Source of the DNA: Xanthobacteraceae bacterium
GTDB taxonomy: Bacteria; Pseudomonadota; Alphaproteobacteria; Rhizobiales; Xanthobacteraceae
DNA length: 64,000 nucleotides
NCBI GenBank assembly: GCA_030038995.1
Contig: JASHQS010000178.1
Location: 1-64,000, forward strand
Reading direction: 5' to 3'
Shown: piece after piece, positions 1 through 64,000 of the stretch
Layout: every line of letters starts with the position of its first letter
Numbering within the stretch: the stretch's first letter is position 1
Made by a program: the position numbers and the translations under genes
Notes under the pieces: model-generated
Told to the model about the DNA's origin: nothing
What the model saw: only the letters and a program-made list of their open reading frames with translations
The model's database searches: none

Positions 1-1062
1 ACGCCGCCCGGCGTCGAGGAGCCGATGGGCGGACCGCGCGAAGGCGGCGACTTTCAGAATCTGCACCGCAACAAGCGCAGCATGACGCTGAACCTGAAGG
101 TCCCCGAGGGTTTGGCGGCGTTCAAGCGCATGGTCGAAAAAGCCGATGTGGTGGTGGAGAATTTCCGCCCCGACGTGAAGAAGCGCCTCGGCGTCGATTA
201 CAAAGCGCTTGCCAAGATCAATCCGCGCCTGGTCTATGCCAGCATCTCCGGCTTCGGCCAGGACGGCCCCTACGCCAGCCGGCCGGGTTTTGATCAGATC
301 GCCCAAGGCATGGGCGGGTTGATGTCGGTCACCGGCCTGCCGGGCCAGGGGCCCGTACGGGTCGGCATTCCGGTCGCCGATCTGAGCGCCGGGCTGTTGG
401 CGGCGCACGGCATTTTGGTCGCGCTTTTGGAACGCGAGAAATCGAAAAAAGGCCAGCAAGTCGCGACCTCGCTGTTGCAGGCGCAGATTTTCATGCTCGA
501 CTTCCAGGCCGCGCGCTATCTGGTGCAAGGCGAAGTGCCCGGACAGGCCGGCAACAATCACCCGACCAGTATTCCGACCGGCGTGTTCAAGACCAAGGAC
601 GGCCACATCAACATCGCCTCGGCCGGACAGACCATTTGGAAGCGGTTTTGCCAGGCGATCGGCGCCAAGGCGCTGTTGGACCATCCCGACTATGCGACCG
701 GCGCGGCCCGCTCGAAAAACCGCGACGCGCTCAATCCCGAGATCGAGCGTTATCTCGCCGACCGCGGCAGCGCCGAATGGGTCGAGATTTTGAACAAGGC
801 CGGCGTGCCGTGCGGGCCGATCAACAGGATCGATCAGGTGTTCGCCGATCCGCAGGTGCAGCATCTCGGCATCGCGCAGGCGGTGACCAAGAAGGACAAG
901 AGCAAGATGCGCCTGGTCGGCCAGGGCGTCACGCTGTCGCGCACGCCCTCGCGCCTCGTCGCGCGGCCGCCGGAGCTCGGCGAGCATACCGACGCGGTGC
1001 TCAGGGAATTCGGCTTTTCGGCGCGCGACATCAAAAAGTTGCATGAGGCGAAAGCAGTCTGA
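1..1062 (+). CDS. CaiB/BaiF-family CoA-transferase (5' partial)
   Basis: The reading frame is already open at base 1 and runs to TGA at 1060-1062, so the N-terminus lies outside the window and the ATG at 25 is internal. It matches family III CoA-transferases (CaiB/BaiF), which move CoA between acyl-CoA and a carboxylic acid. Visible family segments are NLHRNKRSMTLNLK, the ADVVVENFRP stretch with the region normally carrying the catalytic Asp just downstream, and GFGQDGPYASRPGFDQIAQG. The C-terminal part (GVPCGPINRIDQVFADPQV) is also typical. The 353 codons seen suggest only about 40-50 residues are missing. An enoyl-CoA hydratase follows on the same strand, suggesting an acyl-CoA degradation operon. 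The substrate cannot be told. Confidence 0.93.
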   Translation, partial: TPPGVEEPMGGPREGGDFQNLHRNKRSMTLNLKVPEGLAAFKRMVEKADVVVENFRPDVKKRLGVDYKALAKINPRLVYASISGFGQDGPYASRPGFDQIAQGMGGLMSVTGLPGQGPVRVGIPVADLSAGLLAAHGILVALLEREKSKKGQQVATSLLQAQIFMLDFQAARYLVQGEVPGQAGNNHPTSIPTGVFKTKDGHINIASAGQTIWKRFCQAIGAKALLDHPDYATGAARSKNRDALNPEIERYLADRGSAEWVEILNKAGVPCGPINRIDQVFADPQVQHLGIAQAVTKKDKSKMRLVGQGVTLSRTPSRLVARPPELGEHTDAVLREFGFSARDIKKLHEAKAV

Positions 1063-1071
1063 TGAGGCGTT

Positions 1072-1190
1072 TCCCGGGCGCAGCGCAGCACGAAGTGGTG
1101 CGCTGCAGACCCGGGATCGTTACGAGCTCCGAGTCTGTGAAGGTCCCGGATCAGCGGTGCACCGCTATCGCGCTGCACCGCATCCGGGAC
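1072..1190. repeat. Two adjacent GC-rich palindromic repeat units
   Basis: Two hairpins fill the 151-bp gap between the CoA-transferase and the hydratase. The first (1072-1116) pairs TCCCGGG with CCCGGGA around an inner 12-bp arm with one mismatch. The second (1143-1190) pairs GTCCCGGA with TCCGGGAC around a GCGGTGCA/TGCACCGC inner stem. Both share the CCCGG/CCGGG ends and a GGTGC-type core, so they look like members of one dispersed palindromic family, as is common between genes in Bradyrhizobiaceae-like genomes. They could act on mRNA stability or as attenuators between the two genes. Confidence 0.7.
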
Positions 1191-1213
1191 ACCAAAGTTT
1201 TTAGGAGAGCGAT

Positions 1214-2008
1214 ATGACTGCCGCAACCGACAAGATGCTGGCGCGCAAGGACGGCGGCGTCGGCACCGTGATTTTCAACAATCCGGAACGGCACAACGCG
1301 GTGTCGCTCGACATGTGGGAAGCGACCAAGCGCATCCTCGACGATTTTTCTGCCGATACCGACATTCGCGTCGTGGTGCTGACCGGCGCCGGCGGCAAGG
1401 CGTTCGTCTCCGGCGCCGATATTTCGCGGTTCGAAAAGGAACGCGCCGATCTCGAAGCGGCGCGCGCCTACGGCGCCAAGTCGGAGGCGGCGTATGCCAG
1501 CATCTATGAGTTCCCCAAGCCGACCATCGCCATGATCCGCGGCTATTGCATCGGCGGCGGGCTCGGGCTCGCCACCTGCTGCGACCTGCGCATCGCTTCG
1601 GACAATTCGCGCTTCGCGGTGCCGGCCGCCAAGCTCGGCATCGGTTACGGCTATCCGGGGTTGAAGCGGCTCGTCGATATCGTCGGACCGTCGTTCGCCA
1701 AGGAAATTTTTTACACCGCGCGCCAGTTCGACGCCGAGGAGGCGCTGGCCATGGGCCTGATCAACCGCGTGGTGCCGTCCGCCGAGTTGGAAAGCGCGGT
1801 GAAAGCCATCACCGACATGATCTGCGCCAATGCGCCGCTGACCATCAAGGCGGTCAAATACACGGTCGGCGAAATTCTCAAGGATGAAGGCAAGCGCAAT
1901 CTCGCGCGCACCACCGAACTGGTCGAGGCCTGCTTCACAAGCCGCGACTACAACGAAGGCCGCGCCGCCTTCATGGCAAAGCGCAAGCCGGCGTTTACCG
2001 GCACCTGA
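1214..2008 (+). CDS. Enoyl-CoA hydratase/isomerase family protein
   Basis: A 264-aa crotonase-fold protein, the usual family length. The oxyanion-hole segments are visible as KAFVSGADISRF (about residues 58-70) and the GYCIGGGLGLA motif (about residues 109-119), followed by CDLRIAS and the KLGIGYGYPG region. Family members hydrate trans-2-enoyl-CoA or carry out related isomerase/hydrolase reactions in the cytoplasm. The start is supported by AGGAGA seven bases upstream of ATG 1214. It sits behind the CoA-transferase with palindromic repeats between them, so co-transcription is plausible. The exact substrate is not determinable. Confidence 0.92.
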   Translation: MTAATDKMLARKDGGVGTVIFNNPERHNAVSLDMWEATKRILDDFSADTDIRVVVLTGAGGKAFVSGADISRFEKERADLEAARAYGAKSEAAYASIYEFPKPTIAMIRGYCIGGGLGLATCCDLRIASDNSRFAVPAAKLGIGYGYPGLKRLVDIVGPSFAKEIFYTARQFDAEEALAMGLINRVVPSAELESAVKAITDMICANAPLTIKAVKYTVGEILKDEGKRNLARTTELVEACFTSRDYNEGRAAFMAKRKPAFTGT

Positions 2009-2289
2009 CGAAGAAAGGGCGGGATTCCGCGCGATCCGGATCGGCGCTTATCCTGCTTCGGCGTGGTTCACTAAGATCGCTCGCTCGGAAGGCCGGGCCC
2101 GGTGATTCAGATTTTATGGGAGATGCTCGCCAGTTATCGCGCCACTTTAGACGTCATGCTGCCGACGACGATCACCGGCTCGCTGCCGCGGCCGAGCCTG
2201 CAGCCCGAACGCGCGCGGCGATATCCGGGAACGGTCGATCCGCGTGAATGTCGCTTTCCGGATTCGCTGCGCTCATCCAGGCCGCCGCA

Positions 2290-3501
2290 TCACGGAATCC
2301 GCTTCACGACCTTCGTATCCAGCCCGAACACGCGCGCGGCGTTGGCGCCCAGAATGTTGCGTTTGGCCTTTTCGCCCAGGAACGGCAGGTCGTAGATCAC
2401 GCCGGGCAGGTCGAAGTCCCAGTGCGGGTAGTCGGACGACCAGAGGAGCTGCGTCTCGGCGTTGATCATCTTGAAGGTGGCTTCGAGGATCGACGGATCG
2501 TCCGGCTTCTCCATCGGCTGCGACGAAAAATACATCTCGCGCATGTATTCGCTCGGCTTGCGCTTGAGCGACGGGCAGTCCGAGGTGCGCATCATGTAGG
2601 AGTGGTCGAGCCGCTGCATCAGCGCATAGGCCCAGGTCAGCCCGCTCTCGATCCACAGCACCTTCAGCCTCGGGAAGCGCTCCGGCAGGCCGTTCACCAC
2701 CCAGTTGGTCATGTGGATCATGTTGAACCACATGAAGCCGAGCGAATGCACCGAGATGAAGCGGTTGGTCATCTGCAGCGCGCGGTCCTCCCACGAATAG
2801 GCGGCGTGGAACGAGATCGGCTTGCCCATCTCTTCAAGGAGCGCATAGGTCTTCATGTAGGCATTGTCGTGCACCGGCCGGTAGCGCGGCGACGTCACCA
2901 TGAAGCCGACGACGCCCTTGCAGTCGCCGAAATCCTTCACGGTCTTGTACGCGGCGTCCGGATCGTTGAACGGAATGTAGAGCATGGAGACGAGCCGCGG
3001 CTCGACGGCGAGAATGCGCTCGCACAGCCAGCGGTTATAGGCGCGGCACAGCGCGACCTCGATCTCGACCTGCGGATGCAGTCCGAGAAACAGCATCGGC
3101 GTCGGGAACATGCAGGCATAATCGACGCCCATCGCGTCCATCCATTCCAAGGTCATGGCGATGTCGCGATGGCGGCCGTCGGCCGGCACCTTTTGCAGCC
3201 GGCGCAGGTTGGCGCGGGTGATGCGGCCGCCGAGATTCTGGTTGCCGACCGACGAATTGAGCAAAGCCGAGCGGCCGGGGCGCTGCGAGGAATCGATCAC
3301 GTCGTGGCGGATCACCGGACTCTCGATGTAGGCAAAGACTTCCTTGTAGGATTCGTTCTCGTAGTGATGCGCGTCGACGTCGACGATCAAAAAGCCTTGA
3401 AAGTTTCTGGCGCGCGCCTGCGCGGCGGCGTGCTCGAGATGCTTCGCCGTGGAGTAATCCTCGAAATTGAGCTTGCGGACCTCGCTCGGCACCGTATCCA
3501 T
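2290..3501 (-). CDS. Amidohydrolase family protein (metal-dependent hydrolase, ACMSD-like)
   Basis: A 403-aa amidohydrolase_2-type protein. The start at 3501 is preceded by a strong AGGAGGAGAG ribosome site. The N-terminal metal motif appears as VDVDAHHYENES (about residues 38-49). PISFHAAYSWED carries the mid-protein His, and LLWSSDYPHWDFD near the C-terminus carries the conserved Asp. These enzymes decarboxylate or hydrolyse carboxylated or cyclic substrates. The gene lies 14 bp downstream of a small Rieske ferredoxin on the same strand, so a two-gene operon for degradation of an aromatic or terpenoid compound is likely. The substrate is unknown. Confidence 0.88.
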   Translation of the reverse strand: MDTVPSEVRKLNFEDYSTAKHLEHAAAQARARNFQGFLIVDVDAHHYENESYKEVFAYIESPVIRHDVIDSSQRPGRSALLNSSVGNQNLGGRITRANLRRLQKVPADGRHRDIAMTLEWMDAMGVDYACMFPTPMLFLGLHPQVEIEVALCRAYNRWLCERILAVEPRLVSMLYIPFNDPDAAYKTVKDFGDCKGVVGFMVTSPRYRPVHDNAYMKTYALLEEMGKPISFHAAYSWEDRALQMTNRFISVHSLGFMWFNMIHMTNWVVNGLPERFPRLKVLWIESGLTWAYALMQRLDHSYMMRTSDCPSLKRKPSEYMREMYFSSQPMEKPDDPSILEATFKMINAETQLLWSSDYPHWDFDLPGVIYDLPFLGEKAKRNILGANAARVFGLDTKVVKRIP

Positions 3502-3515
3502 GGCGCTCTCCTCCT

Positions 3516-3878
3516 TCAGGTCACGACGTAGACGTCGTCGCCGCGGCGCACCACCTGGTATTTCTTCAGCTTCAGCCGCCGGTCGCCGACGCAGCGGCCG
3601 GTCGCCAGCTCGTACTCGTAGCCGTGCCAGGGGCAGACAAAATGCACCTCGTCGGAAAACGTTTGGCCCTGATAGGTGCGGTCGGCGGCGATCAGATCGA
3701 CGACCTTGTTGATCAGAATGCCCTCGCAGGCCGGGCCGCCGGTATGGACGCAATAATTGCTGTAGGCGTAATAGGCGCCGCCGTGATGGAATACGCCGAT
3801 CTCGTCCTTGCCGGCAACGACGATGCGCCGGTCGCCGTCCGGCAATTCGGCCGCCTTGGCCACGAACCATTCCGCCAT
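3516..3878 (-). CDS. Small Rieske [2Fe-2S] protein
   Basis: A 120-aa single-domain Rieske ferredoxin. The cluster ligands are visible as NYCVHTGGPACEG (Cys-x-His) and FVCPWHGYEY (Cys-x2-His). A longer open frame continues upstream to 4244, but the Rieske fold begins at MAEWFVAK, and GGAGCAGGAA lies at ribosome-site distance, so 3878 is chosen. It would carry electrons to an oxygenase or, less often, act as a small assimilatory subunit. The amidohydrolase gene follows directly and probably belongs to the same transcript. No oxygenase is present in the window. Confidence 0.9.
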   Translation of the reverse strand: MAEWFVAKAAELPDGDRRIVVAGKDEIGVFHHGGAYYAYSNYCVHTGGPACEGILINKVVDLIAADRTYQGQTFSDEVHFVCPWHGYEYELATGRCVGDRRLKLKKYQVVRRGDDVYVVT

Positions 3879-4103
3879 GCCGTTCCTGCTCCTTAAAAGC
3901 GCTGCATTCGCCGAGGCTTGCTGCGCGCAGTATAGGCGGGCCCCGACGGCGACAACAAGGGCGGTACGGGCGTGAGCCGCATCCGGCGGCCGCAGCGAGG
4001 TCCGCACCGCTGCGCGATCCGGCTTGAGCTTGCAGCAATTTTGCTGGCATCCTGGGGTTCGTAACCAGGGCGGCAACACAGCGGCAGGACAACCGGGGGC
4101 ACG

Positions 4104-4574
4104 ATGACCGGCACGACACCGGAGCAGGGCGGCGCAGCCGAACCACGGCTCGTCATTGCGGCCTTGGCGCCATTTTACAACTTCGCTCGCCAAATATCCT
4201 ATCCGCTGATCCGCGTGACGGTCGGCGGCACGCTTTTGGTCCACGGCATCAACAGGGCGACGATCCCTCTCTCACGCGCCGCGGAGGAGATGGCCAAGTC
4301 AGGGCACGAACCGGCCATGGCGTTCGCCATCCTCGCCCTGATCAACGAAACCGTTGGCGCCGTCTGCATCATTTCGGGCTTGCTCACGCGCTTCTTCGCA
4401 GCCTCGATCGCCATCGAATTTGCGATCATCAGCATCCAATTTTTCCCTAACGGCTACGCCTGGGCCCGCCACGGTTGGGAATACGTCTTCCTTTGGGGAC
4501 TTATCTTCTTCGCCATTGCGCTGCGCGGCGGCGGCCCCTACTCGCTCGACCGCAAGATCGGCTGGGAACTGTAG
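4104..4574 (+). CDS. DoxX-family membrane protein
   Basis: A 156-aa protein with four hydrophobic segments in the DoxX arrangement. The family motif region appears as YPLIRVTVGGTLLVHGINR, followed by a second helix around AILALINETVGAVCIISG, a third around FFAASIAIEFAIISIQF and the final WEYVFLWGLIFFAIALRGGG. DoxX proteins are inner-membrane proteins of generally unclear role, some tied to oxidoreductase complexes. The gene stands alone, between the divergently oriented Rieske gene and the tRNA-Ser. The start ATG 4104 is preceded by a weak site; it is the first in-frame start that leaves a short polar N-terminus. Confidence 0.8.
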   Translation: MTGTTPEQGGAAEPRLVIAALAPFYNFARQISYPLIRVTVGGTLLVHGINRATIPLSRAAEEMAKSGHEPAMAFAILALINETVGAVCIISGLLTRFFAASIAIEFAIISIQFFPNGYAWARHGWEYVFLWGLIFFAIALRGGGPYSLDRKIGWEL

Positions 4575-4719
4575 CGGCCGTGGCGGCGGCGGGCGCGGCT
4601 GCCGTCAGCGTGGCTGCCGTCAGCGCCAACGCGCGGCGGCCGCACGCGCCCTTGTTTAGCGGCGATGCGGCCGCTAAATACCAGCCCGCGACGGCTCGCC
4701 GCCCAAAGATTTTCGCTCC

Positions 4720-4809
4720 GGAGAGGTGGCAGAGTGGTTGAATGCACCGCACTCGAAATGCGGCATACGGGCAACCGTATCGGGGGTTCGAATCCCTCCC
4801 TCTCCGCCA
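4720..4809 (+). tRNA. tRNA-Ser (CGA)
   Basis: Complete class II tRNA. The acceptor GGAGAGG (4720-4726) pairs with CCTCTCC (4799-4805), followed by discriminator G and an encoded CCA (4807-4809). The anticodon loop CTCGAAA lies between CCGCA and TGCGG and gives anticodon CGA at 4754-4756. The long variable arm (ACGGGCAACCGT region) is typical of tRNA-Ser. The T-loop GGTTCGAATCC is intact. Its 3' end is the probable integration site of the island that follows, and the last 15 bases recur at 54691-54705. Confidence 0.97.
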
Positions 4810-4946
4810 CATCATCATAAGATACTGAGGTTGCAAAATAATTTCCATGACGGAAATACTCTGCCCTAGCGACAGCCCTAGCATGGAATTGCGCGTCCTT
4901 GGAGAAATCTTCGGCTTTCGGTGAGCTTTTAAGTCAAGTGTGTCGG

Positions 4947-5727
4947 TCACCAGCCCGCAGGTTTGCGAATTGTTGTACCGGGAATTGCAGCGGGGAACTG
5001 CGAAGCCGCGGGCATCGATTTTCGAATATGCCGTTGGTAGGTTGCTACGTTCGCCAATCCTTGGGCCATCGACCAGCGTTCAGGACATACCACGAAGACC
5101 GGCTTCGCCCTTTCGACCGCAACCATTCTGATCGGCTCAATAAGGTCGGTATCATTGGAAAAGACAACAGCGGCTTCAAATGACCCTTTCCATGCATCGT
5201 TCAGCAAGTGTGCGGCCAAATTAACGTCGGAACCCTTTTCCTCCATGGTGTGCACCTCGGCAATCAATGCGTCGGGTAATGGCCGAGAAGCAGCAGCGCC
5301 TCGCTGTGCTCCTTTGGGTGGGTAAATTTGAACGGCCAGTGTAGCTGGCGTGTTCAGCGAGCCGCCATCTACGACGTGATTTCCAGCAGGAAGGCTCACC
5401 GCAGCAGGCGAATGAATTTGCGCGCCGGCTACCGGGAAATTTGTGATCGGCCGCCAGATCGTTTTCGCCAAAAAACGGCCAAAATGGATTTTCCACCTCG
5501 GGCAAAGTTTGCAGGGCCGAGAGGTAGGCATATTGACGGCGTGGAGCGTCAGGATCGGCGGCGCCCGATACGTGGGCAGTAAAATATTTAAGACGTTCAA
5601 CAGCGTTTTTAGCAGGCAGCACCTGAGCCGCGAGCGCAACTGGATTCAACCATTTGAATGACGTGCCCTTGACCGCGCCGTAATAGAGATTGAAGCCATC
5701 AACGTACACCCAAGTACGCACCCGCAT
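4947..5727 (-). pseudogene. NYN-domain (LabA/DUF88-like) putative RNase, frameshifted
   Basis: The N-terminal half reads from ATG 5727 (AGGGAGA just upstream) with the NYN-domain start TWVYVDGFNLYYGAVKG. The C-terminal half is in another frame and contains EEKGSDVNLAAHLLND and VVFSNDTDLIEPI, the second and third acidic clusters of the PIN-like fold. The frames join if one base is removed from the T-run at 5489-5492 (an A-run on the coding strand), where the sequence reads PEVE then IHFGRFL. An insertion of roughly 40 residues relative to usual members may also be present before EEKGSDV. Intact members are small metal-dependent nucleases, often on mobile islands. It is broken here, or the extra base is a sequencing error. 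Confidence 0.82.
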
Positions 5728-5742
5728 TCTCCCTAAAGCAAA

Positions 5743-5762
5743 GGCCACTCCGAAGAGTGGCC
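5743..5762 (-). terminator. Perfect 8-bp stem hairpin, probable terminator
   Basis: GGCCACTC-CGAA-GAGTGGCC is a perfect stem with a four-base loop. Read on the minus strand it is followed by the T-rich TTTGCTTTA, so it is a good candidate for the intrinsic terminator of the beta-helix protein gene ending at 5899, and it separates that gene from the NYN gene starting at 5727. Confidence 0.6.
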
Positions 5763-5898
5763 CTTGAGCCGACAGCACGCTGCCGACGGGTAGTTGACCA
5801 AAAGATATGGCGCGGCGGGCGTCTTGTCCACACAAGGCGCGCTCGCGCCGTCGGCCAAACCCGCTCGCCGCGCGGGGACTAGCCGCAACGCATTGGTG

Positions 5899-7470
5899 CT
5901 AGTTGAGCTGGCCGCCGGTCGCTGGCGTGCAAACCGCGCCGGGGAAGGTGATGCCGCCACGATTCAAGAGTCCGAGCAGCGAAATGCTGCACATATTCGT
6001 CACCGTTCCGTTGTTCGTAATGGTGGGGGCACCCGTCACGACGATTGAACCAAGCTCTGTCGGCTCGGCAAATGTCCCCACCGTCACGCCGAAATCGATC
6101 GTAATGTTGCTGTTGATGGTGAGATTTGCGCTCTCATAGACGAGAGCAAAAATGGCGACCGAACTCCCGGCCGTGACAGGGCCGACGATGTTCACGGTGC
6201 CGAGCTGGAAGGCTTGAATGTCGATCCCGCCTGAATCGCCGTTCAAGATGACCGTGTCCAAATCAATCGCTGAGAATTGCGAGGCGCTAATGGCGCTGTA
6301 CGCCGCAGTCTGTGCCGTAAGTGTCAAGCCCTCCAGAGTGACAATTGAGTGGTCGCGCGCCTGTACAGCGTAATTATTAGCGCAATTAATGATGTAGCTC
6401 GAAGGTGAAGAAAGACTGCCGAGGATATAGACATTCTCCACGCCGACGATCGGCCCAACCCAGAAAATACATTCATTATAGGTGCCGCTCGCGAGATTGA
6501 TCGTCGCGACGTTACTCCCACCGGAAAAATCTATGTTATCTTGGACGATGTTGAGCGCATTGCCGATTGTTGCGCAGGGAGAAGCGCTGCTCAGACAGTC
6601 GTTGTTGTCGCTGCCGGAAGGGCTGGCGAAAAGCTGCACGCCGCCCAAGGAAGGCGGCTTCCATCGCCCCGGCGCGGCGATGACGATCCAGGCACCGCTG
6701 GCAATGCCGACCGTGACGCTCTGATTCGGCCAGAGACACGCGCCGCCGCATCTGGTCGGCAAGGAGGACGGAAAATTGGAAAGCGCTTGCGCGCGCGTCG
6801 AGCTGCCGTTGACGATGCGAACCGGGCAAGAAGACGGAAATCCGGTCAGCGACGATGGCAGCGTGATCGTCTGGAATGCGCCGGTCTCGACTACCGTACC
6901 GTTGCAATCCGATGCCGCAATCGTGTAGTTCGCGCTCTGGACATTCGGCGCGTTAAATAGCCCGTTGAGCGATTTGTTGATCCCTGAATCGGCTAGGCAC
7001 GGCGATCCGTTGCAGGCATTCGACGGCGAGGCCACCAACAGATCGCCAGGCGCAACTCCATTGGTCCCCGTCGATCCCGCTGTGACGGTTTCGATATCAA
7101 GCGCGTTTGGCGAGATGAAAATCTGCGCCGATCCGGACAGCGGGATCATCGCGTCGTTGTTCGTTGACGCGATAATCTGTGTAATCGTCACGCTGTTCGC
7201 GCCGGCCGAATAAGTGCCGCGGCCGGTCAAGCTTTGCACCGGCGAGCCGCCCGCATCGAAGATGCCGATCGAGACCGTAGCGCCATCCGGCACGCCGGCC
7301 TGCGAAAAACTGCGGAAGCCCGGCACCGCAACGCCGAGCGACACAACGTAGTTGGCGCCAGTCGTCGGCGTCGTCATTCGGACGAGATCGTAGAGTGTGC
7401 CGGCGAAGGCAGCACAAACGCTGGCAACTAGAACGGCGCAGGCGAAGATGTGTAAAAGAATGCGCTTCAT
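5899..7470 (-). CDS. Exported beta-helix-like repeat protein (unknown function)
   Basis: A 523-aa protein with a clear signal peptide (MKRILLHIFACAVLVASVCAAFAG). The first half is low-charge, Gly/Ser/Thr-rich. From about residue 285 it has VQLFASPSGSDNNDCLS followed by CATIGNALNIV, a signature seen at the start of right-handed parallel beta-helix (pectate-lyase-like) domains. It continues with short repeats such as INLASGTYNEC, VTLEGLTLTAQ and LTINSNITIDF. Such folds occur in phage tail spikes and in exported adhesins or polysaccharide-active proteins. Its start overlaps the end of the upstream gene by 4 bp, implying coupled translation. No catalytic residues can be assigned. It lies inside the decayed island. 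Confidence 0.75.
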   Translation of the reverse strand: MKRILLHIFACAVLVASVCAAFAGTLYDLVRMTTPTTGANYVVSLGVAVPGFRSFSQAGVPDGATVSIGIFDAGGSPVQSLTGRGTYSAGANSVTITQIIASTNNDAMIPLSGSAQIFISPNALDIETVTAGSTGTNGVAPGDLLVASPSNACNGSPCLADSGINKSLNGLFNAPNVQSANYTIAASDCNGTVVETGAFQTITLPSSLTGFPSSCPVRIVNGSSTRAQALSNFPSSLPTRCGGACLWPNQSVTVGIASGAWIVIAAPGRWKPPSLGGVQLFASPSGSDNNDCLSSASPCATIGNALNIVQDNIDFSGGSNVATINLASGTYNECIFWVGPIVGVENVYILGSLSSPSSYIINCANNYAVQARDHSIVTLEGLTLTAQTAAYSAISASQFSAIDLDTVILNGDSGGIDIQAFQLGTVNIVGPVTAGSSVAIFALVYESANLTINSNITIDFGVTVGTFAEPTELGSIVVTGAPTITNNGTVTNMCSISLLGLLNRGGITFPGAVCTPATGGQLN

Positions 7471-7939
7471 CGCTGCTGCTTCTCCTCCTCCTCCTCAGAA
7501 CTTGCCGAAAGCGGCACGAGCAACAGGGGCGTCACCGCCGTTGGAAAGGGGTCGATGAGAGTTGACACGTGCCTGGCACCCGCGGAAGCCTCGACGCGCA
7601 GTTTCGTACCGCGCACAGACTCGCCCTTGATCGAGTATCTTACACGCCATCGGGTGCCGAAGGGCACCCGCGTATTCTCGGGGGCAGGTTGAAAGGAACA
7701 AGCGTGCGGGTCACCAAACCAAAATGTGCCACGCGCGCCCAGGGCTGATCACCACGAAAGCTTGTCTCAAGATCGCCGTCGCCGCTTGCGCCGCTACCAT
7801 GATCAAAATCGACCGTCATCCCAAATTCGGTCGGGACGACGGGCCGGCCGTCCGGATAGCGAGCCTCAAACACGGGTGAGTAGGCCGCAACAGGAAGATC
7901 ATCCGAGATTGCGACGTCGAGAAGCGTTGTCGTGTCCAT
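7467..7939 (-). pseudogene. Hypothetical protein, single-base frameshift
   Basis: From ATG 7939 the frame reads MDTTTLLDVAISDDL and continues to GLVTRTLVPF. The following sequence makes better sense in the next frame (QPAPENTRVPFGTRWRVRY) and runs to a Glu-rich tail ending at 7467, overlapping the start of the beta-helix gene by 4 bp. The two parts join if one A is added to the AAA at 7692-7694 (TTT on the coding strand). I do not recognise the family. The coupling with the exported beta-helix gene suggests a shared role, possibly phage-like structural or tail-associated. Confidence 0.55.
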
Positions 7940-8054
7940 TTTCAAGAACCTCTCAAAATTCGTTGCCGTGATGGCGCAGTCCATCTTTGCTCATAAGGAT
8001 GGCTCCGTGCGCTTAGTTGCGCGCGTATACAATGACCAAACCCAGGCGTTGTCG

Positions 8055-8297
8055 CTATTTGTCGCCGACCGCTATTTGTCGGGGATCGAATTTCGACAGC
8101 ACTTCGTCGCGGGCTTTGCGGCAGGTGTCGCGACTGGCGTTATATTCCTGCTCCATTGCGACTTCCTTCATATCTTTGAACTGGGCCATGGTCAGCATCC
8201 CGGCACGAAGGTCAGCGATCATCGCATTTTTCACGCGAGACCGCACTATTGGTTGAGGTCTATCATGAACTTCACCAAGTCGGCCGGTCGCGAGCAT
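8055..8297 (-). CDS. Small HTH-like island protein (probably a fragment)
   Basis: An 80-codon open frame whose C-terminal half, AMIADLRAGMLTM... followed by ASRDTCRKARDEVLSKF, resembles the C-terminus of small helix-turn-helix proteins common on Rhizobiales islands. Those are usually longer at the N-terminus, so this may be the remaining end of a truncated gene. Internal starts at 8234 (GTG) and 8222 (ATG) are equally possible. The 5' end overlaps the opposite-strand gene starting at 8265. The recognisable segment looks like a DNA-binding helix, but no function is assigned. Confidence 0.5.
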   Translation of the reverse strand: MLATGRLGEVHDRPQPIVRSRVKNAMIADLRAGMLTMAQFKDMKEVAMEQEYNASRDTCRKARDEVLSKFDPRQIAVGDK

Positions 8298-9153
8298 ATC
8301 AATCTGGCAACCTCACGGGCGGCCAGCGACGTTTCCAAGAAAGCCGCTGTAATCCCCGCAGTTGCACCGGGCGCCGATCGCCACAGTGACAGCAATATCG
8401 AAGTCGGAGAGTCTGCTTCGGTAGCGCCACCGGCGCAAACATCACGGAGAGGGCTTCTCATGAACACCATCGTGTCTACAGCGTCAATCACGGCCGCCAC
8501 TGCTCTTGCGCCAGCGGCAAGCGCCGCGTTGCTCGAAATCGACCCGTCGGGCAATGACTCCAAATTGCTGTCCCTTGGCGCTCAGCTTGATAGCGTGGAG
8601 GAAGAATGGCTAGCATTGCGTGCGGAGGGGACGAGCAAACGGCGCTCTTTGAAGAGCGGGTGTTCGCGGCTACCGGCGTTCTCTTTCGCGACGCCCCGCC
8701 CGTGACCCAGGAGGATTACGAAGACAAGAGCGCAGACGGCTATTGGGCAATTCGCCATCAAATGAGCAAAGAGGTAGATAGCCCTGATCCCGATCTCACA
8801 AGGTGGAGCGCGAACACCAATCGGCTTTTCTGCTCGCTGATAAGATTCTGGCGCAGCAAGCTACGACGCTCGCCGGGCTGAAAGTTCAAGTGCGGACCAT
8901 GGCGTTGATCAATCAGGAACTGTTTGACGACAGCGATGAATATGATCCTGATCCAACCAATCGCTTACGCGTGTTTCTCAGGATGCAGTGCTCTTTCCTC
9001 AAGATCGCACCGGCTCCCATGCAGGCCGCACTGCTGCGGGCCGGCGTCGATGTGAATACGTTCAGATCAACGTCAGTTCTCCGCCTGATCGAGCCGCTCC
9101 AGCGCCAGAGTGGACCGGAAGGTGTTATTTCAGCGCGCTTGAGATGCTGCTGA
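8265..9153 (+). pseudogene. Rhizobiales island hypothetical protein, two frameshifts
   Basis: Three overlapping frames give one continuous family-like protein. The first (from ATG 8265) contains TSRRGLLMNTIVSTAS and a Leu-rich LLSLGAQLDSVEEEW helix. The second contains TALFEERVFAATGVLFRD and GYWAIRHQMSKEVDSPD. The third contains VEREHQSAFLLADKIL and TLAGLKVQVRTMALINQELF. Joining them needs one extra A at 8637-8639 and one extra A near 8796-8800. Such proteins, often with the RRGLLMNT segment and a helical C-terminus, are frequent in Bradyrhizobium-like genomes and have no known function. Confidence 0.7.
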
Positions 9154-9289
9154 AAGTCGAATTCAGCTGCGATCCAAGACCCTGCACGACGGCGATGATC
9201 GCCACCGAGATGCCGGCCGCGATCAAGCCATATTCGATGGCCGTCGCCCCAGATTGATCTTGCAAAAAGTTCGCGAAAACTCGGTACAT
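9125..9289 (-). CDS. Flp/Fap-type IVb pilin
   Basis: A 54-aa Flp pilin of normal length. After a short basic leader (MYRVFANFLQDQSG) comes the hallmark ATAIEYGLIAAGISVAII, with the Glu-Tyr pair that defines the family, then GLGSQLNSTFSSISSAL. The prepilin peptidase would cleave after the Gly before Ala-Thr-Ala. These pilins build Tad pili used in surface attachment. No tad/cpa assembly genes are in the window, so this is an orphan pilin carried on the decayed island. GAGGCTCAG upstream may serve as a weak ribosome site. Confidence 0.92.
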   Translation of the reverse strand: MYRVFANFLQDQSGATAIEYGLIAAGISVAIIAVVQGLGSQLNSTFSSISSALK

Positions 9290-9371
9290 GACTGAGCCTC
9301 TGATCGTGGTTGCGCCCGAGGGTTTTTGGTCGATGCCGGGTTGCAGCCACGCTAAGACATTCAACCGCAAT

Positions 9372-9506
9372 TTAAGAAGCTTCAATGGGTCGGCGAAATT
9401 CGACGTTCTCCAACATAAGCACGATGCACAGTGCAATGCTGACATCGGCCACGTCGGCGCCGGGCGCCGCCTTGTCCAACTCTCCGGCGCCAGTTATCGC
9501 GACCAT
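9372..9506 (-). CDS. Possible 44-aa small protein
   Basis: A short frame just upstream of the pilin, reading MVAITGAGELDKAAPGADVA and then a hydrophobic SIALCIVLMLE stretch ending in VEFRRPIEAS. No family is recognised with certainty and the ribosome site is weak. It is reported because it has protein-like composition and fills an otherwise empty gap between the pilin and the next small membrane protein. Confidence 0.3.
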   Translation of the reverse strand: MVAITGAGELDKAAPGADVADVSIALCIVLMLENVEFRRPIEAS

Positions 9507-9586
9507 GCGGCCTCTTTGCACGGTGTTGATGTTGGAGAAAATGCCGTGCGCGATGACGCCGTGCGCACGTTTGAGGGTTCTCCTGC

Positions 9587-9799
9587 TCAGGCGTGAACCG
9601 GCGTTTTAGGCTTCTTCTTCTCTTCCAAACGGCTTTCAGCCGTCTTGTCCGATATCGCAGGCGCTGCGCTTGCCAGGGCGCGCGCCCGACTCTCTTTGGC
9701 GATATCGCGGCTCTGGTGCTCTCCCCACGCCAGCACCCCAGCGAGCCCTACGAAGGCGGCGATGAACATTGCAAGAAGAAGAATATCAGTGATCGGCAT
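9587..9799 (-). CDS. Small single-pass membrane protein
   Basis: A 70-aa protein with one N-terminal transmembrane helix (ILLLAMFIAAFVGLAGVLAW) followed by a basic, Ala/Lys-rich cytoplasmic tail ending KKKPKTPVHA. The frame is open to 9829, but MPITDILLLAMF at 9799 matches how similar short Rhizobiales proteins begin. It lies near the Flp pilin, so an envelope role is conceivable; the function is unknown. Confidence 0.6.
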   Translation of the reverse strand: MPITDILLLAMFIAAFVGLAGVLAWGEHQSRDIAKESRARALASAAPAISDKTAESRLEEKKKPKTPVHA

Positions 9800-9975
9800 G
9801 GCCTGCTCCATTATCGGATTGCCAATCAATGAGACCGTATCCCCGGTGCTGCTTTGATCTGCGTCAAGGGCGGCGGAAGCGCCTTGTCGTATCGACGCAT
9901 AATTGCGGGTGAACGGTGCGCTGCGGTTAGCTGCACCTGCAATGGGCGGGCTTTTTATGATGAGGGACCGCTGAA

Positions 9976-10149
9976 ATGCGCTGGGTCACGGAGTATCTCC
10001 GCTGTGAACAAGCGTGCCGCGACTTGGCCAGCAAACTGAGCAAGCCGGATGACAAGCGCGCGCTCGAACTGATGGCAGCCGGTTGGGCTGCGCGAGCTGC
10101 CGAACGAAAGCGCAAAATCGCCGAGGAAATTAGCTCGGTGGCGCGGTAA
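9976..10149 (+). CDS. Conserved Rhizobiales small protein (57 aa)
   Basis: A 57-aa protein beginning MRWVTEYLRCEQACRDLASK and ending with a charged helix (AAERKRKIAEEISSVAR). This pattern of CEQACRDLA followed by a KALELMA-type helix is a recurrent small protein in Bradyrhizobium-like genomes, which supports it as a real gene despite its size. It appears fully helical and soluble. There is no known function. Confidence 0.6.
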   Translation: MRWVTEYLRCEQACRDLASKLSKPDDKRALELMAAGWAARAAERKRKIAEEISSVAR

Positions 10150-10162
10150 GCGATGATCGGCA

Positions 10163-10293
10163 GAGTGCATCGGCGCGCGCAAAGAGATTATCGAGGGCAG
10201 GCCCGCTCCCAAGTACATCAGCACGTCGTTTGCCGAACGGTCGAATTTGAACGTGCGGATGCACACGCGCCGGTTTACCTGGCTCACTAACGC
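10163..10293 (+). pseudogene. IS1-like transposase C-terminal fragment
   Basis: One frame reads CIGARKEIIEGRPAPKYIST and then SFAERSNLNVRMHTRRFTWL, ending TNA. This closely follows the C-terminal part of IS1-type (DDE) transposases (typically KxISTSYxERxNLTMRM then RRFTRLTNAFSKK), including the catalytic-region Glu. The frame degenerates right after TNA and the N-terminal domain is absent, so only about 43 residues remain. No terminal inverted repeats were found. Confidence 0.65.
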
Positions 10294-10516
10294 GGCGGAA
10301 GAAAACTGCCAGCGAACAGCAATACCCGAACTCACTGGCGCGCTCTCTGGAAGACTACGCCACAATCAAAGTAGCCCACTACCCGGTCTTGGTGCCCAAG
10401 CTGACCAATCTGCATATGAACGAGCTTGGCTACAGCGTCAATGAATTGCAAAGCGTGCTTTGCATGTCGCGCCGGACATTGTGAAGATGTACGACTTGGA
10501 CTTGCCCAAGCCAGGC

Positions 10517-10760
10517 TTAAGGGTTGTGTCGTGACTTTCGCCAGCGGGCCTCTATAGCCTTCTTTGCTGCCGCACGCCGCTGCTCAGGCGTCATCTTTGC
10601 GGCGCGGGCTTTGCCGCCCTTAAGGCCGCCGCGACGGCCCAAAGCTGCCGCGGCGGATTCCTTGGCTTCCTCGATATCCCCCGTCGCGATTCGCATGACA
10701 TGGACCGCGTTGCCGATGACGGTCGGTGGGGCGCTTCTCGCCTTTAGGGCCTCTAGGCAT
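10517..10760 (-). pseudogene. Rhizobiales small basic protein (MPRGPKGEKRP family), frameshifted
   Basis: From ATG 10760 the sequence reads MPRGPKGEKRPTD, then continues in a second frame as VIGNAVHVMRIATGDIEEAK and a basic tail rich in RRGGLKGGKARAAKMTPEQR. The joined form is a well-known Rhizobiales small-protein pattern. The frames join if one base is removed from GG at 10721-10722. The Lys/Arg/Gly-rich tail resembles nucleic-acid-binding proteins. Its start overlaps the stop of the 75-aa gene upstream, the normal arrangement of this gene pair. Confidence 0.75.
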
Positions 10761-10980
10761 ACGGCGGCACCTCTACCAGTGTTCCGATCAACCGCAATAA
10801 TGCCTGTTGCTCTGGCCCATTTGCACTGCGCAGAAACTCGCCGAGTTCGATGTGAGACAATCGCGCTCCCGTTGGCGAATTGGGCTGGTAAATGACGAAA
10901 GCCCGGCCGCTGGTCGGCTCGCGGCCAAGAAACCAGGAATCGCCGTTTGGGCTGCGATAGAGTTCCCGCCGCTCGGACAT
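10753..10980 (-). CDS. Conserved Rhizobiales 75-aa protein
   Basis: A 75-aa protein: MSERRELYRSPNGDSWFLGR followed by EPTSGRAFVIYQPN, GARLSHIELGEFL and a helical end. It is the usual upstream partner of the MPRGPKGEKRP protein in Rhizobiales genomes, with overlapping stop and start (8 bp). The pair is often found on islands or beside transposase genes. Function is unknown. It is intact here although its partner is frameshifted. Confidence 0.75.
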   Translation of the reverse strand: MSERRELYRSPNGDSWFLGREPTSGRAFVIYQPNSPTGARLSHIELGEFLRSANGPEQQALLRLIGTLVEVPPYA

Positions 10981-11231
10981 GGGCCTCCTTTTTCCCCAGC
11001 ATATAGGAACCCAGACCCACGCGCGAGAGCGGTCAATCCCCCACTAAATTCAAACTGAGACACTACCCGCGAACCTCCCCAAAGGGCGACACGCGGAAGG
11101 GTTCACCCTCACTTGCCGAGCCGCCATGGCGTAGCCCTAGCCGGCGCGCGTATCGGCGACAGCGGGCAGGGGAACCGGGCGGCGGTCAGGCGGGCGAATG
11201 CCGCAAAAGGCCACCGCCGCCGTTGGCCGTC

Positions 11232-12010
11232 TCAGGTGGCCGCTTTCCTGCGAAACGCCACGATCTTGCCCGCCTTCGGCGCGACGCAATAGACCGCCCA
11301 TGCCTCCATCAGCTTGCGACGCTTCTCAAACAGGTCGCCGCGTCGGTAGGCCGCCTCCGCCTCATCCTCGATCACATGGGCCAGGGCCGCTTCGCAGACC
11401 TCGTTGGTGAAGTTCGTGCATTCCGACGCCCAATCCCCGAAGCTGGATCGGAAGCCGTGGACGGTCGCGTGCTCGATCTTCATGCGCCGAAGCATCATTT
11501 CGAGCGCCATCGCCGAGAGCGGCCTCCCGGCCTTCTGACCAGGAAACAGGAAATCGCCCTCGGGATAGTCGGCCATCGCCTGCTTGACGATCTTGAGCGC
11601 CCGGCGGGACAGTGGGACGCGGTGCTCGCGCCAGGCCTTCATACGCTCCGGCGGCACCACCCATACGGCGCGGTCGAGATCGAATTCCTTTCTCTTGGCC
11701 AGCAACGTCTCACCCGATCGAACTGCCGTCAGAATCGTGAATACCAGGGCCGCGGCTGCGATAGCCTGGCGCTTTTGGAGATCGGCTATAAACCCTGGCA
11801 CTTCCGAATAAGCCATGGCCGCATGGTGCCCACGCGTGAGGCGTTGCCGTTTCGGTAGCAATTGGTCGAGATGGCCCCGCCACTGCGCCGGATTTTCTCC
11901 GCTGCGCAAGCCTTCAGCCTTGGCCGCATCGAGCACGCGCTCGATCCGGCCGCGCAGGCGCGATGCCGTTTCGTGTTTCTTGCTCATAGCGGCTTCAACA
12001 CTGCGAGCAC
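11232..12010 (-). pseudogene. Tyrosine site-specific integrase, N-terminal half missing
   Basis: The C-terminal catalytic domain of a P4-type integrase is present: the first Arg in TILTAVRSGETLLAKR, the HxxR box in TVHGFRSSFGDWASE, the second His in AALAHVIEDEAEAAY and the nucleophile Tyr in EAAYRRGDLFEKRR. The recognisable protein starts only at ARSVEAAMSKKHETASRLRG (about 12010). The N-terminal DUF4102 arm-binding domain, about 130 residues, is gone, although the frame happens to stay open to 12128. It points leftward toward the tRNA-Ser. The break coincides with a sequence repeated at 54707-54772. It is probably inactive. Confidence 0.88.
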
Positions 12011-12011
12011 T

Positions 12012-12075
12012 TTTTAGGTTGTCCGCCGGTTTCGCCACCCGCGGGTCCCCCGAAAAGCCGCGACTCCGGCTTGCA
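12012..12075. repeat. Attachment-flank-like repeat, copy 1
   Basis: This segment resembles 54707-54772 over its whole length. The last 29 bases (12047-12075) are identical to 54744-54772 and contain the hairpin AAGCCG-CGACTC-CGGCTT. It starts exactly where recognisable integrase sequence ends. The other copy lies immediately after a 15-bp copy of the tRNA-Ser 3' end. I infer it is part of an element or attachment-site flank. Confidence 0.7.
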
Positions 12076-12124
12076 GGAGCAAACCGATGGCGAAGCGTGT
12101 ATGCTTCCAGCAGGCGACGCGCCT

Positions 12125-13042
12125 TCACTTCGCTTCGAGCTTCTGGCGCACCTGGTCACTCGCGGCCAAGTCCAGCGCGGTCTTTCCCTGCTTGTCCTTG
12201 CGAGCGCGGTCGGCGCCGTGCGAAATGAGGAATTCGACCACGGCAGGATCGCCCACTTCGGCCGCGACCATCAGCGCTATACGGCCGCGATTGTCCGCGG
12301 CATCAATTGGTGCGCCGTGGGCGAGAAGGACATCCATGGTACGCTCGGCGGCGGCCGAATCCACGCTTTCTCCGTGGCCGGCGGCCCACATCAAGGCGGT
12401 AAGATCATTGCCGTAGCGTTCTCGGGCGTCGATCCCGGCGTCGAGCAAACGGCGCACGACGGCGTCGAAGCCGCGCGCGGCCGCATAGGTCATCGCGGAT
12501 TTGTCGGTACGGTCGCGCGCGTTCGGGTCGGCGCGGTGCGCCAGGAGGTCGGCAACGATGCGGTCATTGCCCTTGTACGCAGCAGCCATCAGCGGCGTGA
12601 CGCCAGATCGTGCCGCGAGATTCGGATCGGCGCCTTTGGCGAGCAGCAATGCCACGACGGCGCGCCTGTTGCGCTGTGTCGCAGCCAAGAGCGCGGTACC
12701 GCCGTCGACATTTCGCGCATTGATCTCGGCGCCATCGGCGAGAAATAATTGCACCAGAGCGGTTCGGCCGGCGCGCGCGGCGTGGGCGAGCGGCATGGCG
12801 CCGCGCGAGTCGCGCGCCTGCAGCGATGCGCCGGCGGCGATCAGCGAGCGCGCGAGCGGGTCGCAGCCGCTGTCGGCCGCCGCGAACAGAGCCATGTTGG
12901 TCTGAACCGACACCGCATCGGCCTTGACCTCGTCGTAACTGCGTTCGATGTCGCCGCAACTCGTCAGGCTCTGCGCTATGGCGGGCGTGGTCAGCACCGC
13001 GCAGAGCAGCGTCGCGCCGCCAATAAATCCCTTGAGCATCAT
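12125..13042 (-). CDS. Exported ankyrin-repeat protein
   Basis: A 305-aa protein with a signal peptide (GATLLCAVLTTPAIAQS) and about seven ankyrin repeats. Typical units are GVTPLMAAAYKGNDRIVADLL, TALMWAAGHGES and RIALMVAAEVGDPAVVEFLI, each followed by a GADPN- or GAPID-like turn. It should sit in the periplasm as a protein-binding scaffold. The start 13042 gives MMLKGFIGG and the alternative Met is one codon later. It is the first intact gene after the decayed island. Its partner is unknown. Confidence 0.85.
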   Translation of the reverse strand: MMLKGFIGGATLLCAVLTTPAIAQSLTSCGDIERSYDEVKADAVSVQTNMALFAAADSGCDPLARSLIAAGASLQARDSRGAMPLAHAARAGRTALVQLFLADGAEINARNVDGGTALLAATQRNRRAVVALLLAKGADPNLAARSGVTPLMAAAYKGNDRIVADLLAHRADPNARDRTDKSAMTYAAARGFDAVVRRLLDAGIDARERYGNDLTALMWAAGHGESVDSAAAERTMDVLLAHGAPIDAADNRGRIALMVAAEVGDPAVVEFLISHGADRARKDKQGKTALDLAASDQVRQKLEAK

Positions 13043-13517
13043 TGGGAAATGTTAGCGCAATGCCGCGCTGGCCGCTAACGGATTCGGCCACGTCAGCTTT
13101 GGCGCAACCACCCCATGGCAATTCGATGCCGAAGACCGGGCGCCGTCCACAGCACCATCATCAGCAGCGTCGTGCTCGCCGCGGTAATCGCCATCGCTAC
13201 GCCGGCTTCGGCGCGGCGCGCCAGCAGGCGAAGGCGACGATGAGGCCAAAAAGTCGCAGGTCCTCTCCCTCACGCACTCATCAGTAAACGGGTTTACCTC
13301 CAATCAATCGGAAGTAAACGGGCCAATCAAGGCGCGGATAGACGGAAATCAGCAAGGAAGCTTCCGAATTAGGACGGATGATTGATTCCGTGTCCTGATT
13401 TCATTTCCACCGAATCGCTGAGTGCCGCAAGACTTTTGCATTATGAGCGATGGCGGCTGCGGAGTGCAGTCGCCAGCGTTTCGATCAAGATCATACCGCG
13501 TGGTACGCCAATAGGCT
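13043..13517. other. 475-bp intergenic region with GTAAAC repeats
   Basis: No convincing gene. It holds a near-perfect inverted repeat GTAAAC-GG-GTTTAC at 13284-13297 and another GTAAACGGG at 13314-13322, embedded in sequence more AT-rich than the surroundings. Both flanking genes point left, so this region carries the promoter of the ankyrin gene and lies downstream of the pentapeptide gene. Confidence 0.6.
13284..13297. promoter_or_regulatory. Possible operator: GTAAAC inverted repeat
   Basis: GTAAAC-GG-GTTTAC is a 6-bp inverted repeat with a half-site copy (GTAAACGGG) 30 bp further on. Size and spacing fit a small dimeric regulator, but nothing links it to a particular protein. Confidence 0.3.
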
Positions 13518-14288
13518 TCATCGACCCGGCGTTATCGCCAGCCCCTTTGCGCCATGGAGCGTGGCACCGGTAAAACTGGCCCCGATTGTCGTCGCGCCGG
13601 TGAAATTTGCGTCGGTCAAATCAGCCCCTGTGAAATCGACGTCTTTCAGATCTGCTCCGGAGAAATCGGTATTTGAAAGCTTGGCGAACTCGAAGTTGGC
13701 GTGTTCGAGCGAGGCTCCTTCGAAGTTGGCATTCACCAGATTCGCCTGCGAGAAATCGGCGCGTATCAAACCCATGGACTGGTTGCGCATGTCCGCCGAC
13801 GCACGCAGGTGGGAAAGATCCGCTCCGCGCATATTGTCGAGACTGAATCTCGCCATGACCTTGGCGCCAGAGAGATTGGCGCCGACAAAGGTGGCCGCCT
13901 CTTGCGGCTTTGTCTCCATTCCGGCCGAGACGACAAGTGTTTCCAGATCCGCATTTGAAAGATCAGCGTGCGAGAAGTCGGCGCGTATGATCCACGCGAG
14001 ATTGAGCTTCGCCCTCGTCAGCTTGGCGCCAGCAAGCTTGGCCGCAACCAGCTTGGCGCCGCGCAGATCGGCGTCCGAGAGATTCGCACCCGACAGATCG
14101 GCATTGGTGAAATCCAAGTCGTGAAGGTCGAGCCCAACAAGGGACCGCCCGGAGAAATTTGCCCGCTGGCCGGCTGGCGCGGACGCCAGCGCCGACTGCA
14201 CGTCAGCGCGCGTGAGTTCGGCAGCGAAGGCGCCGGATGCGGCCAACATGAGGCAGGCCATCCACACGATGCGTGACGACAGATGCAT
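13518..14288 (-). CDS. Exported pentapeptide-repeat protein
   Basis: A 256-aa protein with a signal peptide (VWMACLMLAASGAFAAE) followed by almost uninterrupted A(D/N)LxX pentapeptide repeats, for example TNADLSGANLSDADLRGAKL and FSGADLKDVDFTGADL. A less regular block lies in the middle (residues about 110-165). The repeats form a right-handed quadrilateral beta-helix. Most such proteins are cytoplasmic; the signal peptide makes this one periplasmic or secreted. It stands between the ankyrin gene and the H4MPT genes. No function can be assigned. Confidence 0.88.
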   Translation of the reverse strand: MHLSSRIVWMACLMLAASGAFAAELTRADVQSALASAPAGQRANFSGRSLVGLDLHDLDFTNADLSGANLSDADLRGAKLVAAKLAGAKLTRAKLNLAWIIRADFSHADLSNADLETLVVSAGMETKPQEAATFVGANLSGAKVMARFSLDNMRGADLSHLRASADMRNQSMGLIRADFSQANLVNANFEGASLEHANFEFAKLSNTDFSGADLKDVDFTGADLTDANFTGATTIGASFTGATLHGAKGLAITPGR

Positions 14289-14422
14289 TGCGGCTCCTCC
14301 CGTTGATCACTGTCTCGAAATTGATCAGTGGTAACGCCGCCTGCGATCAAAGATCAATTGGCAAGGACGGTGAAGTTCGGACAATGGGCCTTTTCCGCCG
14401 GTGCGAAGATGACGCGCGCCGA

Positions 14423-15436
14423 TCACGACGCGAGCCCGGCAAGTGCGGCTGCGGGGGCGCAGTGACAGACCCCAATTCTTGCCTCAGGTGCAACGTCAAA
14501 AAGCTCGTGGAAGCTGGTGCAGGCGCAGCGCAGGCGCCGCGCCGCCTCGGCGATGACGGTGAGCCCGATCCCGGCCGCGACAACAGGCGCCGGCGCCATT
14601 GCGCAAGCCGACATGACCAGCATGGCCGCGTCCGTGACAGCGCGGGTCTGCGCTTCGGCGAACCAAGCCGCCAGCCGGCGCCAGGTCGTATCGTCCGCAT
14701 CGCCGGCGTCACAACCCACCATGCGTGCGAGACGCGCGCACGACGCCGCTATGGTCTTTTCGCGTCCGTCGGCAGTGACCATCAGGTCGACGCCCGCGGG
14801 CAATGTGCCGAGAATGCGGTGGACGTCGGCCATCGTGGCGAAATTCTCGTTAATCAACGGCAGCCACGAACCGCGCAGCGGCGCACGCTCCGCCGTCGCC
14901 ATGACGAAGCCGCGAACCAGCCCGGTATAGACCAGTTCTCCGGCAGCCAGCCGCTCCGCGTCGGTATAGCCGCGCGCCGCCACCGCGCCCCGCGCGATGG
15001 GGATGATATCGGTCGTCGTCGATCCAAGATCTATAAGCAGGGCATTGCTTAAGCGTTTGCCGACCAGCGTGGCGGCAGCGTGCCAGTTGGCCGACGCGAT
15101 TTCCGTGCAATGCGAGCGCGCATCTTCGGGGCGCACGTAGCCTCGTGGTCCCGCATAGATCGACACGCTGCCGAGCGCGCGCGCCGCAAGCATGGCGAGC
15201 TGCTCGACGCCGTCGGCACGCGATTGGAAAGTGTCGGCCAGCTCGCCCGTCATGGTGACGACGTTGCGGTCGGCGCGGCCCATCTCGTCGCCGGCTTGGG
15301 CGAAGGCCTCAAGGAGCCGCCCGGTTCCAGCGCGCAGCGGCGAGGCATATTGCGCCGCCTTGACGATGCGACCGTCTTCGGCCCGCACCGCCTTCAGGTG
15401 AACGCCGCCAATATCCCAGCCGACGACAACGCTCAT
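14423..15436 (-). CDS. H4MPT-linked C1-transfer pathway protein (hydantoinase/oxoprolinase-like)
   Basis: A 337-aa protein of the hydantoinase/acetate-kinase-like fold (ASKHA). The phosphate-binding loops are visible as VVGWDIGGVHLKAV at the N-terminus and LLIDLGSTTTDIIPI in the middle. Its relatives occur only in organisms with tetrahydromethanopterin-linked C1 transfer, where they are thought to take part in synthesis of the pterin or methanofuran cofactor. The biochemical step is not firmly known to me. The frame is open to 15658, but ATG 15436 gives the conserved N-terminus. It is divergent from the HisA-like gene, and the 67-bp gap should hold both promoters. Confidence 0.85.
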   Translation of the reverse strand: MSVVVGWDIGGVHLKAVRAEDGRIVKAAQYASPLRAGTGRLLEAFAQAGDEMGRADRNVVTMTGELADTFQSRADGVEQLAMLAARALGSVSIYAGPRGYVRPEDARSHCTEIASANWHAAATLVGKRLSNALLIDLGSTTTDIIPIARGAVAARGYTDAERLAAGELVYTGLVRGFVMATAERAPLRGSWLPLINENFATMADVHRILGTLPAGVDLMVTADGREKTIAASCARLARMVGCDAGDADDTTWRRLAAWFAEAQTRAVTDAAMLVMSACAMAPAPVVAAGIGLTVIAEAARRLRCACTSFHELFDVAPEARIGVCHCAPAAALAGLAS

Positions 15437-15503
15437 ATCGCCTCGCGATAAATATTTCAGCGGTGTATACAACGAACTTCCGGTTCGCTCATCCAGCATC
15501 ACT

Positions 15504-16196
15504 ATGGAAGTTATACCCGTTCTCGATCTCAAAGGCGGTGTCGTCGTGCATGCGCGCATGGGCATGCGCAGCGAATATCGTCCTATCGACACTCCGCTCT
15601 CGCCGAGCAGCAGACCGACAGATGTCGCTCGCGGCCTCTTGTCGATCCACCCGTTCACATCGTTTTACATCGCCGATCTCGACGCCATCGAGCGCCGGGG
15701 CGACAATAACGCCGCTCTGATGGAATTGAAAAAAACCTTTCCCAATCTGGTATTCTGGGTGGACAACGGCGTGGCCGATCTCGGCAGCGCCATGCGATGG
15801 CTCGACGCCGGGATCGGATGTTTGGTCATCGGCAGCGAGACGCAGAGGAACGGCGGATTGATCCGTCATTTCCGGGGCGACGAACGCGTCGTGCTTTCAC
15901 TGGATTTTCGCGGCGACGCGTTCATGGGCCCTGCCGCGCTGCTCGGCGACGCAGATGCATGGCCGGCAGACATTATCGTCATGACGTTGGCGCGCGTCGG
16001 CAGCGCCGTCGGCCCCGACATGGCGCGGCTCGCCGTCATCAAGGCGAAAGGTCCCGGCAAGCGCGTCTACGCCGCCGGAGGCGTTCGCGGCGCGCATGAC
16101 CTCGCCGCTCTGGCAGCGGCCGGAATTTCCGGCGCGCTCGTCGCGACGTGTCTGCACAATGGGGCGCTCACAGGCGCGCAGATCGCCCGCCTGTGA
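15504..16196 (+). CDS. HisA/HisF-related TIM-barrel protein (H4MPT cluster)
   Basis: A 230-aa TIM-barrel protein beginning EVIPVLDLKGGVVVHARMG, as HisA does, with later strands FYIADLDAIERRGDN, VVLSLDFRGDAFMGP and RVYAAGGVRGAHDL. Substrate-phosphate loops are recognisable, but it is shorter and more divergent than true HisA. In methylotrophs this relative travels with fae, mch and other H4MPT genes, so it is thought to serve cofactor synthesis rather than histidine synthesis. The real histidine genes hisZ-hisG lie 40 kb away. It converges on fae. The exact reaction is unknown. Confidence 0.85.
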   Translation: MEVIPVLDLKGGVVVHARMGMRSEYRPIDTPLSPSSRPTDVARGLLSIHPFTSFYIADLDAIERRGDNNAALMELKKTFPNLVFWVDNGVADLGSAMRWLDAGIGCLVIGSETQRNGGLIRHFRGDERVVLSLDFRGDAFMGPAALLGDADAWPADIIVMTLARVGSAVGPDMARLAVIKAKGPGKRVYAAGGVRGAHDLAALAAAGISGALVATCLHNGALTGAQIARL

Positions 16197-16227
16197 GCCG
16201 ACGTTATCCGTCCTGAGCCGATGCGCG

Positions 16228-16737
16228 CTACGCCGCGGCGAACGGATGTTTGACCACGTTGCGTTTTGCAACGACCTCGGCAGCCTTCGGCTCGCCGCTC
16301 ACAGCGCGTGCAATGGATTCCTTGACCGCACGATAATTGAACTCCTGAATCTTTTTATTGTCGGCCGCGTCCCAGTGGATGAAGACGCCGACACAGATAA
16401 AGAGATTGTCAGCCTCGTCCTGGGGGATTACGCCTTCGGCGACGCTGTCGGCAACCGCCTTGGCAACGGCGTGCTGGGCCGGTCCAAACATTTGTACGGC
16501 TTGCTTGGCGCCCTTGATCGTCACCTTGTTGAACATCACGGTGGCGGGCTTGGCCAACAGGTTTGGTCCCACCACCGCAAGCAACGACGTAAAGCCGTCC
16601 TTATTGTTGGTCAGGCAGTTCGCGAACGCCATTTCGGCCGCACTGCCGCGCGGCCCCATGATCAGATCGATATGGGCAACTTCGTTGCCGTCACCGACGA
16701 GCGATTCACCGACGCAGAGTCCATTGATCTTTGCCAT
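16228..16737 (-). CDS. fae: Formaldehyde-activating enzyme
   Basis: A 169-aa Fae that condenses formaldehyde with tetrahydromethanopterin to methylene-H4MPT in the cytoplasm. The N-terminal active-site segment [18 protein letters not shown] carries the catalytic His (residue 22 here). [32 protein letters not shown] and [17 protein letters not shown] are all family blocks. Two in-frame ATGs are close; GGGAGGAG lies eight bases before the second (16737), which gives the standard MAKI start. It is transcribed leftward and may be a single gene. Its product feeds MtdB. Confidence 0.97.
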
Positions 16738-16879
16738 CGCCATCTCCTCCCAAGGAAACTGCAAAACGCGCAGGCGGATTTGCCTGCCTGATAACACCTA
16801 TCCTTGTTGTCAGCGCCCGGCATGGGTGAGCCGGACCGGTTAGCCAGATAGCGGCGGAACGAAGCCCCGCAGGCCAAAG

Positions 16880-17749
16880 TCAACCACTGTTCGGCAGCGG
16901 CGGCAAGACGGTCCGTAGTCGATATGCAAAAAGCGTCGCCACGGTAAGGTCGGCGCTTGTGCCGGGATTGATTCCCTCTGCCTTGAGGACGGCGTCCCAA
17001 GCCAGCAATGCGGGCAGTATCTCAGCCGGCTGTTCCGCGGCGCCCAACGCCGCCTGGAATTTCTTTGCTTCGCGCTGAACTTCGGCGGCCTTTTCCGCGC
17101 CGAGCTTGCGCGCGATATGACTGTCTGGGAAGGCCGCCAAAAAGCCCAGGAAAACCGCCAGCGTCGCCCATTTTCGCTCCGCCTGACCGTTCCGCGCCGC
17201 TTCGAACAACGGTAATCCCAACCCGAATACGTCGGCAAAATCCGTCGTGTACTGCCGCGCCAGGCGGTCGCGGTCCGCCGCCTCCGCCATCGCCTGCAAC
17301 AGGCTGACCGCTGCCGGGGCGAACACGTCGTGACGGGTACTGTGACCAAGCCCAGCGGGCGCTGCCTTGACGATCGCGCGAAACGCCAAGCTCGCGTCTT
17401 CGATGTCGAGACCGCGCAGGACCTGGCCAAGCGCGACGCGCAATTGCGGTCCCTCGACGTCCATCTCCGCCGCCGCCGCCAGCGGCGCGCAGAGCAGAAT
17501 GATGCCGAGATTGGTGTTGGCGCCGACCGCCGCAGAGGTTGCCTCGACCGCGGCCAGGATGCGCGCACCGATACCAGCACCCGCCGCCGACAAGGGAACC
17601 GCGGCGGCATCGGCGCTGCGGACAAAATCGTCGATCGTCATGCGATGGCCGCCAGCGAAGGCATGCACGTTGCCCGGCTTCGGCGCGTCAAGCTCGGCAA
17701 GGCAGGCCCACAAGAACGCCGCCGCGACGCTTTGCGCCCGCGAGCTCAC
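16880..17749 (-). CDS. Triphosphoribosyl-dephospho-CoA synthase-like protein (CitG/MdcB fold, H4MPT cluster)
   Basis: A 289-aa CitG-family protein. Family blocks are ELDAPKPGNVHAFAGGHRMT at the N-terminus, GANTNLGIILLCAPLAAAAE in the middle and EGINPGTSADLTVATLFAYR at the C-terminus. Starts with GTG at 17749, overlapping the TGA of the upstream ATP-grasp gene (GTGA), so translation is probably coupled. Classical members make the prosthetic group of citrate lyase. Relatives in H4MPT clusters are thought to transfer a ribosyl-phosphate group during cofactor synthesis, an inference from context. No citrate or malonate lyase genes are present. Confidence 0.85.
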   Translation of the reverse strand: MSSRAQSVAAAFLWACLAELDAPKPGNVHAFAGGHRMTIDDFVRSADAAAVPLSAAGAGIGARILAAVEATSAAVGANTNLGIILLCAPLAAAAEMDVEGPQLRVALGQVLRGLDIEDASLAFRAIVKAAPAGLGHSTRHDVFAPAAVSLLQAMAEAADRDRLARQYTTDFADVFGLGLPLFEAARNGQAERKWATLAVFLGFLAAFPDSHIARKLGAEKAAEVQREAKKFQAALGAAEQPAEILPALLAWDAVLKAEGINPGTSADLTVATLFAYRLRTVLPPLPNSG

Positions 17750-18666
17750 GCAGTGGCGCCCTGCGTGTTGCGGATGCCGACACCTTCCAGGAAACAATCG
17801 GCGAAGACGGAAGCGATGTTGACGGCAGTGACTTTTTGCAAGCCGGACCATGCCGGCATGCTGTTGACTTCGAGCACAGCCGGCCGCATGTCCGCGCCAT
17901 AAATGATATCGACACCAACGAATGCGGCGCCGACGGCCTTCGCCGCGCGCAACGCCAGCGCCTTCAGCTCATCGTTGACAGCGACCGCAACCGGCCGCCC
18001 GCCCCGCTTGATATTGGTGATCCAGTGCGAGGAGTGCCGCTGCATCGCCGCGACGATGCGGCCCTGCACCACGAGCACGCGAAAATCGTGATAGCCGCCG
18101 CGCTCAGCGCCAATGAAGCGCTGCAGATAAAACACCCGGCCGGCCGCCTGCTCGGTCTGCGGCAAATCTTCCGGCCTGCGGATCAGCATGAGGCCACGTC
18201 CCTGCGATCCGAACAAAGGCTTGAGCACCAGCGGCCCATCCGCCGCCGCGCGCTGCACGATAGCTCGCGCTTCCTCATATGATTCCGTCGCCCAGGTCGC
18301 AGGTGTCGCAATACCCGCGCGGGACAAAAGAAAGCTCGTCATCGATTTGTCGACACAACGTTCGATGGCGCGCGCATCGTTCCATACCGGGACGCCGAGT
18401 TCGCGCAATGCATGCAGGACGCCGAGCCGCAAAGTGACCGCCTCAAACGTGCCGCCCGACATGGTGCGGACAATGACGGCGTCCGGAAGGGTGTCGTTGA
18501 AGCCGTCGATGTGCAGACCGCTGGCGGTTTGCGTCGCAAACCCGCATCTGGGCAACCGAACCGGAACGGTCTCGATGCCGCGCACCCGAAGCGCCGCCAT
18601 CAGTTCGCGGGCATGCCAATCGATGCGGTCGACGACCAGGCCGACGCGCTCAAGCAAAGGAGGCAT
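17746..18666 (-). CDS. ATP-grasp ligase, RimK-like (H4MPT biosynthesis)
   Basis: A 306-aa ATP-grasp enzyme. The nucleotide-binding core is visible as GPLVLKPLFGSQGRGLMLI, and the metal-binding end as AFVGVDIIYGADMRPAVLEV followed by NSMPAW. It is closest in pattern to RimK/glutamate-ligase-type proteins, which add amino acids to a carboxylate. In this cluster it probably adds a side-chain residue to H4MPT or to the methanofuran-like carrier. It overlaps mch by 17 bp upstream and the CitG-like gene by 4 bp downstream, so it belongs to one long leftward operon from mptG to the CitG-like gene. Confidence 0.88.
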   Translation of the reverse strand: MPPLLERVGLVVDRIDWHARELMAALRVRGIETVPVRLPRCGFATQTASGLHIDGFNDTLPDAVIVRTMSGGTFEAVTLRLGVLHALRELGVPVWNDARAIERCVDKSMTSFLLSRAGIATPATWATESYEEARAIVQRAAADGPLVLKPLFGSQGRGLMLIRRPEDLPQTEQAAGRVFYLQRFIGAERGGYHDFRVLVVQGRIVAAMQRHSSHWITNIKRGGRPVAVAVNDELKALALRAAKAVGAAFVGVDIIYGADMRPAVLEVNSMPAWSGLQKVTAVNIASVFADCFLEGVGIRNTQGATA

Positions 18667-19621
18667 CGAGCAGGTCCAAATCCATCTCGCCGGCGTGAAA
18701 GCTGTCGCCGGTTGCGAGCGCCGTCACCGTGACTTTCGCCGGACTGAACAGCATCGGGTCGATCGCATAAAAATCCCCTTTGACCTCCTTGAAAATCTGC
18801 GCGAACGGCCGGCCATAGTCGCGCGACGCTTTGCTGGGCAGCTTGCTGGCCAGCGCCCGCGCGTCGTCGGCCGGCCCGGTCACGTAGAGCTGGACGCGCC
18901 CGGCAAAGATGATGGCATCGTTGGTGCGTCCCATGGCGGTGACGAAGTCGGGGTGCGGCGGGCACAGCGGCGCCGCGCCGAGGCCGTCGACGACGCGCTC
19001 GAGCGGGTATCCCAGCTCGTGAGCCTTGTGCAACGCGACTTCGAGCGCGCGGGCGACGATTTGCGTGCTGCCGACCAGGCTTTGGGTCGGCGCAAAGATG
19101 ATCGTCAAATCGTTCGGGCTGACGCGGCAATCCGCCGCGACCTTGGCGACGACGCTTGCCGGCGGTGGGCCGCCGCTCTCGATCACCAAAGTGGCATGAG
19201 CGGCACTGTCGGCGTAGTTCAAATGCTCGAACAGCGGTTCGCGCCGCGCCAGCGCGCGCGCCGGTCCCGAGCCCAGTGCAAAGAACGATTTGCCGGCGCG
19301 ATCGCCGGTGAGTCGCCAGCCGGCGTATTGGCTTGCCAGGCATGCAATCACGGGATTTGAGGAGCGCACGACCAGCGTCCACGGCCAGCGCGGCGTCGCT
19401 GAGGAGGGCGCCAACGTCGCATCGCCAAGTCCGCCCATGCAGATTGCCGCGATGCGCAGACCCGCAGCGATGCCGCCAAGGCTTCGGCTGCCGGAATCGA
19501 TCAGCGTCTCACCGAGTTCGCCGCGTGAAATGCCGAGCCTCAGCTGCGCCGCGTCCGCCATGAGTTGCGCAACCAGTTTGGCCGCGCGTTCATTCACGCT
19601 GACTGCTGGCACCGTTGTCAT
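18650..19621 (-). CDS. mch: Methenyl-H4MPT cyclohydrolase
   Basis: A 323-aa Mch, which interconverts methenyl-H4MPT and 5-formyl-H4MPT after MtdB and before the Fhc complex. Characteristic stretches are AGLRIAAICMGGLGDATL, PVIACLASQYAGWRL, FFALGSGPARALA and FAPTQSLVGSTQIVARALE, with the C-terminal FKEVKGDFYAIDPMLFSPA. Start ATG 19621 (MTTVPAVSVNERAA) is chosen; the longer frame to 19708 lies inside the upstream ATP-grasp gene. It overlaps that gene by 32 bp. Length is normal for the family. Confidence 0.97.
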   Translation of the reverse strand: MTTVPAVSVNERAAKLVAQLMADAAQLRLGISRGELGETLIDSGSRSLGGIAAGLRIAAICMGGLGDATLAPSSATPRWPWTLVVRSSNPVIACLASQYAGWRLTGDRAGKSFFALGSGPARALARREPLFEHLNYADSAAHATLVIESGGPPPASVVAKVAADCRVSPNDLTIIFAPTQSLVGSTQIVARALEVALHKAHELGYPLERVVDGLGAAPLCPPHPDFVTAMGRTNDAIIFAGRVQLYVTGPADDARALASKLPSKASRDYGRPFAQIFKEVKGDFYAIDPMLFSPAKVTVTALATGDSFHAGEMDLDLLDASFA

Positions 19622-20732
19622 TGTCGCCCTGCGTGGCCCAAGCGAGAACCTGCCTGCGCCGTTCCTCTGTTCGAACTCTTGCCCGCGTCGCGTTCGCGCC
19701 GCAAGCATAGACGGTGCACAGCGGCTCGCCAGCTTTTATCGCAATTCCCTGCTGCGGGCGGTCGGCGGTCCAGTGCGGCCAATTCAGCGCTGGAAATGAC
19801 GGAATGTCGCTCTCGGCATAGACGAGTGCGGCCGCTTTGGCTCGGCCAGTATAGCATGGAGCCGGCGGCAGTTGCCCGGCGCACGCCGCCATGTGCAGGG
19901 AAAAGAGCGAGCCTTGCGCCGGTTCGAAAATGTCCAGCGTGGCGCCTGGGCGTGGATTGATTTCCAACAGCCAAAACCGCTCGTCATCGACGATAAAATC
20001 CGCGCTGTTGAGGCCGACAAGCGCCGCCGCACCGCCGAGCCGGTGGATGGCGGCAGTGAGCTGGGCGGCGATGTGGGCCGGCAGAGTCGCCGGCTGCGCC
20101 GCCCCACCGTACCGGTAGGGCTTATCGGCTGCGGGCAAATGCCATTGGCTGCTGAAACCGAGCACGGTGGCGCTCACCCCGTCGGCCAGAAAAAGAGCCG
20201 ATATCGGAACGCCCGGCATTTTGCGCTGATAATAGACGCGGCCGTGGATCGCTTGCTCCGCCGGCTTGATGTGGCCGCCGCCCGCGCCGCCTCTGCGCTT
20301 GGCGAGCCAATCGGCGGTGCGCTGTGGCTTTTCCGAGCAGAAATCCGGCACCGGAATCGCGGCTTCGCAGCAGATCACCGAAAGCGCCGCGGGATCCTTG
20401 ACCTTGGCGACGATAGCGGCGCCGTTGCCAAACAGCCGCCAGCTTTTGGCGATACGTTCGAGCAATTGGGGTCTGTCTTCAAATCCGCTGCCGCAGACTA
20501 TTCCCAGCGGCTGGTGGCGCGCGCTGAGCGCGTTCAGGGCGTTGAACAGCGCATCCTGCTCGATGCCGCGCGCGAGCGCGCCGGGAAACCGCACGTGCTC
20601 CTTGGCTGCCTGGAGTGTGTCCTGATCACCAAAAAAATCGGCGACAAGCACTTGGTAGCCGCCGCGCTGTGCCGATTGTGCCAGGGCGCGGCCGGAAATC
20701 GCCGCGACCAGGATGGGCTTGCCTTCAGCCAT
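19590..20732 (-). CDS. ATP-grasp domain protein (H4MPT cluster)
   Basis: A 380-aa ATP-grasp protein different from the RimK-like one. The metal and substrate end of the fold is FIVDDERFWLLEINPRPGAT, a close match to the ATP-grasp ExNPR motif. Gly-rich LAKRRGGAGGGHIKPA forms the flexible loop. The N-terminus (KPILVAAISGRALAQSAQ) is Rossmann-like. Such a protein is a constant member of bacterial H4MPT clusters and presumably performs one ligation in cofactor synthesis. Its start overlaps the stop of mtdB by 8 bp. Substrate unknown. Confidence 0.85.
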   Translation of the reverse strand: MAEGKPILVAAISGRALAQSAQRGGYQVLVADFFGDQDTLQAAKEHVRFPGALARGIEQDALFNALNALSARHQPLGIVCGSGFEDRPQLLERIAKSWRLFGNGAAIVAKVKDPAALSVICCEAAIPVPDFCSEKPQRTADWLAKRRGGAGGGHIKPAEQAIHGRVYYQRKMPGVPISALFLADGVSATVLGFSSQWHLPAADKPYRYGGAAQPATLPAHIAAQLTAAIHRLGGAAALVGLNSADFIVDDERFWLLEINPRPGATLDIFEPAQGSLFSLHMAACAGQLPPAPCYTGRAKAAALVYAESDIPSFPALNWPHWTADRPQQGIAIKAGEPLCTVYACGANATRARVRTEERRRQVLAWATQGDNDNGASSQRE

Positions 20733-21621
20733 TGATCTCGCGGCTCAGCGCGAAGGCGTCGCGAAAATCGAGTTGCATTGGTTTTGCCGCCGCGATCATT
20801 TTCTGAAACAGACCGAATTCCGATCGATATTTGACGTTGCCGATCGTCAACGGACCCAATCCCAACGTGCCGAAGGACGTGATTTCCTGGCCGTTCGCCT
20901 GCATGTCCAATCCTTCGACGCCGGACGGCGGAACCACGTTGACGTCGGCGGCGATCAAGAGCTGCTTCGCCGCAGCAAGCTGGGCTTTCGAGAGGATCGT
21001 GACGCCGGCGCGGCCGGCGCAGAACGCCGCTTCGGATTCGGCGAGAATGGCCGCCTTCTTGCCGTCGTCGCTGCCGTCCGCAGCGCGCACGTCCGCGCTG
21101 AAGCGGCGCTTGATCTCCTGGGCGGCGTCGCTCACGCGTCTGATGCCGTCATAGCCGACAAGCGTGACGGCGCTGCCGTGCAGCGCGGCTATCACCGCCG
21201 ATGCAAATCCGACCACGCCGGTGGCGCCGAACACGGCGACCTTGAGCCCGTCGAGATTGCGCTGTTTCTTGTCCTTCAGAATCTTCTCGACGCACGCCAC
21301 CATTGCCGCCGCCGTGGTAAACGAGCCGGCGGGATCGGCAAACAGCGAAATGGCGAAGGGGGGCACCAGCGCCTTTTTGGCTCGGGCCAGCATGTCGAGC
21401 GCGACGCTGGCGTTTTTGCCGCCGAAGAACATCGCCGTGCGGACACCAAGTTTCGGGGGCCGCGAGAAGATTGCGTCTTGAACCAGCCCCGTTACCTCCT
21501 CGAGAGTTACGTTCGTGTATGTGAGAGCCGCGTCGTAGCCGGCGTCGAGCGCCATGTTCACATCGAATGGACTGACCTGCTTGGTCGGCGTGACCATGTG
21601 AATGATGTTCTTGTCCGCCAC
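20725..21621 (-). CDS. mtdB: NAD(P)-dependent methylene-H4MPT dehydrogenase
   Basis: A 298-aa MtdB that oxidises methylene-H4MPT to methenyl-H4MPT with NAD(P)+. The N-terminal substrate domain has HMVTPTKQVSPFDVNMALDA and GLVQDAIFSRPP. The Rossmann nucleotide loop is VAVFGATGVVGFASAVIAAL. Start is GTG at 21621, backed by GGGAG seven bases upstream and by the family start (V)ADKNIIHMVTP; the frame open to 22011 overlaps mptG and is not used. Only 14 bp separate it from mptG. It acts between Fae and Mch. Confidence 0.95.
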   Translation of the reverse strand: MADKNIIHMVTPTKQVSPFDVNMALDAGYDAALTYTNVTLEEVTGLVQDAIFSRPPKLGVRTAMFFGGKNASVALDMLARAKKALVPPFAISLFADPAGSFTTAAAMVACVEKILKDKKQRNLDGLKVAVFGATGVVGFASAVIAALHGSAVTLVGYDGIRRVSDAAQEIKRRFSADVRAADGSDDGKKAAILAESEAAFCAGRAGVTILSKAQLAAAKQLLIAADVNVVPPSGVEGLDMQANGQEITSFGTLGLGPLTIGNVKYRSEFGLFQKMIAAAKPMQLDFRDAFALSREING

Positions 21622-21635
21622 GGTCTGCTCCCGGT

Positions 21636-22631
21636 CTATTTGTTCTGGACGGAGGCCTGTGCATGCGCGACGATCTCCGCGCCATGATTGAATCCGCTGC
21701 AAATGCGGATGTCCAGGCCTTCGCTGTGCGTGCACTGGCGGGCAAGCGCGGCGAGACGGCCGGCTTCTTCGGCCGACGCGGCAAACGCAAAAGCGGTCGG
21801 TCCCCAGGAGCTTTGACCAATGCCGTGGGCACCGGCGGCCTCCAGCGTCGCCAGCACTGCGGCAACGGCCCGGCTGGTGAAAGGCGAGCCGCCCTGCGCC
21901 GGAGCGAAATAGCAGCCGAGCCGCCGCTGCAATTGGCGGATCGCCGCGCCGAAGCTCGGCAAGTCCTGTTCCGCCAGCGCCGGCAGCGCCTTGATGAGGA
22001 CCAGTCGGCAAAGCTGGGCGGCCTCGGCGTCCGACATCGGCGCCAGCCGGGCAAAAGCCGCCACCTCTTCCGCTCCATGCAGACCGCGCTGCGCCGGATC
22101 AAGGACGATCAGAATTCGCCAATCGTCGGGAAACGTCATGTGGCTGACGATCGGTGCCGCCGCTGCTGCGGCGCCATGACCGCCGTCGACAACAAAGCCG
22201 CCGCGGCGGAACAGTCCAATGCCAATTCCCGAGCGAGCGCCGCGCCCGAGTTTCAATGCGTCGGTTTCAATATCCAGCGGCAGATTGTGCAAGCGACGCA
22301 GGCCGACCGCTACGGCAAGCGCGAGCTGAGTCCCGGAGCCAAGGCCGACATGCGCGGGCACGGTCTGCGCAACACTCACCGCATGGGCCTCGTCAAGAGC
22401 GAGCGAGCGCTGCATGATCTCCAGATATCGCCGCACCCGATCGTTTTCCGGACCGGAAACTTCGGGGCACTTCGCTCGCCGGATTGTGAGGCTGGTTTTC
22501 AGATCGCTGACGGCAAGCCCGACGCTGCCGAACCGCCGGCCTAGTCCGCCGTTGAGATCGAGAAAACCCAGATGCAGCCGCGCGGGAACGGTGACGGTAA
22601 TCCGGTCTGGCTGGGGGACGCCGGTGTGCAA
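21636..22631 (-). CDS. mptG: Beta-ribofuranosylaminobenzene 5'-phosphate synthase
   Basis: A 331-aa GHMP-superfamily enzyme that joins p-aminobenzoate (or 4-hydroxybenzoate) to phosphoribosyl diphosphate, the first committed step of H4MPT synthesis. Marks are TVTVPARLHLGFLDLNGGLG at the N-terminus, the glycine-rich AHVGLGSGTQLALAVA and RSGIGIGLFRRGGFVVDGGH. The start appears to be TTG at 22631, with GGGAGG just upstream and no ATG or GTG before the conserved region. It is the first gene of the leftward mptG-mtdB-ATPgrasp-mch-RimK-CitG operon and is divergent from the pterin dehydratase gene. Confidence 0.93.
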   Translation of the reverse strand: MHTGVPQPDRITVTVPARLHLGFLDLNGGLGRRFGSVGLAVSDLKTSLTIRRAKCPEVSGPENDRVRRYLEIMQRSLALDEAHAVSVAQTVPAHVGLGSGTQLALAVAVGLRRLHNLPLDIETDALKLGRGARSGIGIGLFRRGGFVVDGGHGAAAAAAPIVSHMTFPDDWRILIVLDPAQRGLHGAEEVAAFARLAPMSDAEAAQLCRLVLIKALPALAEQDLPSFGAAIRQLQRRLGCYFAPAQGGSPFTSRAVAAVLATLEAAGAHGIGQSSWGPTAFAFAASAEEAGRLAALARQCTHSEGLDIRICSGFNHGAEIVAHAQASVQNK

Positions 22632-22750
22632 GCGCAGCCTCCCGAAATTGGCGTTCGCCGGGGTTTTACCGACAGCAATACCGGACTAAACTGCGTCATC
22701 CCGTTTCGGTTTGCAATCTGGACCCAACCAACACCTGCAAGGGCGAGGCC

Positions 22751-23131
22751 ATGACCGAAAGCTCCAAAGAGCGAACTTATACCGATGAAGAAATTCAGGA
22801 GCGTCTGAAGCGTGAGCTGCCGCATTGGTATCTCGAGAACGGTTGGATACGCCGCCGATATCGCACCCACAGTTGGAAGGGCACACTGATGGTCATCAAC
22901 ACGGTCGGCCATCTCGCCGAGGCGGCGTGGCATCATCCGGACATCACCGCGTCCTATGCCTGGGTCGAGGTGCGGCTGCAAAATCATGCCGCCAAAGGCA
23001 TCACCGACAAGGATTTCGAGCTGGCCAAAAAAATCGAGGACACCGTGCACTGGCAGCCCGCCAAGGCGGGCGGCGCGCTGGAAGGTACTCCGGAAAAGGA
23101 TCAGCGTTTCGCCTACATCAAATATGACTGA
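22751..23131 (+). CDS. pcd: Pterin-4a-carbinolamine dehydratase-like protein
   Basis: A 126-aa protein with the PCD signature: WYLENGWIRRRYRTHSWKGT followed by HLAEAAWHHPDI, which holds the catalytic His-His-Pro, and VEVRLQNHAAKGITDKDFEL. It is slightly longer than the usual 95-110 aa because of a C-terminal tail (TPEKDQRFAYIKYD). PCD normally recycles hydroxylated pterin. In methylotroph clusters it is a constant companion of fhc genes and probably works on H4MPT or its precursor. It opens the rightward pcd-fhcBADC operon. Confidence 0.92.
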   Translation: MTESSKERTYTDEEIQERLKRELPHWYLENGWIRRRYRTHSWKGTLMVINTVGHLAEAAWHHPDITASYAWVEVRLQNHAAKGITDKDFELAKKIEDTVHWQPAKAGGALEGTPEKDQRFAYIKYD

Positions 23132-23172
23132 GGCCGCGGACTTTTCGATCCGCTTGAGGTCCGGGAGTGGGG

Positions 23173-24276
23173 ATGGAGCGCGCGTGGGTTGCGGGTGAGC
23201 CGGTGCAGCTCGACGCCGCGATTGCCGAGGCGGCCAAGCTCGTTGCTGCGAGTCGTCAGCCGCTCATTGCGGGGCTGGGCGCCGACGTCGCGGGCGTCCG
23301 CGCCGCAATATCGCTGGCGCAACGCAGCGGCGGCGTCATCGACCATATGCACGCCGAAAGCCTGCTGCGGAATCTCGACGTCGCGCGCTCCTCCGGCGTC
23401 ATGTTGACGACGCCGACCGAGGCTGAGGTGCATGCCGACACGCTGCTCGTGGCGGGGCCGGTTCGGCAGACCACGCTATTTCAGCAACTCGTTTCGGGAT
23501 CTTCTCGGCGAACCACAGGCGCGAAGGTGCGTCGCATTTTTTGGCTCTGCCCAGAGAGCGGCACCGCAACAGCGGTCGCCGGCCGCGACAGCGTTAACGT
23601 TGTCGGAAGGGCGCTGCGCGATCTGCCGGCGGTGCTCGCCGCGCTGCGAGCGTGCATTGTCGGCCGACCCATCGCCAAGACCGCGATATCGGTCAGAACA
23701 CTGGAGCAGCTTTCGCGCGACCTCAAAGCTTCGCGATTTGGCGTGGCGATCTGGACCGTCGCTCATGTCGATGCGCTGGCAATCGAGATGTTGTGCGGTC
23801 TGGTGGATGACCTCAATGCAAAAACCCGCTTCTCCACATTGCCGCTGCCCCCGGCGGACAACGCGCTCGGCGCTCTGCACGCCTGCGGCTGGATGACCGG
23901 CCTGCCGATGCGCACCGGCTTCGGCCGCGGCCATGCGCACCACGACCCATGGCTGTTCGACAGCCGGCGCCTGATCGGCGGCGGCGAAACCGACTGCGTC
24001 ATCTGGATTTCGGCCTATCACGCCGAAGCGCCGCCGTGGCGCGAAGCGCCGCCGACCATCGCCCTGACGGCTGATGGCGCCGCCTTTCGGGTACCGCCGC
24101 GCGTACATATCGCCGTCGGCGTCCCGGCCATCGATCATCCTGCCATCCACTATTTGCCGTCGACCGGCACGCTGTCGGCGGTCGCCGCGTCGCAGCCGAG
24201 CACGCGGATTTCCGTCGCTGATGCAATCTCGCGCATTGCCGCCTCGTTGCCGGACGATGGAGCGCGTCGATGCTGA
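23173..24276 (+). CDS. fhcB: Formyltransferase/hydrolase complex subunit B
   Basis: A 367-aa FhcB, a relative of formylmethanofuran dehydrogenase subunit B. It shows the molybdopterin-oxidoreductase-like fold (GLGADVAGVRAAISLAQRSG; HMHAESLLRNLDVARSSGV; GRGHAHHDPWLFDSRRLIGG) but lacks an N-terminal iron-sulfur Cys motif, as expected for the bacterial, hydrolytic complex. ATG 23173 is preferred over GTG 23167 because of GGGAG five bases before it. It overlaps fhcA by 7 bp. The complex hydrolyses the formyl group to formate via a methanofuran-type carrier. Confidence 0.95.
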   Translation: MERAWVAGEPVQLDAAIAEAAKLVAASRQPLIAGLGADVAGVRAAISLAQRSGGVIDHMHAESLLRNLDVARSSGVMLTTPTEAEVHADTLLVAGPVRQTTLFQQLVSGSSRRTTGAKVRRIFWLCPESGTATAVAGRDSVNVVGRALRDLPAVLAALRACIVGRPIAKTAISVRTLEQLSRDLKASRFGVAIWTVAHVDALAIEMLCGLVDDLNAKTRFSTLPLPPADNALGALHACGWMTGLPMRTGFGRGHAHHDPWLFDSRRLIGGGETDCVIWISAYHAEAPPWREAPPTIALTADGAAFRVPPRVHIAVGVPAIDHPAIHYLPSTGTLSAVAASQPSTRISVADAISRIAASLPDDGARRC

Positions 24277-25907
24277 CGCTCCTTGCCGGCGGACGCGTCA
24301 TTGATCCGGTCAACGGCCGCGACGAGGCGGGCGACGTGTGGATGCGCGACGGACGCATCGTCGACGCGCCGAGGGAGACGCGGCCCGACGCGACCTACGA
24401 CGCGACGGGCAAGATCGTGATGGCCGGCGCCATCGACATTCACTCGCATATCGCCGGTTGGAACGTGAACACCGCGCGTCTCTTGCTGCCGGAATATCAT
24501 CGCGCCGCCATGGCGCGTCCGGCCACGACGCCGCTGTCATATGCCGGATGGTCGACCTTCGAGACCGGCGGCCGCTACGCCACGATGGGTTTTACCACCG
24601 TCGTCGAGCCGGCGGTATCGCCGCATTACGCGCTACACGCTCACCTTGAACTGGCCGACACCCCGATCATCGACAAGGCGACGCTCGCCATGCTCGGCAA
24701 CGATGATTATCTGCTCAGCTTGCTGCGCGCCAAGGAGAGCGAATCGGCGATCGAGGATTACGTCGCCTGGGTTCTCGAAATGTCGCGCTCGATCGGCATC
24801 AAGGTCGTCAACCCCGGCGGCGCCGCGGCATTCAAGGAAAACGTGCGCGCGTTCTCGCTTGACGACGTCGTCCCGCATTACGGAATCTCGTCGCGGCAAA
24901 TCGTGAAGGCCTTGCAGCGCGCCGTGAACAAACTCGGCGTGCCGCATCCGCTTCACGTGCATTGCAATAATCTCGGGCTTGCCGGAAATGTCGAGACCGC
25001 GCTCGAAACCATAGAAGCGGCCGAGGGCTTGCCGTTGCACCTCGCCCATTTGCAATTCTACAGCTATGGCAGCGACGGCGAGCGAGGCTTTTCTTCCGCC
25101 GCGGCGCGGCTCGCGGAAGCCGTGAACGCAGCGGCGGCGGCGGTGACGGTCGATGTCGGCCAGGTCATGTTCGGGCCCACGGTAACGAGTTCGGCGGACG
25201 TGTTGCGCCAATTCAACGCTCGCCACAGGGCGCGACCGAAAAAGTGGTTGATCCTCGACGGCGATGCCAACGGCGCCGGCATCGTACCCTACGAGTATCG
25301 CCGCAGCGATTTCTACAATGCCGTCCAGTGGGCCGTCGGCCTCGAATTGTTTTTGCTGATCGACGATCCCGAACGCGTTTTCTTCACCACCGATCATCCG
25401 AACGGCGCGCCCTTTACCAGTTATCCCGAGATTTTCGCGCTGCTCATGAGCCGCGATCTGCGCGCGAAATGGATCGCCGATCTGCCAAGCGCGGCGATGG
25501 CGGTGACGACGCTGCCGTCAATCAGGCGCGAATATACGCTGCCGGAGATCGCGGTCATGACCCGCGCGGCGCCGGCGCGTCTTTTCGGCCTGACCGACCG
25601 CGGTCATCTCGGTGCCGGCGCAGTGGCGGACGTGGCCGTGTACGAAGACGATGCCGACCGCGCCAAAATGTTTCGTGCCGCCGCGCTCGTGTTCAAAGAC
25701 GGCGAGCTTGTCGTGCGCGACGGCGGGGTCTTGCGCCACACCTGGGGCCGCGCCCTCACTGTCGCCCCGCAACGCGACCGGGCGGTCGATCGGCGCATGA
25801 AAGATTATTACGAAGAGCGCTACGGCCTGGCGGACGATTTATTCAAAGTTCCAGCCGACGCGCTGGGTCGACCTGAACCATTCGAGGTCGTGCCATGCCG
25901 GCCGTGA
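24270..25907 (+). CDS. fhcA: Formyltransferase/hydrolase complex subunit A
   Basis: A 545-aa amidohydrolase-type subunit (FwdA/FmdA relative) that hydrolyses the formylated carrier to formate. The binuclear-metal motif is AIDIHSHIAGWNVNTAR (about residues 54-70). Further metal-site residues are in PHPLHVHCNNLG and LHLAHLQFYSYG, with FTTDHPNGAPF carrying the C-terminal Asp. Length is normal. It overlaps fhcB upstream and fhcD downstream (13 bp), so subunits are translationally coupled. Confidence 0.97.
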   Translation: MLTLLAGGRVIDPVNGRDEAGDVWMRDGRIVDAPRETRPDATYDATGKIVMAGAIDIHSHIAGWNVNTARLLLPEYHRAAMARPATTPLSYAGWSTFETGGRYATMGFTTVVEPAVSPHYALHAHLELADTPIIDKATLAMLGNDDYLLSLLRAKESESAIEDYVAWVLEMSRSIGIKVVNPGGAAAFKENVRAFSLDDVVPHYGISSRQIVKALQRAVNKLGVPHPLHVHCNNLGLAGNVETALETIEAAEGLPLHLAHLQFYSYGSDGERGFSSAAARLAEAVNAAAAAVTVDVGQVMFGPTVTSSADVLRQFNARHRARPKKWLILDGDANGAGIVPYEYRRSDFYNAVQWAVGLELFLLIDDPERVFFTTDHPNGAPFTSYPEIFALLMSRDLRAKWIADLPSAAMAVTTLPSIRREYTLPEIAVMTRAAPARLFGLTDRGHLGAGAVADVAVYEDDADRAKMFRAAALVFKDGELVVRDGGVLRHTWGRALTVAPQRDRAVDRRMKDYYEERYGLADDLFKVPADALGRPEPFEVVPCRP

Positions 25908-26803
25908 CCGTCAAAGGCATGCGCATCGACGACACCTTTGCCGAGGCCTTCGGCATGCGGGCAACTGCGCTGATCATCACCGCCGACAGCGCGAGGTGGG
26001 CACGACAAGCCGCAATCATCATGACCGGCATGGCCACTTCGGTAATCGGTTGCGGCTGCGAGGCCGGCATTGATCGCGAACTGACCAGCAAACAGACCCC
26101 GGACGGACGGCCAGGGATTAGGGTTTTGCTGTTTGCCGTGTCGACCGCCGAGTTGCAGAAACAGGTGCAGACCCGCGTCGGCCAATGCGTGCTGACGAGC
26201 CCGAGCTCGGCCTGCTATTCCGGCCTCGAAGGTGAAGAATCGCTTCGACTCGGCGATGGGTTGCGCTATTTCGGCGACGGCTGGCAGATTTCCAAGCGCG
26301 TCGGCGCAAAACATTTCTGGCGCATCCCGGTCATGGACGGAGAGTTTGTGTGCGAGGCGAGCGCCGGTTTGACCAAAAAAGCGGTCGGCGGCGGCAACCT
26401 TCTCGTTATCGGCCGCACGGCGCAGACGACGCGGGCTGCGGCCGAGGCGGCTGCCGCGGCAATCGCCAAGGTGCCGGACGTAATCGCGCCATTTCCGGGC
26501 GGAATCGTCCGCTCCGGCTCGAAGGTCGGCTCGAAATACAAGGGCGTTTCCGCTTCCACCAACGACGCCTATTGTCCGACGCTGCGCGGCGCCGTGAAGA
26601 CGGCGCTCGACCACGACGCGGGCTCGGTGCTTGAGATCGTCATCGACGGGCTCACGTCCGATGCCGTCGCTGCCGCCATGCGAGCCGGCATCGCCGCGAT
26701 CGTCAAGCTTGGTCCCAAACGCGGCGCCACGCGGATCAGCGCCGGCAATTACGGCGGCAAGCTCGGCCCGCATCACTATTACTTGCGGAAATTGCTGCCG
26801 TGA
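25895..26803 (+). CDS. fhcD: Formylmethanofuran:H4MPT formyltransferase, complex subunit D
   Basis: A 302-aa Ftr homologue, the usual length. It moves the formyl group from 5-formyl-H4MPT to the methanofuran-like carrier. Family blocks are KGMRIDDTFAEAFGMRATAL at the N-terminus, ATSVIGCGCEAGIDRELT, FGDGWQISKRVGAKHFWRIP and the C-terminal ISAGNYGGKLGPHHYYLR. It overlaps both neighbours within the fhcBADC operon. Confidence 0.97.
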   Translation: MPAVTVKGMRIDDTFAEAFGMRATALIITADSARWARQAAIIMTGMATSVIGCGCEAGIDRELTSKQTPDGRPGIRVLLFAVSTAELQKQVQTRVGQCVLTSPSSACYSGLEGEESLRLGDGLRYFGDGWQISKRVGAKHFWRIPVMDGEFVCEASAGLTKKAVGGGNLLVIGRTAQTTRAAAEAAAAAIAKVPDVIAPFPGGIVRSGSKVGSKYKGVSASTNDAYCPTLRGAVKTALDHDAGSVLEIVIDGLTSDAVAAAMRAGIAAIVKLGPKRGATRISAGNYGGKLGPHHYYLRKLLP

Positions 26804-27621
26804 CGCGGCTCACCCTCACGCTCCGCCAACGCCCGAGCCAGCGGCTCGATCTGTCGCCATTGGTGCCGCATCTCTTAGCCGGCAAGTCGGCCCGCCAGAT
26901 CGAACGCATCGAATTGCAGACGACGCGGCATCGTGCCGCAGTCGGCGAGGTGTTTCGGCTGCGCATGGGCGACGCCGAGCAAATCTGCATCGAGGGTAGT
27001 TGCGAGCGTTTGGATTACGTCGGCCGGGAGATGGCGGGTGGCGAGCTTCTGGTTGACGGCGATGTCGGCATCCAAGCCGGTCGGCTCATGACCGGAGGTC
27101 GGCTCACGGTGCTGGGCAATGCTGGACCGTGGGCTGCGTCCGGGATGAAATCCGGCGTGCTTCAGATTGCGGGCACGGCGGGCGACCGGCTCGCCGGCCC
27201 GCTGCCGGGAGAGATCAGCGGAATGCGCGGCGGCATCGCCGTCGTTCGCGGCAACGCGGGCGAACGCGCCGGCGACCGCATGCGGCGCGGCACGATCATC
27301 ATCGAAGGCGCCGCCGGGCCGTATGCCGGCGCCAGAATGATTGCCGGCACGCTGATCGTCTCAGGCGGGGCCGGGCCGCTGCCCGGGTTTCTCCTCAAGC
27401 GCGGCACCATCGTTCTCGGCAGCGGCTGCGGCGCGCTCTCGCCGACATTCGTCGATTGCGGCGTACACCAGCTCCTCGCCAATCGATACATGGCCGCGAT
27501 GATCGAGCACTACAGCAAGTCTGCGGCCAGGCTCATGCGCCGGCCGCTAAGGCGGCTTGCGGGCGATATGGCGGTGCTGGGCAAAGGCGAGATCTTTCTC
27601 GGAAACGGCACGGATGTTTAG
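26800..27621 (+). CDS. fhcC: Formyltransferase/hydrolase complex subunit C
   Basis: A 273-aa FhcC/FwdC homologue built from the glycine-rich repeat that also forms the beta-helix of glutamate synthase. Repeats are evident in VGREMAGGELLVDGDVGIQA, ISGMRGGIAVVRGNAGERAG and MRRGTIIIEGAAGPYAGARM. It starts with GTG 26800 inside the fhcD stop (GTGA). It is structural and is thought to carry substrate between the A and D active sites. It is the last gene of the fhc operon. Confidence 0.95.
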   Translation: MTRLTLTLRQRPSQRLDLSPLVPHLLAGKSARQIERIELQTTRHRAAVGEVFRLRMGDAEQICIEGSCERLDYVGREMAGGELLVDGDVGIQAGRLMTGGRLTVLGNAGPWAASGMKSGVLQIAGTAGDRLAGPLPGEISGMRGGIAVVRGNAGERAGDRMRRGTIIIEGAAGPYAGARMIAGTLIVSGGAGPLPGFLLKRGTIVLGSGCGALSPTFVDCGVHQLLANRYMAAMIEHYSKSAARLMRRPLRRLAGDMAVLGKGEIFLGNGTDV

Positions 27622-27689
27622 CGACAAGCCTTCGTAATCGCATGGAAGTTGCGTAAGATAACTATGGCTAACGCGGCCGGAGCCACGTC

Positions 27690-27926
27690 ATGGACATCAT
27701 AGCTATCGTGTTCACCGTTTGCGCGCTGGCGCACCCCAATCAGTGCGAGGAGCAGCGGATCGAATATTTCTGGAACGGCTCGCTGCGCGACTGCATCCAG
27801 GGCGCTCAGCCTTATCTCGCGCAGTGGATCGGCGAGCACCCGAATTGGACCGTCAAACGATATCACTGCGAATTCCCCCGAAAGAAAGATAGAGCCGATG
27901 CGCGTGGAGCAGCGCGCCCGACGTGA
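27690..27926 (+). CDS. Small conserved protein, unknown
   Basis: A 78-aa protein with a hydrophobic start (MDIIAIVFTVCALAHPNQCE) that may be a signal or anchor segment, followed by EYFWNGSLRDCIQGAQPYLA and HPNWTVKRYHCEF. Three Cys could pair in the periplasm. Similar short proteins occur widely in Rhizobiales. It ends 28 bp inside folP, in another frame. No function known. Confidence 0.6.
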   Translation: MDIIAIVFTVCALAHPNQCEEQRIEYFWNGSLRDCIQGAQPYLAQWIGEHPNWTVKRYHCEFPRKKDRADARGAARPT

Positions 27927-28755
27927 CGCGTTCCTTGAAAAAATCGGAAGCCGTCCGCTGGTCATGGGAATTCTCAACTTGACGCCGGATTCATTTTCCG
28001 ACGGCGGCCGCTTCGTTGTCCCGGAAGCTGCGTTGGCGCACGCCGCCGCGATGGCAGAAGCGGGCTGCGACATCATTGACGTCGGCGGCGAGTCGACGCG
28101 GCCCGGAGCCGTCGCGATCAGTGAGGCCGAAGAGCTTTCGCGCGTCGAGGCGACATTGGCGGGGCTGGTCGGGAGGCTGGAAATTCCGCTGTCAATCGAT
28201 ACTTACAAGGCCAACGTCGCCGCGCGTGCCATCGCAGTGGGCGCCGTCCTGGTGAACGACGTATGGGGCTTGCAGAAAGATCCGACGATGGCCGGCACGG
28301 TCGCCTCGGGCGAAGCCGCGGTCGTGATCATGCACAATCGCGCCGACAAGGACGCCGCGCTCGACATCCTTGCCGAGATCAGGCGATTTTTTGCTCGTTC
28401 GCTTGAACTGGCGGAAATCGCCGGAATCCCGCGCTCGCGCATCATTCTCGATCCCGGAATTGCCTTCGGCAAGACCGCGCGTCAGAACGTTGAAGTGATC
28501 GCCAGGCTCGGCGAGCTGGCTGACTTCGGCTGTCCGATCATGGTCGGGCTTTCGCGCAAGACCTTTTTGGGATCGCTGGTCGAGGGCGGCATCGATGGAC
28601 AGCTCGTCGGTACCGTCACGGCCAATCTCGTGGCGGCGATGCACGGCGCGTCGATCTTCAGAGTCCATGACGTCGCCGAGCATGTCAGCGCGTTCAAAGT
28701 GCGGGACGCGATCTGCGAGGGCGCCAGCCCGGGACCGATTCGCCGACAGCCATGA
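27898..28755 (+). CDS. folP: Dihydropteroate synthase
   Basis: A 285-aa DHPS. Signature 1 is MGILNLTPDSFSDGGRF near residue 22 and signature 2 is the DIIDVGGESTRPGA stretch; SIDTYKANVAARA, GIAFGKTARQN and VGLSRKTFLG complete the pterin and sulfonamide site. It joins dihydropterin pyrophosphate to p-aminobenzoate in folate synthesis. Its place behind the fhc operon makes a role in the H4MPT branch possible, but sequence alone fits ordinary FolP. A second, DHPS-like protein lies at 40150. Confidence 0.95.
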   Translation: MRVEQRARRDAFLEKIGSRPLVMGILNLTPDSFSDGGRFVVPEAALAHAAAMAEAGCDIIDVGGESTRPGAVAISEAEELSRVEATLAGLVGRLEIPLSIDTYKANVAARAIAVGAVLVNDVWGLQKDPTMAGTVASGEAAVVIMHNRADKDAALDILAEIRRFFARSLELAEIAGIPRSRIILDPGIAFGKTARQNVEVIARLGELADFGCPIMVGLSRKTFLGSLVEGGIDGQLVGTVTANLVAAMHGASIFRVHDVAEHVSAFKVRDAICEGASPGPIRRQP

Positions 28756-28815
28756 CGGAGAGCTGTCGGCGGGGCGGGCCGCTCCACGATAGGAGCTACA
28801 ACAAGGAAGGTGGTC

Positions 28816-29175
28816 ATGACTCGCATTATCCTATCGGTCGGCCTCGGCGCCATGCTGCTGTTCGCTTGCGGCGCAAATTCAAAGGTGAAAGCCGTCGAGA
28901 TCAACGATTATCCAACATCGGCGCGCGTCGACTACGTCTTTGGCTGCATGAAAGCCAACGGCGAAACGCAGGTTTCGCTGCAGAAATGCTCCTGTTCGAT
29001 CGACGTCATCGCCTCGCTATTGCCTTACGACCGCTATGTCGCGGCGGAGACCGTGCTGAGCATGGCTCAGGTCCCCGGAAATCTCGGCGGCGAATTTCGT
29101 TCGACGGAAACCGCTCGCACCGCCCTCCAGGATTTGCGCCGGGCGCAGGCGGAGGCGGAAGTCCGCTGTTTCTGA
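28816..29175 (+). CDS. Exported protein, unknown (C1 cluster)
   Basis: A 119-aa protein with a signal peptide that may be of the lipoprotein type ([17 protein letters not shown]). The mature part has four Cys, notably FGCMKAN and [18 protein letters not shown], and ends in a helix with RCF. Start ATG 28816 is chosen over GTG 28810 because AAGGAAGG lies five to six bases before it. Similar proteins accompany methanol-oxidation genes in other methylotrophs, to my recollection; function unknown. It converges on the broken metallohydrolase gene. Confidence 0.65.
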
Positions 29176-29184
29176 CGGCGCCGT

Positions 29185-30024
29185 TCACATCGCTTCGACG
29201 GGCCACTCGGCTTTGAAGACCTGGCCCTCGGTATCCTGAGCTTCGACGCGAAACGTGCTCGCGCCGTTCGGCACATAGGAAAACCGGATATTGGGATTTT
29301 CCGATATCGGTATGCCGCCGTCCATCTCCAGGAGCAGCCGGTCGCCTTGCCACTGCCGTCGAGGACCGGGATGTGACGCACGAAGACCAGATCTCCGGCG
29401 AACAGCGTGCCGCTCGCGGCATCGAGCACGGTGAGATCGCTGTCGCTGTGCGACGGGCGCCAGGCTTGCAGCACGAGCGGACGACGGCCGAGGTCGAGCT
29501 TCACCTGATCGGCGACGGTCAGCGCCGGCGGCACGATCTTCACGTCATCGAGCAGGCCGCCCATGCTGGCGCGAAAGGATTTGAGATAATACGAGCCGCG
29601 CTCCGCCAATGCGCGCGGCAGATTATGGTGACCGACGACGATGGCCGGCGGCGAAAGCGCCGCATTGCCGAATACATGATCGGGGTGGCCGTGCGTGTTT
29701 ATGACGTAGCGGATCGGTTTATCGGTAATGTGACGGACAGCGGCGCGAAGCCGTCGCCCCTCGCGCACGCTGGCCGCCGGTGTCGACGACGGCCACGCCG
29801 TCGTCGCCGACGATAAAGCCAACGTTGGCGATCGCCCCTTCGTTGGCGGCGTTCATCAGGGCGATGGCGCCAGCATGCACATAGACGCCAGGCGCCGCTT
29901 CATTGACTGCGAGCGCCTCTATCCGATCCTGCGAATAGATCAGCGTCACCGACCTGCCGAAAAGAACCGTAAGCAAGGCAGTCCCCAGGCCAATCCTGAC
30001 GATGCTGTCGCGTGCGCCCATCAT
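29185..30024 (-). pseudogene. Quinoprotein-relay zinc metallohydrolase fused by deletion to SoxYZ-like carrier end
   Basis: Reading from 30024: a signal-like N-terminus, then a metallo-beta-lactamase-fold protein ([20 protein letters not shown]), broken by one extra base near 29772-29773. It continues in the next frame with the zinc motif [18 protein letters not shown] and ends at [11 protein letters not shown]. From about 29350 a third frame gives a different protein end, [20 protein letters not shown], then [20 protein letters not shown] and a stop at 29185, which looks like the SoxZ half of a quinoprotein-associated SoxYZ-like carrier. In xox clusters these two genes are normally adjacent. 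A deletion seems to have removed the metallohydrolase C-terminus and the SoxY half. Confidence 0.75.
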
Positions 30025-30184
30025 GCGGGATCCTGCCTCCGCGTCTCACGGCGTTTTCCGAGCTCCTGCCCACTTCACATAGCGACGAGTTTTCGGCTCA
30101 ATGTTGGGAGACGTCCCGAGTAGTAATTTCTATTGCGCGCCAACCGATATGGGCATAGTATCGCATAAGTTTCCGGCTTCAAGG

Positions 30185-30212
30185 ACGCCAACTTTTCAGG
30201 GAGGGTTGGCGT
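30185..30212. promoter_or_regulatory. Inverted repeat upstream of xoxF
   Basis: ACGCCAAC at 30185-30192 pairs perfectly with GTTGGCGT at 30205-30212 around a 12-bp spacer, about 170 bp before the xoxF start, within the 360-bp gap that must hold the xoxF promoter. It may be a regulator binding site. The following TTTCTTC also allows it to be a weak rightward terminator, but no rightward gene precedes it here. Confidence 0.45.
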
Positions 30213-30384
30213 TTCTTCGAAGGCGTGCGTAGGCTCTGAGAGAAGAAGATTCTCGGGCTGCGCTGATGCCGTGACACGCTGCCGGAGATGCTTCCCGAGG
30301 CACGGGTTTGCGTCGCGAGGCCAAGCTCGCTTTGGGCTTGTTCACGTCGGTGCGCCCCCGTGAAACACGCAGGGAGGACGCACG

Positions 30385-32187
30385 ATGCGTTGTTTCTCAC
30401 TTACGGTCGGTATTTGCATGGGACTGGTCGCAACGCTTACCGCGGCCACTGTCTATGCTGATAGCGATGAGGAAAAAGCAGCGGCAAACCCGGCCAATTG
30501 GGCAATGCCGCGGCTGAACAACAGCCTAACCGCCTATTCAACGCTGAAGCAGATCAACACCGGCAATGTCGGCAAGCTGCAGGTCGCATGGACGTTCTCC
30601 ACCGGCGTGCTGCGTGGCCACGAAGGAGCACCGCTCGTCATCGGCGATGTGATGTACTTAGTCACCCCGTTTCCGAACATCGTGTATGCGCTCGATCTCA
30701 ATCACGATGGGAAGATTATTTGGAAGTACGAGCCAAAGCAGGATCCCAATGTCATCCCGGTGATGTGCTGCGATACCGTCAATCGTGGCTTGTCGTTTGG
30801 TGACGGGAAGATTTTCCTGCACCAAGCCGACACTACGCTGGTCGCGCTCGACGCCAAGACCGGGAAGGTAGTGTGGTCGGTGAAGGATGGCGACCCGACG
30901 AAAGGCGAAACCGGCACGTCGGCGCCGTTCGTTTACAAGGACAAGGTCCTGGTCGGAGATTCCGGCGGAGAATTCGGCGTTCAGTGTCACATGACCGCCT
31001 ACAACATCAAGGACGGCAAGCGGGTGTGGCGTGGCTACTCTGAAGGCCCCGACGATCAAATTCTCGTCGACCCCGAAAAGACAACTTCGCTCGGCAAGCC
31101 GATCGGAAAGGATTCCAGCCTAAAAACTTGGCAGGGCGATCAATGGAAGATCGGCGGCGGCTGCACTTGGGGCTGGCCGTCCTACGATCCGCAGCTCAAT
31201 CTGATCTACTGGGGTTCAGGCAATCCGTCGACGTGGAACCCGAGCCAACGCCCGGGCGACAATAAATGGTCGATGACCATCTGGGCCCGCAACCTTGATA
31301 CCGGCGTGGCCAAGTGGGTCTATCAGATGACGCCCCACGACCAGTGGGACTATGACGGCGTCAACGAGATGGTCCTGACCGATCAGCGCATCAATGGTCG
31401 CGAACGCAAGCTCTTGACCCACTTCGATCGCAACGGTCTCGGCTACACGCTTGACCGCGTGACCGGCGAGCTTCTCGTCGCCCAGAAGTACGATCCGGCG
31501 GTAAACTGGACCAGCGGAGTCGACATGAACAAAAACTCCGCGAACTATGGCCGGCCCACGGTCGTCGAGAAATATTCGACGGAGACGCCGAATGTAAACC
31601 ATACCGGCATCTGTCCCGCGGCACTTGGAACCAAGGACGAGCAGCCGTCCGCCTATTCGCCGGAGACGCAGCTGTTCTACGTGCCGACGAACCACGTCTG
31701 CATGGACTACGAGCCGTTCAAGGTCAGCTACACGGCGGGTCAGCCTTATGTCGGGGCGACGCTCTCGATGTACCCGGCCCCTGGCGGCAACAACATGGGC
31801 AACTTCATCGCCTGGGACGGCAAGACGGGAAAGATCGTCTGGTCCGACCCCGAGCTGTTCTCGGTGTGGTCCGGCGCGCTGGCGACCGCCGGCGGCGTGG
31901 TGTTCTACGGCACGCTGGAAGGTTATCTGAAGGCGGTGGACGCCAAGACGGGTAAGCTGCTTTACAAGTTTAAAACCCCGTCCGGCATCATCGGCAACGT
32001 CATGACGTACGAGCACGGCGGCAAGCAATATGTGGCGGTGCTGTCTGGCGTCGGCGGCTGGGCGGGAATCGGCCTGGCGGCCGGCCTTACCGATCCGCAC
32101 GCCGGCTTGGGCGCAGTGGGCGGCTATGCCGCACTGAGCAACTACACTGCGCTGGGCGGACAGCTCACGGTCTTTACGCTGCCTTGA
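30385..32187 (+). CDS. xoxF: Lanthanide-dependent PQQ methanol dehydrogenase
   Basis: A 600-aa XoxF with signal peptide ([21 protein letters not shown]). It oxidises methanol in the periplasm using PQQ and a lanthanide. The vicinal disulfide [10 protein letters not shown] is Cys128-Cys129. The motif [11 protein letters not shown] has Asp322-Tyr-Asp324; the second Asp is the residue that marks lanthanide-using XoxF and is absent from calcium-type MxaF. Tryptophan-docking repeats ([45 protein letters not shown]) form the eight-blade propeller. GGGAGGA lies eight bases before the start. xoxG and xoxJ follow. No mxaF/mxaI is seen in the window. Confidence 0.97.
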
Positions 32188-32283
32188 GGGATCGCGAAGC
32201 GAACCTGAAATTTCTCCGGCGCGTCGTCACGGGCGCGCCGGAGCTAGCTTTTGTCTCTCCGCTATCGTCGTAAGGACTCTGTC

Positions 32284-32811
32284 GTGAAATTACGTGCTGG
32301 CGCAGCGGCCGTGTGTGCGCTTACCCTCCTGGCATTATGGACTGGCGTTGCGGTGGCGGATGGGTCGGGAGACCCCGCCGCCGTCAAGAACCAGGACGGC
32401 AAATACTACGACAAGCAAGGTAATCCTACCTACAGCATCAAACCGGACGGCACCGTCGACTGGTACACCTATTCCGGCTTCATCCGCTACAGTTCCGAGT
32501 GTTTGCGCTGCCATGGACCCGACGGCCTTGGTTCATCCTACGCGCCGGCGCTGGTGGATTCTCTAAAGACCTTAAGTTACCCCGATTTCCTGGGAGTGGT
32601 CGCCGGCGGCAAAAAAGCCGTAAATACCGCACAGGATCTTGTGATGCCGTCGTTCGGCACAGACAAGAACGTGATGTGCGTGGTCGACGATATCTATGTC
32701 TATCTGCGCGCACGTTCCAACGGGGCGATCGGGCGCGGTCGTCCGGACAAGCACGAAGCAATACCGGCAGCCGCCAAGAAATGGCAGGACACCTGCTTCG
32801 GCACGAGTTGA
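32284..32811 (+). CDS. xoxG: c-type cytochrome, XoxF electron acceptor
   Basis: A 175-aa exported cytochrome cL-type protein. The signal peptide is followed by DGKYYDKQGNPTYSIKPDGT, a stretch typical of XoxG, and the haem motif SSECLRCHGPDG (Cys73, Cys76, His77). GTG 32284 is chosen because AAGGA lies at ribosome-site distance; the TTG 32251 alternative adds a charged, unlikely leader. The likely sixth ligand Met lies in DLVMPSFGTDKNVMC. It takes electrons from XoxF in the periplasm and is in the xoxFGJ order. Confidence 0.93.
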   Translation: MKLRAGAAAVCALTLLALWTGVAVADGSGDPAAVKNQDGKYYDKQGNPTYSIKPDGTVDWYTYSGFIRYSSECLRCHGPDGLGSSYAPALVDSLKTLSYPDFLGVVAGGKKAVNTAQDLVMPSFGTDKNVMCVVDDIYVYLRARSNGAIGRGRPDKHEAIPAAAKKWQDTCFGTS

Positions 32812-32857
32812 AAACGCAAGCCGAGCCTGACGGCCCGACCGCATGAAGGGCGCAGCT

Positions 32858-33730
32858 ATGACGAACCGGCTGGCTTATGCAGCCCTCTGCTGTGCATCGT
32901 TTGCCGTCAGCATGCCGGCGCCATCATTCGGGCAAGGCAATAGCGTTCTGCAGGGTGGGCTTGAACTGATCGATCCCAAGGTCCTGCGGGTCTGCGCCGA
33001 CCCCAACAGTCTGCCGCTGTCGAACGACAAGGGCGAAGGCTTCGAAAACAAACTTGCAGAACTCTTCGCCGCCAAGCTCGGCAAGAGCCTCTCTTACACC
33101 TATTACCCTGAATCCACCGGATTCGTGCGGAACACGCTCGGATCGTACCGTTGCGACGTCATCATGGGTTTTCCCCAGGGCGATGATCTCGTGCTGAGCA
33201 CCAACCCTTATTATCGGACCGGATACGCGTTCGTAGCCAAATCCGACAGCCCGCTCATCGATGTGGAAACGCTCAGCGACCCACGGCTAAAGGACAAGCG
33301 GCTCGGCATCGTGGCCGGCACGCCTCCGGCAACGTACCTGGTCACGGACGGATTGATGCAGAAGGCGAAGTCCTATCCGCTCGTGGTCGACACGCGCTAC
33401 GATTCGTCGCCCCTCGCAATGATCAATGACATCAAGTCAGGGGTGATCGACGCCGGTATCTTGTGGGGGCCGCTCGCCGGATACTACTCTTCGCGCGCCA
33501 ACCCGCCGATGCATACGACGCTGCTCCTGAAGGAGAAAGGCGGGCCGGGTCTTGTTTACCGGATCGTCATGGGCGTTCGACCGTCGGACTCGAATTGGCG
33601 AAGGCGGCTGAACCAGTTGATTGCCGAGAACCAGCCCGCCATCAACAAGCTGCTGCTCGATTACGGCGTGCCAATTCTCAACGAGCAGGATCAGCGCATC
33701 ACCGCCGACACTCTCACGCAAAAGCCGTGA
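32858..33730 (+). CDS. xoxJ: Periplasmic XoxJ-type solute-binding protein
   Basis: A 290-aa protein with a signal peptide (YAALCCASFAVSMPAPSFGQ) and a periplasmic-binding-protein fold (VLRVCADPNSLPLSNDKGEG; LSYTYYPESTGFVRNTLG; SGVIDAGILWGPLAGYY), as in MxaJ/XoxJ. It is thought to activate or load XoxF rather than import a solute. Start ATG 32858 is used; ATG 32843 has no ribosome site, while AAGG lies eight bases before 32858. It is the third gene of xoxFGJ. Confidence 0.92.
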   Translation: MTNRLAYAALCCASFAVSMPAPSFGQGNSVLQGGLELIDPKVLRVCADPNSLPLSNDKGEGFENKLAELFAAKLGKSLSYTYYPESTGFVRNTLGSYRCDVIMGFPQGDDLVLSTNPYYRTGYAFVAKSDSPLIDVETLSDPRLKDKRLGIVAGTPPATYLVTDGLMQKAKSYPLVVDTRYDSSPLAMINDIKSGVIDAGILWGPLAGYYSSRANPPMHTTLLLKEKGGPGLVYRIVMGVRPSDSNWRRRLNQLIAENQPAINKLLLDYGVPILNEQDQRITADTLTQKP

Positions 33731-33737
33731 TGCAGCC

Positions 33738-34303
33738 ATGGGGCGCACTGTCGTCGCGGCGACGTTATAGGTCTCTGCGCCCTCGCCGGTGCCGTTGCAT
33801 GGGCTCAGCAGCCGCCGCAGGAACCGTCGAGCTACCGCATGAACGACTACCGCGGGCCGACGCCAGCGACGCTTGCCGGCGCCCGCGTCGTCACGACTGC
33901 GGCGGCTGCCGAACTGTGGAAGGCAGGCGCCGCGTTCGTCGACGTCCTGCCGCACGCCCCGCGCCCAGCCAATTTGCCGCCGGGCACGATCTGGCGCGAC
34001 CAACCAAGGATGGACATTCCCGGCAGCATCTGGCTGCCCGATACCGGCTATGGCGCGCTTGCCGCGGTCACCGAAAAATACTTGCGTGACGGCCTCGCCA
34101 GGGTTACCGGCGGCGATCGGACGCGCTGGCTGGTCTTCTACTGCATGAAGAATTGCTGGATGTCCTGGAACGCGGCCAAACGCGCATTGAGCATTGGCTA
34201 TAAGAATGTGGCCTGGTACCCGGCGGACGGCACCGATGGCTGGCAGGCAGCCACGCTGCCGCTGCGGGAAGCGCGGCCCGCAGCGGCGGCGGCGCCGGAA
34301 TAG
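33738..34303 (+). pseudogene. PQQ-associated CXXCW-motif protein, signal-peptide frameshift
   Basis: The mature domain (MNDYRGPTPATLAGARVVTT; PGTIWRDQPRMDIPGSIWLP; VFYCMKNCWMSWNAAKR) is a rhodanese-like protein with the Cys-x-x-Cys-Trp motif that accompanies PQQ-dependent alcohol oxidation. In its own frame there is no start codon before Met 33839. An ATG at 33738 in the preceding frame reads MGRTVVAATL, and adding one base near 33765-33767 continues as IGLCALAGAVAWAQQ, a perfect signal peptide. So the gene has lost one base in the leader, or the base is a sequencing error. Without repair the product would start at 33839 and stay cytoplasmic. It directly follows xoxJ. Confidence 0.8.
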
Positions 34304-34310
34304 CCGCCGC

Positions 34311-34928
34311 TCAGTTGAGCGTCTGCTTGATCGCGCGCGCCAGCCCGAAAATGCGCTGCTCGATCGTGGTCGGCACATCGCAAACGTACCGGATCGTCTT
34401 GCGGCGATCCTCGAAGATTCGCGTGCTCCACTCGACTTCGCTGGCAAGCGTCTTGATCTTTGCTTGATCCGCGTTCGGCTTGTCCTCGAGCGCGTGCAGA
34501 TTGTTGACGTCGGCTTCGATCTTGGTGGCCAAATCCATCTCTTTGCGGGACACGCGCTCGAGGCCGTCCATGACTTCGCTGCGCTGCGCGCTCAGTGTAT
34601 CAAACACTCCGGCGAAGACCTCCTTCGCCTTCTGCTGCTTTTCGTCGGCAGTGCCGGTAATGAACTCGGCAATCGCCTTTTGCGCCGCGTCCATGGGCGT
34701 CCGCCGCGCCGCGATCAGCTCGACGAGATCCTTGACCTTGGGATCGTTCTGCCAGCCGTCCCCGACGGCGGCGATCGAGGGGCCGTCCCACATCGACGCG
34801 GTCGACAATTCCGGCACTTTCGGCTGAACGCATGGCCAGTCCGGATAGCGCGTGTCGGCCGCGCGCACCGGCGCGATGAGCGCGCTCCCGATCACGAATA
34901 GGATGAAGAAAAATCCAGCGCGTTTCAT
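34311..34928 (-). CDS. Exported helical protein, unknown (PQQ cluster)
   Basis: A 205-aa exported protein: signal peptide (GFFFILFVIGSALIAPVRAA), then RYPDWPCVQPKVPELSTASM and long amphipathic helices (EKQQKAKEVFAGVFDTL; DGLERVSRKEMDLATKIEAD) ending VCDVPTTIEQRIFGLARAIK. Two Cys near the two ends could form a disulfide. The same kind of protein recurs beside PQQ-associated genes in methylotrophs, to my recollection. It is the last of three leftward genes, behind the beta-propeller protein. Function unknown. Confidence 0.7.
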   Translation of the reverse strand: MKRAGFFFILFVIGSALIAPVRAADTRYPDWPCVQPKVPELSTASMWDGPSIAAVGDGWQNDPKVKDLVELIAARRTPMDAAQKAIAEFITGTADEKQQKAKEVFAGVFDTLSAQRSEVMDGLERVSRKEMDLATKIEADVNNLHALEDKPNADQAKIKTLASEVEWSTRIFEDRRKTIRYVCDVPTTIEQRIFGLARAIKQTLN

Positions 34929-34962
34929 CCGAATTCCTCCGCCAACCGTTTATAATCGCGGC

Positions 34963-35931
34963 TCAATGGTCGGACATCGCAATGCCCCACGGCAACTCGC
35001 CGACCTGAACCGTATTGACAACTTTGAGGGCGGCAACGTCGATCACCGATACGTCGTTCGATACGCCGTTGGCCGCCAGCAAATATTTGCCGTCCGGCGT
35101 AAACGCCATGTGCCAAACCCGCTGGCCGACCAAAAGATATTTGATGACCTTATGGCTCTTCACGTCGACCACGGCCACGTGATTGGCCGGCCCAAGCGCG
35201 ATAAAGGCCAATTTACCATCGCTCGTAATATTGATCCCGACCGGCTGAATCGGGTCCGAGCGCATCCCGGCGATCGCAAATTCGATTTTGTCTTTGACGA
35301 CGCGCTTGACCGGATCGATGACGCTGACCGTGCCGCCGACCTCCGATGACACCCAAAGCTCCGATCCATCGGGAGTGAACGCTGCGAAACGCGGCCGCTG
35401 GTCGACCAGAACACTGGCCAAGACTTCGCGCTTCGCCGGATCGATGAAGTGGGCCATGTTGGTGGTTTCCGACGTGTTGATGAGAATCTTGCCATCAGGG
35501 CTCATGGCCATCCCCTCGGGCTCAACACCAACCTGCACCGCGCCGACCTGCTCCCGTCGCGCAATGTCGATGATCGTGACCGTGTTGTCGTTCTCGTTGG
35601 CGACGTAGAGAAACTTGCCATCGGGGCTCGCGGTGAAAAACTCCGGATCCGGGCCGGAAGGCAGCGTGTCGGCGACCGCGTTGGTGCCGGTATCGATCAT
35701 CTGGATCGTGTCGTCGTCGCCGCAGGCGACCAGAACATATTTTTGATCCTTGGTATAAGCGATGCCGCGCGGCCGCTGCCCGACCTTGATCGTTTTCACG
35801 ACCTTCCAGGCGTCGGTATCGATCAGAGAAACCGTGTTGCTCCTCTCGTTGGAAACGTACGCACGATAGGCGCTGGCCTGGCCGTCAAGCGTCAGCACAA
35901 GAGCGATGCCGAGAATGAACCGGAGCCACAT
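34963..35931 (-). CDS. PQQ-dependent catabolism-associated beta-propeller protein
   Basis: A 322-aa exported YVTN-type beta-propeller. After the signal peptide come seven regular blades such as AYVSNERSNTVSLIDTDAWK, LYVANENDNTVTIIDIARRE and YLLAANGVSNDVSVIDVAAL. The family is a regular partner of PQQ-dependent alcohol dehydrogenases and may bind a protein or the cofactor in the periplasm. It lies 15 bp downstream of the substrate-binding-like protein on the same strand. Confidence 0.9.
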   Translation of the reverse strand: MWLRFILGIALVLTLDGQASAYRAYVSNERSNTVSLIDTDAWKVVKTIKVGQRPRGIAYTKDQKYVLVACGDDDTIQMIDTGTNAVADTLPSGPDPEFFTASPDGKFLYVANENDNTVTIIDIARREQVGAVQVGVEPEGMAMSPDGKILINTSETTNMAHFIDPAKREVLASVLVDQRPRFAAFTPDGSELWVSSEVGGTVSVIDPVKRVVKDKIEFAIAGMRSDPIQPVGINITSDGKLAFIALGPANHVAVVDVKSHKVIKYLLVGQRVWHMAFTPDGKYLLAANGVSNDVSVIDVAALKVVNTVQVGELPWGIAMSDH

Positions 35932-35946
35932 TGGTCTGATCTCCGA

Positions 35947-37131
35947 CTACTTGAGCTTACACTTGGTTTCCGGACGATCGATGCCCAACGTATCGAGTTC
36001 CGAATATTGATGCAAAAAGCCCTGTTGCGGCGATACCGATACCACCGTGCGACCGTCGGCAAGAAGGATGGGCTGGCGCAGCTGAAGATCCCAATCGCGC
36101 ACCGTAAGCTTACGCCCCTTGAACGCCGCCAAAGCGAAGTCTGGCCCCTCTGTATACCTGAGGATGGCTTTGGGGTCGTCGGAATTTACATGCGAAACCG
36201 CCTCGCCAACCATCCGTACCGCCATCCACGCCTGCATGTCGAGCGCCGTCATCCATCGCGAAAATTTCTTTTCGAAGCGGCTTTGCAGTTGGATCGCGCC
36301 CCACTGATCGAACGCGGGATCCCAGGTCGTCGGTTCGAGGCCCGCCGATCCGGCGACCGGCCGCGGCTGGCTGGTGCGGTACGGCATATAATCGGCGAAC
36401 ACCTGGCTCTCGTCGGCCGCCACCAGCACGTCGTAGTCCGGCGCCGATTGAGTGAAGAGCGGAATCTGACTTTGGATCTGAACCAAGCCGCTGTCGGTGC
36501 GCCGGGCACCGCCGGTGTCCTTGAATTCCCGCTCCTGCACAATCTGGGCGCCGAAACGTTGCGCCGATCGCCGCAGCGCATTCGCGAACAGCTTGTCCGG
36601 CGCATGAGAGCCCACCACGAGCAGCCAACGTGTCCAATGTTTCCAGACCAGATATTGCGCCAGCCCGTCGGCCAGCATGGCGCGGCTCGGCGCGGTATGA
36701 ATCACGTTGGCCCGGCAATCCTCCTGGCGCAGCCGATCGTCGGTCGCTCCCGCGTTGAAGAAGAAAAGTCCGCGCTGGCGTCCGGCATCGGCAGCCTTGA
36801 GCAGCATGGCCGCCGGCAGGTCGGTGACGATCAGCGAGATGCCGTTGTCGGCGAGTTTCTGCACCGCGGCAGCGGGATCGTCCTGGTCCTTCAGCAAAAG
36901 TTCCTGCAGCGAGAACGATTGGTTGAGGAACTTGCCGGTCGTGTTGTTGTCATCGATGGCGAGTTCCGCGCCGGCGACACCGTCGTTTGCGGCCGGCATC
37001 TCGATCAGCGAAATCGTTTCCGTCTTGTCGGCGCGGCCAAGATAGCCGATCTTGACGTTGAGCCCATTGGCCGCCGGCGCTGCCGATATTGCCATCAGCA
37101 GGAAGGCGGCAATACAGAATCCACGCAGCAC
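35947..37131 (-). CDS. PQQ-associated ABC substrate-binding-like protein
   Basis: A 394-aa exported protein with the branched-chain-amino-acid-type periplasmic binding fold: signal peptide (GFCIAAFLLMAISAAPAANG), then VKIGYLGRADKTETISLIEM, GAELAIDDNNTTGKFL and GLFFFNAGATDDRLRQEDCR. This subfamily travels with PQQ-dependent alcohol oxidation and with a matching ATPase and permease, which in this window are at 49592 and 50423. The ligand is unknown. First gene of a three-gene leftward unit. Confidence 0.88.
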   Translation of the reverse strand: MLRGFCIAAFLLMAISAAPAANGLNVKIGYLGRADKTETISLIEMPAANDGVAGAELAIDDNNTTGKFLNQSFSLQELLLKDQDDPAAAVQKLADNGISLIVTDLPAAMLLKAADAGRQRGLFFFNAGATDDRLRQEDCRANVIHTAPSRAMLADGLAQYLVWKHWTRWLLVVGSHAPDKLFANALRRSAQRFGAQIVQEREFKDTGGARRTDSGLVQIQSQIPLFTQSAPDYDVLVAADESQVFADYMPYRTSQPRPVAGSAGLEPTTWDPAFDQWGAIQLQSRFEKKFSRWMTALDMQAWMAVRMVGEAVSHVNSDDPKAILRYTEGPDFALAAFKGRKLTVRDWDLQLRQPILLADGRTVVSVSPQQGFLHQYSELDTLGIDRPETKCKLK

Positions 37132-37256
37132 GCCTTTGACTCCTCGGGTCGGTTCGCCCCCGCTAACCCATTACGATACTTGGAATTATGGTCCCCTTCA
37201 TGTACTCTGCGCAAGCTCGCTGAACGGCTCGCCGACGCGTCACAGACGAGAGTGTC

Positions 37257-37772
37257 ATGCATGGCTGTTGGAAAATCGCCACCGCTGTGCCGTTTGCCGC
37301 TTTGCTCGCCGGCAGCGCCGCGGCATCGGGACCGAAAGTTGCAGTCTTCAACTTCGAACTCGTCGATACAAGCCTCGAAGGAGCGTCGTACGGGCCGCGG
37401 CCTGACCAACAGGAACGCCTCGCGCGCGGCGGAAATCAATTGCGCGATCGTTTGGCGAAATCGGGGCGGGTCGAAGTGGTCGATATTGTCGCAGTCGCCG
37501 CGCCGACCGCCGCGACCGGCTTGCCGACCTGCGACGGCTGCGGCGCGAAGTTTGCCCGCGAGCTGGGCGCGGATTATTCAATCGTCGGCTGGGTCCAGAA
37601 AGTTTCAAATCTGATCCTCAACATGAACATTGCGGTGCGGGACGCCAGAAGCGGCCAGCTCCTCGCTGTCAAGAGTGTGGACATGCGCGGCAATACCGAC
37701 GAGAGCTGGTCGCGCGCCCTCGATTGGTTGGTTCGCTATGAGCTCTTGGCGCCGAAGGGAGTCCTCCGATGA
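37257..37772 (+). CDS. DUF2380/DUF3280-family exported protein
   Basis: A 171-aa exported protein. After a signal peptide ending SAAAS comes KVAVFNFELVDTSLEGASYG, which opens the DUF2380 domain, then ARELGADYSIVGWVQKVSNL and an Asp/Trp-containing end (ESWSRALDWLVRYEL). CDGCGAKFAREL holds two close Cys. Such proteins are known from methanol-oxidation and PQQ clusters with no established role. It overlaps the next gene by 4 bp (ATGA), so it is translationally coupled to the MfnB-FolB fusion. Confidence 0.8.
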   Translation: MHGCWKIATAVPFAALLAGSAAASGPKVAVFNFELVDTSLEGASYGPRPDQQERLARGGNQLRDRLAKSGRVEVVDIVAVAAPTAATGLPTCDGCGAKFARELGADYSIVGWVQKVSNLILNMNIAVRDARSGQLLAVKSVDMRGNTDESWSRALDWLVRYELLAPKGVLR

Positions 37773-38956
37773 CGCTCTTGCTCGCCAGCATCACAGATGC
37801 GCAGGAGGCTGAAATCGCACTGCGTCACGGCGCCGATATCATCGACGTCAAGGATGTCCGCAGCGGATTTGGCGCGGCCGACCCCGCTGTGGTTGCCGCG
37901 ACCGTTGATGCAGTGTCCGGGCGGCGGCCGGTCAGTGCGGTGACCGGGAACGGCAATATGGAACCCGAAGCCGTGCTGCGTGAGGCGGGAGCACTCGCCA
38001 ATGCGGGCCTCGACTATATCAAGATTGGCCTGTATCCCCACCCAAAGCGCCGCGACTGCATACGCGCGCTCTCCGCCTTGGCCGCTAGGGCGCGCCTCAT
38101 CGGGGTGATGTTTGCCGACCATGGAGCCGACGAAGCACTCGTTGCCGTCATGGCAGAGAGCGGCTTCTGCGGGATCATGATCGACACGTTCCAAAAGGAT
38201 CGCGGGCGCCTGCTCGACCATATGGATATTGCCGCGCTCGGGCATCTCACCGATGAGGCACACGGCCGCGGCCTGATGGCCGGACTGGCAGGTTCGCTGG
38301 AAGCGCCGGACATTCCGCGGCTGCTGCTGGTGACGCCTGATGTTCTTGGCTTCCGGCGGGCGCTGTGTGCGGGCAAACAGAGAGCCACGCCGCTGAGCGC
38401 CGAGGCGATCGATATCGTGCGGGGACTGATCCCAAAGGACTCGCGCCGGATCGATGCCGCCAGCCCGCCTTCGGCCAAACTCGACTATCGACTGCTGGCG
38501 GCGCGCGGTTATTCACTCGAGCCGAACAACGACGAGAATGGCGGCGACCGCATATTCTTACGCGATTTCATATTACCGGTGCGCATCGGAGCCTACGCTC
38601 ATGAGCGCGGCAAAACGCAAAACGTCCGGTTCAACGTCGAGGCCAGGGTGCGTCGCGCCGACCGCTTGGCCGAGGACATGCGCGACGTCGTCTCCTACGA
38701 TCTGATAGCCGATTCGATCCACATTATTGCCGCGCAAGAACATATTGCGTTGGTCGAAACCTTCGCGGAACGCATTGCCGCGCTTGTCTTGACTCACCCG
38801 CGGGTGACGAGCGTGACGGTTCGGGTGGAGAAGCTCGAAGTGGGACCGGGAGCGGCCGGCGTCGAGATCGTGCGCCATCGGCCCACCGAAGTTGCCAAGG
38901 TGCATCATCTCTATCCCACCGCGGCCACGGTTGCCGATCCGAAAGTCGCGACCTAA
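37769..38956 (+). CDS. Fusion: (5-formylfuran-3-yl)methyl phosphate synthase (MfnB-like) + dihydroneopterin aldolase-like domain
   Basis: A 395-aa two-domain protein. Residues 1-235 follow MfnB (DUF556): LLASITDAQEAEIALRHGAD, IIDVKDVRSGFGA, the Lys in AGLDYIKIGLYPH and GLMAGLAGSLEAPDIPRLL. MfnB makes the furan precursor of methanofuran. Residues 262-380 follow FolB: IFLRDFILPVRIGAYAHERG, then VVSYDLIADSIHIIAAQEHI, LVETFAERIAALVL and VTVRVEKLEVGPGAAGVEI. FolB acts on dihydroneopterin, so the chain would serve both methanofuran and H4MPT synthesis. An Arg/Asp-rich linker separates the two. It is coupled to the genes on both sides by short overlaps. Confidence 0.9.
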   Translation: MTLLLASITDAQEAEIALRHGADIIDVKDVRSGFGAADPAVVAATVDAVSGRRPVSAVTGNGNMEPEAVLREAGALANAGLDYIKIGLYPHPKRRDCIRALSALAARARLIGVMFADHGADEALVAVMAESGFCGIMIDTFQKDRGRLLDHMDIAALGHLTDEAHGRGLMAGLAGSLEAPDIPRLLLVTPDVLGFRRALCAGKQRATPLSAEAIDIVRGLIPKDSRRIDAASPPSAKLDYRLLAARGYSLEPNNDENGGDRIFLRDFILPVRIGAYAHERGKTQNVRFNVEARVRRADRLAEDMRDVVSYDLIADSIHIIAAQEHIALVETFAERIAALVLTHPRVTSVTVRVEKLEVGPGAAGVEIVRHRPTEVAKVHHLYPTAATVADPKVAT

Positions 38957-39579
38957 TGGGCGAAGCCGAGGCTCCCGTCGTCGTCAAGCTCGGCGGCAGT
39001 TTGGCCTTTTCGCACAATTTGCAACAATGGATCGCGGCCTGTGCGACCTGCGCAGGTCGCGTCGTCATTGTGCCGGGCGGCGGGCCTTTCGCCGACACGG
39101 TGCGATCCGCACAGGCGCGGATGCAATTCGATGATCAGGCCGCGCACCGGATGGCGGTGCTGGCGATGGAGCAATACGGCCATGCGCTCGCCAGTCGCAA
39201 TGCCTTACTGGCGCTTGCCGATACTGCCGACGCGATCCGGCATTGTCTTGCCAGCCAGCAGGTTCCGGTGTGGTTGCCGGCACGCATGGTATTCGATGCC
39301 CGCGACATCGCTCCGTCGTGGGACGTGACCTCTGACAGCCTGGCCGCATGGCTGAGCGGCGGCATCGGCGCCGCTCGCCTCTTCGTTGTCAAAAGCGCCG
39401 AGCTGGCGTCCCGCCGCGAACGCTGCGAAAGCCTGGTCGCGACCGGCATCCTCGACAAGGCGTTTCCGCGATATTTGCGGTCAGGCGCGGTTCCCTGTTC
39501 GATTCTCGGTCCGGCGGATCATGCCGCGGCAATGGCCGCCATCCGCGACGGCACACCGGTCGGACTTTCCATCGAATAG
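38956..39579 (+). CDS. Amino-acid-kinase-fold protein, MfnE-like (methanofuran synthesis)
   Basis: A 207-aa protein of the amino acid kinase fold. Phosphate-binding segments are VVVKLGGSLAFS at the N-terminus and VVIVPGGGPFADTVR, with WDVTSDSLAAWLSGGIGAAR further on. It is best explained as the homologue of MfnE, the aminomethylfuran phosphate kinase of methanofuran synthesis, because it directly follows the MfnB-like gene (the stop and start share one base). Length is short for an aspartokinase but right for MfnE. Confidence 0.8.
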   Translation: MGEAEAPVVVKLGGSLAFSHNLQQWIAACATCAGRVVIVPGGGPFADTVRSAQARMQFDDQAAHRMAVLAMEQYGHALASRNALLALADTADAIRHCLASQQVPVWLPARMVFDARDIAPSWDVTSDSLAAWLSGGIGAARLFVVKSAELASRRERCESLVATGILDKAFPRYLRSGAVPCSILGPADHAAAMAAIRDGTPVGLSIE

Positions 39580-39611
39580 TGCGGGCATGGGCTGATGGAG
39601 TAGAATGCGCC

Positions 39612-40157
39612 ATGGCTAAGGTCAAGGCGCCGCGCTGGGGCTGGGCTCTCACTGGATCTGGGCATTTCTTCAAGGAATGCCTGCGCATGGTCGGCGACCT
39701 TGGCGAGGTGGATCTCTTTGTCAGCAATGCCGCAAGCGAAGTCGTGCGCATGTATCGACAGGACCTCAAATTGCCGAAGACGGCCCGGGTGCTTCGCGAT
39801 AAGACGGCCAGCGCTGCACCCGTCGGCCTGTTCTACTATGGCATCTATCATACTCTGATCCTGGCGCCGGCAACGTCCAATACCGTCGCCAAATGCGTTT
39901 TCGGGATCTCGGATACGTTGGTGACGAACGCCTTCGCGCAGGCGGGAAAGTGCCGGGTGCCGACGATTGTGTTTGCCTGCGATACCGCGCCCGAGCTCGA
40001 GACCGAGGCCCCCAAAGGCATGGTCAAAGTCTATCCGCGCGCCATCGATCTGAAAAATACAGAACGGCTGAAGTCGTTCGATGGCACAATCGTCGTCGAA
40101 TCGCTGGAGGAGCTCGAGAGGGCCTTGACGCGACGCAAGTGCGAACTGCATGTCTGA
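39612..40157 (+). CDS. Flavoprotein, dihydromethanopterin reductase-like (DmrB)
   Basis: A 181-aa flavoprotein of the UbiX/phosphopantothenoylcysteine-decarboxylase type: RWGWALTGSGHFFKECLRM, LILAPATSNTVAKCVFGISD and DTLVTNAFAQAGKC bind FMN. In H4MPT clusters such proteins are thought to reduce dihydromethanopterin to the active tetrahydro form (DmrB). Start ATG 39612 follows the family; the frame open to 39348 overlaps the kinase gene. It overlaps the next gene by 8 bp. Confidence 0.82.
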   Translation: MAKVKAPRWGWALTGSGHFFKECLRMVGDLGEVDLFVSNAASEVVRMYRQDLKLPKTARVLRDKTASAAPVGLFYYGIYHTLILAPATSNTVAKCVFGISDTLVTNAFAQAGKCRVPTIVFACDTAPELETEAPKGMVKVYPRAIDLKNTERLKSFDGTIVVESLEELERALTRRKCELHV

Positions 40158-41541
40158 TCGCACGCTCTTTCTTACGGGACATCTGGCGCGCATGCGGCTG
40201 GAGAAAGTTCTCCGCGAGACCGACGACCTGGGCTTTGCGTGGTCGGTGTTCGACGTCGGCGTGAAGGTAGCCGCGCTGATGACCGAATCGATCATCTTGC
40301 GCCGGTTGCCGCGTCCGATCGATGCGGCCATGATAATGGTGCCCGGCCGCTGCCGGGCCAATCTTGAATATCTCAGCGCCGAATTCGGCGTCCCCTTCGT
40401 GCGCGGACCCGACGAATTGAAGGATTTGCCGGCCCATTTTGGCAAGCGGGACCGCGGCCATGATCTGTCGCAACACGACATGCGAATTTTTGCGGAAATC
40501 GTCGATGCCTCGGCGCTGAGCGTCGACGCAATCGTCGCGCGCGCGGCAGCGATGCGAACGGCGGGTGCCGACGTGATCGATCTCGGCTGTCTTCCCGACA
40601 CGCCGTTTCCGCACCTGGAAGACGCGGTGAAGGCGTTACGGTCGAGCGGCCACACGGTCAGCGTCGATTCGGCCGATAACGAGGAGCTACGTCGCGGCGC
40701 CGCGGCGGGCGCGCAATTCCTGCTGAGCCTGACGGAGGGCACGCTTGCCTTGGCGCGCGAAACCGGGGCGACGCCGATCCTCATTCCTAGCCCGCACGGC
40801 GACCTGTCCTCGTTATTGCGGGCAGCGGAGGCCGCCGACAAGCAGGGTATTGGCGCCATACTCGATCCGATTCTCGATCCCATCCATTTCGGATTCATGG
40901 AATCGCTTGGCCGCTATGCGGAGCTGCGCCGGCGCCTCGCCGCGGCCGAAATCCTGATGGGCACCGGAAATCTCACGGAACTGACGGACGCGGATTCCGG
41001 CGGCGTAACGGCAACGCTGCTCGGCATATGTTCCGAACTCTTCATCCGCAACTTGCTTGTCGTCCAAGTGAGCCCGCATACGCGGCGGACGATCCAGGAA
41101 CATGACGCGACGCGGCGCATGATGTTCGCGGCCCGCCAGGATGAAAGCCTGCCCAAGGATTACAGCAGCGCGCTGCTTTCGCTGCATGACCGCAAGCCGT
41201 TTCCCAACACGTCCGGCGAAGTCGCCGAGCTCGCTGCCGAGGTGAAAGATTCGAATTTTCGCATCGAAACGGCGGAGGACGGCATTCACGTCTATAATCG
41301 CGACGGTCATCACGTAGCGCACGATGCCATGTCGTTATTTACCAGGCTCGGCGTGGAAAGGGACGGGGCGCACGCCTTTTATCTTGGCAGCGAATTGATG
41401 AAGGCGGAGATCGCGTGGCGGCTCGGCAAGCGTTACGCCCAAGATTCTCCGCTCGACTGGGGATGCGCTGTCGATCGTTCGCCTGAAGATCTGACGCGCC
41501 CGGCCGAGGTCGGCCATACCCTGCGCGCCGCAAAGAGATGA
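40150..41541 (+). CDS. Dihydropteroate synthase-related protein (DUF6513 + pterin-binding domain)
   Basis: A 463-aa protein. Residues 1-120 are the archaeal-type N-terminal domain (LFLTGHLARMRLEKVLRETD; MIMVPGRCRANLEYL). Residues about 125-310 are a DHPS-like pterin-binding barrel (ADVIDLGCLPDTPFPHLEDA; SVDSADNEELRRGAAAGAQF; ILDPILDPIHFG). It is found in organisms that make H4MPT and is thought to act in that pathway in place of, or beside, FolP. It overlaps the DmrB-like gene and precedes the DUF447 gene by 4 bp. Confidence 0.87.
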   Translation: MSDRTLFLTGHLARMRLEKVLRETDDLGFAWSVFDVGVKVAALMTESIILRRLPRPIDAAMIMVPGRCRANLEYLSAEFGVPFVRGPDELKDLPAHFGKRDRGHDLSQHDMRIFAEIVDASALSVDAIVARAAAMRTAGADVIDLGCLPDTPFPHLEDAVKALRSSGHTVSVDSADNEELRRGAAAGAQFLLSLTEGTLALARETGATPILIPSPHGDLSSLLRAAEAADKQGIGAILDPILDPIHFGFMESLGRYAELRRRLAAAEILMGTGNLTELTDADSGGVTATLLGICSELFIRNLLVVQVSPHTRRTIQEHDATRRMMFAARQDESLPKDYSSALLSLHDRKPFPNTSGEVAELAAEVKDSNFRIETAEDGIHVYNRDGHHVAHDAMSLFTRLGVERDGAHAFYLGSELMKAEIAWRLGKRYAQDSPLDWGCAVDRSPEDLTRPAEVGHTLRAAKR

Positions 41542-41545
41542 CTTC

Positions 41546-42139
41546 ATGCCGATGATCCGGGAAACGATTGTTTCCACGGCGGACGACGCCGGACGAGTTC
41601 ATCTTGCGCCGATAGGCATCATTGCTGATGACGGCGGCTGGATCATTGCGCCGTTTCGCCCCTCCACTACGCTCGACAATCTGCGCGCCGTGCCGTTCGC
41701 GGCCGCCAATTTTACCGATGACGTTCGCATCTTTGCCGGCTGCCTGACCGGGCGTAGCCAATGGCCGACTACGCCGTGCACGGATATTCCGGTTCGGCGT
41801 CTTGCGGACTCGCTCGCGCACGTGGAACTGGCCGTCACCCGCATCACCGAGGATGAATTGAGGCCGCGATTTCACTGCCGCGTGTTGCGCACCGTCGCGC
41901 ACGCGCCCTTTAAGGGTTTCAACCGCGCCCAAGCGGCGGTCATCGAGGCGGCAATCCTGGTCAGTCGGCTCGGAATGCTGCCGCGCGACAAAGTCGAACG
42001 TGAGATGGCGTATCTGGAGATTGCGGTGACGAAGACCGCGTCCGCCACCGAGGAGGAGGCATGGAGCCGGCTGAAACAAGCGATAGCGGCATTCTACGCT
42101 GAGACAGAAGCAAACAAAACGCCGCTGGCCAACTCATGA
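41546..42139 (+). CDS. DUF447-family protein (H4MPT cluster)
   Basis: A 197-aa DUF447 protein with a flavin-reductase-like split barrel: IRETIVSTADDAGRVHLAPI, IIAPFRPSTTLDNLRAVPFA and AANFTDDVRIFAGCLTG. The C-terminal half (GFNRAQAAVIEAAILVSRLG) is a helical family extension. It is conserved in methanogens and H4MPT methylotrophs, with unknown reaction; FMN binding is plausible from the fold. It is the last gene of the 37.3-42.1 kb operon. Confidence 0.87.
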   Translation: MPMIRETIVSTADDAGRVHLAPIGIIADDGGWIIAPFRPSTTLDNLRAVPFAAANFTDDVRIFAGCLTGRSQWPTTPCTDIPVRRLADSLAHVELAVTRITEDELRPRFHCRVLRTVAHAPFKGFNRAQAAVIEAAILVSRLGMLPRDKVEREMAYLEIAVTKTASATEEEAWSRLKQAIAAFYAETEANKTPLANS

Positions 42140-42425
42140 GCGCTGGCCGCAGACGCCGACGAGGTCCGCCGGAGCGAGGAGTAGTTGTCCGCAAGCCGCA
42201 GTTTGCGTGATTTTGCATGGTAGATCGTATGTGCGCGCCAAGGTGCCAACCAGGCAGCGAAGCCGAGAAGTTCGGCGCTATCGATTTGAGCCGGTGCGGG
42301 AAGCGCTCAAAAGATAGCTTGGGAGAATACGCGGCCGGTCTTAGTGAGCTACACTGTTGGAAGCAGGCGAATGCGAGCCCGCGCGCGGGAGGCTGGCGCG
42401 CGGTCCGCTGGCCGGGGGAGGAACC
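42140..42425. other. Intergenic region upstream of the two-component genes
   Basis: No gene seen in 286 bp. It presumably holds the promoter of the histidine kinase gene. The end is very G-rich (GGCCGGGGGAGG), providing the strong ribosome site used by the kinase start. Confidence 0.5.
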
Positions 42426-43889
42426 ATGATGAGCAACCGATCTGCCGCCGCGGCTGCGCCGTTGCCGGCGGCAGTACTGAGCCCGGTTCGGCGTGCGCTT
42501 TGGCATAACCGTTCAGTTCGCGTTCAGCTCTTGCTAGCCTTCGCCTTGATCGACCTCGTGACCGCGCTCGTCGCCGGCAGTCTGGCGATTTTGCGGGCGC
42601 GCGCACAGGTACGCGTCGAGATCGCGGCTTCGATGCGCCTTGCCAAGCTTCTCGTCGGCGACGCCGCCAATTTTGTCCACCAAGAAATCTCCGCCGAGCA
42701 ATTCCTCGCCGCCCTGCCGAAGCAATTGCTGTCGCTGCGGCACGTCCGGATCGAGGTGAAAAACAAATCCGGCGTCGCGGTCGCGCCGCCGCCCAACTTG
42801 GCCGCGGGGGACCAGGCCCACGCTCCGGCCTGGTTCACAGCACTCGTCGCGCCGCCCATCCGGTCGGACGTGGTGCCGGTGATCGTCGCCGGCCGAAACG
42901 TCGGACAGGTCGAGATCATCGGCGAACCTGCCGACGAAATCGCCGAGATTTGGCAGAACCTGGTGGCAACGGCAGGCGTGGCCGCAGTGCTCAACCTCGG
43001 CATGATCGGCATTCTTTACATCCTGTTCGGTCGAGTTCTCGACCCGTTGACCGCACTGGCCGCCGGCCTCTCCGATCTCGAGCAGCAGAGTGACGGCGTA
43101 CGGCTGCCGCGGCCGCTGGCGCGCGAGCTCGCCAGCATCACCGACCAATTCAACGCGCTCGCGCGCGCGCTCGAGACCGCGCGCATTGAGAATCGACAGC
43201 TCAACCGACGCTTGATTACGGCGCAAGACGACGAGCGGCGACGCACCGCGCTTGACCTGCATGACGAGGTCGGGCCGTGCCTCTTCGGGCTCAAAGCCTA
43301 CGCGTCCTCGATTGTCAACGCAGCGGGCGAACTGCCGGACCACGCGCGGCAGACCCTGCTGCAAAGCTCGCGCGAGATTCTGGCGATAATCGAGCGCCTG
43401 CAATCCATCAACCGGAGCATGCTCGAGCGCCTTCGACCGATGGCCTTGAGCCACGTGCCGCTGACGGACATTCTGGCGCAGCTCGTGCACGAGCGCGCTC
43501 ACCAGCACCCGCAGATTGATTTCGATTTCAAGGCCGGGCCGCTTGCGCGCAGCTACGGCGACTCGATCGATCTCACGATCTATCGCTGCGTTCAGGAAAG
43601 TCTGACCAATGCGGCACGGCACGCGCAGGCGCGGCACGTGACCGTCGAGCTTTGCCACGATGCCGGCGCGGCGTTGCTCACGATCCGCGATGACGGGCGC
43701 GGTATCGCCGCCGGCACACCGCCGGGATTCGGTATCCGCGGCATGCGCGAGCGCGTCGAAGGTTTGGGCGGTCATTACCGCATCGCGGGCGACCCCAACC
43801 GCGGCACCTGCGTGCACATCACCATTCCCACAGGCCAGCCGCAAACCGGCGAAGCGGGCGCCGCCTGGGCGGGCGAGGCGCTGGCATGA
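42426..43889 (+). CDS. NarL-type sensor histidine kinase
   Basis: A 487-aa membrane kinase. The first transmembrane helix (LLLAFALIDLVTALVAGSLA) and second (AGVAAVLNLGMIGILYILFG) flank a periplasmic domain of about 130 residues. A HAMP-like linker follows, then HisKA_3 with the phosphorylation His in RRRTALDLHDEVGPCLFGL (His279). The ATPase boxes are QESLTNAARHAQA, IRDDGRGIA and GFGIRGMRERVEGLGG. The start is set by GGGGGAGG. It overlaps its response regulator by 4 bp. The pair resembles MoxY/MoxX-type regulators of methanol oxidation and may control xoxF; this is inference from position and family. Confidence 0.9.
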   Translation: MMSNRSAAAAAPLPAAVLSPVRRALWHNRSVRVQLLLAFALIDLVTALVAGSLAILRARAQVRVEIAASMRLAKLLVGDAANFVHQEISAEQFLAALPKQLLSLRHVRIEVKNKSGVAVAPPPNLAAGDQAHAPAWFTALVAPPIRSDVVPVIVAGRNVGQVEIIGEPADEIAEIWQNLVATAGVAAVLNLGMIGILYILFGRVLDPLTALAAGLSDLEQQSDGVRLPRPLARELASITDQFNALARALETARIENRQLNRRLITAQDDERRRTALDLHDEVGPCLFGLKAYASSIVNAAGELPDHARQTLLQSSREILAIIERLQSINRSMLERLRPMALSHVPLTDILAQLVHERAHQHPQIDFDFKAGPLARSYGDSIDLTIYRCVQESLTNAARHAQARHVTVELCHDAGAALLTIRDDGRGIAAGTPPGFGIRGMRERVEGLGGHYRIAGDPNRGTCVHITIPTGQPQTGEAGAAWAGEALA

Positions 43890-44521
43890 CCCGCGTCCTG
43901 ATCGTGGACGATCATCCAATCGTGCTGCAGGGCTGCCGTCGCATGCTGCAGGATGCCGGGGTCGCCGAAGTGATCGAGGCACGCGACGTGGTCTCGGGCT
44001 ATCGGCTCTACCGCCGCAATTGCCCCGAGGTGATGATCGTCGATCTTGGCATGCAAGATAAGGGACTCGGCGGTCTGGCCCTTATCCGCCGCATCAACGC
44101 GCACAATCCGCGCGCTCGCATTCTCGTCTTCAGCATGCACAGCGATCCGGTCATCGTGGCCCGGGCGTTGCAAGCAGGCGCGATCGGTTACGTCGTCAAG
44201 GACGCGTCGGCAGAGAATTTCATGAAGGCATTCGAAAACGTCAGAGTTGGCTTGCCTTATCTCAGCAATGACCTTGCCACGCAGGTCGCGCTGGCCAATA
44301 TGCCGGCACGGCAGAATCCGCTGGCCGACCTGACGCCGCGCGAGTTGCAGACCTTGTCGCTGCTGGCCGAAGGCAAGCCCTACAGCCGTATCGCCGAGGA
44401 ACTCAACGTCAGCTACAAAACCGTCGCCAACGTGAGTGCCCAGCTCAAGCAGAAGCTCGATGCCCGCAATCTGCCCGAACTCATTCGTGCTGCGGTGCGG
44501 TTGGTGTCGATTGCCACCTGA
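43886..44521 (+). CDS. NarL/LuxR-family response regulator
   Basis: A 211-aa regulator. The receiver domain has the acidic pocket in VLIVDDHPIVLQGC, the phosphorylated Asp53 in VMIVDLGMQDKG and the conserved Lys in GYVVKDAS. The LuxR HTH domain is LTPRELQTLSLLAEGKPYSR followed by IAEELNVSYKTVANVSAQLK. It is coupled to the kinase by an overlapping stop and start. It probably binds promoters in this cluster. A decayed copy of its HTH lies about 90 bp downstream. Confidence 0.95.
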   Translation: MTRVLIVDDHPIVLQGCRRMLQDAGVAEVIEARDVVSGYRLYRRNCPEVMIVDLGMQDKGLGGLALIRRINAHNPRARILVFSMHSDPVIVARALQAGAIGYVVKDASAENFMKAFENVRVGLPYLSNDLATQVALANMPARQNPLADLTPRELQTLSLLAEGKPYSRIAEELNVSYKTVANVSAQLKQKLDARNLPELIRAAVRLVSIAT

Positions 44522-44612
44522 CCGCCGCCGGATGGCCGGCCTTCGAGTCCGGAAGCTGGCCGATTGGCAAAAGTTCCCGGCCGATTTGCTAAAATCCCCA
44601 TGACACAGCCGT

Positions 44613-44766
44613 GCTTCGCCTATTGCAAAAGGCAAGGCGTATAGCCAGCGCTGGAGACCTCAACGGCAGCTATAGGACGGTTGCGAACGTCAGTTCGCAA
44701 CTCAAAAAAAGCCTAACGCCGGCACTTTGCCGGCATTAGCCCGTGCCTCAATGCAGTTGGCTCGCA
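44613..44766 (+). pseudogene. Decayed copy of the response-regulator HTH
   Basis: Three short frames reconstruct the end of a LuxR-type domain: AKGKAYSQR, then AGDLNGSYRTVANVSSQLKK, then AGTLPALARASMQLAR. They align with GKPYSRIAEELNVSYKTVAN and following residues of the intact regulator just upstream. The sequence after both copies is also alike (CGATTGGCAAAAGTTCCCGG at 44561 against CGATTGCCAAAAATTCCCGG at 44807). So the 3' part of the regulator and its trailer were tandemly duplicated, and the second copy has lost its frame. Confidence 0.8.
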
Positions 44767-45174
44767 GCCGATGATGGGGCCGGCGCCCATACGGGATGCC
44801 GAGAGGCGATTGCCAAAAATTCCCGGCCAAAATTGGAAAACATCCAGCTTACTGCTGCGGCCAGATTGTGCCAGGATTTGCCTTGGTTGGGGATGCGTCG
44901 CATGCGGGGGCGTAAAATCTAACGACGGAAGCAAATCGGCCGACGGGGTCGTTCACCGGCTCTTTGTGGCCATTTGTCGATTGCGACAACCACAGCTTTC
45001 GTCGCGACCTTCATTCTACCGCAATCCCGCGACCGGATTAAGAGGCGGGTCTTCCTGCTCGTCCTCGGGTGAACCGTAGAACGCCGCTGTCGTGCGCGAA
45101 GTGAGTAGCGTGGCCGATGATGACGTAAGCCAAAAAGAAAGCGATGGCGTGCATGTGGCGTAAGGGAGAGTCAC
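44767..45174. other. Intergenic region with duplicated trailer
   Basis: About 400 bp without a gene. It holds the second copy of the regulator trailer (from 44807) and, near its right end, AAGGGAGAG, the ribosome site of the outer-membrane protein gene. The promoter for that gene should lie here; no clear -35/-10 was identified. Confidence 0.5.
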
Positions 45175-45891
45175 GTGAGGAGAAAGTTCATCGTCGCCGC
45201 AGCAATGGCGGTGCTGGCTGGTACCACAGATGCACTTGCCGCTGATCTTCCAACGCCAAGTCCTGCTGTCCCATTGCCTGCTGCCGCCTACAACTGGACC
45301 GGGTTCTACATCGGCATCAATGGCGGCTATGGCACGGGTAACAGCAATTGGTCGGACGGCGCTGTGGGGACGACCGGCAGCTTCCCCACGTCCGGCTTTC
45401 TCGTTGGTGGTACAGTCGGCGTCAACTACCAGATAGGGCAATACGTATTCGGCATCGAGGGCGACGGCGACTGGACCAATCTGCAGGGTAATACCGGCCC
45501 CACCTGCGGCGCCATTTCTGCGCTGGTGCCGCCCCCCGATAGTTGTCAAACCCAGAGCGAATGGCTGGCCACGGTGCGCGGCCGCGTCGGTTATGCCTTT
45601 GACCGTATGCTCTTCTACGGCACCGCCGGTGCAGCTTTCGGCAATATCCAAACCGGACTGAATCCACCGTCGACTTTCGACAGCAGCGTCGAGGCGGGCT
45701 GGACTGCCGGCGCCGGGCTTGAATTCGCTCTCACGCAAAATTGGAGCGCCAAAGTCGAATATCTCTTCGTTGATTTGCCGAACGCCGCATGCACCAGTGT
45801 GGCGAACTGCGGCGGCGCCGCGGGCTCTATTGTGAGCTTCAATGAAGGCGTCGTACGCGCCGGCGTCAATTTCAAATTCGGTTCGTGGTGA
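45175..45891 (+). CDS. Outer-membrane beta-barrel protein (Omp25/porin-like)
   Basis: A 238-aa outer-membrane protein of the Rhizobiales Omp25/RopB type. A signal peptide (AAAMAVLAGTTDALAADLPT) is followed by a Pro-rich stretch, then an eight-strand barrel beginning NWTGFYIGINGGYGTGNSNW and ending VVRAGVNFKFGSW, with the C-terminal aromatic residue required for assembly. GTG 45175 is the start, with GGGAGAG seven bases before. It is paralogous to the C-terminal domain of the TonB receptor immediately downstream. Confidence 0.9.
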   Translation: MRRKFIVAAAMAVLAGTTDALAADLPTPSPAVPLPAAAYNWTGFYIGINGGYGTGNSNWSDGAVGTTGSFPTSGFLVGGTVGVNYQIGQYVFGIEGDGDWTNLQGNTGPTCGAISALVPPPDSCQTQSEWLATVRGRVGYAFDRMLFYGTAGAAFGNIQTGLNPPSTFDSSVEAGWTAGAGLEFALTQNWSAKVEYLFVDLPNAACTSVANCGGAAGSIVSFNEGVVRAGVNFKFGSW

Positions 45892-45899
45892 GGGGGCAC

Positions 45900-48800
45900 A
45901 TGGGCAACGTTGCAGGTCTGGCTGGCCGAACAAGGACGTCGGTCGGGGAGGCGGCGCTTCGCGGACTGCTTCGGGCACTCCCAGTGGTGTTGGCAATTGC
46001 ACCAAGAACCGTTGCGGCGCAGGAAGCTTCGGGCTCGAGTGGGAGTTCAAGCGCGGTAACGCTTCCCGAGATCCACGTGATCGCGACCACCCCGGTTCCG
46101 CAGACAGCCCGCCCGCGGCGCGCTGCTCGAGCTGCAGGTCCGGCGTCCCGGGCTCCCGCGGCTGCGGCTCCTGCGCCCGCGGAGGCGCCCGCAACGCAAT
46201 CCATACCTGGCGCCGTCGACCAGGACAAAATCCCATCCAATGTCCAGGTGGTTGGATCTTCCGCTTTCGAGTCCACGAAGTCGCCCGACCTTTTGCAGTC
46301 AATGTTCCAGGCACTGCCCGGCGTTTCCTTGGGCGACCAGACCGGCAATCAATTCCAGCTTGACCTCAATTACCGCGGCTTTACCGCTTCCCCGGTCATT
46401 GGCACGCCGCAGGGACTGGCTGTCTATCAGAACGGGGTGCGCATCAACGAGGTTTTTGGTGACATCGTCAATTGGGACTTCATCCCGCAGAAAGCCATTA
46501 ATAGCCTGACCCTGTACCCGAGCAATCCGGTCTTCGGACTGAACGCGACCGGCGGCGCGCTGTCGTTCGATATGAAAAATGGCTTCACCTATCATGGTGT
46601 CGAAACCGAATTAAGCGGTGGATCATATGGACGGGTCGGCACGTCGGTACAGGCCGGCGGCCAAGTCGGAAACTTCTCCGGCTACATCGCGGCCGATGCC
46701 ATCGACGATGCCGGCTGGCGTCTGGACTCTGCATCCTCAGTGCGCCGCATTTACACCGATCTTGGCGCCCTCGGTGACAACAATACCGAATTCCACATCA
46801 CTTTCACCGGCGCCGATAACACCTTCGGTGCTGCCGCCGCCACTCCAGTGCAGTTGCTGAGCCAGAATTGGGCGAGCATCTATACGGTTCCCCAAACAAC
46901 GCATAATCAACTTGCGTTCCTGACCGCCAGTGCAAGCTGGAAGCCGACCGACACCTGGACCTATCAGGCTGTCGCCTACTATCGCCATTTTGATCAAGCC
47001 CATGTCGACGGCAATGGCACGAACGCCGACAACACGCCAGGATGCTTGACCGGGAGCCCTACGGATCCGATCTGCTTTGATAACCCCAACGGCACGACTT
47101 CTCCCCTCGTCACAACGACGGGACAGAATGTCCCGAACTCCGGTGCTCTGGGCTTTCCGAATGTCTTGGGCGAAATCGACCGAACCTGGACGACGACCGA
47201 CAGCTTCGGCGGCTCGGTCCAGGCGGCGTCTTCGGAGCGAGTATTCGGTCACAACAACAACTTCACGGTGGGCCTAAGCGTCGATCGCGGGCTGGTGCAG
47301 TTCTCGACCACGAGCGAGCTGGGAACGGTCAACCCCGATACGTATCCGTTCGTCATCGGCAGCGGCCTCTTCATCGACCAGCCTTCGTCCGCTGGCATAG
47401 GGGGCGTCGCGCCGGTCGGCCTGGGTGCAACGACGCTCTATACCGGCCTCTACGCGACCGACACGTTCGATCTCACCCCGCGTCTATCGCTCACCGCAGG
47501 GGCTCGTTACAACATCGCCCAAATCAATTTGACGGACGAATTGGGCAATGACTCCGAACTTAATGGCAACGACACCTTCGCTCATTTCAATCCCATGATC
47601 GGCGCAACCTATAAGATCACACCGAACCTCACGCTCTATGGCGATTATGCGATTGCAAATCGCGCGCCAACACCCTTGGAATTGGAGTGTTCCGACCCGT
47701 CGCGGCCATGCCTGATCGATAACGCTCTTGTTGGCGATCCCCCTCTGCAACAAGTGGTGACATACACCTATGAAGCCGGCTTGCGCGGCCAATTCGACAT
47801 CGCCAGCGGGCATGCGAATTGGAGCGTGGGCGCTTACCACGCGCTCAATACCAACGACATCATAGACATACTAACCCCGCAATCGGTGGCCATAGGACGC
47901 GAGTTTTTTCAGAACGCCGGCGATACGCTGCGGCAGGGCATCGAAGCCAACGCGTCGTACAAATGGGATCGCTTTAACATCTATGCCAACTACACCTACG
48001 TCGACGCCACATTCTTGAGCGCCTTGCTTCTGCCCTCGACGGTGAACGCAAGCGGCACCCAGAACGTGGTTCCCGGCGATCATCTGACCGGCATTCCCGA
48101 CTTCCGCTTCAAGCTTGGCGGGGAATACCAGATCACCGCTCCATGGAAACTCGGCGCCGATCTTAACGTAGTCGGCAGCCAGTGGCTGGTTGGCGATGAG
48201 TCGAACCAGCTCCCCCAAGTGCCGGCTTATTGGGTGGTGAACTTGCACTCGTCCTATAAGATTTCGGATAACATCGAGGTGTTCGGGCTGATACGCAATT
48301 TATTCAATCAACGCTACTACACGTACGGGCTATTAACGGATGTCACCGAGTTTGGTTATCTGAATCTGACCGACGACCGCACCTTCCTCCCCGGCATGCC
48401 GTTTGCCGCCTATGTGGGAGTGAAGGGGACGCTCCCCTCTGGAGGACCGGCATTCGCCGCCTTTGGTTCGCGGCCGACAATTACAAAAGCGCCGCCTGCC
48501 GGCGTGACGTCGCCCTTCGTTGATTGGACCGGGGTCTACCTTGGCGTCAACGCCGGCTATAGCTTCGGGGGCAGCGATTGGTCGGATAGCGTGACCGGCA
48601 GCTCGAGCGGCAGCTTCGGCACCTCCGGTTTTGCTTTCGGCGGGACGCTTGGCGCCAATTACCAGACCGGCTGGCTGGTGTTCGGCGTCGAGGCCGATGG
48701 CGATTGGACCGACGCCAGCGGTTTCGGCACCTTCACCAGCGCCAGCCTCTGCGCCGGAGGTTGCCTGACCGGCAATAGCTGGCTCGCCACCGTGCGTGGC

Positions 48801-49121
48801 CGCGCCGGCTATGCTTTCGACCGCTTTCTCGTCTACGGCACCGGCGGCGCCGCTTTCGGCAATGTCCAGGCGAGCTTCTCGAACGACCCGGTGAGCAGCG
48901 CGACTGAGGCAGGCTGGACCGCAGGTGCCGGCGTCGAGGTCGCTTTAGATCGCAATTGGAGCGCCAAGGCCGAATATCTCTTCGTCGACCTTGCCAACGG
49001 GTCCTGCACCGCGGATTGCGCCATCGCAAACGCCAACGGACCGCCGTTAATTCCTAACGTCGCCGTAAAATTCGACGAGAGCATCGTGCGCGGAGGCGTC
49101 AATTACAGATTTACGTTTTAG
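45900..49121 (+). CDS. TonB-dependent receptor with an additional C-terminal Omp25-like barrel
   Basis: A 1073-aa outer-membrane protein. Residues 1-50 are the leader; a Pro/Ala-rich stretch follows; the plug domain starts near IPSNVQVVGSSAFESTKSPD with NYRGFTASPVIGTPQGLAVY. The large barrel runs to about residue 840 (VFGLIRNLFNQRYYTYGLLT; GMPFAAYVGVKGTL), where ordinary receptors end. A linker follows, then a complete second barrel (about 865-1073), VDWTGVYLGVNAGYSFGGSD to GGVNYRFTF, closely related to the protein encoded just upstream. TonB receptors import metal complexes. Near xoxF, a lanthanide chelate is a fair guess, but unproven. The start is ATG 45900, with GAGGGGG close before it. 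Confidence 0.9.
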   Translation: MGNVAGLAGRTRTSVGEAALRGLLRALPVVLAIAPRTVAAQEASGSSGSSSAVTLPEIHVIATTPVPQTARPRRAARAAGPASRAPAAAAPAPAEAPATQSIPGAVDQDKIPSNVQVVGSSAFESTKSPDLLQSMFQALPGVSLGDQTGNQFQLDLNYRGFTASPVIGTPQGLAVYQNGVRINEVFGDIVNWDFIPQKAINSLTLYPSNPVFGLNATGGALSFDMKNGFTYHGVETELSGGSYGRVGTSVQAGGQVGNFSGYIAADAIDDAGWRLDSASSVRRIYTDLGALGDNNTEFHITFTGADNTFGAAAATPVQLLSQNWASIYTVPQTTHNQLAFLTASASWKPTDTWTYQAVAYYRHFDQAHVDGNGTNADNTPGCLTGSPTDPICFDNPNGTTSPLVTTTGQNVPNSGALGFPNVLGEIDRTWTTTDSFGGSVQAASSERVFGHNNNFTVGLSVDRGLVQFSTTSELGTVNPDTYPFVIGSGLFIDQPSSAGIGGVAPVGLGATTLYTGLYATDTFDLTPRLSLTAGARYNIAQINLTDELGNDSELNGNDTFAHFNPMIGATYKITPNLTLYGDYAIANRAPTPLELECSDPSRPCLIDNALVGDPPLQQVVTYTYEAGLRGQFDIASGHANWSVGAYHALNTNDIIDILTPQSVAIGREFFQNAGDTLRQGIEANASYKWDRFNIYANYTYVDATFLSALLLPSTVNASGTQNVVPGDHLTGIPDFRFKLGGEYQITAPWKLGADLNVVGSQWLVGDESNQLPQVPAYWVVNLHSSYKISDNIEVFGLIRNLFNQRYYTYGLLTDVTEFGYLNLTDDRTFLPGMPFAAYVGVKGTLPSGGPAFAAFGSRPTITKAPPAGVTSPFVDWTGVYLGVNAGYSFGGSDWSDSVTGSSSGSFGTSGFAFGGTLGANYQTGWLVFGVEADGDWTDASGFGTFTSASLCAGGCLTGNSWLATVRGRAGYAFDRFLVYGTGGAAFGNVQASFSNDPVSSATEAGWTAGAGVEVALDRNWSAKAEYLFVDLANGSCTADCAIANANGPPLIPNVAVKFDESIVRGGVNYRFTF

Positions 49122-49149
49122 CTCGATGTGACGCACCGTTAGGAAATTG

Positions 49150-49503
49150 GTGACAGCCGTGTTCCGCATCATCCTCGCAATCGTCGGCTTCACGCTCATG
49201 GCGAGCCAAGCCTCGGCCCAGGGTAAGCCGACACGGTTCTGGAATCTGACCCGCAACACCATTTCGGAATTTTACTTGGCGCCGGCCGGCACCACGGATT
49301 GGGGCCCAAACCAGTGCAAAAACGACAAGGACGGCACCGTCGACTCGGACGAGCGGCTCCGCATCACCGGTGTTTCATCAGGTATTTACGATGCCAGACT
49401 GGTCGATAATACAGGCCGCACGTGTATTGCTCGCAATGTGAAAGTGGAGGCGGGCGGCATTTTCGCGATTGACGAAAAAGACCTTACATCATGCACTCAC
49501 TGA
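49150..49503 (+). CDS. Small exported protein with an EF-hand-like loop
   Basis: A 117-aa exported protein: signal peptide (ILAIVGFTLMASQASAQG), then TRFWNLTRNTISEFYLAPAG. The segment NDKDGTVDSDERLRI fits the EF-hand loop at positions 3, 5, 6, 7, 9 and 12 (Asp59, Asp61, Gly62, Thr63, Asp65, Glu68), but position 1 is Lys57. The rest is a beta-sandwich-like domain with two Cys, TGVSSGIYDARLVDNTGRTC. Homologues are widespread in Rhizobiales. Start GTG 49150 follows AGGA; the TTG three bases earlier is an alternative. Metal binding is a hypothesis. Confidence 0.7.
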   Translation: MTAVFRIILAIVGFTLMASQASAQGKPTRFWNLTRNTISEFYLAPAGTTDWGPNQCKNDKDGTVDSDERLRITGVSSGIYDARLVDNTGRTCIARNVKVEAGGIFAIDEKDLTSCTH

Positions 49504-49591
49504 GTGACAACGGATCTCCAGCACGATCGGCGTAGCTACCAGCGTCTGCGGCGGGCGCGCCACGCCACAGGCCCGAATGCCGGCGATTGCA

Positions 49592-50335
49592 TCACTGCGG
49601 TCCGGTCATCGCCAAGAATGCCTCTTCGATCGTGTGCGCGCCGGCATCGGCGACAAGCCTGGCCGGCGTCGTGTCGGCCAGCACTTTGCCGTGATGCAGC
49701 ACGATCACGCGGTCGGCGCCGGATACTTCATTGCACAAATGCGTCGCCCACAGCACCGCCACTGAGCGTTCCGTGCGCATGCTTAAGATCAGCTTGAGCA
49801 GGTCGCTGCGGCTCGCCGGGTCGAGTCCCACGGTGGGCTCGTCCATGAGCAGCACCCGCGGCTCGTGCAGCAGTGCGCGGGCAAGTTCGACGCGCCGCCG
49901 GTTGCCGCCGCTGAGTTGCGCCGTCCTGTCATGGGCCCGTTTGGCGAGTCCGAGCCGCGCCAGATCGGCCTCGATGCGGCTCATTGCGACCGACCGCGGC
50001 ATCCCGTGCAAGCCGGCGTGAAACAGAAGGTTCCCGGTCACGGTGAGCTCGAGATCGAGCGTCGGCTGCTGAAACACGATGCCCAGCTTGGCCAGCGCCG
50101 GCACTGGATTGCGCCGCATGTCCTGGCCCATGATTTCGATGCGGCCGGAGTCCGGCACGAACAATCCGGCCAACAGCTGGAACAACGTCGTCTTGCCGGC
50201 GCCATTCGGGCCGAGCAGGGCGATGAACGCGCCGGACGCTGCGCTGAAGCTGACGCCATCGACCGCCCGGATCGAGCCGTAGGTCTTGACGACGTTGTCG
50301 AGCAGCAGCGCCGGCGCATCGCGTTCGGATGTCAT
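49592..50335 (-). CDS. ABC transporter ATP-binding protein (PQQ-associated type)
   Basis: A 247-aa ABC ATPase. Walker A is LLGPNGAGKTTLFQLLAG, the signature is AQLSGGNRRRVELARALLHE and Walker B is VLLMDEPTVGLDPASRSDL. It has the make-up of the ABC-2-type export ATPases that occur with PQQ-dependent alcohol dehydrogenases. It is divergent from the matching permease gene (50423), and the 87-bp gap holds both promoters. Together with the binding-protein-like gene at 35947 it may form one envelope system. Confidence 0.9.
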   Translation of the reverse strand: MTSERDAPALLLDNVVKTYGSIRAVDGVSFSAASGAFIALLGPNGAGKTTLFQLLAGLFVPDSGRIEIMGQDMRRNPVPALAKLGIVFQQPTLDLELTVTGNLLFHAGLHGMPRSVAMSRIEADLARLGLAKRAHDRTAQLSGGNRRRVELARALLHEPRVLLMDEPTVGLDPASRSDLLKLILSMRTERSVAVLWATHLCNEVSGADRVIVLHHGKVLADTTPARLVADAGAHTIEEAFLAMTGPQ

Positions 50336-50422
50336 TTGACCCAGCTCTCACCCATGGGCTTGCTCGCCGGTCTCGTTGAGACGTAGGCTGGCTGCTGCGC
50401 CGATCGGTACCAATGCCGGAAA

Positions 50423-51253
50423 ATGCAAAGAGCGTCCATGCCGCTGATCCATGTCTTTCGTGCCCTGCGCGCCGTCACCACGCGGGAGGTGCTGAAATTC
50501 GTCCAGCAGCGCGGCCGGCTGCTGTCCGCCCTGGTACGCCCGCTGATGTGGCTCGCGGTATTCGCCGCCGGCTTCTACAACGTGTTCGGCGTATCGATCA
50601 TCCCGCCGTACAAGGTGTACATCACCTATCAGGAGTACATCGTGCCCGGCCTTCTGGGCATCATCCTGCTGTTCCATGGCATGCAATCCTCGCTGTCGAT
50701 GGTCTACGACCGCGAAATGGGAGTGATGCGGCTCCTGCTGACGGCGCCACTGCCGCGATGGGTGTTGTTGGCCTGCAAGCTCGTCGCCGGCACCGCGCTG
50801 TCGGTCATCACCTGTTATGTGTTTATCGCCGTCTGCATTCCATTCGGTGTGACGTTCGATCCGATAGCCTGGCTCGAAGTGCTGCCGGCCTTGATCATTT
50901 CCGGCTTGATGCTGGGCGCCCTGTGGCTGTTCATCTCAGTATACATCCGGCAAGTCGAGAACTTCGCAGGGGCGATGAATTTCGTGATGTTTCCCATGTT
51001 CTTTTTCTCGTCGGCGCTCTATCCGCTGTGGAAATTGCAGCAGAGCGGTTCGCAGTGGGTGTACTATGTGGCGCTTGCCAATCCGTTCACCTACGCGGTG
51101 GAGCTGATCCGATTTGCGCTCTACGGCCAATTCGAAGCGACCTCGGCCGCGGTCGTGGCCGGCTCGACCGCATTGTTTTTCCTCCTTGCCGTCATCGGCT
51201 ACAACCCGCAGCGCGGCATGATCCGCCGGACCGCACAAGCACAGCCGGCGTAG
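50423..51253 (+). CDS. ABC-2-type transporter permease (PQQ-associated)
   Basis: A 276-aa membrane protein with six hydrophobic segments in the ABC-2 pattern, for instance LLSALVRPLMWLAVFAAGFY, VPGLLGIILLFHGMQSSLSM, LGALWLFISVYI and FVMFPMFFFSSALYPLW. The conserved ABC-2 stretch YDREMGVMRLLLTAPLPRW is present. The start could be ATG 50423 or ATG 50438; neither has a strong ribosome site. It pairs with the divergent ATPase. Substrate unknown. Confidence 0.88.
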   Translation: MQRASMPLIHVFRALRAVTTREVLKFVQQRGRLLSALVRPLMWLAVFAAGFYNVFGVSIIPPYKVYITYQEYIVPGLLGIILLFHGMQSSLSMVYDREMGVMRLLLTAPLPRWVLLACKLVAGTALSVITCYVFIAVCIPFGVTFDPIAWLEVLPALIISGLMLGALWLFISVYIRQVENFAGAMNFVMFPMFFFSSALYPLWKLQQSGSQWVYYVALANPFTYAVELIRFALYGQFEATSAAVVAGSTALFFLLAVIGYNPQRGMIRRTAQAQPA

Positions 51254-51269
51254 GACAAAAAGACTCGGC

Positions 51270-51998
51270 CTAGCCACTCACCGCAGCGACCCGCAGCTTA
51301 TCACGAATGACGGCAAGTTCGGCGGCAGAGCGCGGACTGCGCGGGCGCTCGATAGGGACTTCTGCGATCACGCGCGCCGGCGACGGCGAGAGCAGGAAGA
51401 CCCGGTCGGCGAGGCCAATCGCCTCCTCGATGCTGTGCGTGACCAAGAGCGTGGTGGTCGGCCGGCGCGATATCAGCTCGATGAGTTCCGCGCGCAATCT
51501 TTCGACCAGCGCGGCATCGAGCGAGACGAACGGTTCGTCGAGCGCCAGCAGCTCGGGTTCGAACGCAAACGCGCGCGCCAAGGCGACGCGGCGGGCGAGG
51601 CCGAGCGACAATTCGCCGGGATAATGGCGCCGGTGAGCGCTGAGACCGAGCGTCGCGAACAGCGTACTCAGCGTCGCCTCGCCAGCTTGCGGCGCGGCCA
51701 GACGGACATTTTCTTCGACCGTGCGCCAGGGCAACAGCCGCGGTTCCTGGAATACGATACCGAGCCTGCCGTGCGCCGGCAGCAGGACGCTGCCGTCGAA
51801 GTCTCGGTCGAGGCCGACGATGATCCGCAGCAGCGTCGTCTTGCCGCATCCCGATGGACCGACGACAGCGGCGACCTCGCCATTCGCCAGCGAGAATGAA
51901 ATCTCGCCGAGCACGTGCAGACGCCCGCCGGAAGCGACGCGATAGGACTTGTGCCTGATATGAAGTTCAAGCTGGCCTGATTCGCCAGCGGGAGACAT
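51270..51998 (-). CDS. ABC transporter ATPase, SsuB/TauB-like
   Basis: A 242-aa ATPase with Walker A VVGPSGCGKTTLLRIIVG, Q-loop IVFQEPRLLPWRTVEENV and Walker B ELLALDEPFVSLDAALVERL. The signature is LSLGLARRVALARAF, so LSLGL replaces the usual LSGGQ; this weakens but need not abolish activity. Start ATG 51998 (MSPAGESGQ) lies inside the permease gene, a 32-bp overlap. It forms an importer of the sulfonate/taurine/nitrate type with the next two genes upstream. Confidence 0.87.
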   Translation of the reverse strand: MSPAGESGQLELHIRHKSYRVASGGRLHVLGEISFSLANGEVAAVVGPSGCGKTTLLRIIVGLDRDFDGSVLLPAHGRLGIVFQEPRLLPWRTVEENVRLAAPQAGEATLSTLFATLGLSAHRRHYPGELSLGLARRVALARAFAFEPELLALDEPFVSLDAALVERLRAELIELISRRPTTTLLVTHSIEEAIGLADRVFLLSPSPARVIAEVPIERPRSPRSAAELAVIRDKLRVAAVSG

Positions 51999-52713
51999 GT
52001 CGTTCAAACGGCTGCACCAGGAATGTTTCAATCGCGAGCATGACCACGACGAAGGTCAATGCATAGGCCAAGATTCGAGTCACGTCGAATAATTGGAACG
52101 CAACTCCGATTTCGAAACCGACCCCGTTGGGCCGTCCGAGCAGCTCGACGATCAGCACGATCTTCCAAACCAGCGACAGGCCGGAACGAGTCGCCGCGGC
52201 CAGGTAGGGAGCGAGCTGCGGCATCGTCACGTGGCGCAGCCGCGTCCAGCCGCTCATGCGAAACACCGTCGCCATTTCATCGAGCGAAGGATCGAGCGCC
52301 CGCGCACCTTCCCGGACCGTGACGATGGCAATCGGCAGTTTGTTCAAGGCGACGGCAATAAGTGCCGCACTTTCCGTCAATCCGGCCCAGACATAAGCGA
52401 GCACGATGATCACCAGTGCGGGCAGGTTGAGCAACACGACGAGCCAAGGGTCGGCAAGTCGATCGATAACGGGCATTCGGCCCATGGCGAGGCCGATCAC
52501 GGTGCCGAACGCCATGGCAATCGTGAACGACGCGGCAACGCGCAGCAGCGTCACGCCGAGATTGAACGCGAGCGCGCCGGAACGCGCTTCATTGATGATA
52601 GCGAGCGCGACCGTTTGCGGCGCGGGTAGCAGCCGCGAGCCGACCAGGTGCGAACCGACAAGCCATGCCGCGACCAATAGCGCGACGGAGCCAAGGCGCA
52701 GCGCCGGATTCAT
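51967..52713 (-). CDS. ABC transporter permease, SsuC-like
   Basis: A 248-aa inner-membrane permease with about six helices, for example LRLGSVALLVAAWLVGSHLV and PWLVVLLNLPALVIIVLAYV. The coupling loop region is FRMSGWTRLRHVTMPQLAPY, a close variant of the EAA motif. It overlaps the binding-protein gene by 4 bp upstream and the ATPase gene downstream, so the three genes form one operon. Confidence 0.9.
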   Translation of the reverse strand: MNPALRLGSVALLVAAWLVGSHLVGSRLLPAPQTVALAIINEARSGALAFNLGVTLLRVAASFTIAMAFGTVIGLAMGRMPVIDRLADPWLVVLLNLPALVIIVLAYVWAGLTESAALIAVALNKLPIAIVTVREGARALDPSLDEMATVFRMSGWTRLRHVTMPQLAPYLAAATRSGLSLVWKIVLIVELLGRPNGVGFEIGVAFQLFDVTRILAYALTFVVVMLAIETFLVQPFERHVSRWRIRPA

Positions 52714-53744
52714 TCGCCGGGGTCCGCGCTATAAAAAGTGCCGGGAGCGAGCGCTTGTGCAGGGCCGACGAGCTCGGATCCGCCGATGTGTGCCAGCACG
52801 CGATAGAGCGCTTGCGCGTCGGCGACCTCGTCGGCGAGCGGCCGGTTGGGAATTCCCTCGGCATAGCGCCGGCGGTAGATGTCGAGTGCGGCGTTGTCGG
52901 TGACCCCGATGCGGGCAGCGAGCCGCTGCCATTCGGCCGGCGAACCGGCGAGGATCTTCTTTGCTTTTTCGGTCAGGGAAAAGAAGCGGTCAAGCAACGC
53001 GCGGTGACGTTCCGCCCAGCGGCCGTGAAACACGTAGCCGATCATCGGCACCGGCCCGGCCGCCCCGAGCCGCTTCATGACGTCCGCCATGGTGATGGCG
53101 CGCCGCATGCCCCGGGCTTCGAGGCCCGCGCAAAAATTCCAGAACGTCAGGGTCGCGTCGGTTTTGCCTTGCAACAGCATCGCTGAGAGGAGAGGCGGTG
53201 CGGCATAGGAAATCGCAGCCTGCCTCTTGAGATCGACGCCCGATTGCTGCGCCAATGCTTGCAGCAACAGCCAGCTTTTATCGAGCGGGCCGCCAGCGAC
53301 GCCGAGCCTCTTGCCTTTCAGATCGCCAATGTCCTTGATCGGCGAGCCGTCGGGCACCATGACGGCGCCGAGCGTGCTCGAATAAGGAGAGAACACAAGG
53401 TCATCACCGAGCCCGCGCTCACGCGCGACCCACAGCCAGTCCGACAAGATCAGGTCGGCCGAGCCGCCTTCGAGCGCGATTTGCCCGGCCTCCGTGCTGG
53501 CAAGCTCGGTGGTCTCGATGTTCAAATCGGCTTGCCGGTCGAGCCCATGGGCACGAATGATCGCCAGTTCCCACGCCAGCGTGCCGGTTTTCTGCGCGGC
53601 AATGCGAATAGTGTCGGCGGCCTGCGCGCGCGCTGACCCGGCCACGCCGAACGACCCGGTGAGCAAGATCGACAAAGCCAAGATCTGCCTGCGCCGCAAT
53701 TGCATGCGCTGGGAACTCTCGCAAATTCGCGCTAGCGCGCTCAT
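52710..53744 (-). CDS. ABC transporter substrate-binding protein, SsuA-like
   Basis: A 344-aa periplasmic protein with a twin-basic leader (LRRRQILALSILLTGSFGVA) and the NMT1/SsuA fold (IRIAAQKTGTLAWELAIIRA; LASTEAGQIALEGGSADLIL; LKGKRLGVAGGPLDKSWLLL). Start ATG 53744 follows GGGGAG eight bases upstream. The ligand is not determinable; sulfonate, pyrimidine or another small organic compound is possible. It is the first gene of the importer operon and lies about 80 bp downstream of a PqqA-like peptide sequence on the same strand. Confidence 0.9.
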   Translation of the reverse strand: MSALARICESSQRMQLRRRQILALSILLTGSFGVAGSARAQAADTIRIAAQKTGTLAWELAIIRAHGLDRQADLNIETTELASTEAGQIALEGGSADLILSDWLWVARERGLGDDLVFSPYSSTLGAVMVPDGSPIKDIGDLKGKRLGVAGGPLDKSWLLLQALAQQSGVDLKRQAAISYAAPPLLSAMLLQGKTDATLTFWNFCAGLEARGMRRAITMADVMKRLGAAGPVPMIGYVFHGRWAERHRALLDRFFSLTEKAKKILAGSPAEWQRLAARIGVTDNAALDIYRRRYAEGIPNRPLADEVADAQALYRVLAHIGGSELVGPAQALAPGTFYSADPGE

Positions 53745-53823
53745 CGCATTCTCCCCGCCGCTGCGCCGAGAATGATCGCGTCCAAACAAGCCATTCGAGC
53801 CCCAGCGGTGCGAGCCCGGATAC

Positions 53824-53901
53824 TCAGAATTCGGGCGACAAATAGCCGTTAATGTCGAGCCCGATGCATGTTTCGATGAGGGCCGGCGCTGTCCAAGCTA
53901 C
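53824..53901 (-). pseudogene. PqqA-like precursor peptide, no standard start codon
   Basis: Reading from 53901: a GTA codon, then AWTAPALIETCIGLDINGYL and SPEF before TGA, 25 codons in all. This matches PqqA, the peptide precursor of pyrroloquinoline quinone: Trp3, Ala5-Pro6, Glu10, Gly14 and Tyr20 all sit at the right positions, and length is typical. Two things differ. The residue that PqqE would cross-link to Tyr20 is Asp16 rather than Glu16. The codon at the expected start is GTA, although GGGAGG lies five bases before it. It is therefore either a relic or a peptide begun elsewhere (a TTG in frame 20 codons upstream). No pqqBCDE is in the window. Confidence 0.7.
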
Positions 53902-54151
53902 GGTTTCCTCCCATGCTCTGCGGCTTTGCCAGAACTGAGGCGGAGCATACAAGTAAATCGCCGCAGCGTCCGAAGACAAGGGCCTTCTCAAGCCAAGCGT
54001 CGCGTGTTTGGCCTTCCGCCGGCGGGGGAGTTCCCTTTCCGCCGCGAGCTGTTGTAGTATCGCGTCGGGGTACGGCGCGCACAGCCAGATGGATTCTGAT
54101 GCGGTTATCGCCCGTGCGAACGCTCAACGGGGGAACGATAACGGGGAAATG
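53902..54151. other. Intergenic region between the PqqA-like sequence and cytochrome c
   Basis: 250 bp between divergent units. It carries the ribosome site of the PqqA-like sequence (GGGAGG near 53907-53912) on the minus strand and the CGGGGAAATG start region of the cytochrome on the plus strand. Otherwise no gene is seen. Confidence 0.5.
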
Positions 54152-54547
54152 ATGATAATGTACAAAATGTTGACCATCGTGGGTGCAATCTTGGCCACCT
54201 CCGTTACGGCCACTTTCGCGCAGGATCCGCAGAAGGGCGAAATCGTCTTCCATATCTGCCTGGCCTGCCATTCCATCGGCCCGGGCGCAGAAAATAAAGT
54301 CGGCCCCGAACTTAATGGCCTGGACGGCCGCCATTCGGGCAGCGCTCCGAACTATGACTACTCAGATGCCAACAAAAAGTCGGGCATCGTCTGGAATGAA
54401 GCGAATTTCAAAAGATATATCCATGACCCTCAGGCAATGGTGCCGGGCACCAAAATGCTTTTCCCCGGCATCAAGGACGACCAACAAGTCAATGACCTGT
54501 GGGCTTACGTTTCACAGTTCAATGCAGATGGCAGCAAGAAGAAATAG
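54152..54547 (+). CDS. Class I c-type cytochrome (cytochrome c2-like)
   Basis: A 131-aa exported cytochrome. Signal peptide (MLTIVGAILATSVTATFAQD) then GEIVFHICLACHSIGPGAEN with the haem motif CLACH, KVGPELNGLDGRHSG and MVPGTKMLFPGIKDDQQVND, which holds the likely Met ligand. It could accept electrons from the XoxG cytochrome and pass them to the terminal oxidase. Three in-frame ATGs (54149, 54152, 54158) are close; 54152 gives the best spacing to GGGG. It is the last methylotrophy-like gene before the attachment-like repeat. Confidence 0.9.
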   Translation: MIMYKMLTIVGAILATSVTATFAQDPQKGEIVFHICLACHSIGPGAENKVGPELNGLDGRHSGSAPNYDYSDANKKSGIVWNEANFKRYIHDPQAMVPGTKMLFPGIKDDQQVNDLWAYVSQFNADGSKKK

Positions 54548-54690
54548 GTTCGGACAGGCGGGTGCCCGTTCCTTATTCCGCCGCTAGACTACCTGAGGTA
54601 GTCCGCGGCGTATGCCGCCGTGGAGACCACCACCCGGCCGGGCGCCGCGTTTCAGGAAAACCAGCGGATCGGAATTACGGCGCGGAAAGT

Positions 54691-54705
54691 CCTCCCTCTC
54701 CGCCA
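54691..54705. repeat. 15-bp copy of the tRNA-Ser 3' end (putative att site)
   Basis: CCTCCCTCTCCGCCA is identical to 4795-4809, the T-arm/acceptor end and CCA of tRNA-Ser(CGA), in the same orientation. No tRNA precedes it. A repeat of a tRNA 3' end is the usual scar left by tyrosine-integrase elements at their far end. Confidence 0.75.
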
Positions 54706-54706
54706 G

Positions 54707-54772
54707 TTTTAGGTCCGCTCCGCCAATTTCGCCGCCCGCGAGCCCCCCGAAAAGCCGCGACTCCGGCTTGCA
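54707..54772. repeat. Attachment-flank-like repeat, copy 2
   Basis: Directly follows the tRNA-end copy. It resembles 12012-12075 throughout; 54744-54772 is identical to 12047-12075 (29 bp), including the AAGCCG/CGGCTT hairpin. The copy at 12 kb adjoins the truncated integrase, tying the two loci together. Confidence 0.7.
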
Positions 54773-54901
54773 ATCGCCGGCAAAACAGCGCACCGGCCGC
54801 GCCGCTGGCGCTGGATTGCCGCCGAGGTCCGGTATATGCAGGCGCCGCGCCCGGCCGCAATCGTGGTCCGCGGCAAACGAACTGAACGACAAGGTACTGG
54901 T

Positions 54902-56458
54902 ATGCAGGCCCCCCAACCGAGCATTTCCGGCACCCGCGACTATGCGGGCGACGACGCCGTCGCCTTGCAGGCGGCGCGCGACGCCATCGGCGCGACGCTG
55001 CGGCGTTATGCCTATGCGGCGATCGACCCGCCGATCCTGGAAAGCGCGTTGCCGTTTCTCAATCGCTCCGGCGAGGATATTCGCCGCCAGATGTACATCT
55101 TCCCGGACCCGGCCGGGCAGGAACTGTGCCTGCGGCCCGAACTGACGATACCGGTTTGCCGCGCCTATTTGCGCCAGCTACAGGCGAAGGACGCGCTGCG
55201 CAACGCGCCGGCGCGCGAGGCGCGGCTGAGCTATTTCGGTCCGGCTTTCACTTACGAAGCGGCGAGCGAAGGTCGCTATAGACAGTTCTATCAGGCCGGC
55301 GCGGAATACATCGGCGCGCCGGCGCGCGAAGCCGCCGATGCCGAAATCCTCGCCGCCGCGCTCGACTGTTTGCAGGCCGCAGGCCTCGAGCAGACGTGGA
55401 TCGAAATCGGCGACGTTGAAATTCGCAATGCGTTCATCGACCAACTGCCGATCAGCGACAAATCGAAAACCCGCATACGCCGCATCGTCTTGCGTAACCC
55501 GAAGAGCGCTGCCTTGGCCGCGGCCGCCGACAAGGCCGCCGCCGTCGCCGATGAACCCGGTCAGTTCGACGAACTCGCCTCGCTCCTTGCCGCCGCCGAG
55601 CCGGGCAAGGCCGAATTGTTGATCCGCGAGGTATTCGCACTCGCCGACGTCCGGCACGTCGGCGGCCGGACGCCGGAGGAGATCGTCGAGCGGCTGACCA
55701 GCCGCACCGCGCAGCAGGCGGAGCCGATTTCCGCCGAACTGATCGCGGCGGTCGTTGCGCTTCTGAACATTCGCGCCGAACCCGATGCGGCGTTCAAGGC
55801 GATCCGCGAGCATTTTCGCAGGTTTCGCATCGCCGCGGTCGAGCCGGTACTGGAACGCTGCGACAAGCGGCTGCGCTATGTCGAAGCCTATCGCGGCGGC
55901 CCGCTTGCGGCGCAGTTCAACGTCGGGCTGCGGCGCGGCCTGGAATATTACACCGGCTGCCTGTTCGAGATTTACGCCGGGGATGCACGACAGCTCGGCC
56001 ACGTCTGCGGCGGCGGCCGCTACGACAATCTGCTCGAAGGGCTGGGCGCCAACGCGCCGATCCCCGCGGTCGGCTTCGGCATCGGGCTCGACCGCTTGCT
56101 CCTGGCGCTGCAAAAATCCGACGTGCGCCGCGCGGACGACATGCCGGTACCGGAAGCGGTCGTCGTCGCCGCCGCAAAGACCCGGCATGAGCCATGTATC
56201 CGCGCCGCCGCGGCGTTGCGCGCCGCCGGCTGGTCGGTCGAGCTCGATTTATCAGGCCGCGACGAAGAGAACGCGTTGCGCTATGCGGCCAAGCGCAACA
56301 TCCCGCGCGTGGTGTTCGTGAGCGAGGGCGACATGAAAAAGAGCAACATCCGCATCCGCCGCTTGGCCGACCGCGACGACCGCATCGTGGCGCTGTCGTC
56401 GATTGCGGATGATGCCAAGTGCGGTGGTGCGGGCGAGCCGGCCGGCAGAAAAAAATGA
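54902..56458 (+). CDS. hisZ: ATP phosphoribosyltransferase regulatory subunit, long form
   Basis: A 518-aa protein related to the histidyl-tRNA synthetase catalytic domain. The N-terminus (YAAIDPPILESALPFLNRSG; LCLRPELTIPVCRAYL) and the motif-3 region (GRYDNLLEGLGA; AVGFGIGLDRLLLAL) match HisZ, which pairs with HisG for the first step of histidine synthesis. It is longer than the usual roughly 380 aa: an extra C-terminal part (EAVVVAAAKTRHEPCIRAAA; RNIPRVVFVSEGD) looks like an anticodon-binding-type domain retained from HisS. It overlaps hisG by 4 bp (ATGA). Confidence 0.88.
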   Translation: MQAPQPSISGTRDYAGDDAVALQAARDAIGATLRRYAYAAIDPPILESALPFLNRSGEDIRRQMYIFPDPAGQELCLRPELTIPVCRAYLRQLQAKDALRNAPAREARLSYFGPAFTYEAASEGRYRQFYQAGAEYIGAPAREAADAEILAAALDCLQAAGLEQTWIEIGDVEIRNAFIDQLPISDKSKTRIRRIVLRNPKSAALAAAADKAAAVADEPGQFDELASLLAAAEPGKAELLIREVFALADVRHVGGRTPEEIVERLTSRTAQQAEPISAELIAAVVALLNIRAEPDAAFKAIREHFRRFRIAAVEPVLERCDKRLRYVEAYRGGPLAAQFNVGLRRGLEYYTGCLFEIYAGDARQLGHVCGGGRYDNLLEGLGANAPIPAVGFGIGLDRLLLALQKSDVRRADDMPVPEAVVVAAAKTRHEPCIRAAAALRAAGWSVELDLSGRDEENALRYAAKRNIPRVVFVSEGDMKKSNIRIRRLADRDDRIVALSSIADDAKCGGAGEPAGRKK

Positions 56459-57501
56459 ACGCAGCCGCGCAAAAGCTCGTGCTCGCCCTGCCCAGCAAGG
56501 GGCGGCTGCAGGAGCAATCGATCGCCTTTCTCAACGGCTGCGGTTTCGACGTGCGCCGCGTCGGCAACGGCCGCGAATATGTTTGCGCGCTGGTCGGCAT
56601 CGATGACGTCGAGGTGATCTATTTGCGCCCCGAAGAGATTCCGACCCGCGTCGAGCAGGGCGACGCCCATGCCGGCATCACCGGCGAGGATCTGTATCGC
56701 GAATACGGCGAGGGCGAGCCGGCTTCGGCGCTGATCATGCCCAAGCTCGGCTTTGGCGGCGCGCGCCTTGTTGTCGCCGTCCCGCAATCGTGGGTCGACG
56801 TGTCGACCTTGAGCGATCTCGACGAGGCCGCCATGCTGTTTCACCAGCGGCACGGTCGAAGCCTAAGGGTCGCCACCAAATTTTCCCGCTTGACGCGCGC
56901 CTTCTTCGCCGAAAGCGGAATCGTCGAGTATTCGCTGGTTGGATCATCGGGCGCCACCGAAGGAGCGCCGGCCGCCGGCGTCGCCGACTTCGTCGTCGAC
57001 CTCACCTCGACCGGCACGACGCTGGCCGAGAATCATCTCAAGGAAATCGCCGGCGGCACGGTACTGGAGACGGAAGCCTGCCTGATCGCCTCGCTGCGCC
57101 CGGCGCCGTGGAACGAGCGGGTATTGGCTGCGTTGGAGCAATTCGTGGCGCAGATCGAAGCCCGCATCCGTGCCACCTCGCAACTGGTGCTGCGCTTTTC
57201 GATTCCGGCAAAATCCGCGGCGAAGCCGAAACAGCAATTGGCCGAAAAATACGGCTGCGTGGTCAGCTCCTGGAACGAAGCGCCGGGCGCGCCGGATGCG
57301 GGCCGCGCTTTCGTGATCGCCTATTGTCAGCGCGCCAAGCTCTACAGCGTCGTCAAATTCCTCAAATCATGCGGCGGCGCCAGCATTCTCGTCGACCGCG
57401 GCGAATTCATCTTCGAAGGCGCCTCGCCGGCGTTCGAGACCTTCCGGAAAATGCTCAAGCTCCGGCGCGGCACGGAACCAAAAATCGCGCGTGACTATTA
57501 G
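56455..57501 (+). CDS. hisG: ATP phosphoribosyltransferase
   Basis: A 348-aa HisG, the first enzyme of histidine synthesis (ATP + PRPP). Family blocks are LVLALPSKGRLQEQSIAFLN at the N-terminus, EIPTRVEQGDAHAGITGEDL, LRVATKFSRLTRAFFAESGI and the PRPP loop GVADFVVDLTSTGTTLAENH. It needs a HisZ partner in the short-form type; the C-terminus here is about 100 residues longer than in short HisG. The start is the ATG within the hisZ stop. Confidence 0.93.
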   Translation: MNAAAQKLVLALPSKGRLQEQSIAFLNGCGFDVRRVGNGREYVCALVGIDDVEVIYLRPEEIPTRVEQGDAHAGITGEDLYREYGEGEPASALIMPKLGFGGARLVVAVPQSWVDVSTLSDLDEAAMLFHQRHGRSLRVATKFSRLTRAFFAESGIVEYSLVGSSGATEGAPAAGVADFVVDLTSTGTTLAENHLKEIAGGTVLETEACLIASLRPAPWNERVLAALEQFVAQIEARIRATSQLVLRFSIPAKSAAKPKQQLAEKYGCVVSSWNEAPGAPDAGRAFVIAYCQRAKLYSVVKFLKSCGGASILVDRGEFIFEGASPAFETFRKMLKLRRGTEPKIARDY

Positions 57502-57922
57502 GGGCTGGCGCAGACTGTTTCTGGTCGTTTGCTCGTCGATCACGGAAAGCCGTTGCTCGCAATGGCGCGACGCGACGCGCCGGCATCCGAGTCAATCATT
57601 CGGAGTCCATATGATATGATACTCGATCCCGCGGGATCTGATCCGCCCGTTGCCGCAATCTGAGCCATCCTTCGACTTGACATGACGCGCCGATCGGGCG
57701 CGGGCGCCTGGAACGCGCGCTGCCAGTCGTGCGTTAACGGTTGCGCACGGGCGGAGGCTCTTTGGAGCTTGCCGTGAGCAGTGCCCACGCTTGTTCGTTG
57801 CCGGTTCGCTTGCCGGCCTGGCGCTGTTTTTCAGCGAATAATGCTGGCGAAGCAGCCGATGTCCGCCAATGCGGCGGTATCGACCTTCGGCGCGATGCGG
57901 CGCTCCCGGCCGGAGGTGTGCG
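57502..57922. other. Intergenic region after hisG
   Basis: 421 bp without a convincing gene. It holds the perfect 14-bp palindrome GATCCCGCGGGATC (57625-57638). CCGGAGG near the right end is the ribosome site for the next small gene. Confidence 0.5.
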
Positions 57923-58132
57923 ATGCGTTGCATCATCGTGAACGGAGCAAAACTCAAGGCCGAGGCGTTCTGCGCCCATTGCGGCCAGGCCATTGCCGAC
58001 AGCTACATCCGCGAAATCGGCAGCCGGCTCATCTATTGCGGTTTCCATTGCTACAGCGTGGCGCTGGAGACCTCGATCGTGACGCGCGGCTATGCGCCGC
58101 CGGCGCTCGGCGCATGGACGCGCCGGTCGTGA
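57923..58132 (+). CDS. Small Cys-rich (zinc-ribbon-like) protein
   Basis: A 69-aa protein beginning MRCIIVNGAKLKAEAFCAHC with a first CxxC (CAHCG) and a later CGFHC pair, suggesting one zinc site. CGGAGG is correctly placed before ATG 57923. It overlaps the next small Cys-rich gene by 19 bp in another frame, so the two are probably made together. No function known; such pairs recur in Rhizobiales. Confidence 0.6.
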   Translation: MRCIIVNGAKLKAEAFCAHCGQAIADSYIREIGSRLIYCGFHCYSVALETSIVTRGYAPPALGAWTRRS

Positions 58133-58368
58133 CGACGCGCTGCGACCATTGCCGGCGGCGGCTCGGTCCAGCCGTGCGCCGCTACTGGCACATGCGGTTC
58201 TGCTCGGCCGGCTGCCGCGAGGCCTATCGGCGGCGGCTGCAGCACGACACCAGAGAAAAAATAGCAAAAATCCGCCGGCTCGCTTGCGCCGCGCGTGGAG
58301 CGCCGCACTTGCCGGAACGCCCCTCCGGAGCGCGTCCCCGGCCGCAGACACGCCGCCTGGCCGGATGA
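58114..58368 (+). CDS. Small Cys-rich basic protein
   Basis: An 84-aa protein: VTTRCDHCRRRLGPAVRRYW then HMRFCSAGCREAYRRRL supply CxxC and CxxxC pairs of a zinc-ribbon type, followed by a very basic tail (KIAKIRRLACAARGAPHLPE). Start ATG 58114 lies inside the preceding gene. The basic tail suggests nucleic-acid contact, though nothing proves it. Confidence 0.55.
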   Translation: MDAPVVTTRCDHCRRRLGPAVRRYWHMRFCSAGCREAYRRRLQHDTREKIAKIRRLACAARGAPHLPERPSGARPRPQTRRLAG

Positions 58369-58461
58369 TCTTCAGCTCCAGAACGCCCTGAGTGGCGGTG
58401 GAGCCAAATTGCGGTTCGGACGTTGAATCCGACACGGCTCGGGGTCCCATAGCATAGCGCC

Positions 58462-60792
58462 ATGACATCACCCCGCCACGAACCGTGCGGCGCCGCCGCG
58501 CCGGCGAAGCGTGCCGTCCGCGGGCGAATCGGCTTTTTGCTGGTGCCGTTTCTGCTCGGCGTTCCCGCCGTGGCTCTGGCCGCGCAAACTGCGCCGCCGG
58601 AAAGTTCGCTCGCGGTGTTCATCGCCGAGCTCGGCGTGCTGCTTCTGGTCGGCCGCATCATGGGCGAGGCGGCACAGCGCATTGGCCAGCCGCCGGTGAT
58701 GGGCCAGTTGATCGGCGGCTTGCTGCTCGGGCCGTCCGTGCTCGGTGCGCTGTGGCCGCATGCCGAGCACGCGTTGTTTCCCAGCGCCGATGTGCAAAAA
58801 AACCTGCTTCAGGGCGTCGCCCAGCTCGGCGTTCTGATGCTGCTCCTGCTCACCGGCATGGAGACCGATTTGCCGCTGGTACGGCGCGTCGGCCGCACCG
58901 CCGTAACGGTGGCGATCGCCGGGGTCGCTATTCCGTTCGCCTGCGGCGTCGCGCTCGGCGAGACGCTGCCCGATTCGCTGTTGCCGAAACCGGAAGCGCG
59001 TCTGGTCACCGCGCTGTTCATCGGTACCGCGCTGTCCATCTCCTCGGTGAAGATCGTCGCCATGGTCATCCGCGAGATGAACTTCATGCGCCGCGATATC
59101 GGTCAGATCATCGTCGCCTCGGCAATTCTGGAGGACACGATCGGCTGGGTCATCATCGCCATCGCTTTCGGATTGGCGTCGGCCGGCCGCGTCGACGCCT
59201 GGTCGGTGGGACGCGCGCTGGTCGGCACCGCAGTGTTTCTGGCCGCGAGCCTCACCGTCGGACGGCGCATCGTGTTCGAGTTGATCCGCTGGGCCAACGA
59301 CAGCTTTCAGAGCGAATTTCCCGTCATCACCACCATCCTGGTGATCATGGCGGCGATGGCGTTGATCACGCAGTCGATCGGCGTCAACATGGTGCTGGGC
59401 GCGTTCGTCGCCGGCATTCTGGCCGGCGAATCGCCGATCCGCACCCGCCACATCGACGAGCAGTTGCGCGGCCTGATCGTCGCCTTGTTCATGCCGGTGT
59501 TCTTCGGCCTGTCCGGGCTGAGCGCGGACCTGACGGTCCTCAAAGACCCGCGTCTTGCCGCTCTGGCGGGCGGGCTCATCCTCATCGCCTGTGCGGGAAA
59601 ATTTCTCGGCGCGTTCATCGGCGGCAAGCTCGGCGGGCTCGTGCGCGGCGAAGCGCTGGCGCTCGCCTGCGCGATGAACGCGCGCGGCTCGACCGAGGTC
59701 ATCATCGCCTCGCTTGGCTTGTCGATGGGCATTCTCAGCCGGAATCTGTTCACGTTGATCGTCGGCATGGCGGTGCTGACCACGGTCTCGATGCCGCCGA
59801 TGTTGCGCTGGGCGCTCCAACGCCTGCCGATGCGCGATGCCGAGCGGATCAGGCTCAAGCGCGAAGAGATCGACGCCCGCGGCTTCGTGACCAATCTGGA
59901 GCGCTTGCTGGTGGTCGTCGACGACAGCCGAAACGGTAAATACGCCGCGCAGCTTGCCGGCATTATCGGCGGCTCCGGCGGCAAGCCGACCACGATTCTG
60001 GATTTGACCTCGGGCGAGCCGCCCAAAAAGGCCGCAGGGGCCGACAAGAAGCCGGCGGAAAATACCGCCGCCGCGAAGGCGCGCGTCGAGGATTCCGCGC
60101 GCGAAGTGAAGTCCGCCGCCGAGCGCGTGACCACGCTGGAGACACATCCCGAGGAGGAAAAGCCCGGCAACATCGACGTGACGGCCGTGCACCGGCACGC
60201 AGCCGGCCCCGAAGCGGTCGCCGAGGAAGCGCGAAAAGGTTACGACCTGCTCGTCATCGGCCTTGCCGACAGTCACAATCCCAAGGGCGGCTTCAGCCGC
60301 AGCGTCTCGCTCATTGCCAAGAATTTCGAGGGCGCTCTCGCGCTCCTCGACGCGCGCGACCGCAGGCTCGAACGGCTGTTTAGAAAGGGCGGCAAGATTC
60401 TTGTCCCGGTGAACGGCACCGAGGCGGCGCGGCGCGCCGCCGAGATCGCCTTCACGGCAGCGCGCGCCAGCGACGCGGAAGTCACGGTGCTCTACGTCAC
60501 CCGCACCCGAACCGGCCCTGGCAAAGCCTCGGCGACACGCGGCAGCCGGCGCAACGACGCCGCGGTGCTGAAGGATATCGGAGCTTTGGCAGAGCGTTAC
60601 GGCGTCGATGTGCGCCGCAGCATACGCGGCGACGTGGCTCCCGACGAGGCGATCGTGCGCGAAGCCAGGCACGGCTTTGATCTGATCGTGCTGGGCGCGA
60701 ACCGGCGGCCGGGCGATACGTTGTTTTTCGGCAATACGGCCGCGGCGGTGCTCGATCGGGCGGAGACGGCGAAGCTGTTCGTTGCAAGCTGA
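58462..60792 (+). CDS. CPA2-family cation:proton antiporter with C-terminal USP domain
   Basis: A 776-aa protein. Residues about 20-450 are the KefB/NapA-type exchanger with 12-13 helices (AVFIAELGVLLLVGRIMGEA; QLGVLMLLLLTGMETDLPLV; ASAILEDTIGWVIIAIAFGL, with the conserved Asp; CAMNARGSTEVIIASLGLSM). A long hydrophilic, Lys/Glu/Ala-rich linker follows (about 490-570). The C-terminus (ILVPVNGTEAARRAAEIAFT; HGFDLIVLGANRRPGDTLFF) is a universal-stress-type nucleotide-binding domain, with a weaker copy before it. It moves K+ or Na+ against H+ across the inner membrane. Confidence 0.92.
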   Translation: MTSPRHEPCGAAAPAKRAVRGRIGFLLVPFLLGVPAVALAAQTAPPESSLAVFIAELGVLLLVGRIMGEAAQRIGQPPVMGQLIGGLLLGPSVLGALWPHAEHALFPSADVQKNLLQGVAQLGVLMLLLLTGMETDLPLVRRVGRTAVTVAIAGVAIPFACGVALGETLPDSLLPKPEARLVTALFIGTALSISSVKIVAMVIREMNFMRRDIGQIIVASAILEDTIGWVIIAIAFGLASAGRVDAWSVGRALVGTAVFLAASLTVGRRIVFELIRWANDSFQSEFPVITTILVIMAAMALITQSIGVNMVLGAFVAGILAGESPIRTRHIDEQLRGLIVALFMPVFFGLSGLSADLTVLKDPRLAALAGGLILIACAGKFLGAFIGGKLGGLVRGEALALACAMNARGSTEVIIASLGLSMGILSRNLFTLIVGMAVLTTVSMPPMLRWALQRLPMRDAERIRLKREEIDARGFVTNLERLLVVVDDSRNGKYAAQLAGIIGGSGGKPTTILDLTSGEPPKKAAGADKKPAENTAAAKARVEDSAREVKSAAERVTTLETHPEEEKPGNIDVTAVHRHAAGPEAVAEEARKGYDLLVIGLADSHNPKGGFSRSVSLIAKNFEGALALLDARDRRLERLFRKGGKILVPVNGTEAARRAAEIAFTAARASDAEVTVLYVTRTRTGPGKASATRGSRRNDAAVLKDIGALAERYGVDVRRSIRGDVAPDEAIVREARHGFDLIVLGANRRPGDTLFFGNTAAAVLDRAETAKLFVAS

Positions 60793-60971
60793 AGTCGCGC
60801 CCACACCCGAGTTCGGCCATCCGCGACGCTATCGCCAACGCCCGCCTATCGCCAATAGGACTGGTAAAAAAGCCCGATCGGGCGCATATTTTCTTCGACG
60901 CCGGGCCGCAACGGCCATATGGCCGGCGCGCCGCCAAAACCGGCGATCGCTCCCCGGGTGGAAACGCGTCC

Positions 60972-61220
60972 ATGTCCATTGCCCCGCTGCTCGCCCAATC
61001 GGCCTTCGATCCCGAGTTCATCGAGACGCTGGTTGCGGCCTACGAGGACGCCTGGAGGAAAGTCGAGCAATCCGGCAGCACCTTTGCATCGCCGCGCTAC
61101 CGGCGTGCCGCGCAGGAGATCGTCGCCAAGCGCATCATCGAAATGGCGCAACGCGGCGAACGCGAGCCGACGCAGCTTGCCGAAGACGCCGCGACCTACC
61201 TGGCCCGCTCCTACGCGTAA
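60972..61220 (+). CDS. Conserved small helical protein
   Basis: An 82-aa all-helical protein: FIETLVAAYEDAWRKVEQSG, then ASPRYRRAAQEIVAKRIIEM and a short end. It is a recurring Rhizobiales protein with no known domain and resembles small regulatory proteins in size. ATG 60972 is the only start that keeps the conserved N-terminus. There is no clear operon partner. Confidence 0.6.
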   Translation: MSIAPLLAQSAFDPEFIETLVAAYEDAWRKVEQSGSTFASPRYRRAAQEIVAKRIIEMAQRGEREPTQLAEDAATYLARSYA

Positions 61221-61271
61221 CGCGCAGGCCTCGCACTCGAGGCGAAGGCCGGATGCTCGTCGTCTGAAGGA

Positions 61272-61679
61272 CTATCTTGAGGGGCCGTAGCCGAGGGCCG
61301 CCGCGGGCTCTTCTGCATAGCCCAAAGCGAGCGGCGCGGCGCGGCGCTCGCGGTGCAGCGCCCAATATCTCGCCTGCGCCTCTCGGCGCAACGCCGGCCT
61401 GCGCTGCTCCGCAAATCTCATGTTTGCAAGCGCGGGCTTGCGGCGATATTCTGCCGCCACGCTTCTTTGTGGAATAGTTCGGACCTCTGCAGCGCCATGC
61501 GACCGCCGCGGCGCTGCCATCTTGAGTGGATCGGCCCGCGCCACCGTCATGATCTCGGACCGCCGATTGGTCGCGTGATCGTGCGAATGATAAAGTAATG
61601 CGTCGGCCGACATCAGGAAAAAGACGATGATCGCGGCGACCGCGCTCAGATAGGCGAAGATGGCTGCCAGCAGTCCCAT
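61272..61679 (-). CDS. Membrane-anchored protein, unknown
   Basis: A 135-aa protein with one N-terminal transmembrane helix (LLAAIFAYLSAVAAIIVFFL) and a basic, Arg/Ala-rich remainder ending AYLxYG-like (PLALGYAEEPAAALGYGPSR). Similar proteins occur in Bradyrhizobium-like genomes. The His-rich HSHDHA after the helix could bind metal, but this is speculative. It lies between two rightward genes. Confidence 0.6.
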   Translation of the reverse strand: MGLLAAIFAYLSAVAAIIVFFLMSADALLYHSHDHATNRRSEIMTVARADPLKMAAPRRSHGAAEVRTIPQRSVAAEYRRKPALANMRFAEQRRPALRREAQARYWALHRERRAAPLALGYAEEPAAALGYGPSR

Positions 61680-61844
61680 GAACGGCCGCGATATCCAGCC
61701 CGCCGTTCCGATAATGCGCGATCGCCCCCCTGCGTTCCTGCGTGGGGCGAACCGGCCGCCGGCCTTGCGGAACCCGGTGCATCCCTGAAAGGTTGATCGT
61801 CTTGGGCAGAGTTTACCTTAGCTGAGCGGGGCGGCGGAAAAGTC

Positions 61845-62999
61845 GTGGACCTCGTTTGTTCTTCTCTATGGCTGGCGGTCGTCATCTGGCTGATCCTGCG
61901 AGCGGTCGGTCAACGCGGATTATTGCCTCGGCTGTCCGTGGCCGCGGCGCAGCCCGCCGATGCGGCCCGGTACGTCACGATCGTCGTCCCGGCGCGCGAT
62001 GAGGCGGCGAATATCGGCCGCTGCCTGCAATCGTTGTTGGCGCAGGATCATCCGGCAAACCGTCTCAAGGTGCTGGTGATCGACGATCATTCCGCCGACG
62101 ACACTGCCGCCATCGTGCGCGCCATCGCCGCCCGCCACCCGCGGGTTTCGCTGTTGTCGAGCCCGTCGCTGCCGCCGCGCTGGACCGGCAAATCGCACGC
62201 CTGCTGGATCGGCGCCCGCGCGGCGCCGGCGCAAACCGAATGGCTGTGTTTCGTGGATGCCGACGTGTGGGGCGAGCCGGCGCTGTTGTCGAGCGCAATC
62301 CATGCCGCGTTGGCGCAAGATATCGACCTTCTCTCGCTGGCGCCGCGCCAGGAGCTGCACAGCTTTGCCGAGCGCCTGATGCTGCCGTGCGGGCTCATTC
62401 TTCTGTCATTCCTGCAGGACTTGCGTGCGACGCAGGGCCGCAACGGCTCGGCGGTGACCGCCACCGGCCAGTTCATGCTGATCCGGCGCGACGCCTACGA
62501 GGCGGTCGGCGGCCATGCCGCGGTGTCCAACGTCATCTGCGAGGATTTGGAATTCGCGCGCCTTCTCAAGCAATCGGGCCGGTCCGTGCTGCTGATGGGC
62601 GGCGACGACGTAATCGCGACCCGCATGTATACCGGTTGGCGGACGCTGTGGCCGGGCTTTGCCAAGAATCTGGTCGATACGCTCGGCGGCCGGCGCGGCA
62701 CGCTGAGCTTCACACCGCTTGCGGTAATCCTGGCCTGGGCGGCGGTGGCGATGCCGATCATCGATGCATTCGCCTGCTGGCAAGCAGAGCCGGGCGCCTG
62801 GACCGCCCTCGCGGTGGCGCTGCTCGGCTCGGCCGCCGCCTTCGGCCTGCACGTCGCGGCGACGTTCTACTTCCGCATCCCATTCTGGTACGGTCTTCTG
62901 TTCCCGCTCGGCTATACGGTGGGCGCAGCCATCGCGCTCGACAGCGTGCGCCGCCGCCTGACCGGGCAGGTGATCTGGAAAGGCCGAATCTATTCATGA
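61845..62999 (+). CDS. Family 2 glycosyltransferase, membrane-bound (HpnB-like)
   Basis: A 384-aa protein. An N-terminal helix is followed by the GT-A fold: VTIVVPARDEAANIGRCLQS, VLVIDDHSADDTAAIVRAIA and the metal-binding DxD region LCFVDADVWGEPALL. QFMLIRRDAYEAVGGHAAV and CEDLEFARLLKQSGRSV are the acceptor region. Three C-terminal helices anchor it. The layout resembles hopanoid-associated HpnB, but the donor and acceptor cannot be proved. It starts with GTG 61845 and overlaps the next gene (ATGA). Confidence 0.85.
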   Translation: MDLVCSSLWLAVVIWLILRAVGQRGLLPRLSVAAAQPADAARYVTIVVPARDEAANIGRCLQSLLAQDHPANRLKVLVIDDHSADDTAAIVRAIAARHPRVSLLSSPSLPPRWTGKSHACWIGARAAPAQTEWLCFVDADVWGEPALLSSAIHAALAQDIDLLSLAPRQELHSFAERLMLPCGLILLSFLQDLRATQGRNGSAVTATGQFMLIRRDAYEAVGGHAAVSNVICEDLEFARLLKQSGRSVLLMGGDDVIATRMYTGWRTLWPGFAKNLVDTLGGRRGTLSFTPLAVILAWAAVAMPIIDAFACWQAEPGAWTALAVALLGSAAAFGLHVAATFYFRIPFWYGLLFPLGYTVGAAIALDSVRRRLTGQVIWKGRIYS

Positions 63000-64000
63000 A
63001 GGCGGCCAGGAGGAAGGCCGAGGGCGAGCGCCCCGCTGGCGACCGGGACGCGCGGCGGCTCATCGATCTCGAGGAAGCCCGCGCCGTGATCATCGCGGCT
63101 GCGGCGCTTGCCATCTTTCTCTATTTCATCAAGCTGATCTTGCTGCCGTTTCTGCTGCCGGCCGTGCTTGCCTATCTGTGCACACCGCTGCTCGATCGGC
63201 TCGCCGCGCGCACGCGCTGGCCGCGCTGGCTGTTTGCGGTTCTGTTCTTCCTGATTTTCGTCGGCGTCGGCGCCCTGTTCGCGGTTTTCGCCGGCGGGCG
63301 ATTGGTCGTCGAGGCGCGCAGCCTGGCGGCCGACCTGCAGGGCACGCTGGAGCGATTGGCTGGCGACGCCATCGGCAATGAGCCGGTTCGCCTGCTCGGC
63401 TACTCGTTCGACGCGCATCGGCTCGTACAGGCGCTAATTGAGCGGCTGCGCGATTGGCTCGGACAATCGGACAAGCTCGCCCTGCTGGCCGGCTACAGCT
63501 TGGCGGCCGTCATGGGCGTATTCCTCATGGCTGTTCTGTTGTTCTATTTCCTGATCAGCGGTCGCCGCGTGGCCCGCGGCATCTTCTGGATGGTGCCGCC
63601 GCATCGCCGCGCGCTTGCCCAGCGCATCTGGGAGCGGCTCGACCCGGTATTGATCCGCTACTTCCTCGGCATGATCGTCGTCATGATGTATGCGACGGCG
63701 GCGTCCTATGTGGGCCTGAAATACTTTCTCGGCATCGACCACGCCGTCCTTCTGGCGCTGTTGACCGGCATCCTCGAAACCGTGCCGGTGATCGGGCCGA
63801 CGTCGGCCGCCGTTATCGCCGGCTTGGTCTCGCTTCGTACCGCGACCGGGTTCGTGAGCATCCTGGATTACGCCCTGTACGCGACAGCGTTACGCCTATC
63901 GATCGATCAGCTGGTCGGTCCTTTCGTGCTCGGCACCGCCGCCCAGGTGCATCCGGTCCTGATCATCTTCTGCTTTCTCGCCGGCGGCATCGTGTTCGGG
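62996..64000 (+). CDS. AI-2E family transporter (3' partial)
   Basis: Starts at ATG 62996 within the stop of the glycosyltransferase and is still open at the window edge (335 codons). Hydrophobic helices fit the AI-2E/PerM fold: IIAAAALAIFLYFIKLILLP, FAVLFFLIFVGVGALFAVFA, SLAAVMGVFLMAVLLFYFLI and LLALLTGILETVPVIGPTSA. The last contains the conserved ExxPxxGP motif. Members export small molecules or ions; the substrate is unknown. The C-terminal end lies outside the window. Confidence 0.9.
   Translation, partial: MKAARRKAEGERPAGDRDARRLIDLEEARAVIIAAAALAIFLYFIKLILLPFLLPAVLAYLCTPLLDRLAARTRWPRWLFAVLFFLIFVGVGALFAVFAGGRLVVEARSLAADLQGTLERLAGDAIGNEPVRLLGYSFDAHRLVQALIERLRDWLGQSDKLALLAGYSLAAVMGVFLMAVLLFYFLISGRRVARGIFWMVPPHRRALAQRIWERLDPVLIRYFLGMIVVMMYATAASYVGLKYFLGIDHAVLLALLTGILETVPVIGPTSAAVIAGLVSLRTATGFVSILDYALYATALRLSIDQLVGPFVLGTAAQVHPVLIIFCFLAGGIVFG

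Follow-up and report, generated by a model that had tools for sequence, protein, structure and literature searches.

Does a PqqA-like peptide that carries Asp in place of the cross-linked Glu16, and GTA where a start codon is expected, point to a new peptide product, or is it what remains of an ordinary PQQ precursor gene? The locus lies in a window of 64,000 nucleotides, the whole stretch of DNA analyzed here, from a draft genome (G000) of 4.6 Mb in 316 contigs. We conclude that the stretch is very probably a pqqA1 pseudogene, stranded by the deletion of its operon, and not the start of a new peptide pathway.

A PqqA-like frame without a start codon

The frame runs from 53901 to 53824 on the minus strand (GTA GCT TGG ... 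TTC TGA) and reads V-A-W-T ... S-P-E-F-stop. It is listed here with the ribosome-binding-like sequence ahead of it.

53824..53901 (-): pqqA1 pseudogene in our reading, (V)AWTAPALIETCIGLDINGYLSPEF followed by a stop, GTA replacing ATG and Asp replacing Glu16; based on profiles and synteny with G014
53907..53912 (-): GGGAGG, Shine-Dalgarno-like, 5 bases before the GTA

The minus-strand translation bears out the residues given in the preliminary description, namely, Trp3, Pro6, Glu10, Gly14, Asp16, and Tyr20, and GGGAGG is found five bases before GTA as described (GGGAGG-AAACC); relatives carry GGAGG/AGGA-like sequences at the same site. The peptide shares with PqqA (PF08042, TIGR02107) its length as well as Trp3, Pro6, Glu10, Cys12, Gly14, and Tyr20. 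It differs in the missing start codon and in the cross-linked pair Glu16/Tyr20, which is incomplete (Asp16 with Tyr20), and it reaches neither of the curated profile cut-offs, scoring 19.8 bits against PF08042 (E 8e-4), just below the cut-off of 21.1, and 15.9 bits against TIGR02107, where the cut-off is 20. Though below cut-off, the proposed likeness to PqqA stands above chance, as judged from the Pfam E value of 8e-4 and the syntenic position described below. In a six-frame search of its own whole genome, the frame was the third of three matches (E 0.038). Plasmid records searched with the peptide returned ordinary pqqA-like matches only, at 36-46% identity, and solved structures gave no match.

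What disables the frame is the loss of its start; internal stops and frameshifts are absent. Codon 1 is GTA with no plausible in-frame start nearby, and all other copies found in the genus with an intact pqqA frame begin with ATG.

Synteny and the scar of a deleted operon

The same-genus genome G014 (locus L041) carries, in order, a divergent cytochrome c-550 gene, an intact pqqA1 (MAWTAPILVEVCIGLEINGYLPAEF), pqqB, pqqC, pqqD, pqqE, and the genes for a substrate-binding protein (SBP), a permease, and an ATPase. In the window, the cytochrome c gene and the SBP, permease, and ATPase genes recur in the G014 order; between them lies the peptide, at the exact syntenic spot of the intact pqqA, and pqqBCDE is missing.

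54149..54547 (+): cytochrome c-550 (CycA-like), the divergent neighbor marking the ancestral pqq operon position
53741..53794 (-): deletion scar, the first 14 pqqB codons (MACLDAIILGAAAG) joined to the last pqqE codons (Met-Arg-stop), together MACLDAIILGAAAGRMR and a stop
52713..53744 (-): NMT1/SsuA-like SBP, its ATG overlapping the former pqqE stop codon
51970..52713 (-): ABC permease, same operon as SBP
51273..52031 (-): ABC ATPase, same operon as SBP

The cytochrome c-550 protein is 83-95% identical to those beside pqqA1/pqqB in G014 and in two further relatives, G005 and G017. At the DNA level, the alignment of window and G014 reaches from the cytochrome c gene across the peptide to the start of pqqB (71% over 831 bases) and then jumps on the G014 contig from 5929 to 2864, a loss of about 3.06 kb from the window. 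Alignments to the pqqB and pqqE/SBP junctions of G014, G005, G008, and contig C22 of the window's own genome define the scar and place its breakpoint at about 53749-53753. The joint, which reads ATG GCT TGT TTG GAC GCG ATC ATT CTC GGC GCA GCG GCG GGG AGA ATG CGA TGA, fuses the beginning of PqqB (MDRLNAIVLGAAAG in C22) to the Met-Arg-stop end of PqqE; as in G014, this stop overlaps the start of SBP. The open reading frame list gives SBP a TTG start at 53789, from which the frame crosses the pqqB stub out of register, and this is unlikely to be the real start.

This pqqB'-'pqqE scar is the strongest single evidence that the peptide is an operon remnant. The peptide, like PqqA in its usual setting, precedes pqqB, here only its remains, and is divergent from cytochrome c; it differs in that the pqqBCDE genes behind it have been deleted. 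The preliminary description of a cluster without pqqBCDE is right in that pqqB, C, D, and E found no window match by tblastn at 1e-15, and needs amending for the 14-codon pqqB stub directly downstream of the peptide, which is below the reach of that search.

In the preferred explanation, pqqA1 once headed a pqqABCDE operon that continued into the transporter genes for SBP, permease, and ATPase. A deletion within it, about 3.06 kb long, removed pqqBCDE in this lineage and spared pqqA1, 14 codons of pqqB, and the end of pqqE. The pqqA1 frame has lost its ATG and Glu16 as well.

Two further pqqA copies in the same genome

A comparison with the genome's true pqqA operon had been proposed, and that operon was found: the genome's only complete pqqBCDE set lies on contig C22 (L004) together with two more pqqA copies. 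C22 pqqA1 (MAWTAPILIEVCIGLEINGDLAPEF and a stop, L004:4090-4167) has a good start and heads the complete pqqBCDE; since its Tyr20 has changed to Asp, it should not yield PQQ. C22 pqqA2 (MAWTTPVLVETCIGLEINGYLPPDEPDEGEF and a stop), situated behind pqqE, is normal, with Glu16 and Tyr20 both present. Among the three pqqA copies in the genome, only pqqA2 combines a start with both cross-linking residues, and the genome holds one close pqqE match. In Acinetobacter calcoaceticus, PQQ is not made if the glutamate is changed to aspartate or the tyrosine to phenylalanine (PMC2294125), a tyrosine requirement that bears also on C22 pqqA1, where the tyrosine is gone. PQQ is presumably supplied by the C22 operon, with the intact pqqA2 behind pqqE as its source.

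C22 pqqA2 carries about 250 bases of flank shared with the kinase-side pqqA2 of relatives, and between pqqE and pqqA2 (L004:7336-7428) lies a 93-base fragment of a response-regulator gene (window 44302-44394), a scar left by a large deletion within the C22 cluster. From this flank and fragment, C22 resembles another version of the entire cluster with its transporter part deleted, and the window resembles the complementary deletion. It may have arisen by duplication or have come from a sister lineage. The C22 pqq genes are 90.7% identical to G014 versus 89.0% to G005; the GGDEF gene at its flank has its nearest counterparts in G008 (91%) and G005 (90%), as do the genes of the window itself, which argues that C22 belongs to the window's genome, with some chance left for a co-binned close strain. 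When the empty site of the C22 pqq cluster was sought in relatives, the GGDEF gene proved conserved and the sequence beyond it different.

Parallel decay in relatives

The window is not alone in its damage. In G005 (L044:1200-1290, approximate), a 5-base insertion disrupts pqqA1, in which codon 16 moreover encodes Asp and codon 10 Ala, and in G017 (L045:10980-11080, approximate) it has suffered start loss and a frameshift. Both genomes retain pqqB, pqqC, and pqqE at the pqqA1 locus, and both have an intact pqqA2 beside a MoxY-like histidine kinase. G008 keeps pqqA2, and its contig ends before pqqA1. The corresponding pqqA2 site was located in the window:

42099..42181 (.): pqqA2 site of G005 and G008 beside the histidine kinase; pqqA2 absent in the window

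Here, the kinase-side flanks of the window align to G005 and G008 and pqqA2 itself does not. A further layout is seen in G003 (L047), where pqqABC sits beside the histidine kinase and pqqE alone adjoins SBP, which suggests that the pqq operon has been rearranged within the genus.

We lean toward the view that the operon-heading pqqA is repeatedly lost in this clade (Tyr20 to Asp in C22, a frameshift in G005, start loss with a frameshift in G017, and start loss with Asp16 in the window) while the separate pqqA2 becomes the only precursor, a hand-over of the precursor gene in which the dead copy was possibly kept as promoter and leader.

Asp16 and the pattern of substitution

Among 150 family genomes, the Asp16 motif pattern matched the window alone, and the Glu16 version of the same pattern gave 53 matches in 41 of the 150. 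The search for Asp16 variants with normal starts, another proposed check, returned none in these 150 genomes with the same motif pattern; the sole other Asp16 copy seen, that of G005, is frameshifted.

Compared with intact or near-intact pqqA1 copies, the window frame has fewer protein-changing differences than neutral (8 of 17 against 12 expected, P about 0.02; 7 of 16 against 11.4, P about 0.01), a deficit that shows past constraint common to all branches since the split. The changes specific to the window, with the start codon excluded, are protein-changing in 5 of 11 cases, which is too few to date the death of the gene and fits recent death or weak constraint alike.

A probable live leader and the surrounding genes

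Upstream of the frame lies a further conserved element.

53940..53985, approximate (-): conserved block ahead of the frame (CCCTTGTCTTCGGACGCTGCGGCGATTTACT) that can be read as a sigma-70-like promoter (CTTGTC, 17 bases, TTTACT)

The block is kept in five loci (window, C22, G014, G005, and G017), including those where pqqA1 is dead, and the relic alone stands between it and the SBP-permease-ATPase genes of the window. The simplest inference from these two observations is a dead frame inside a live leader: the block is probably a promoter kept for the downstream ABC operon, and what is still in use at this locus is most likely only promoter and leader, now driving the transporter genes.

As the preliminary description had it, the setting is a PQQ-dependent methanol cluster, the window containing a PQQ-dependent dehydrogenase of the methanol/ethanol family and a MoxJ-type binding protein. 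Also present are TIGR03861 and TIGR03864 ABC subunits and a TonB receptor, a gene set that we take to resemble clusters of the lanthanide-utilization (lut) type. In the cluster genes that were inspected, we saw no separate maturase.

Beyond its receptor part, the TonB-receptor reading frame (window 45885-49118) continues for about 210 additional residues, its residues 867-1076 forming a C-terminal barrel-like part. A second copy of those residues (52% identical) lies just before the receptor gene, at window 45253-45879. The frame is apparently a receptor fused to a small outer-membrane-like protein, and its matches in G003 and G017 cover these parts incompletely.

Competing explanations

Some observations speak against a pseudogene: the frame has no internal stop, its Shine-Dalgarno-like sequence survives, and its protein-changing differences fall below neutral. 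The first two, with Tyr20 and the remaining motif kept and a PqqE available elsewhere in the genome, would suit a live PqqA variant translated at a low level from GTA, whose Asp16 is cross-linked by the C22 PqqE into a shorter-linked, non-PQQ product. Such a variant is very improbable: the start codon is absent, Asp16 was seen in no other intact gene across the 150 family genomes and its nearest copy is frameshifted, pqqBCDE has been deleted from behind the peptide, and the change from Glu to Asp abolishes PQQ synthesis (PMC2294125). The earlier suggestion of a PqqA-like peptide for a different product is likewise unsupported, with neither an Asp16 relative with a normal start in the 150 family genomes nor a separate maturase in the cluster genes inspected.

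It is also very improbable that the orphan pqqA is functional and was misread in sequencing or assembly, its true start being ATG and its true codon 16 Glu. A draft in 316 contigs leaves slight room for a local assembly error at the peptide, and few base changes separate the window frame from an intact one; yet several independent errors would be needed within 78 bases, the frame has other unique changes, and the adjoining scar is independent evidence that the operon decayed. Scores just below both family cut-offs might suggest that an intergenic region matched by chance; this is refuted by the exact synteny with intact pqqA1 and by the unbroken nucleotide alignment that links the cytochrome c gene to pqqB across the peptide, which reduce its probability to a negligible level.

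The pqqA1 pseudogene is thereby preferred, and we infer that the frame is not translated. The idea of a relic of a second pqqA, raised at the outset, is borne out by synteny, the deletion scar, and the parallel decay in relatives. The peptide was "overlooked" in the sense that the gene was passed over; the cause is that the gene is dead, not that annotation missed a working one.

Implications for PqqA families and PQQ supply

Extra pqqA copies are familiar from other bacteria. Methylophilaceae carry 3-12 copies with a single pqqBCDE set (PMC4109929), and Methylorubrum extorquens AM1 has orphan pqqA2 and pqqA3 (PMC11317620). The window resembles these cases in holding an additional pqqA at a distance from the one pqqBCDE set. 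Those copies are described as genes, whereas the window copy is broken; it was left stranded from an operon copy and is not a dispersed extra.

With the pseudogene reading, what looked like a new PqqA chemistry disappears, and the case shows that a profile match just below the cut-off for PqqA can come from a remnant stranded by operon loss. That the operon pqqA decays and an orphan copy stays intact is of modest interest for PQQ supply in methylotrophs.
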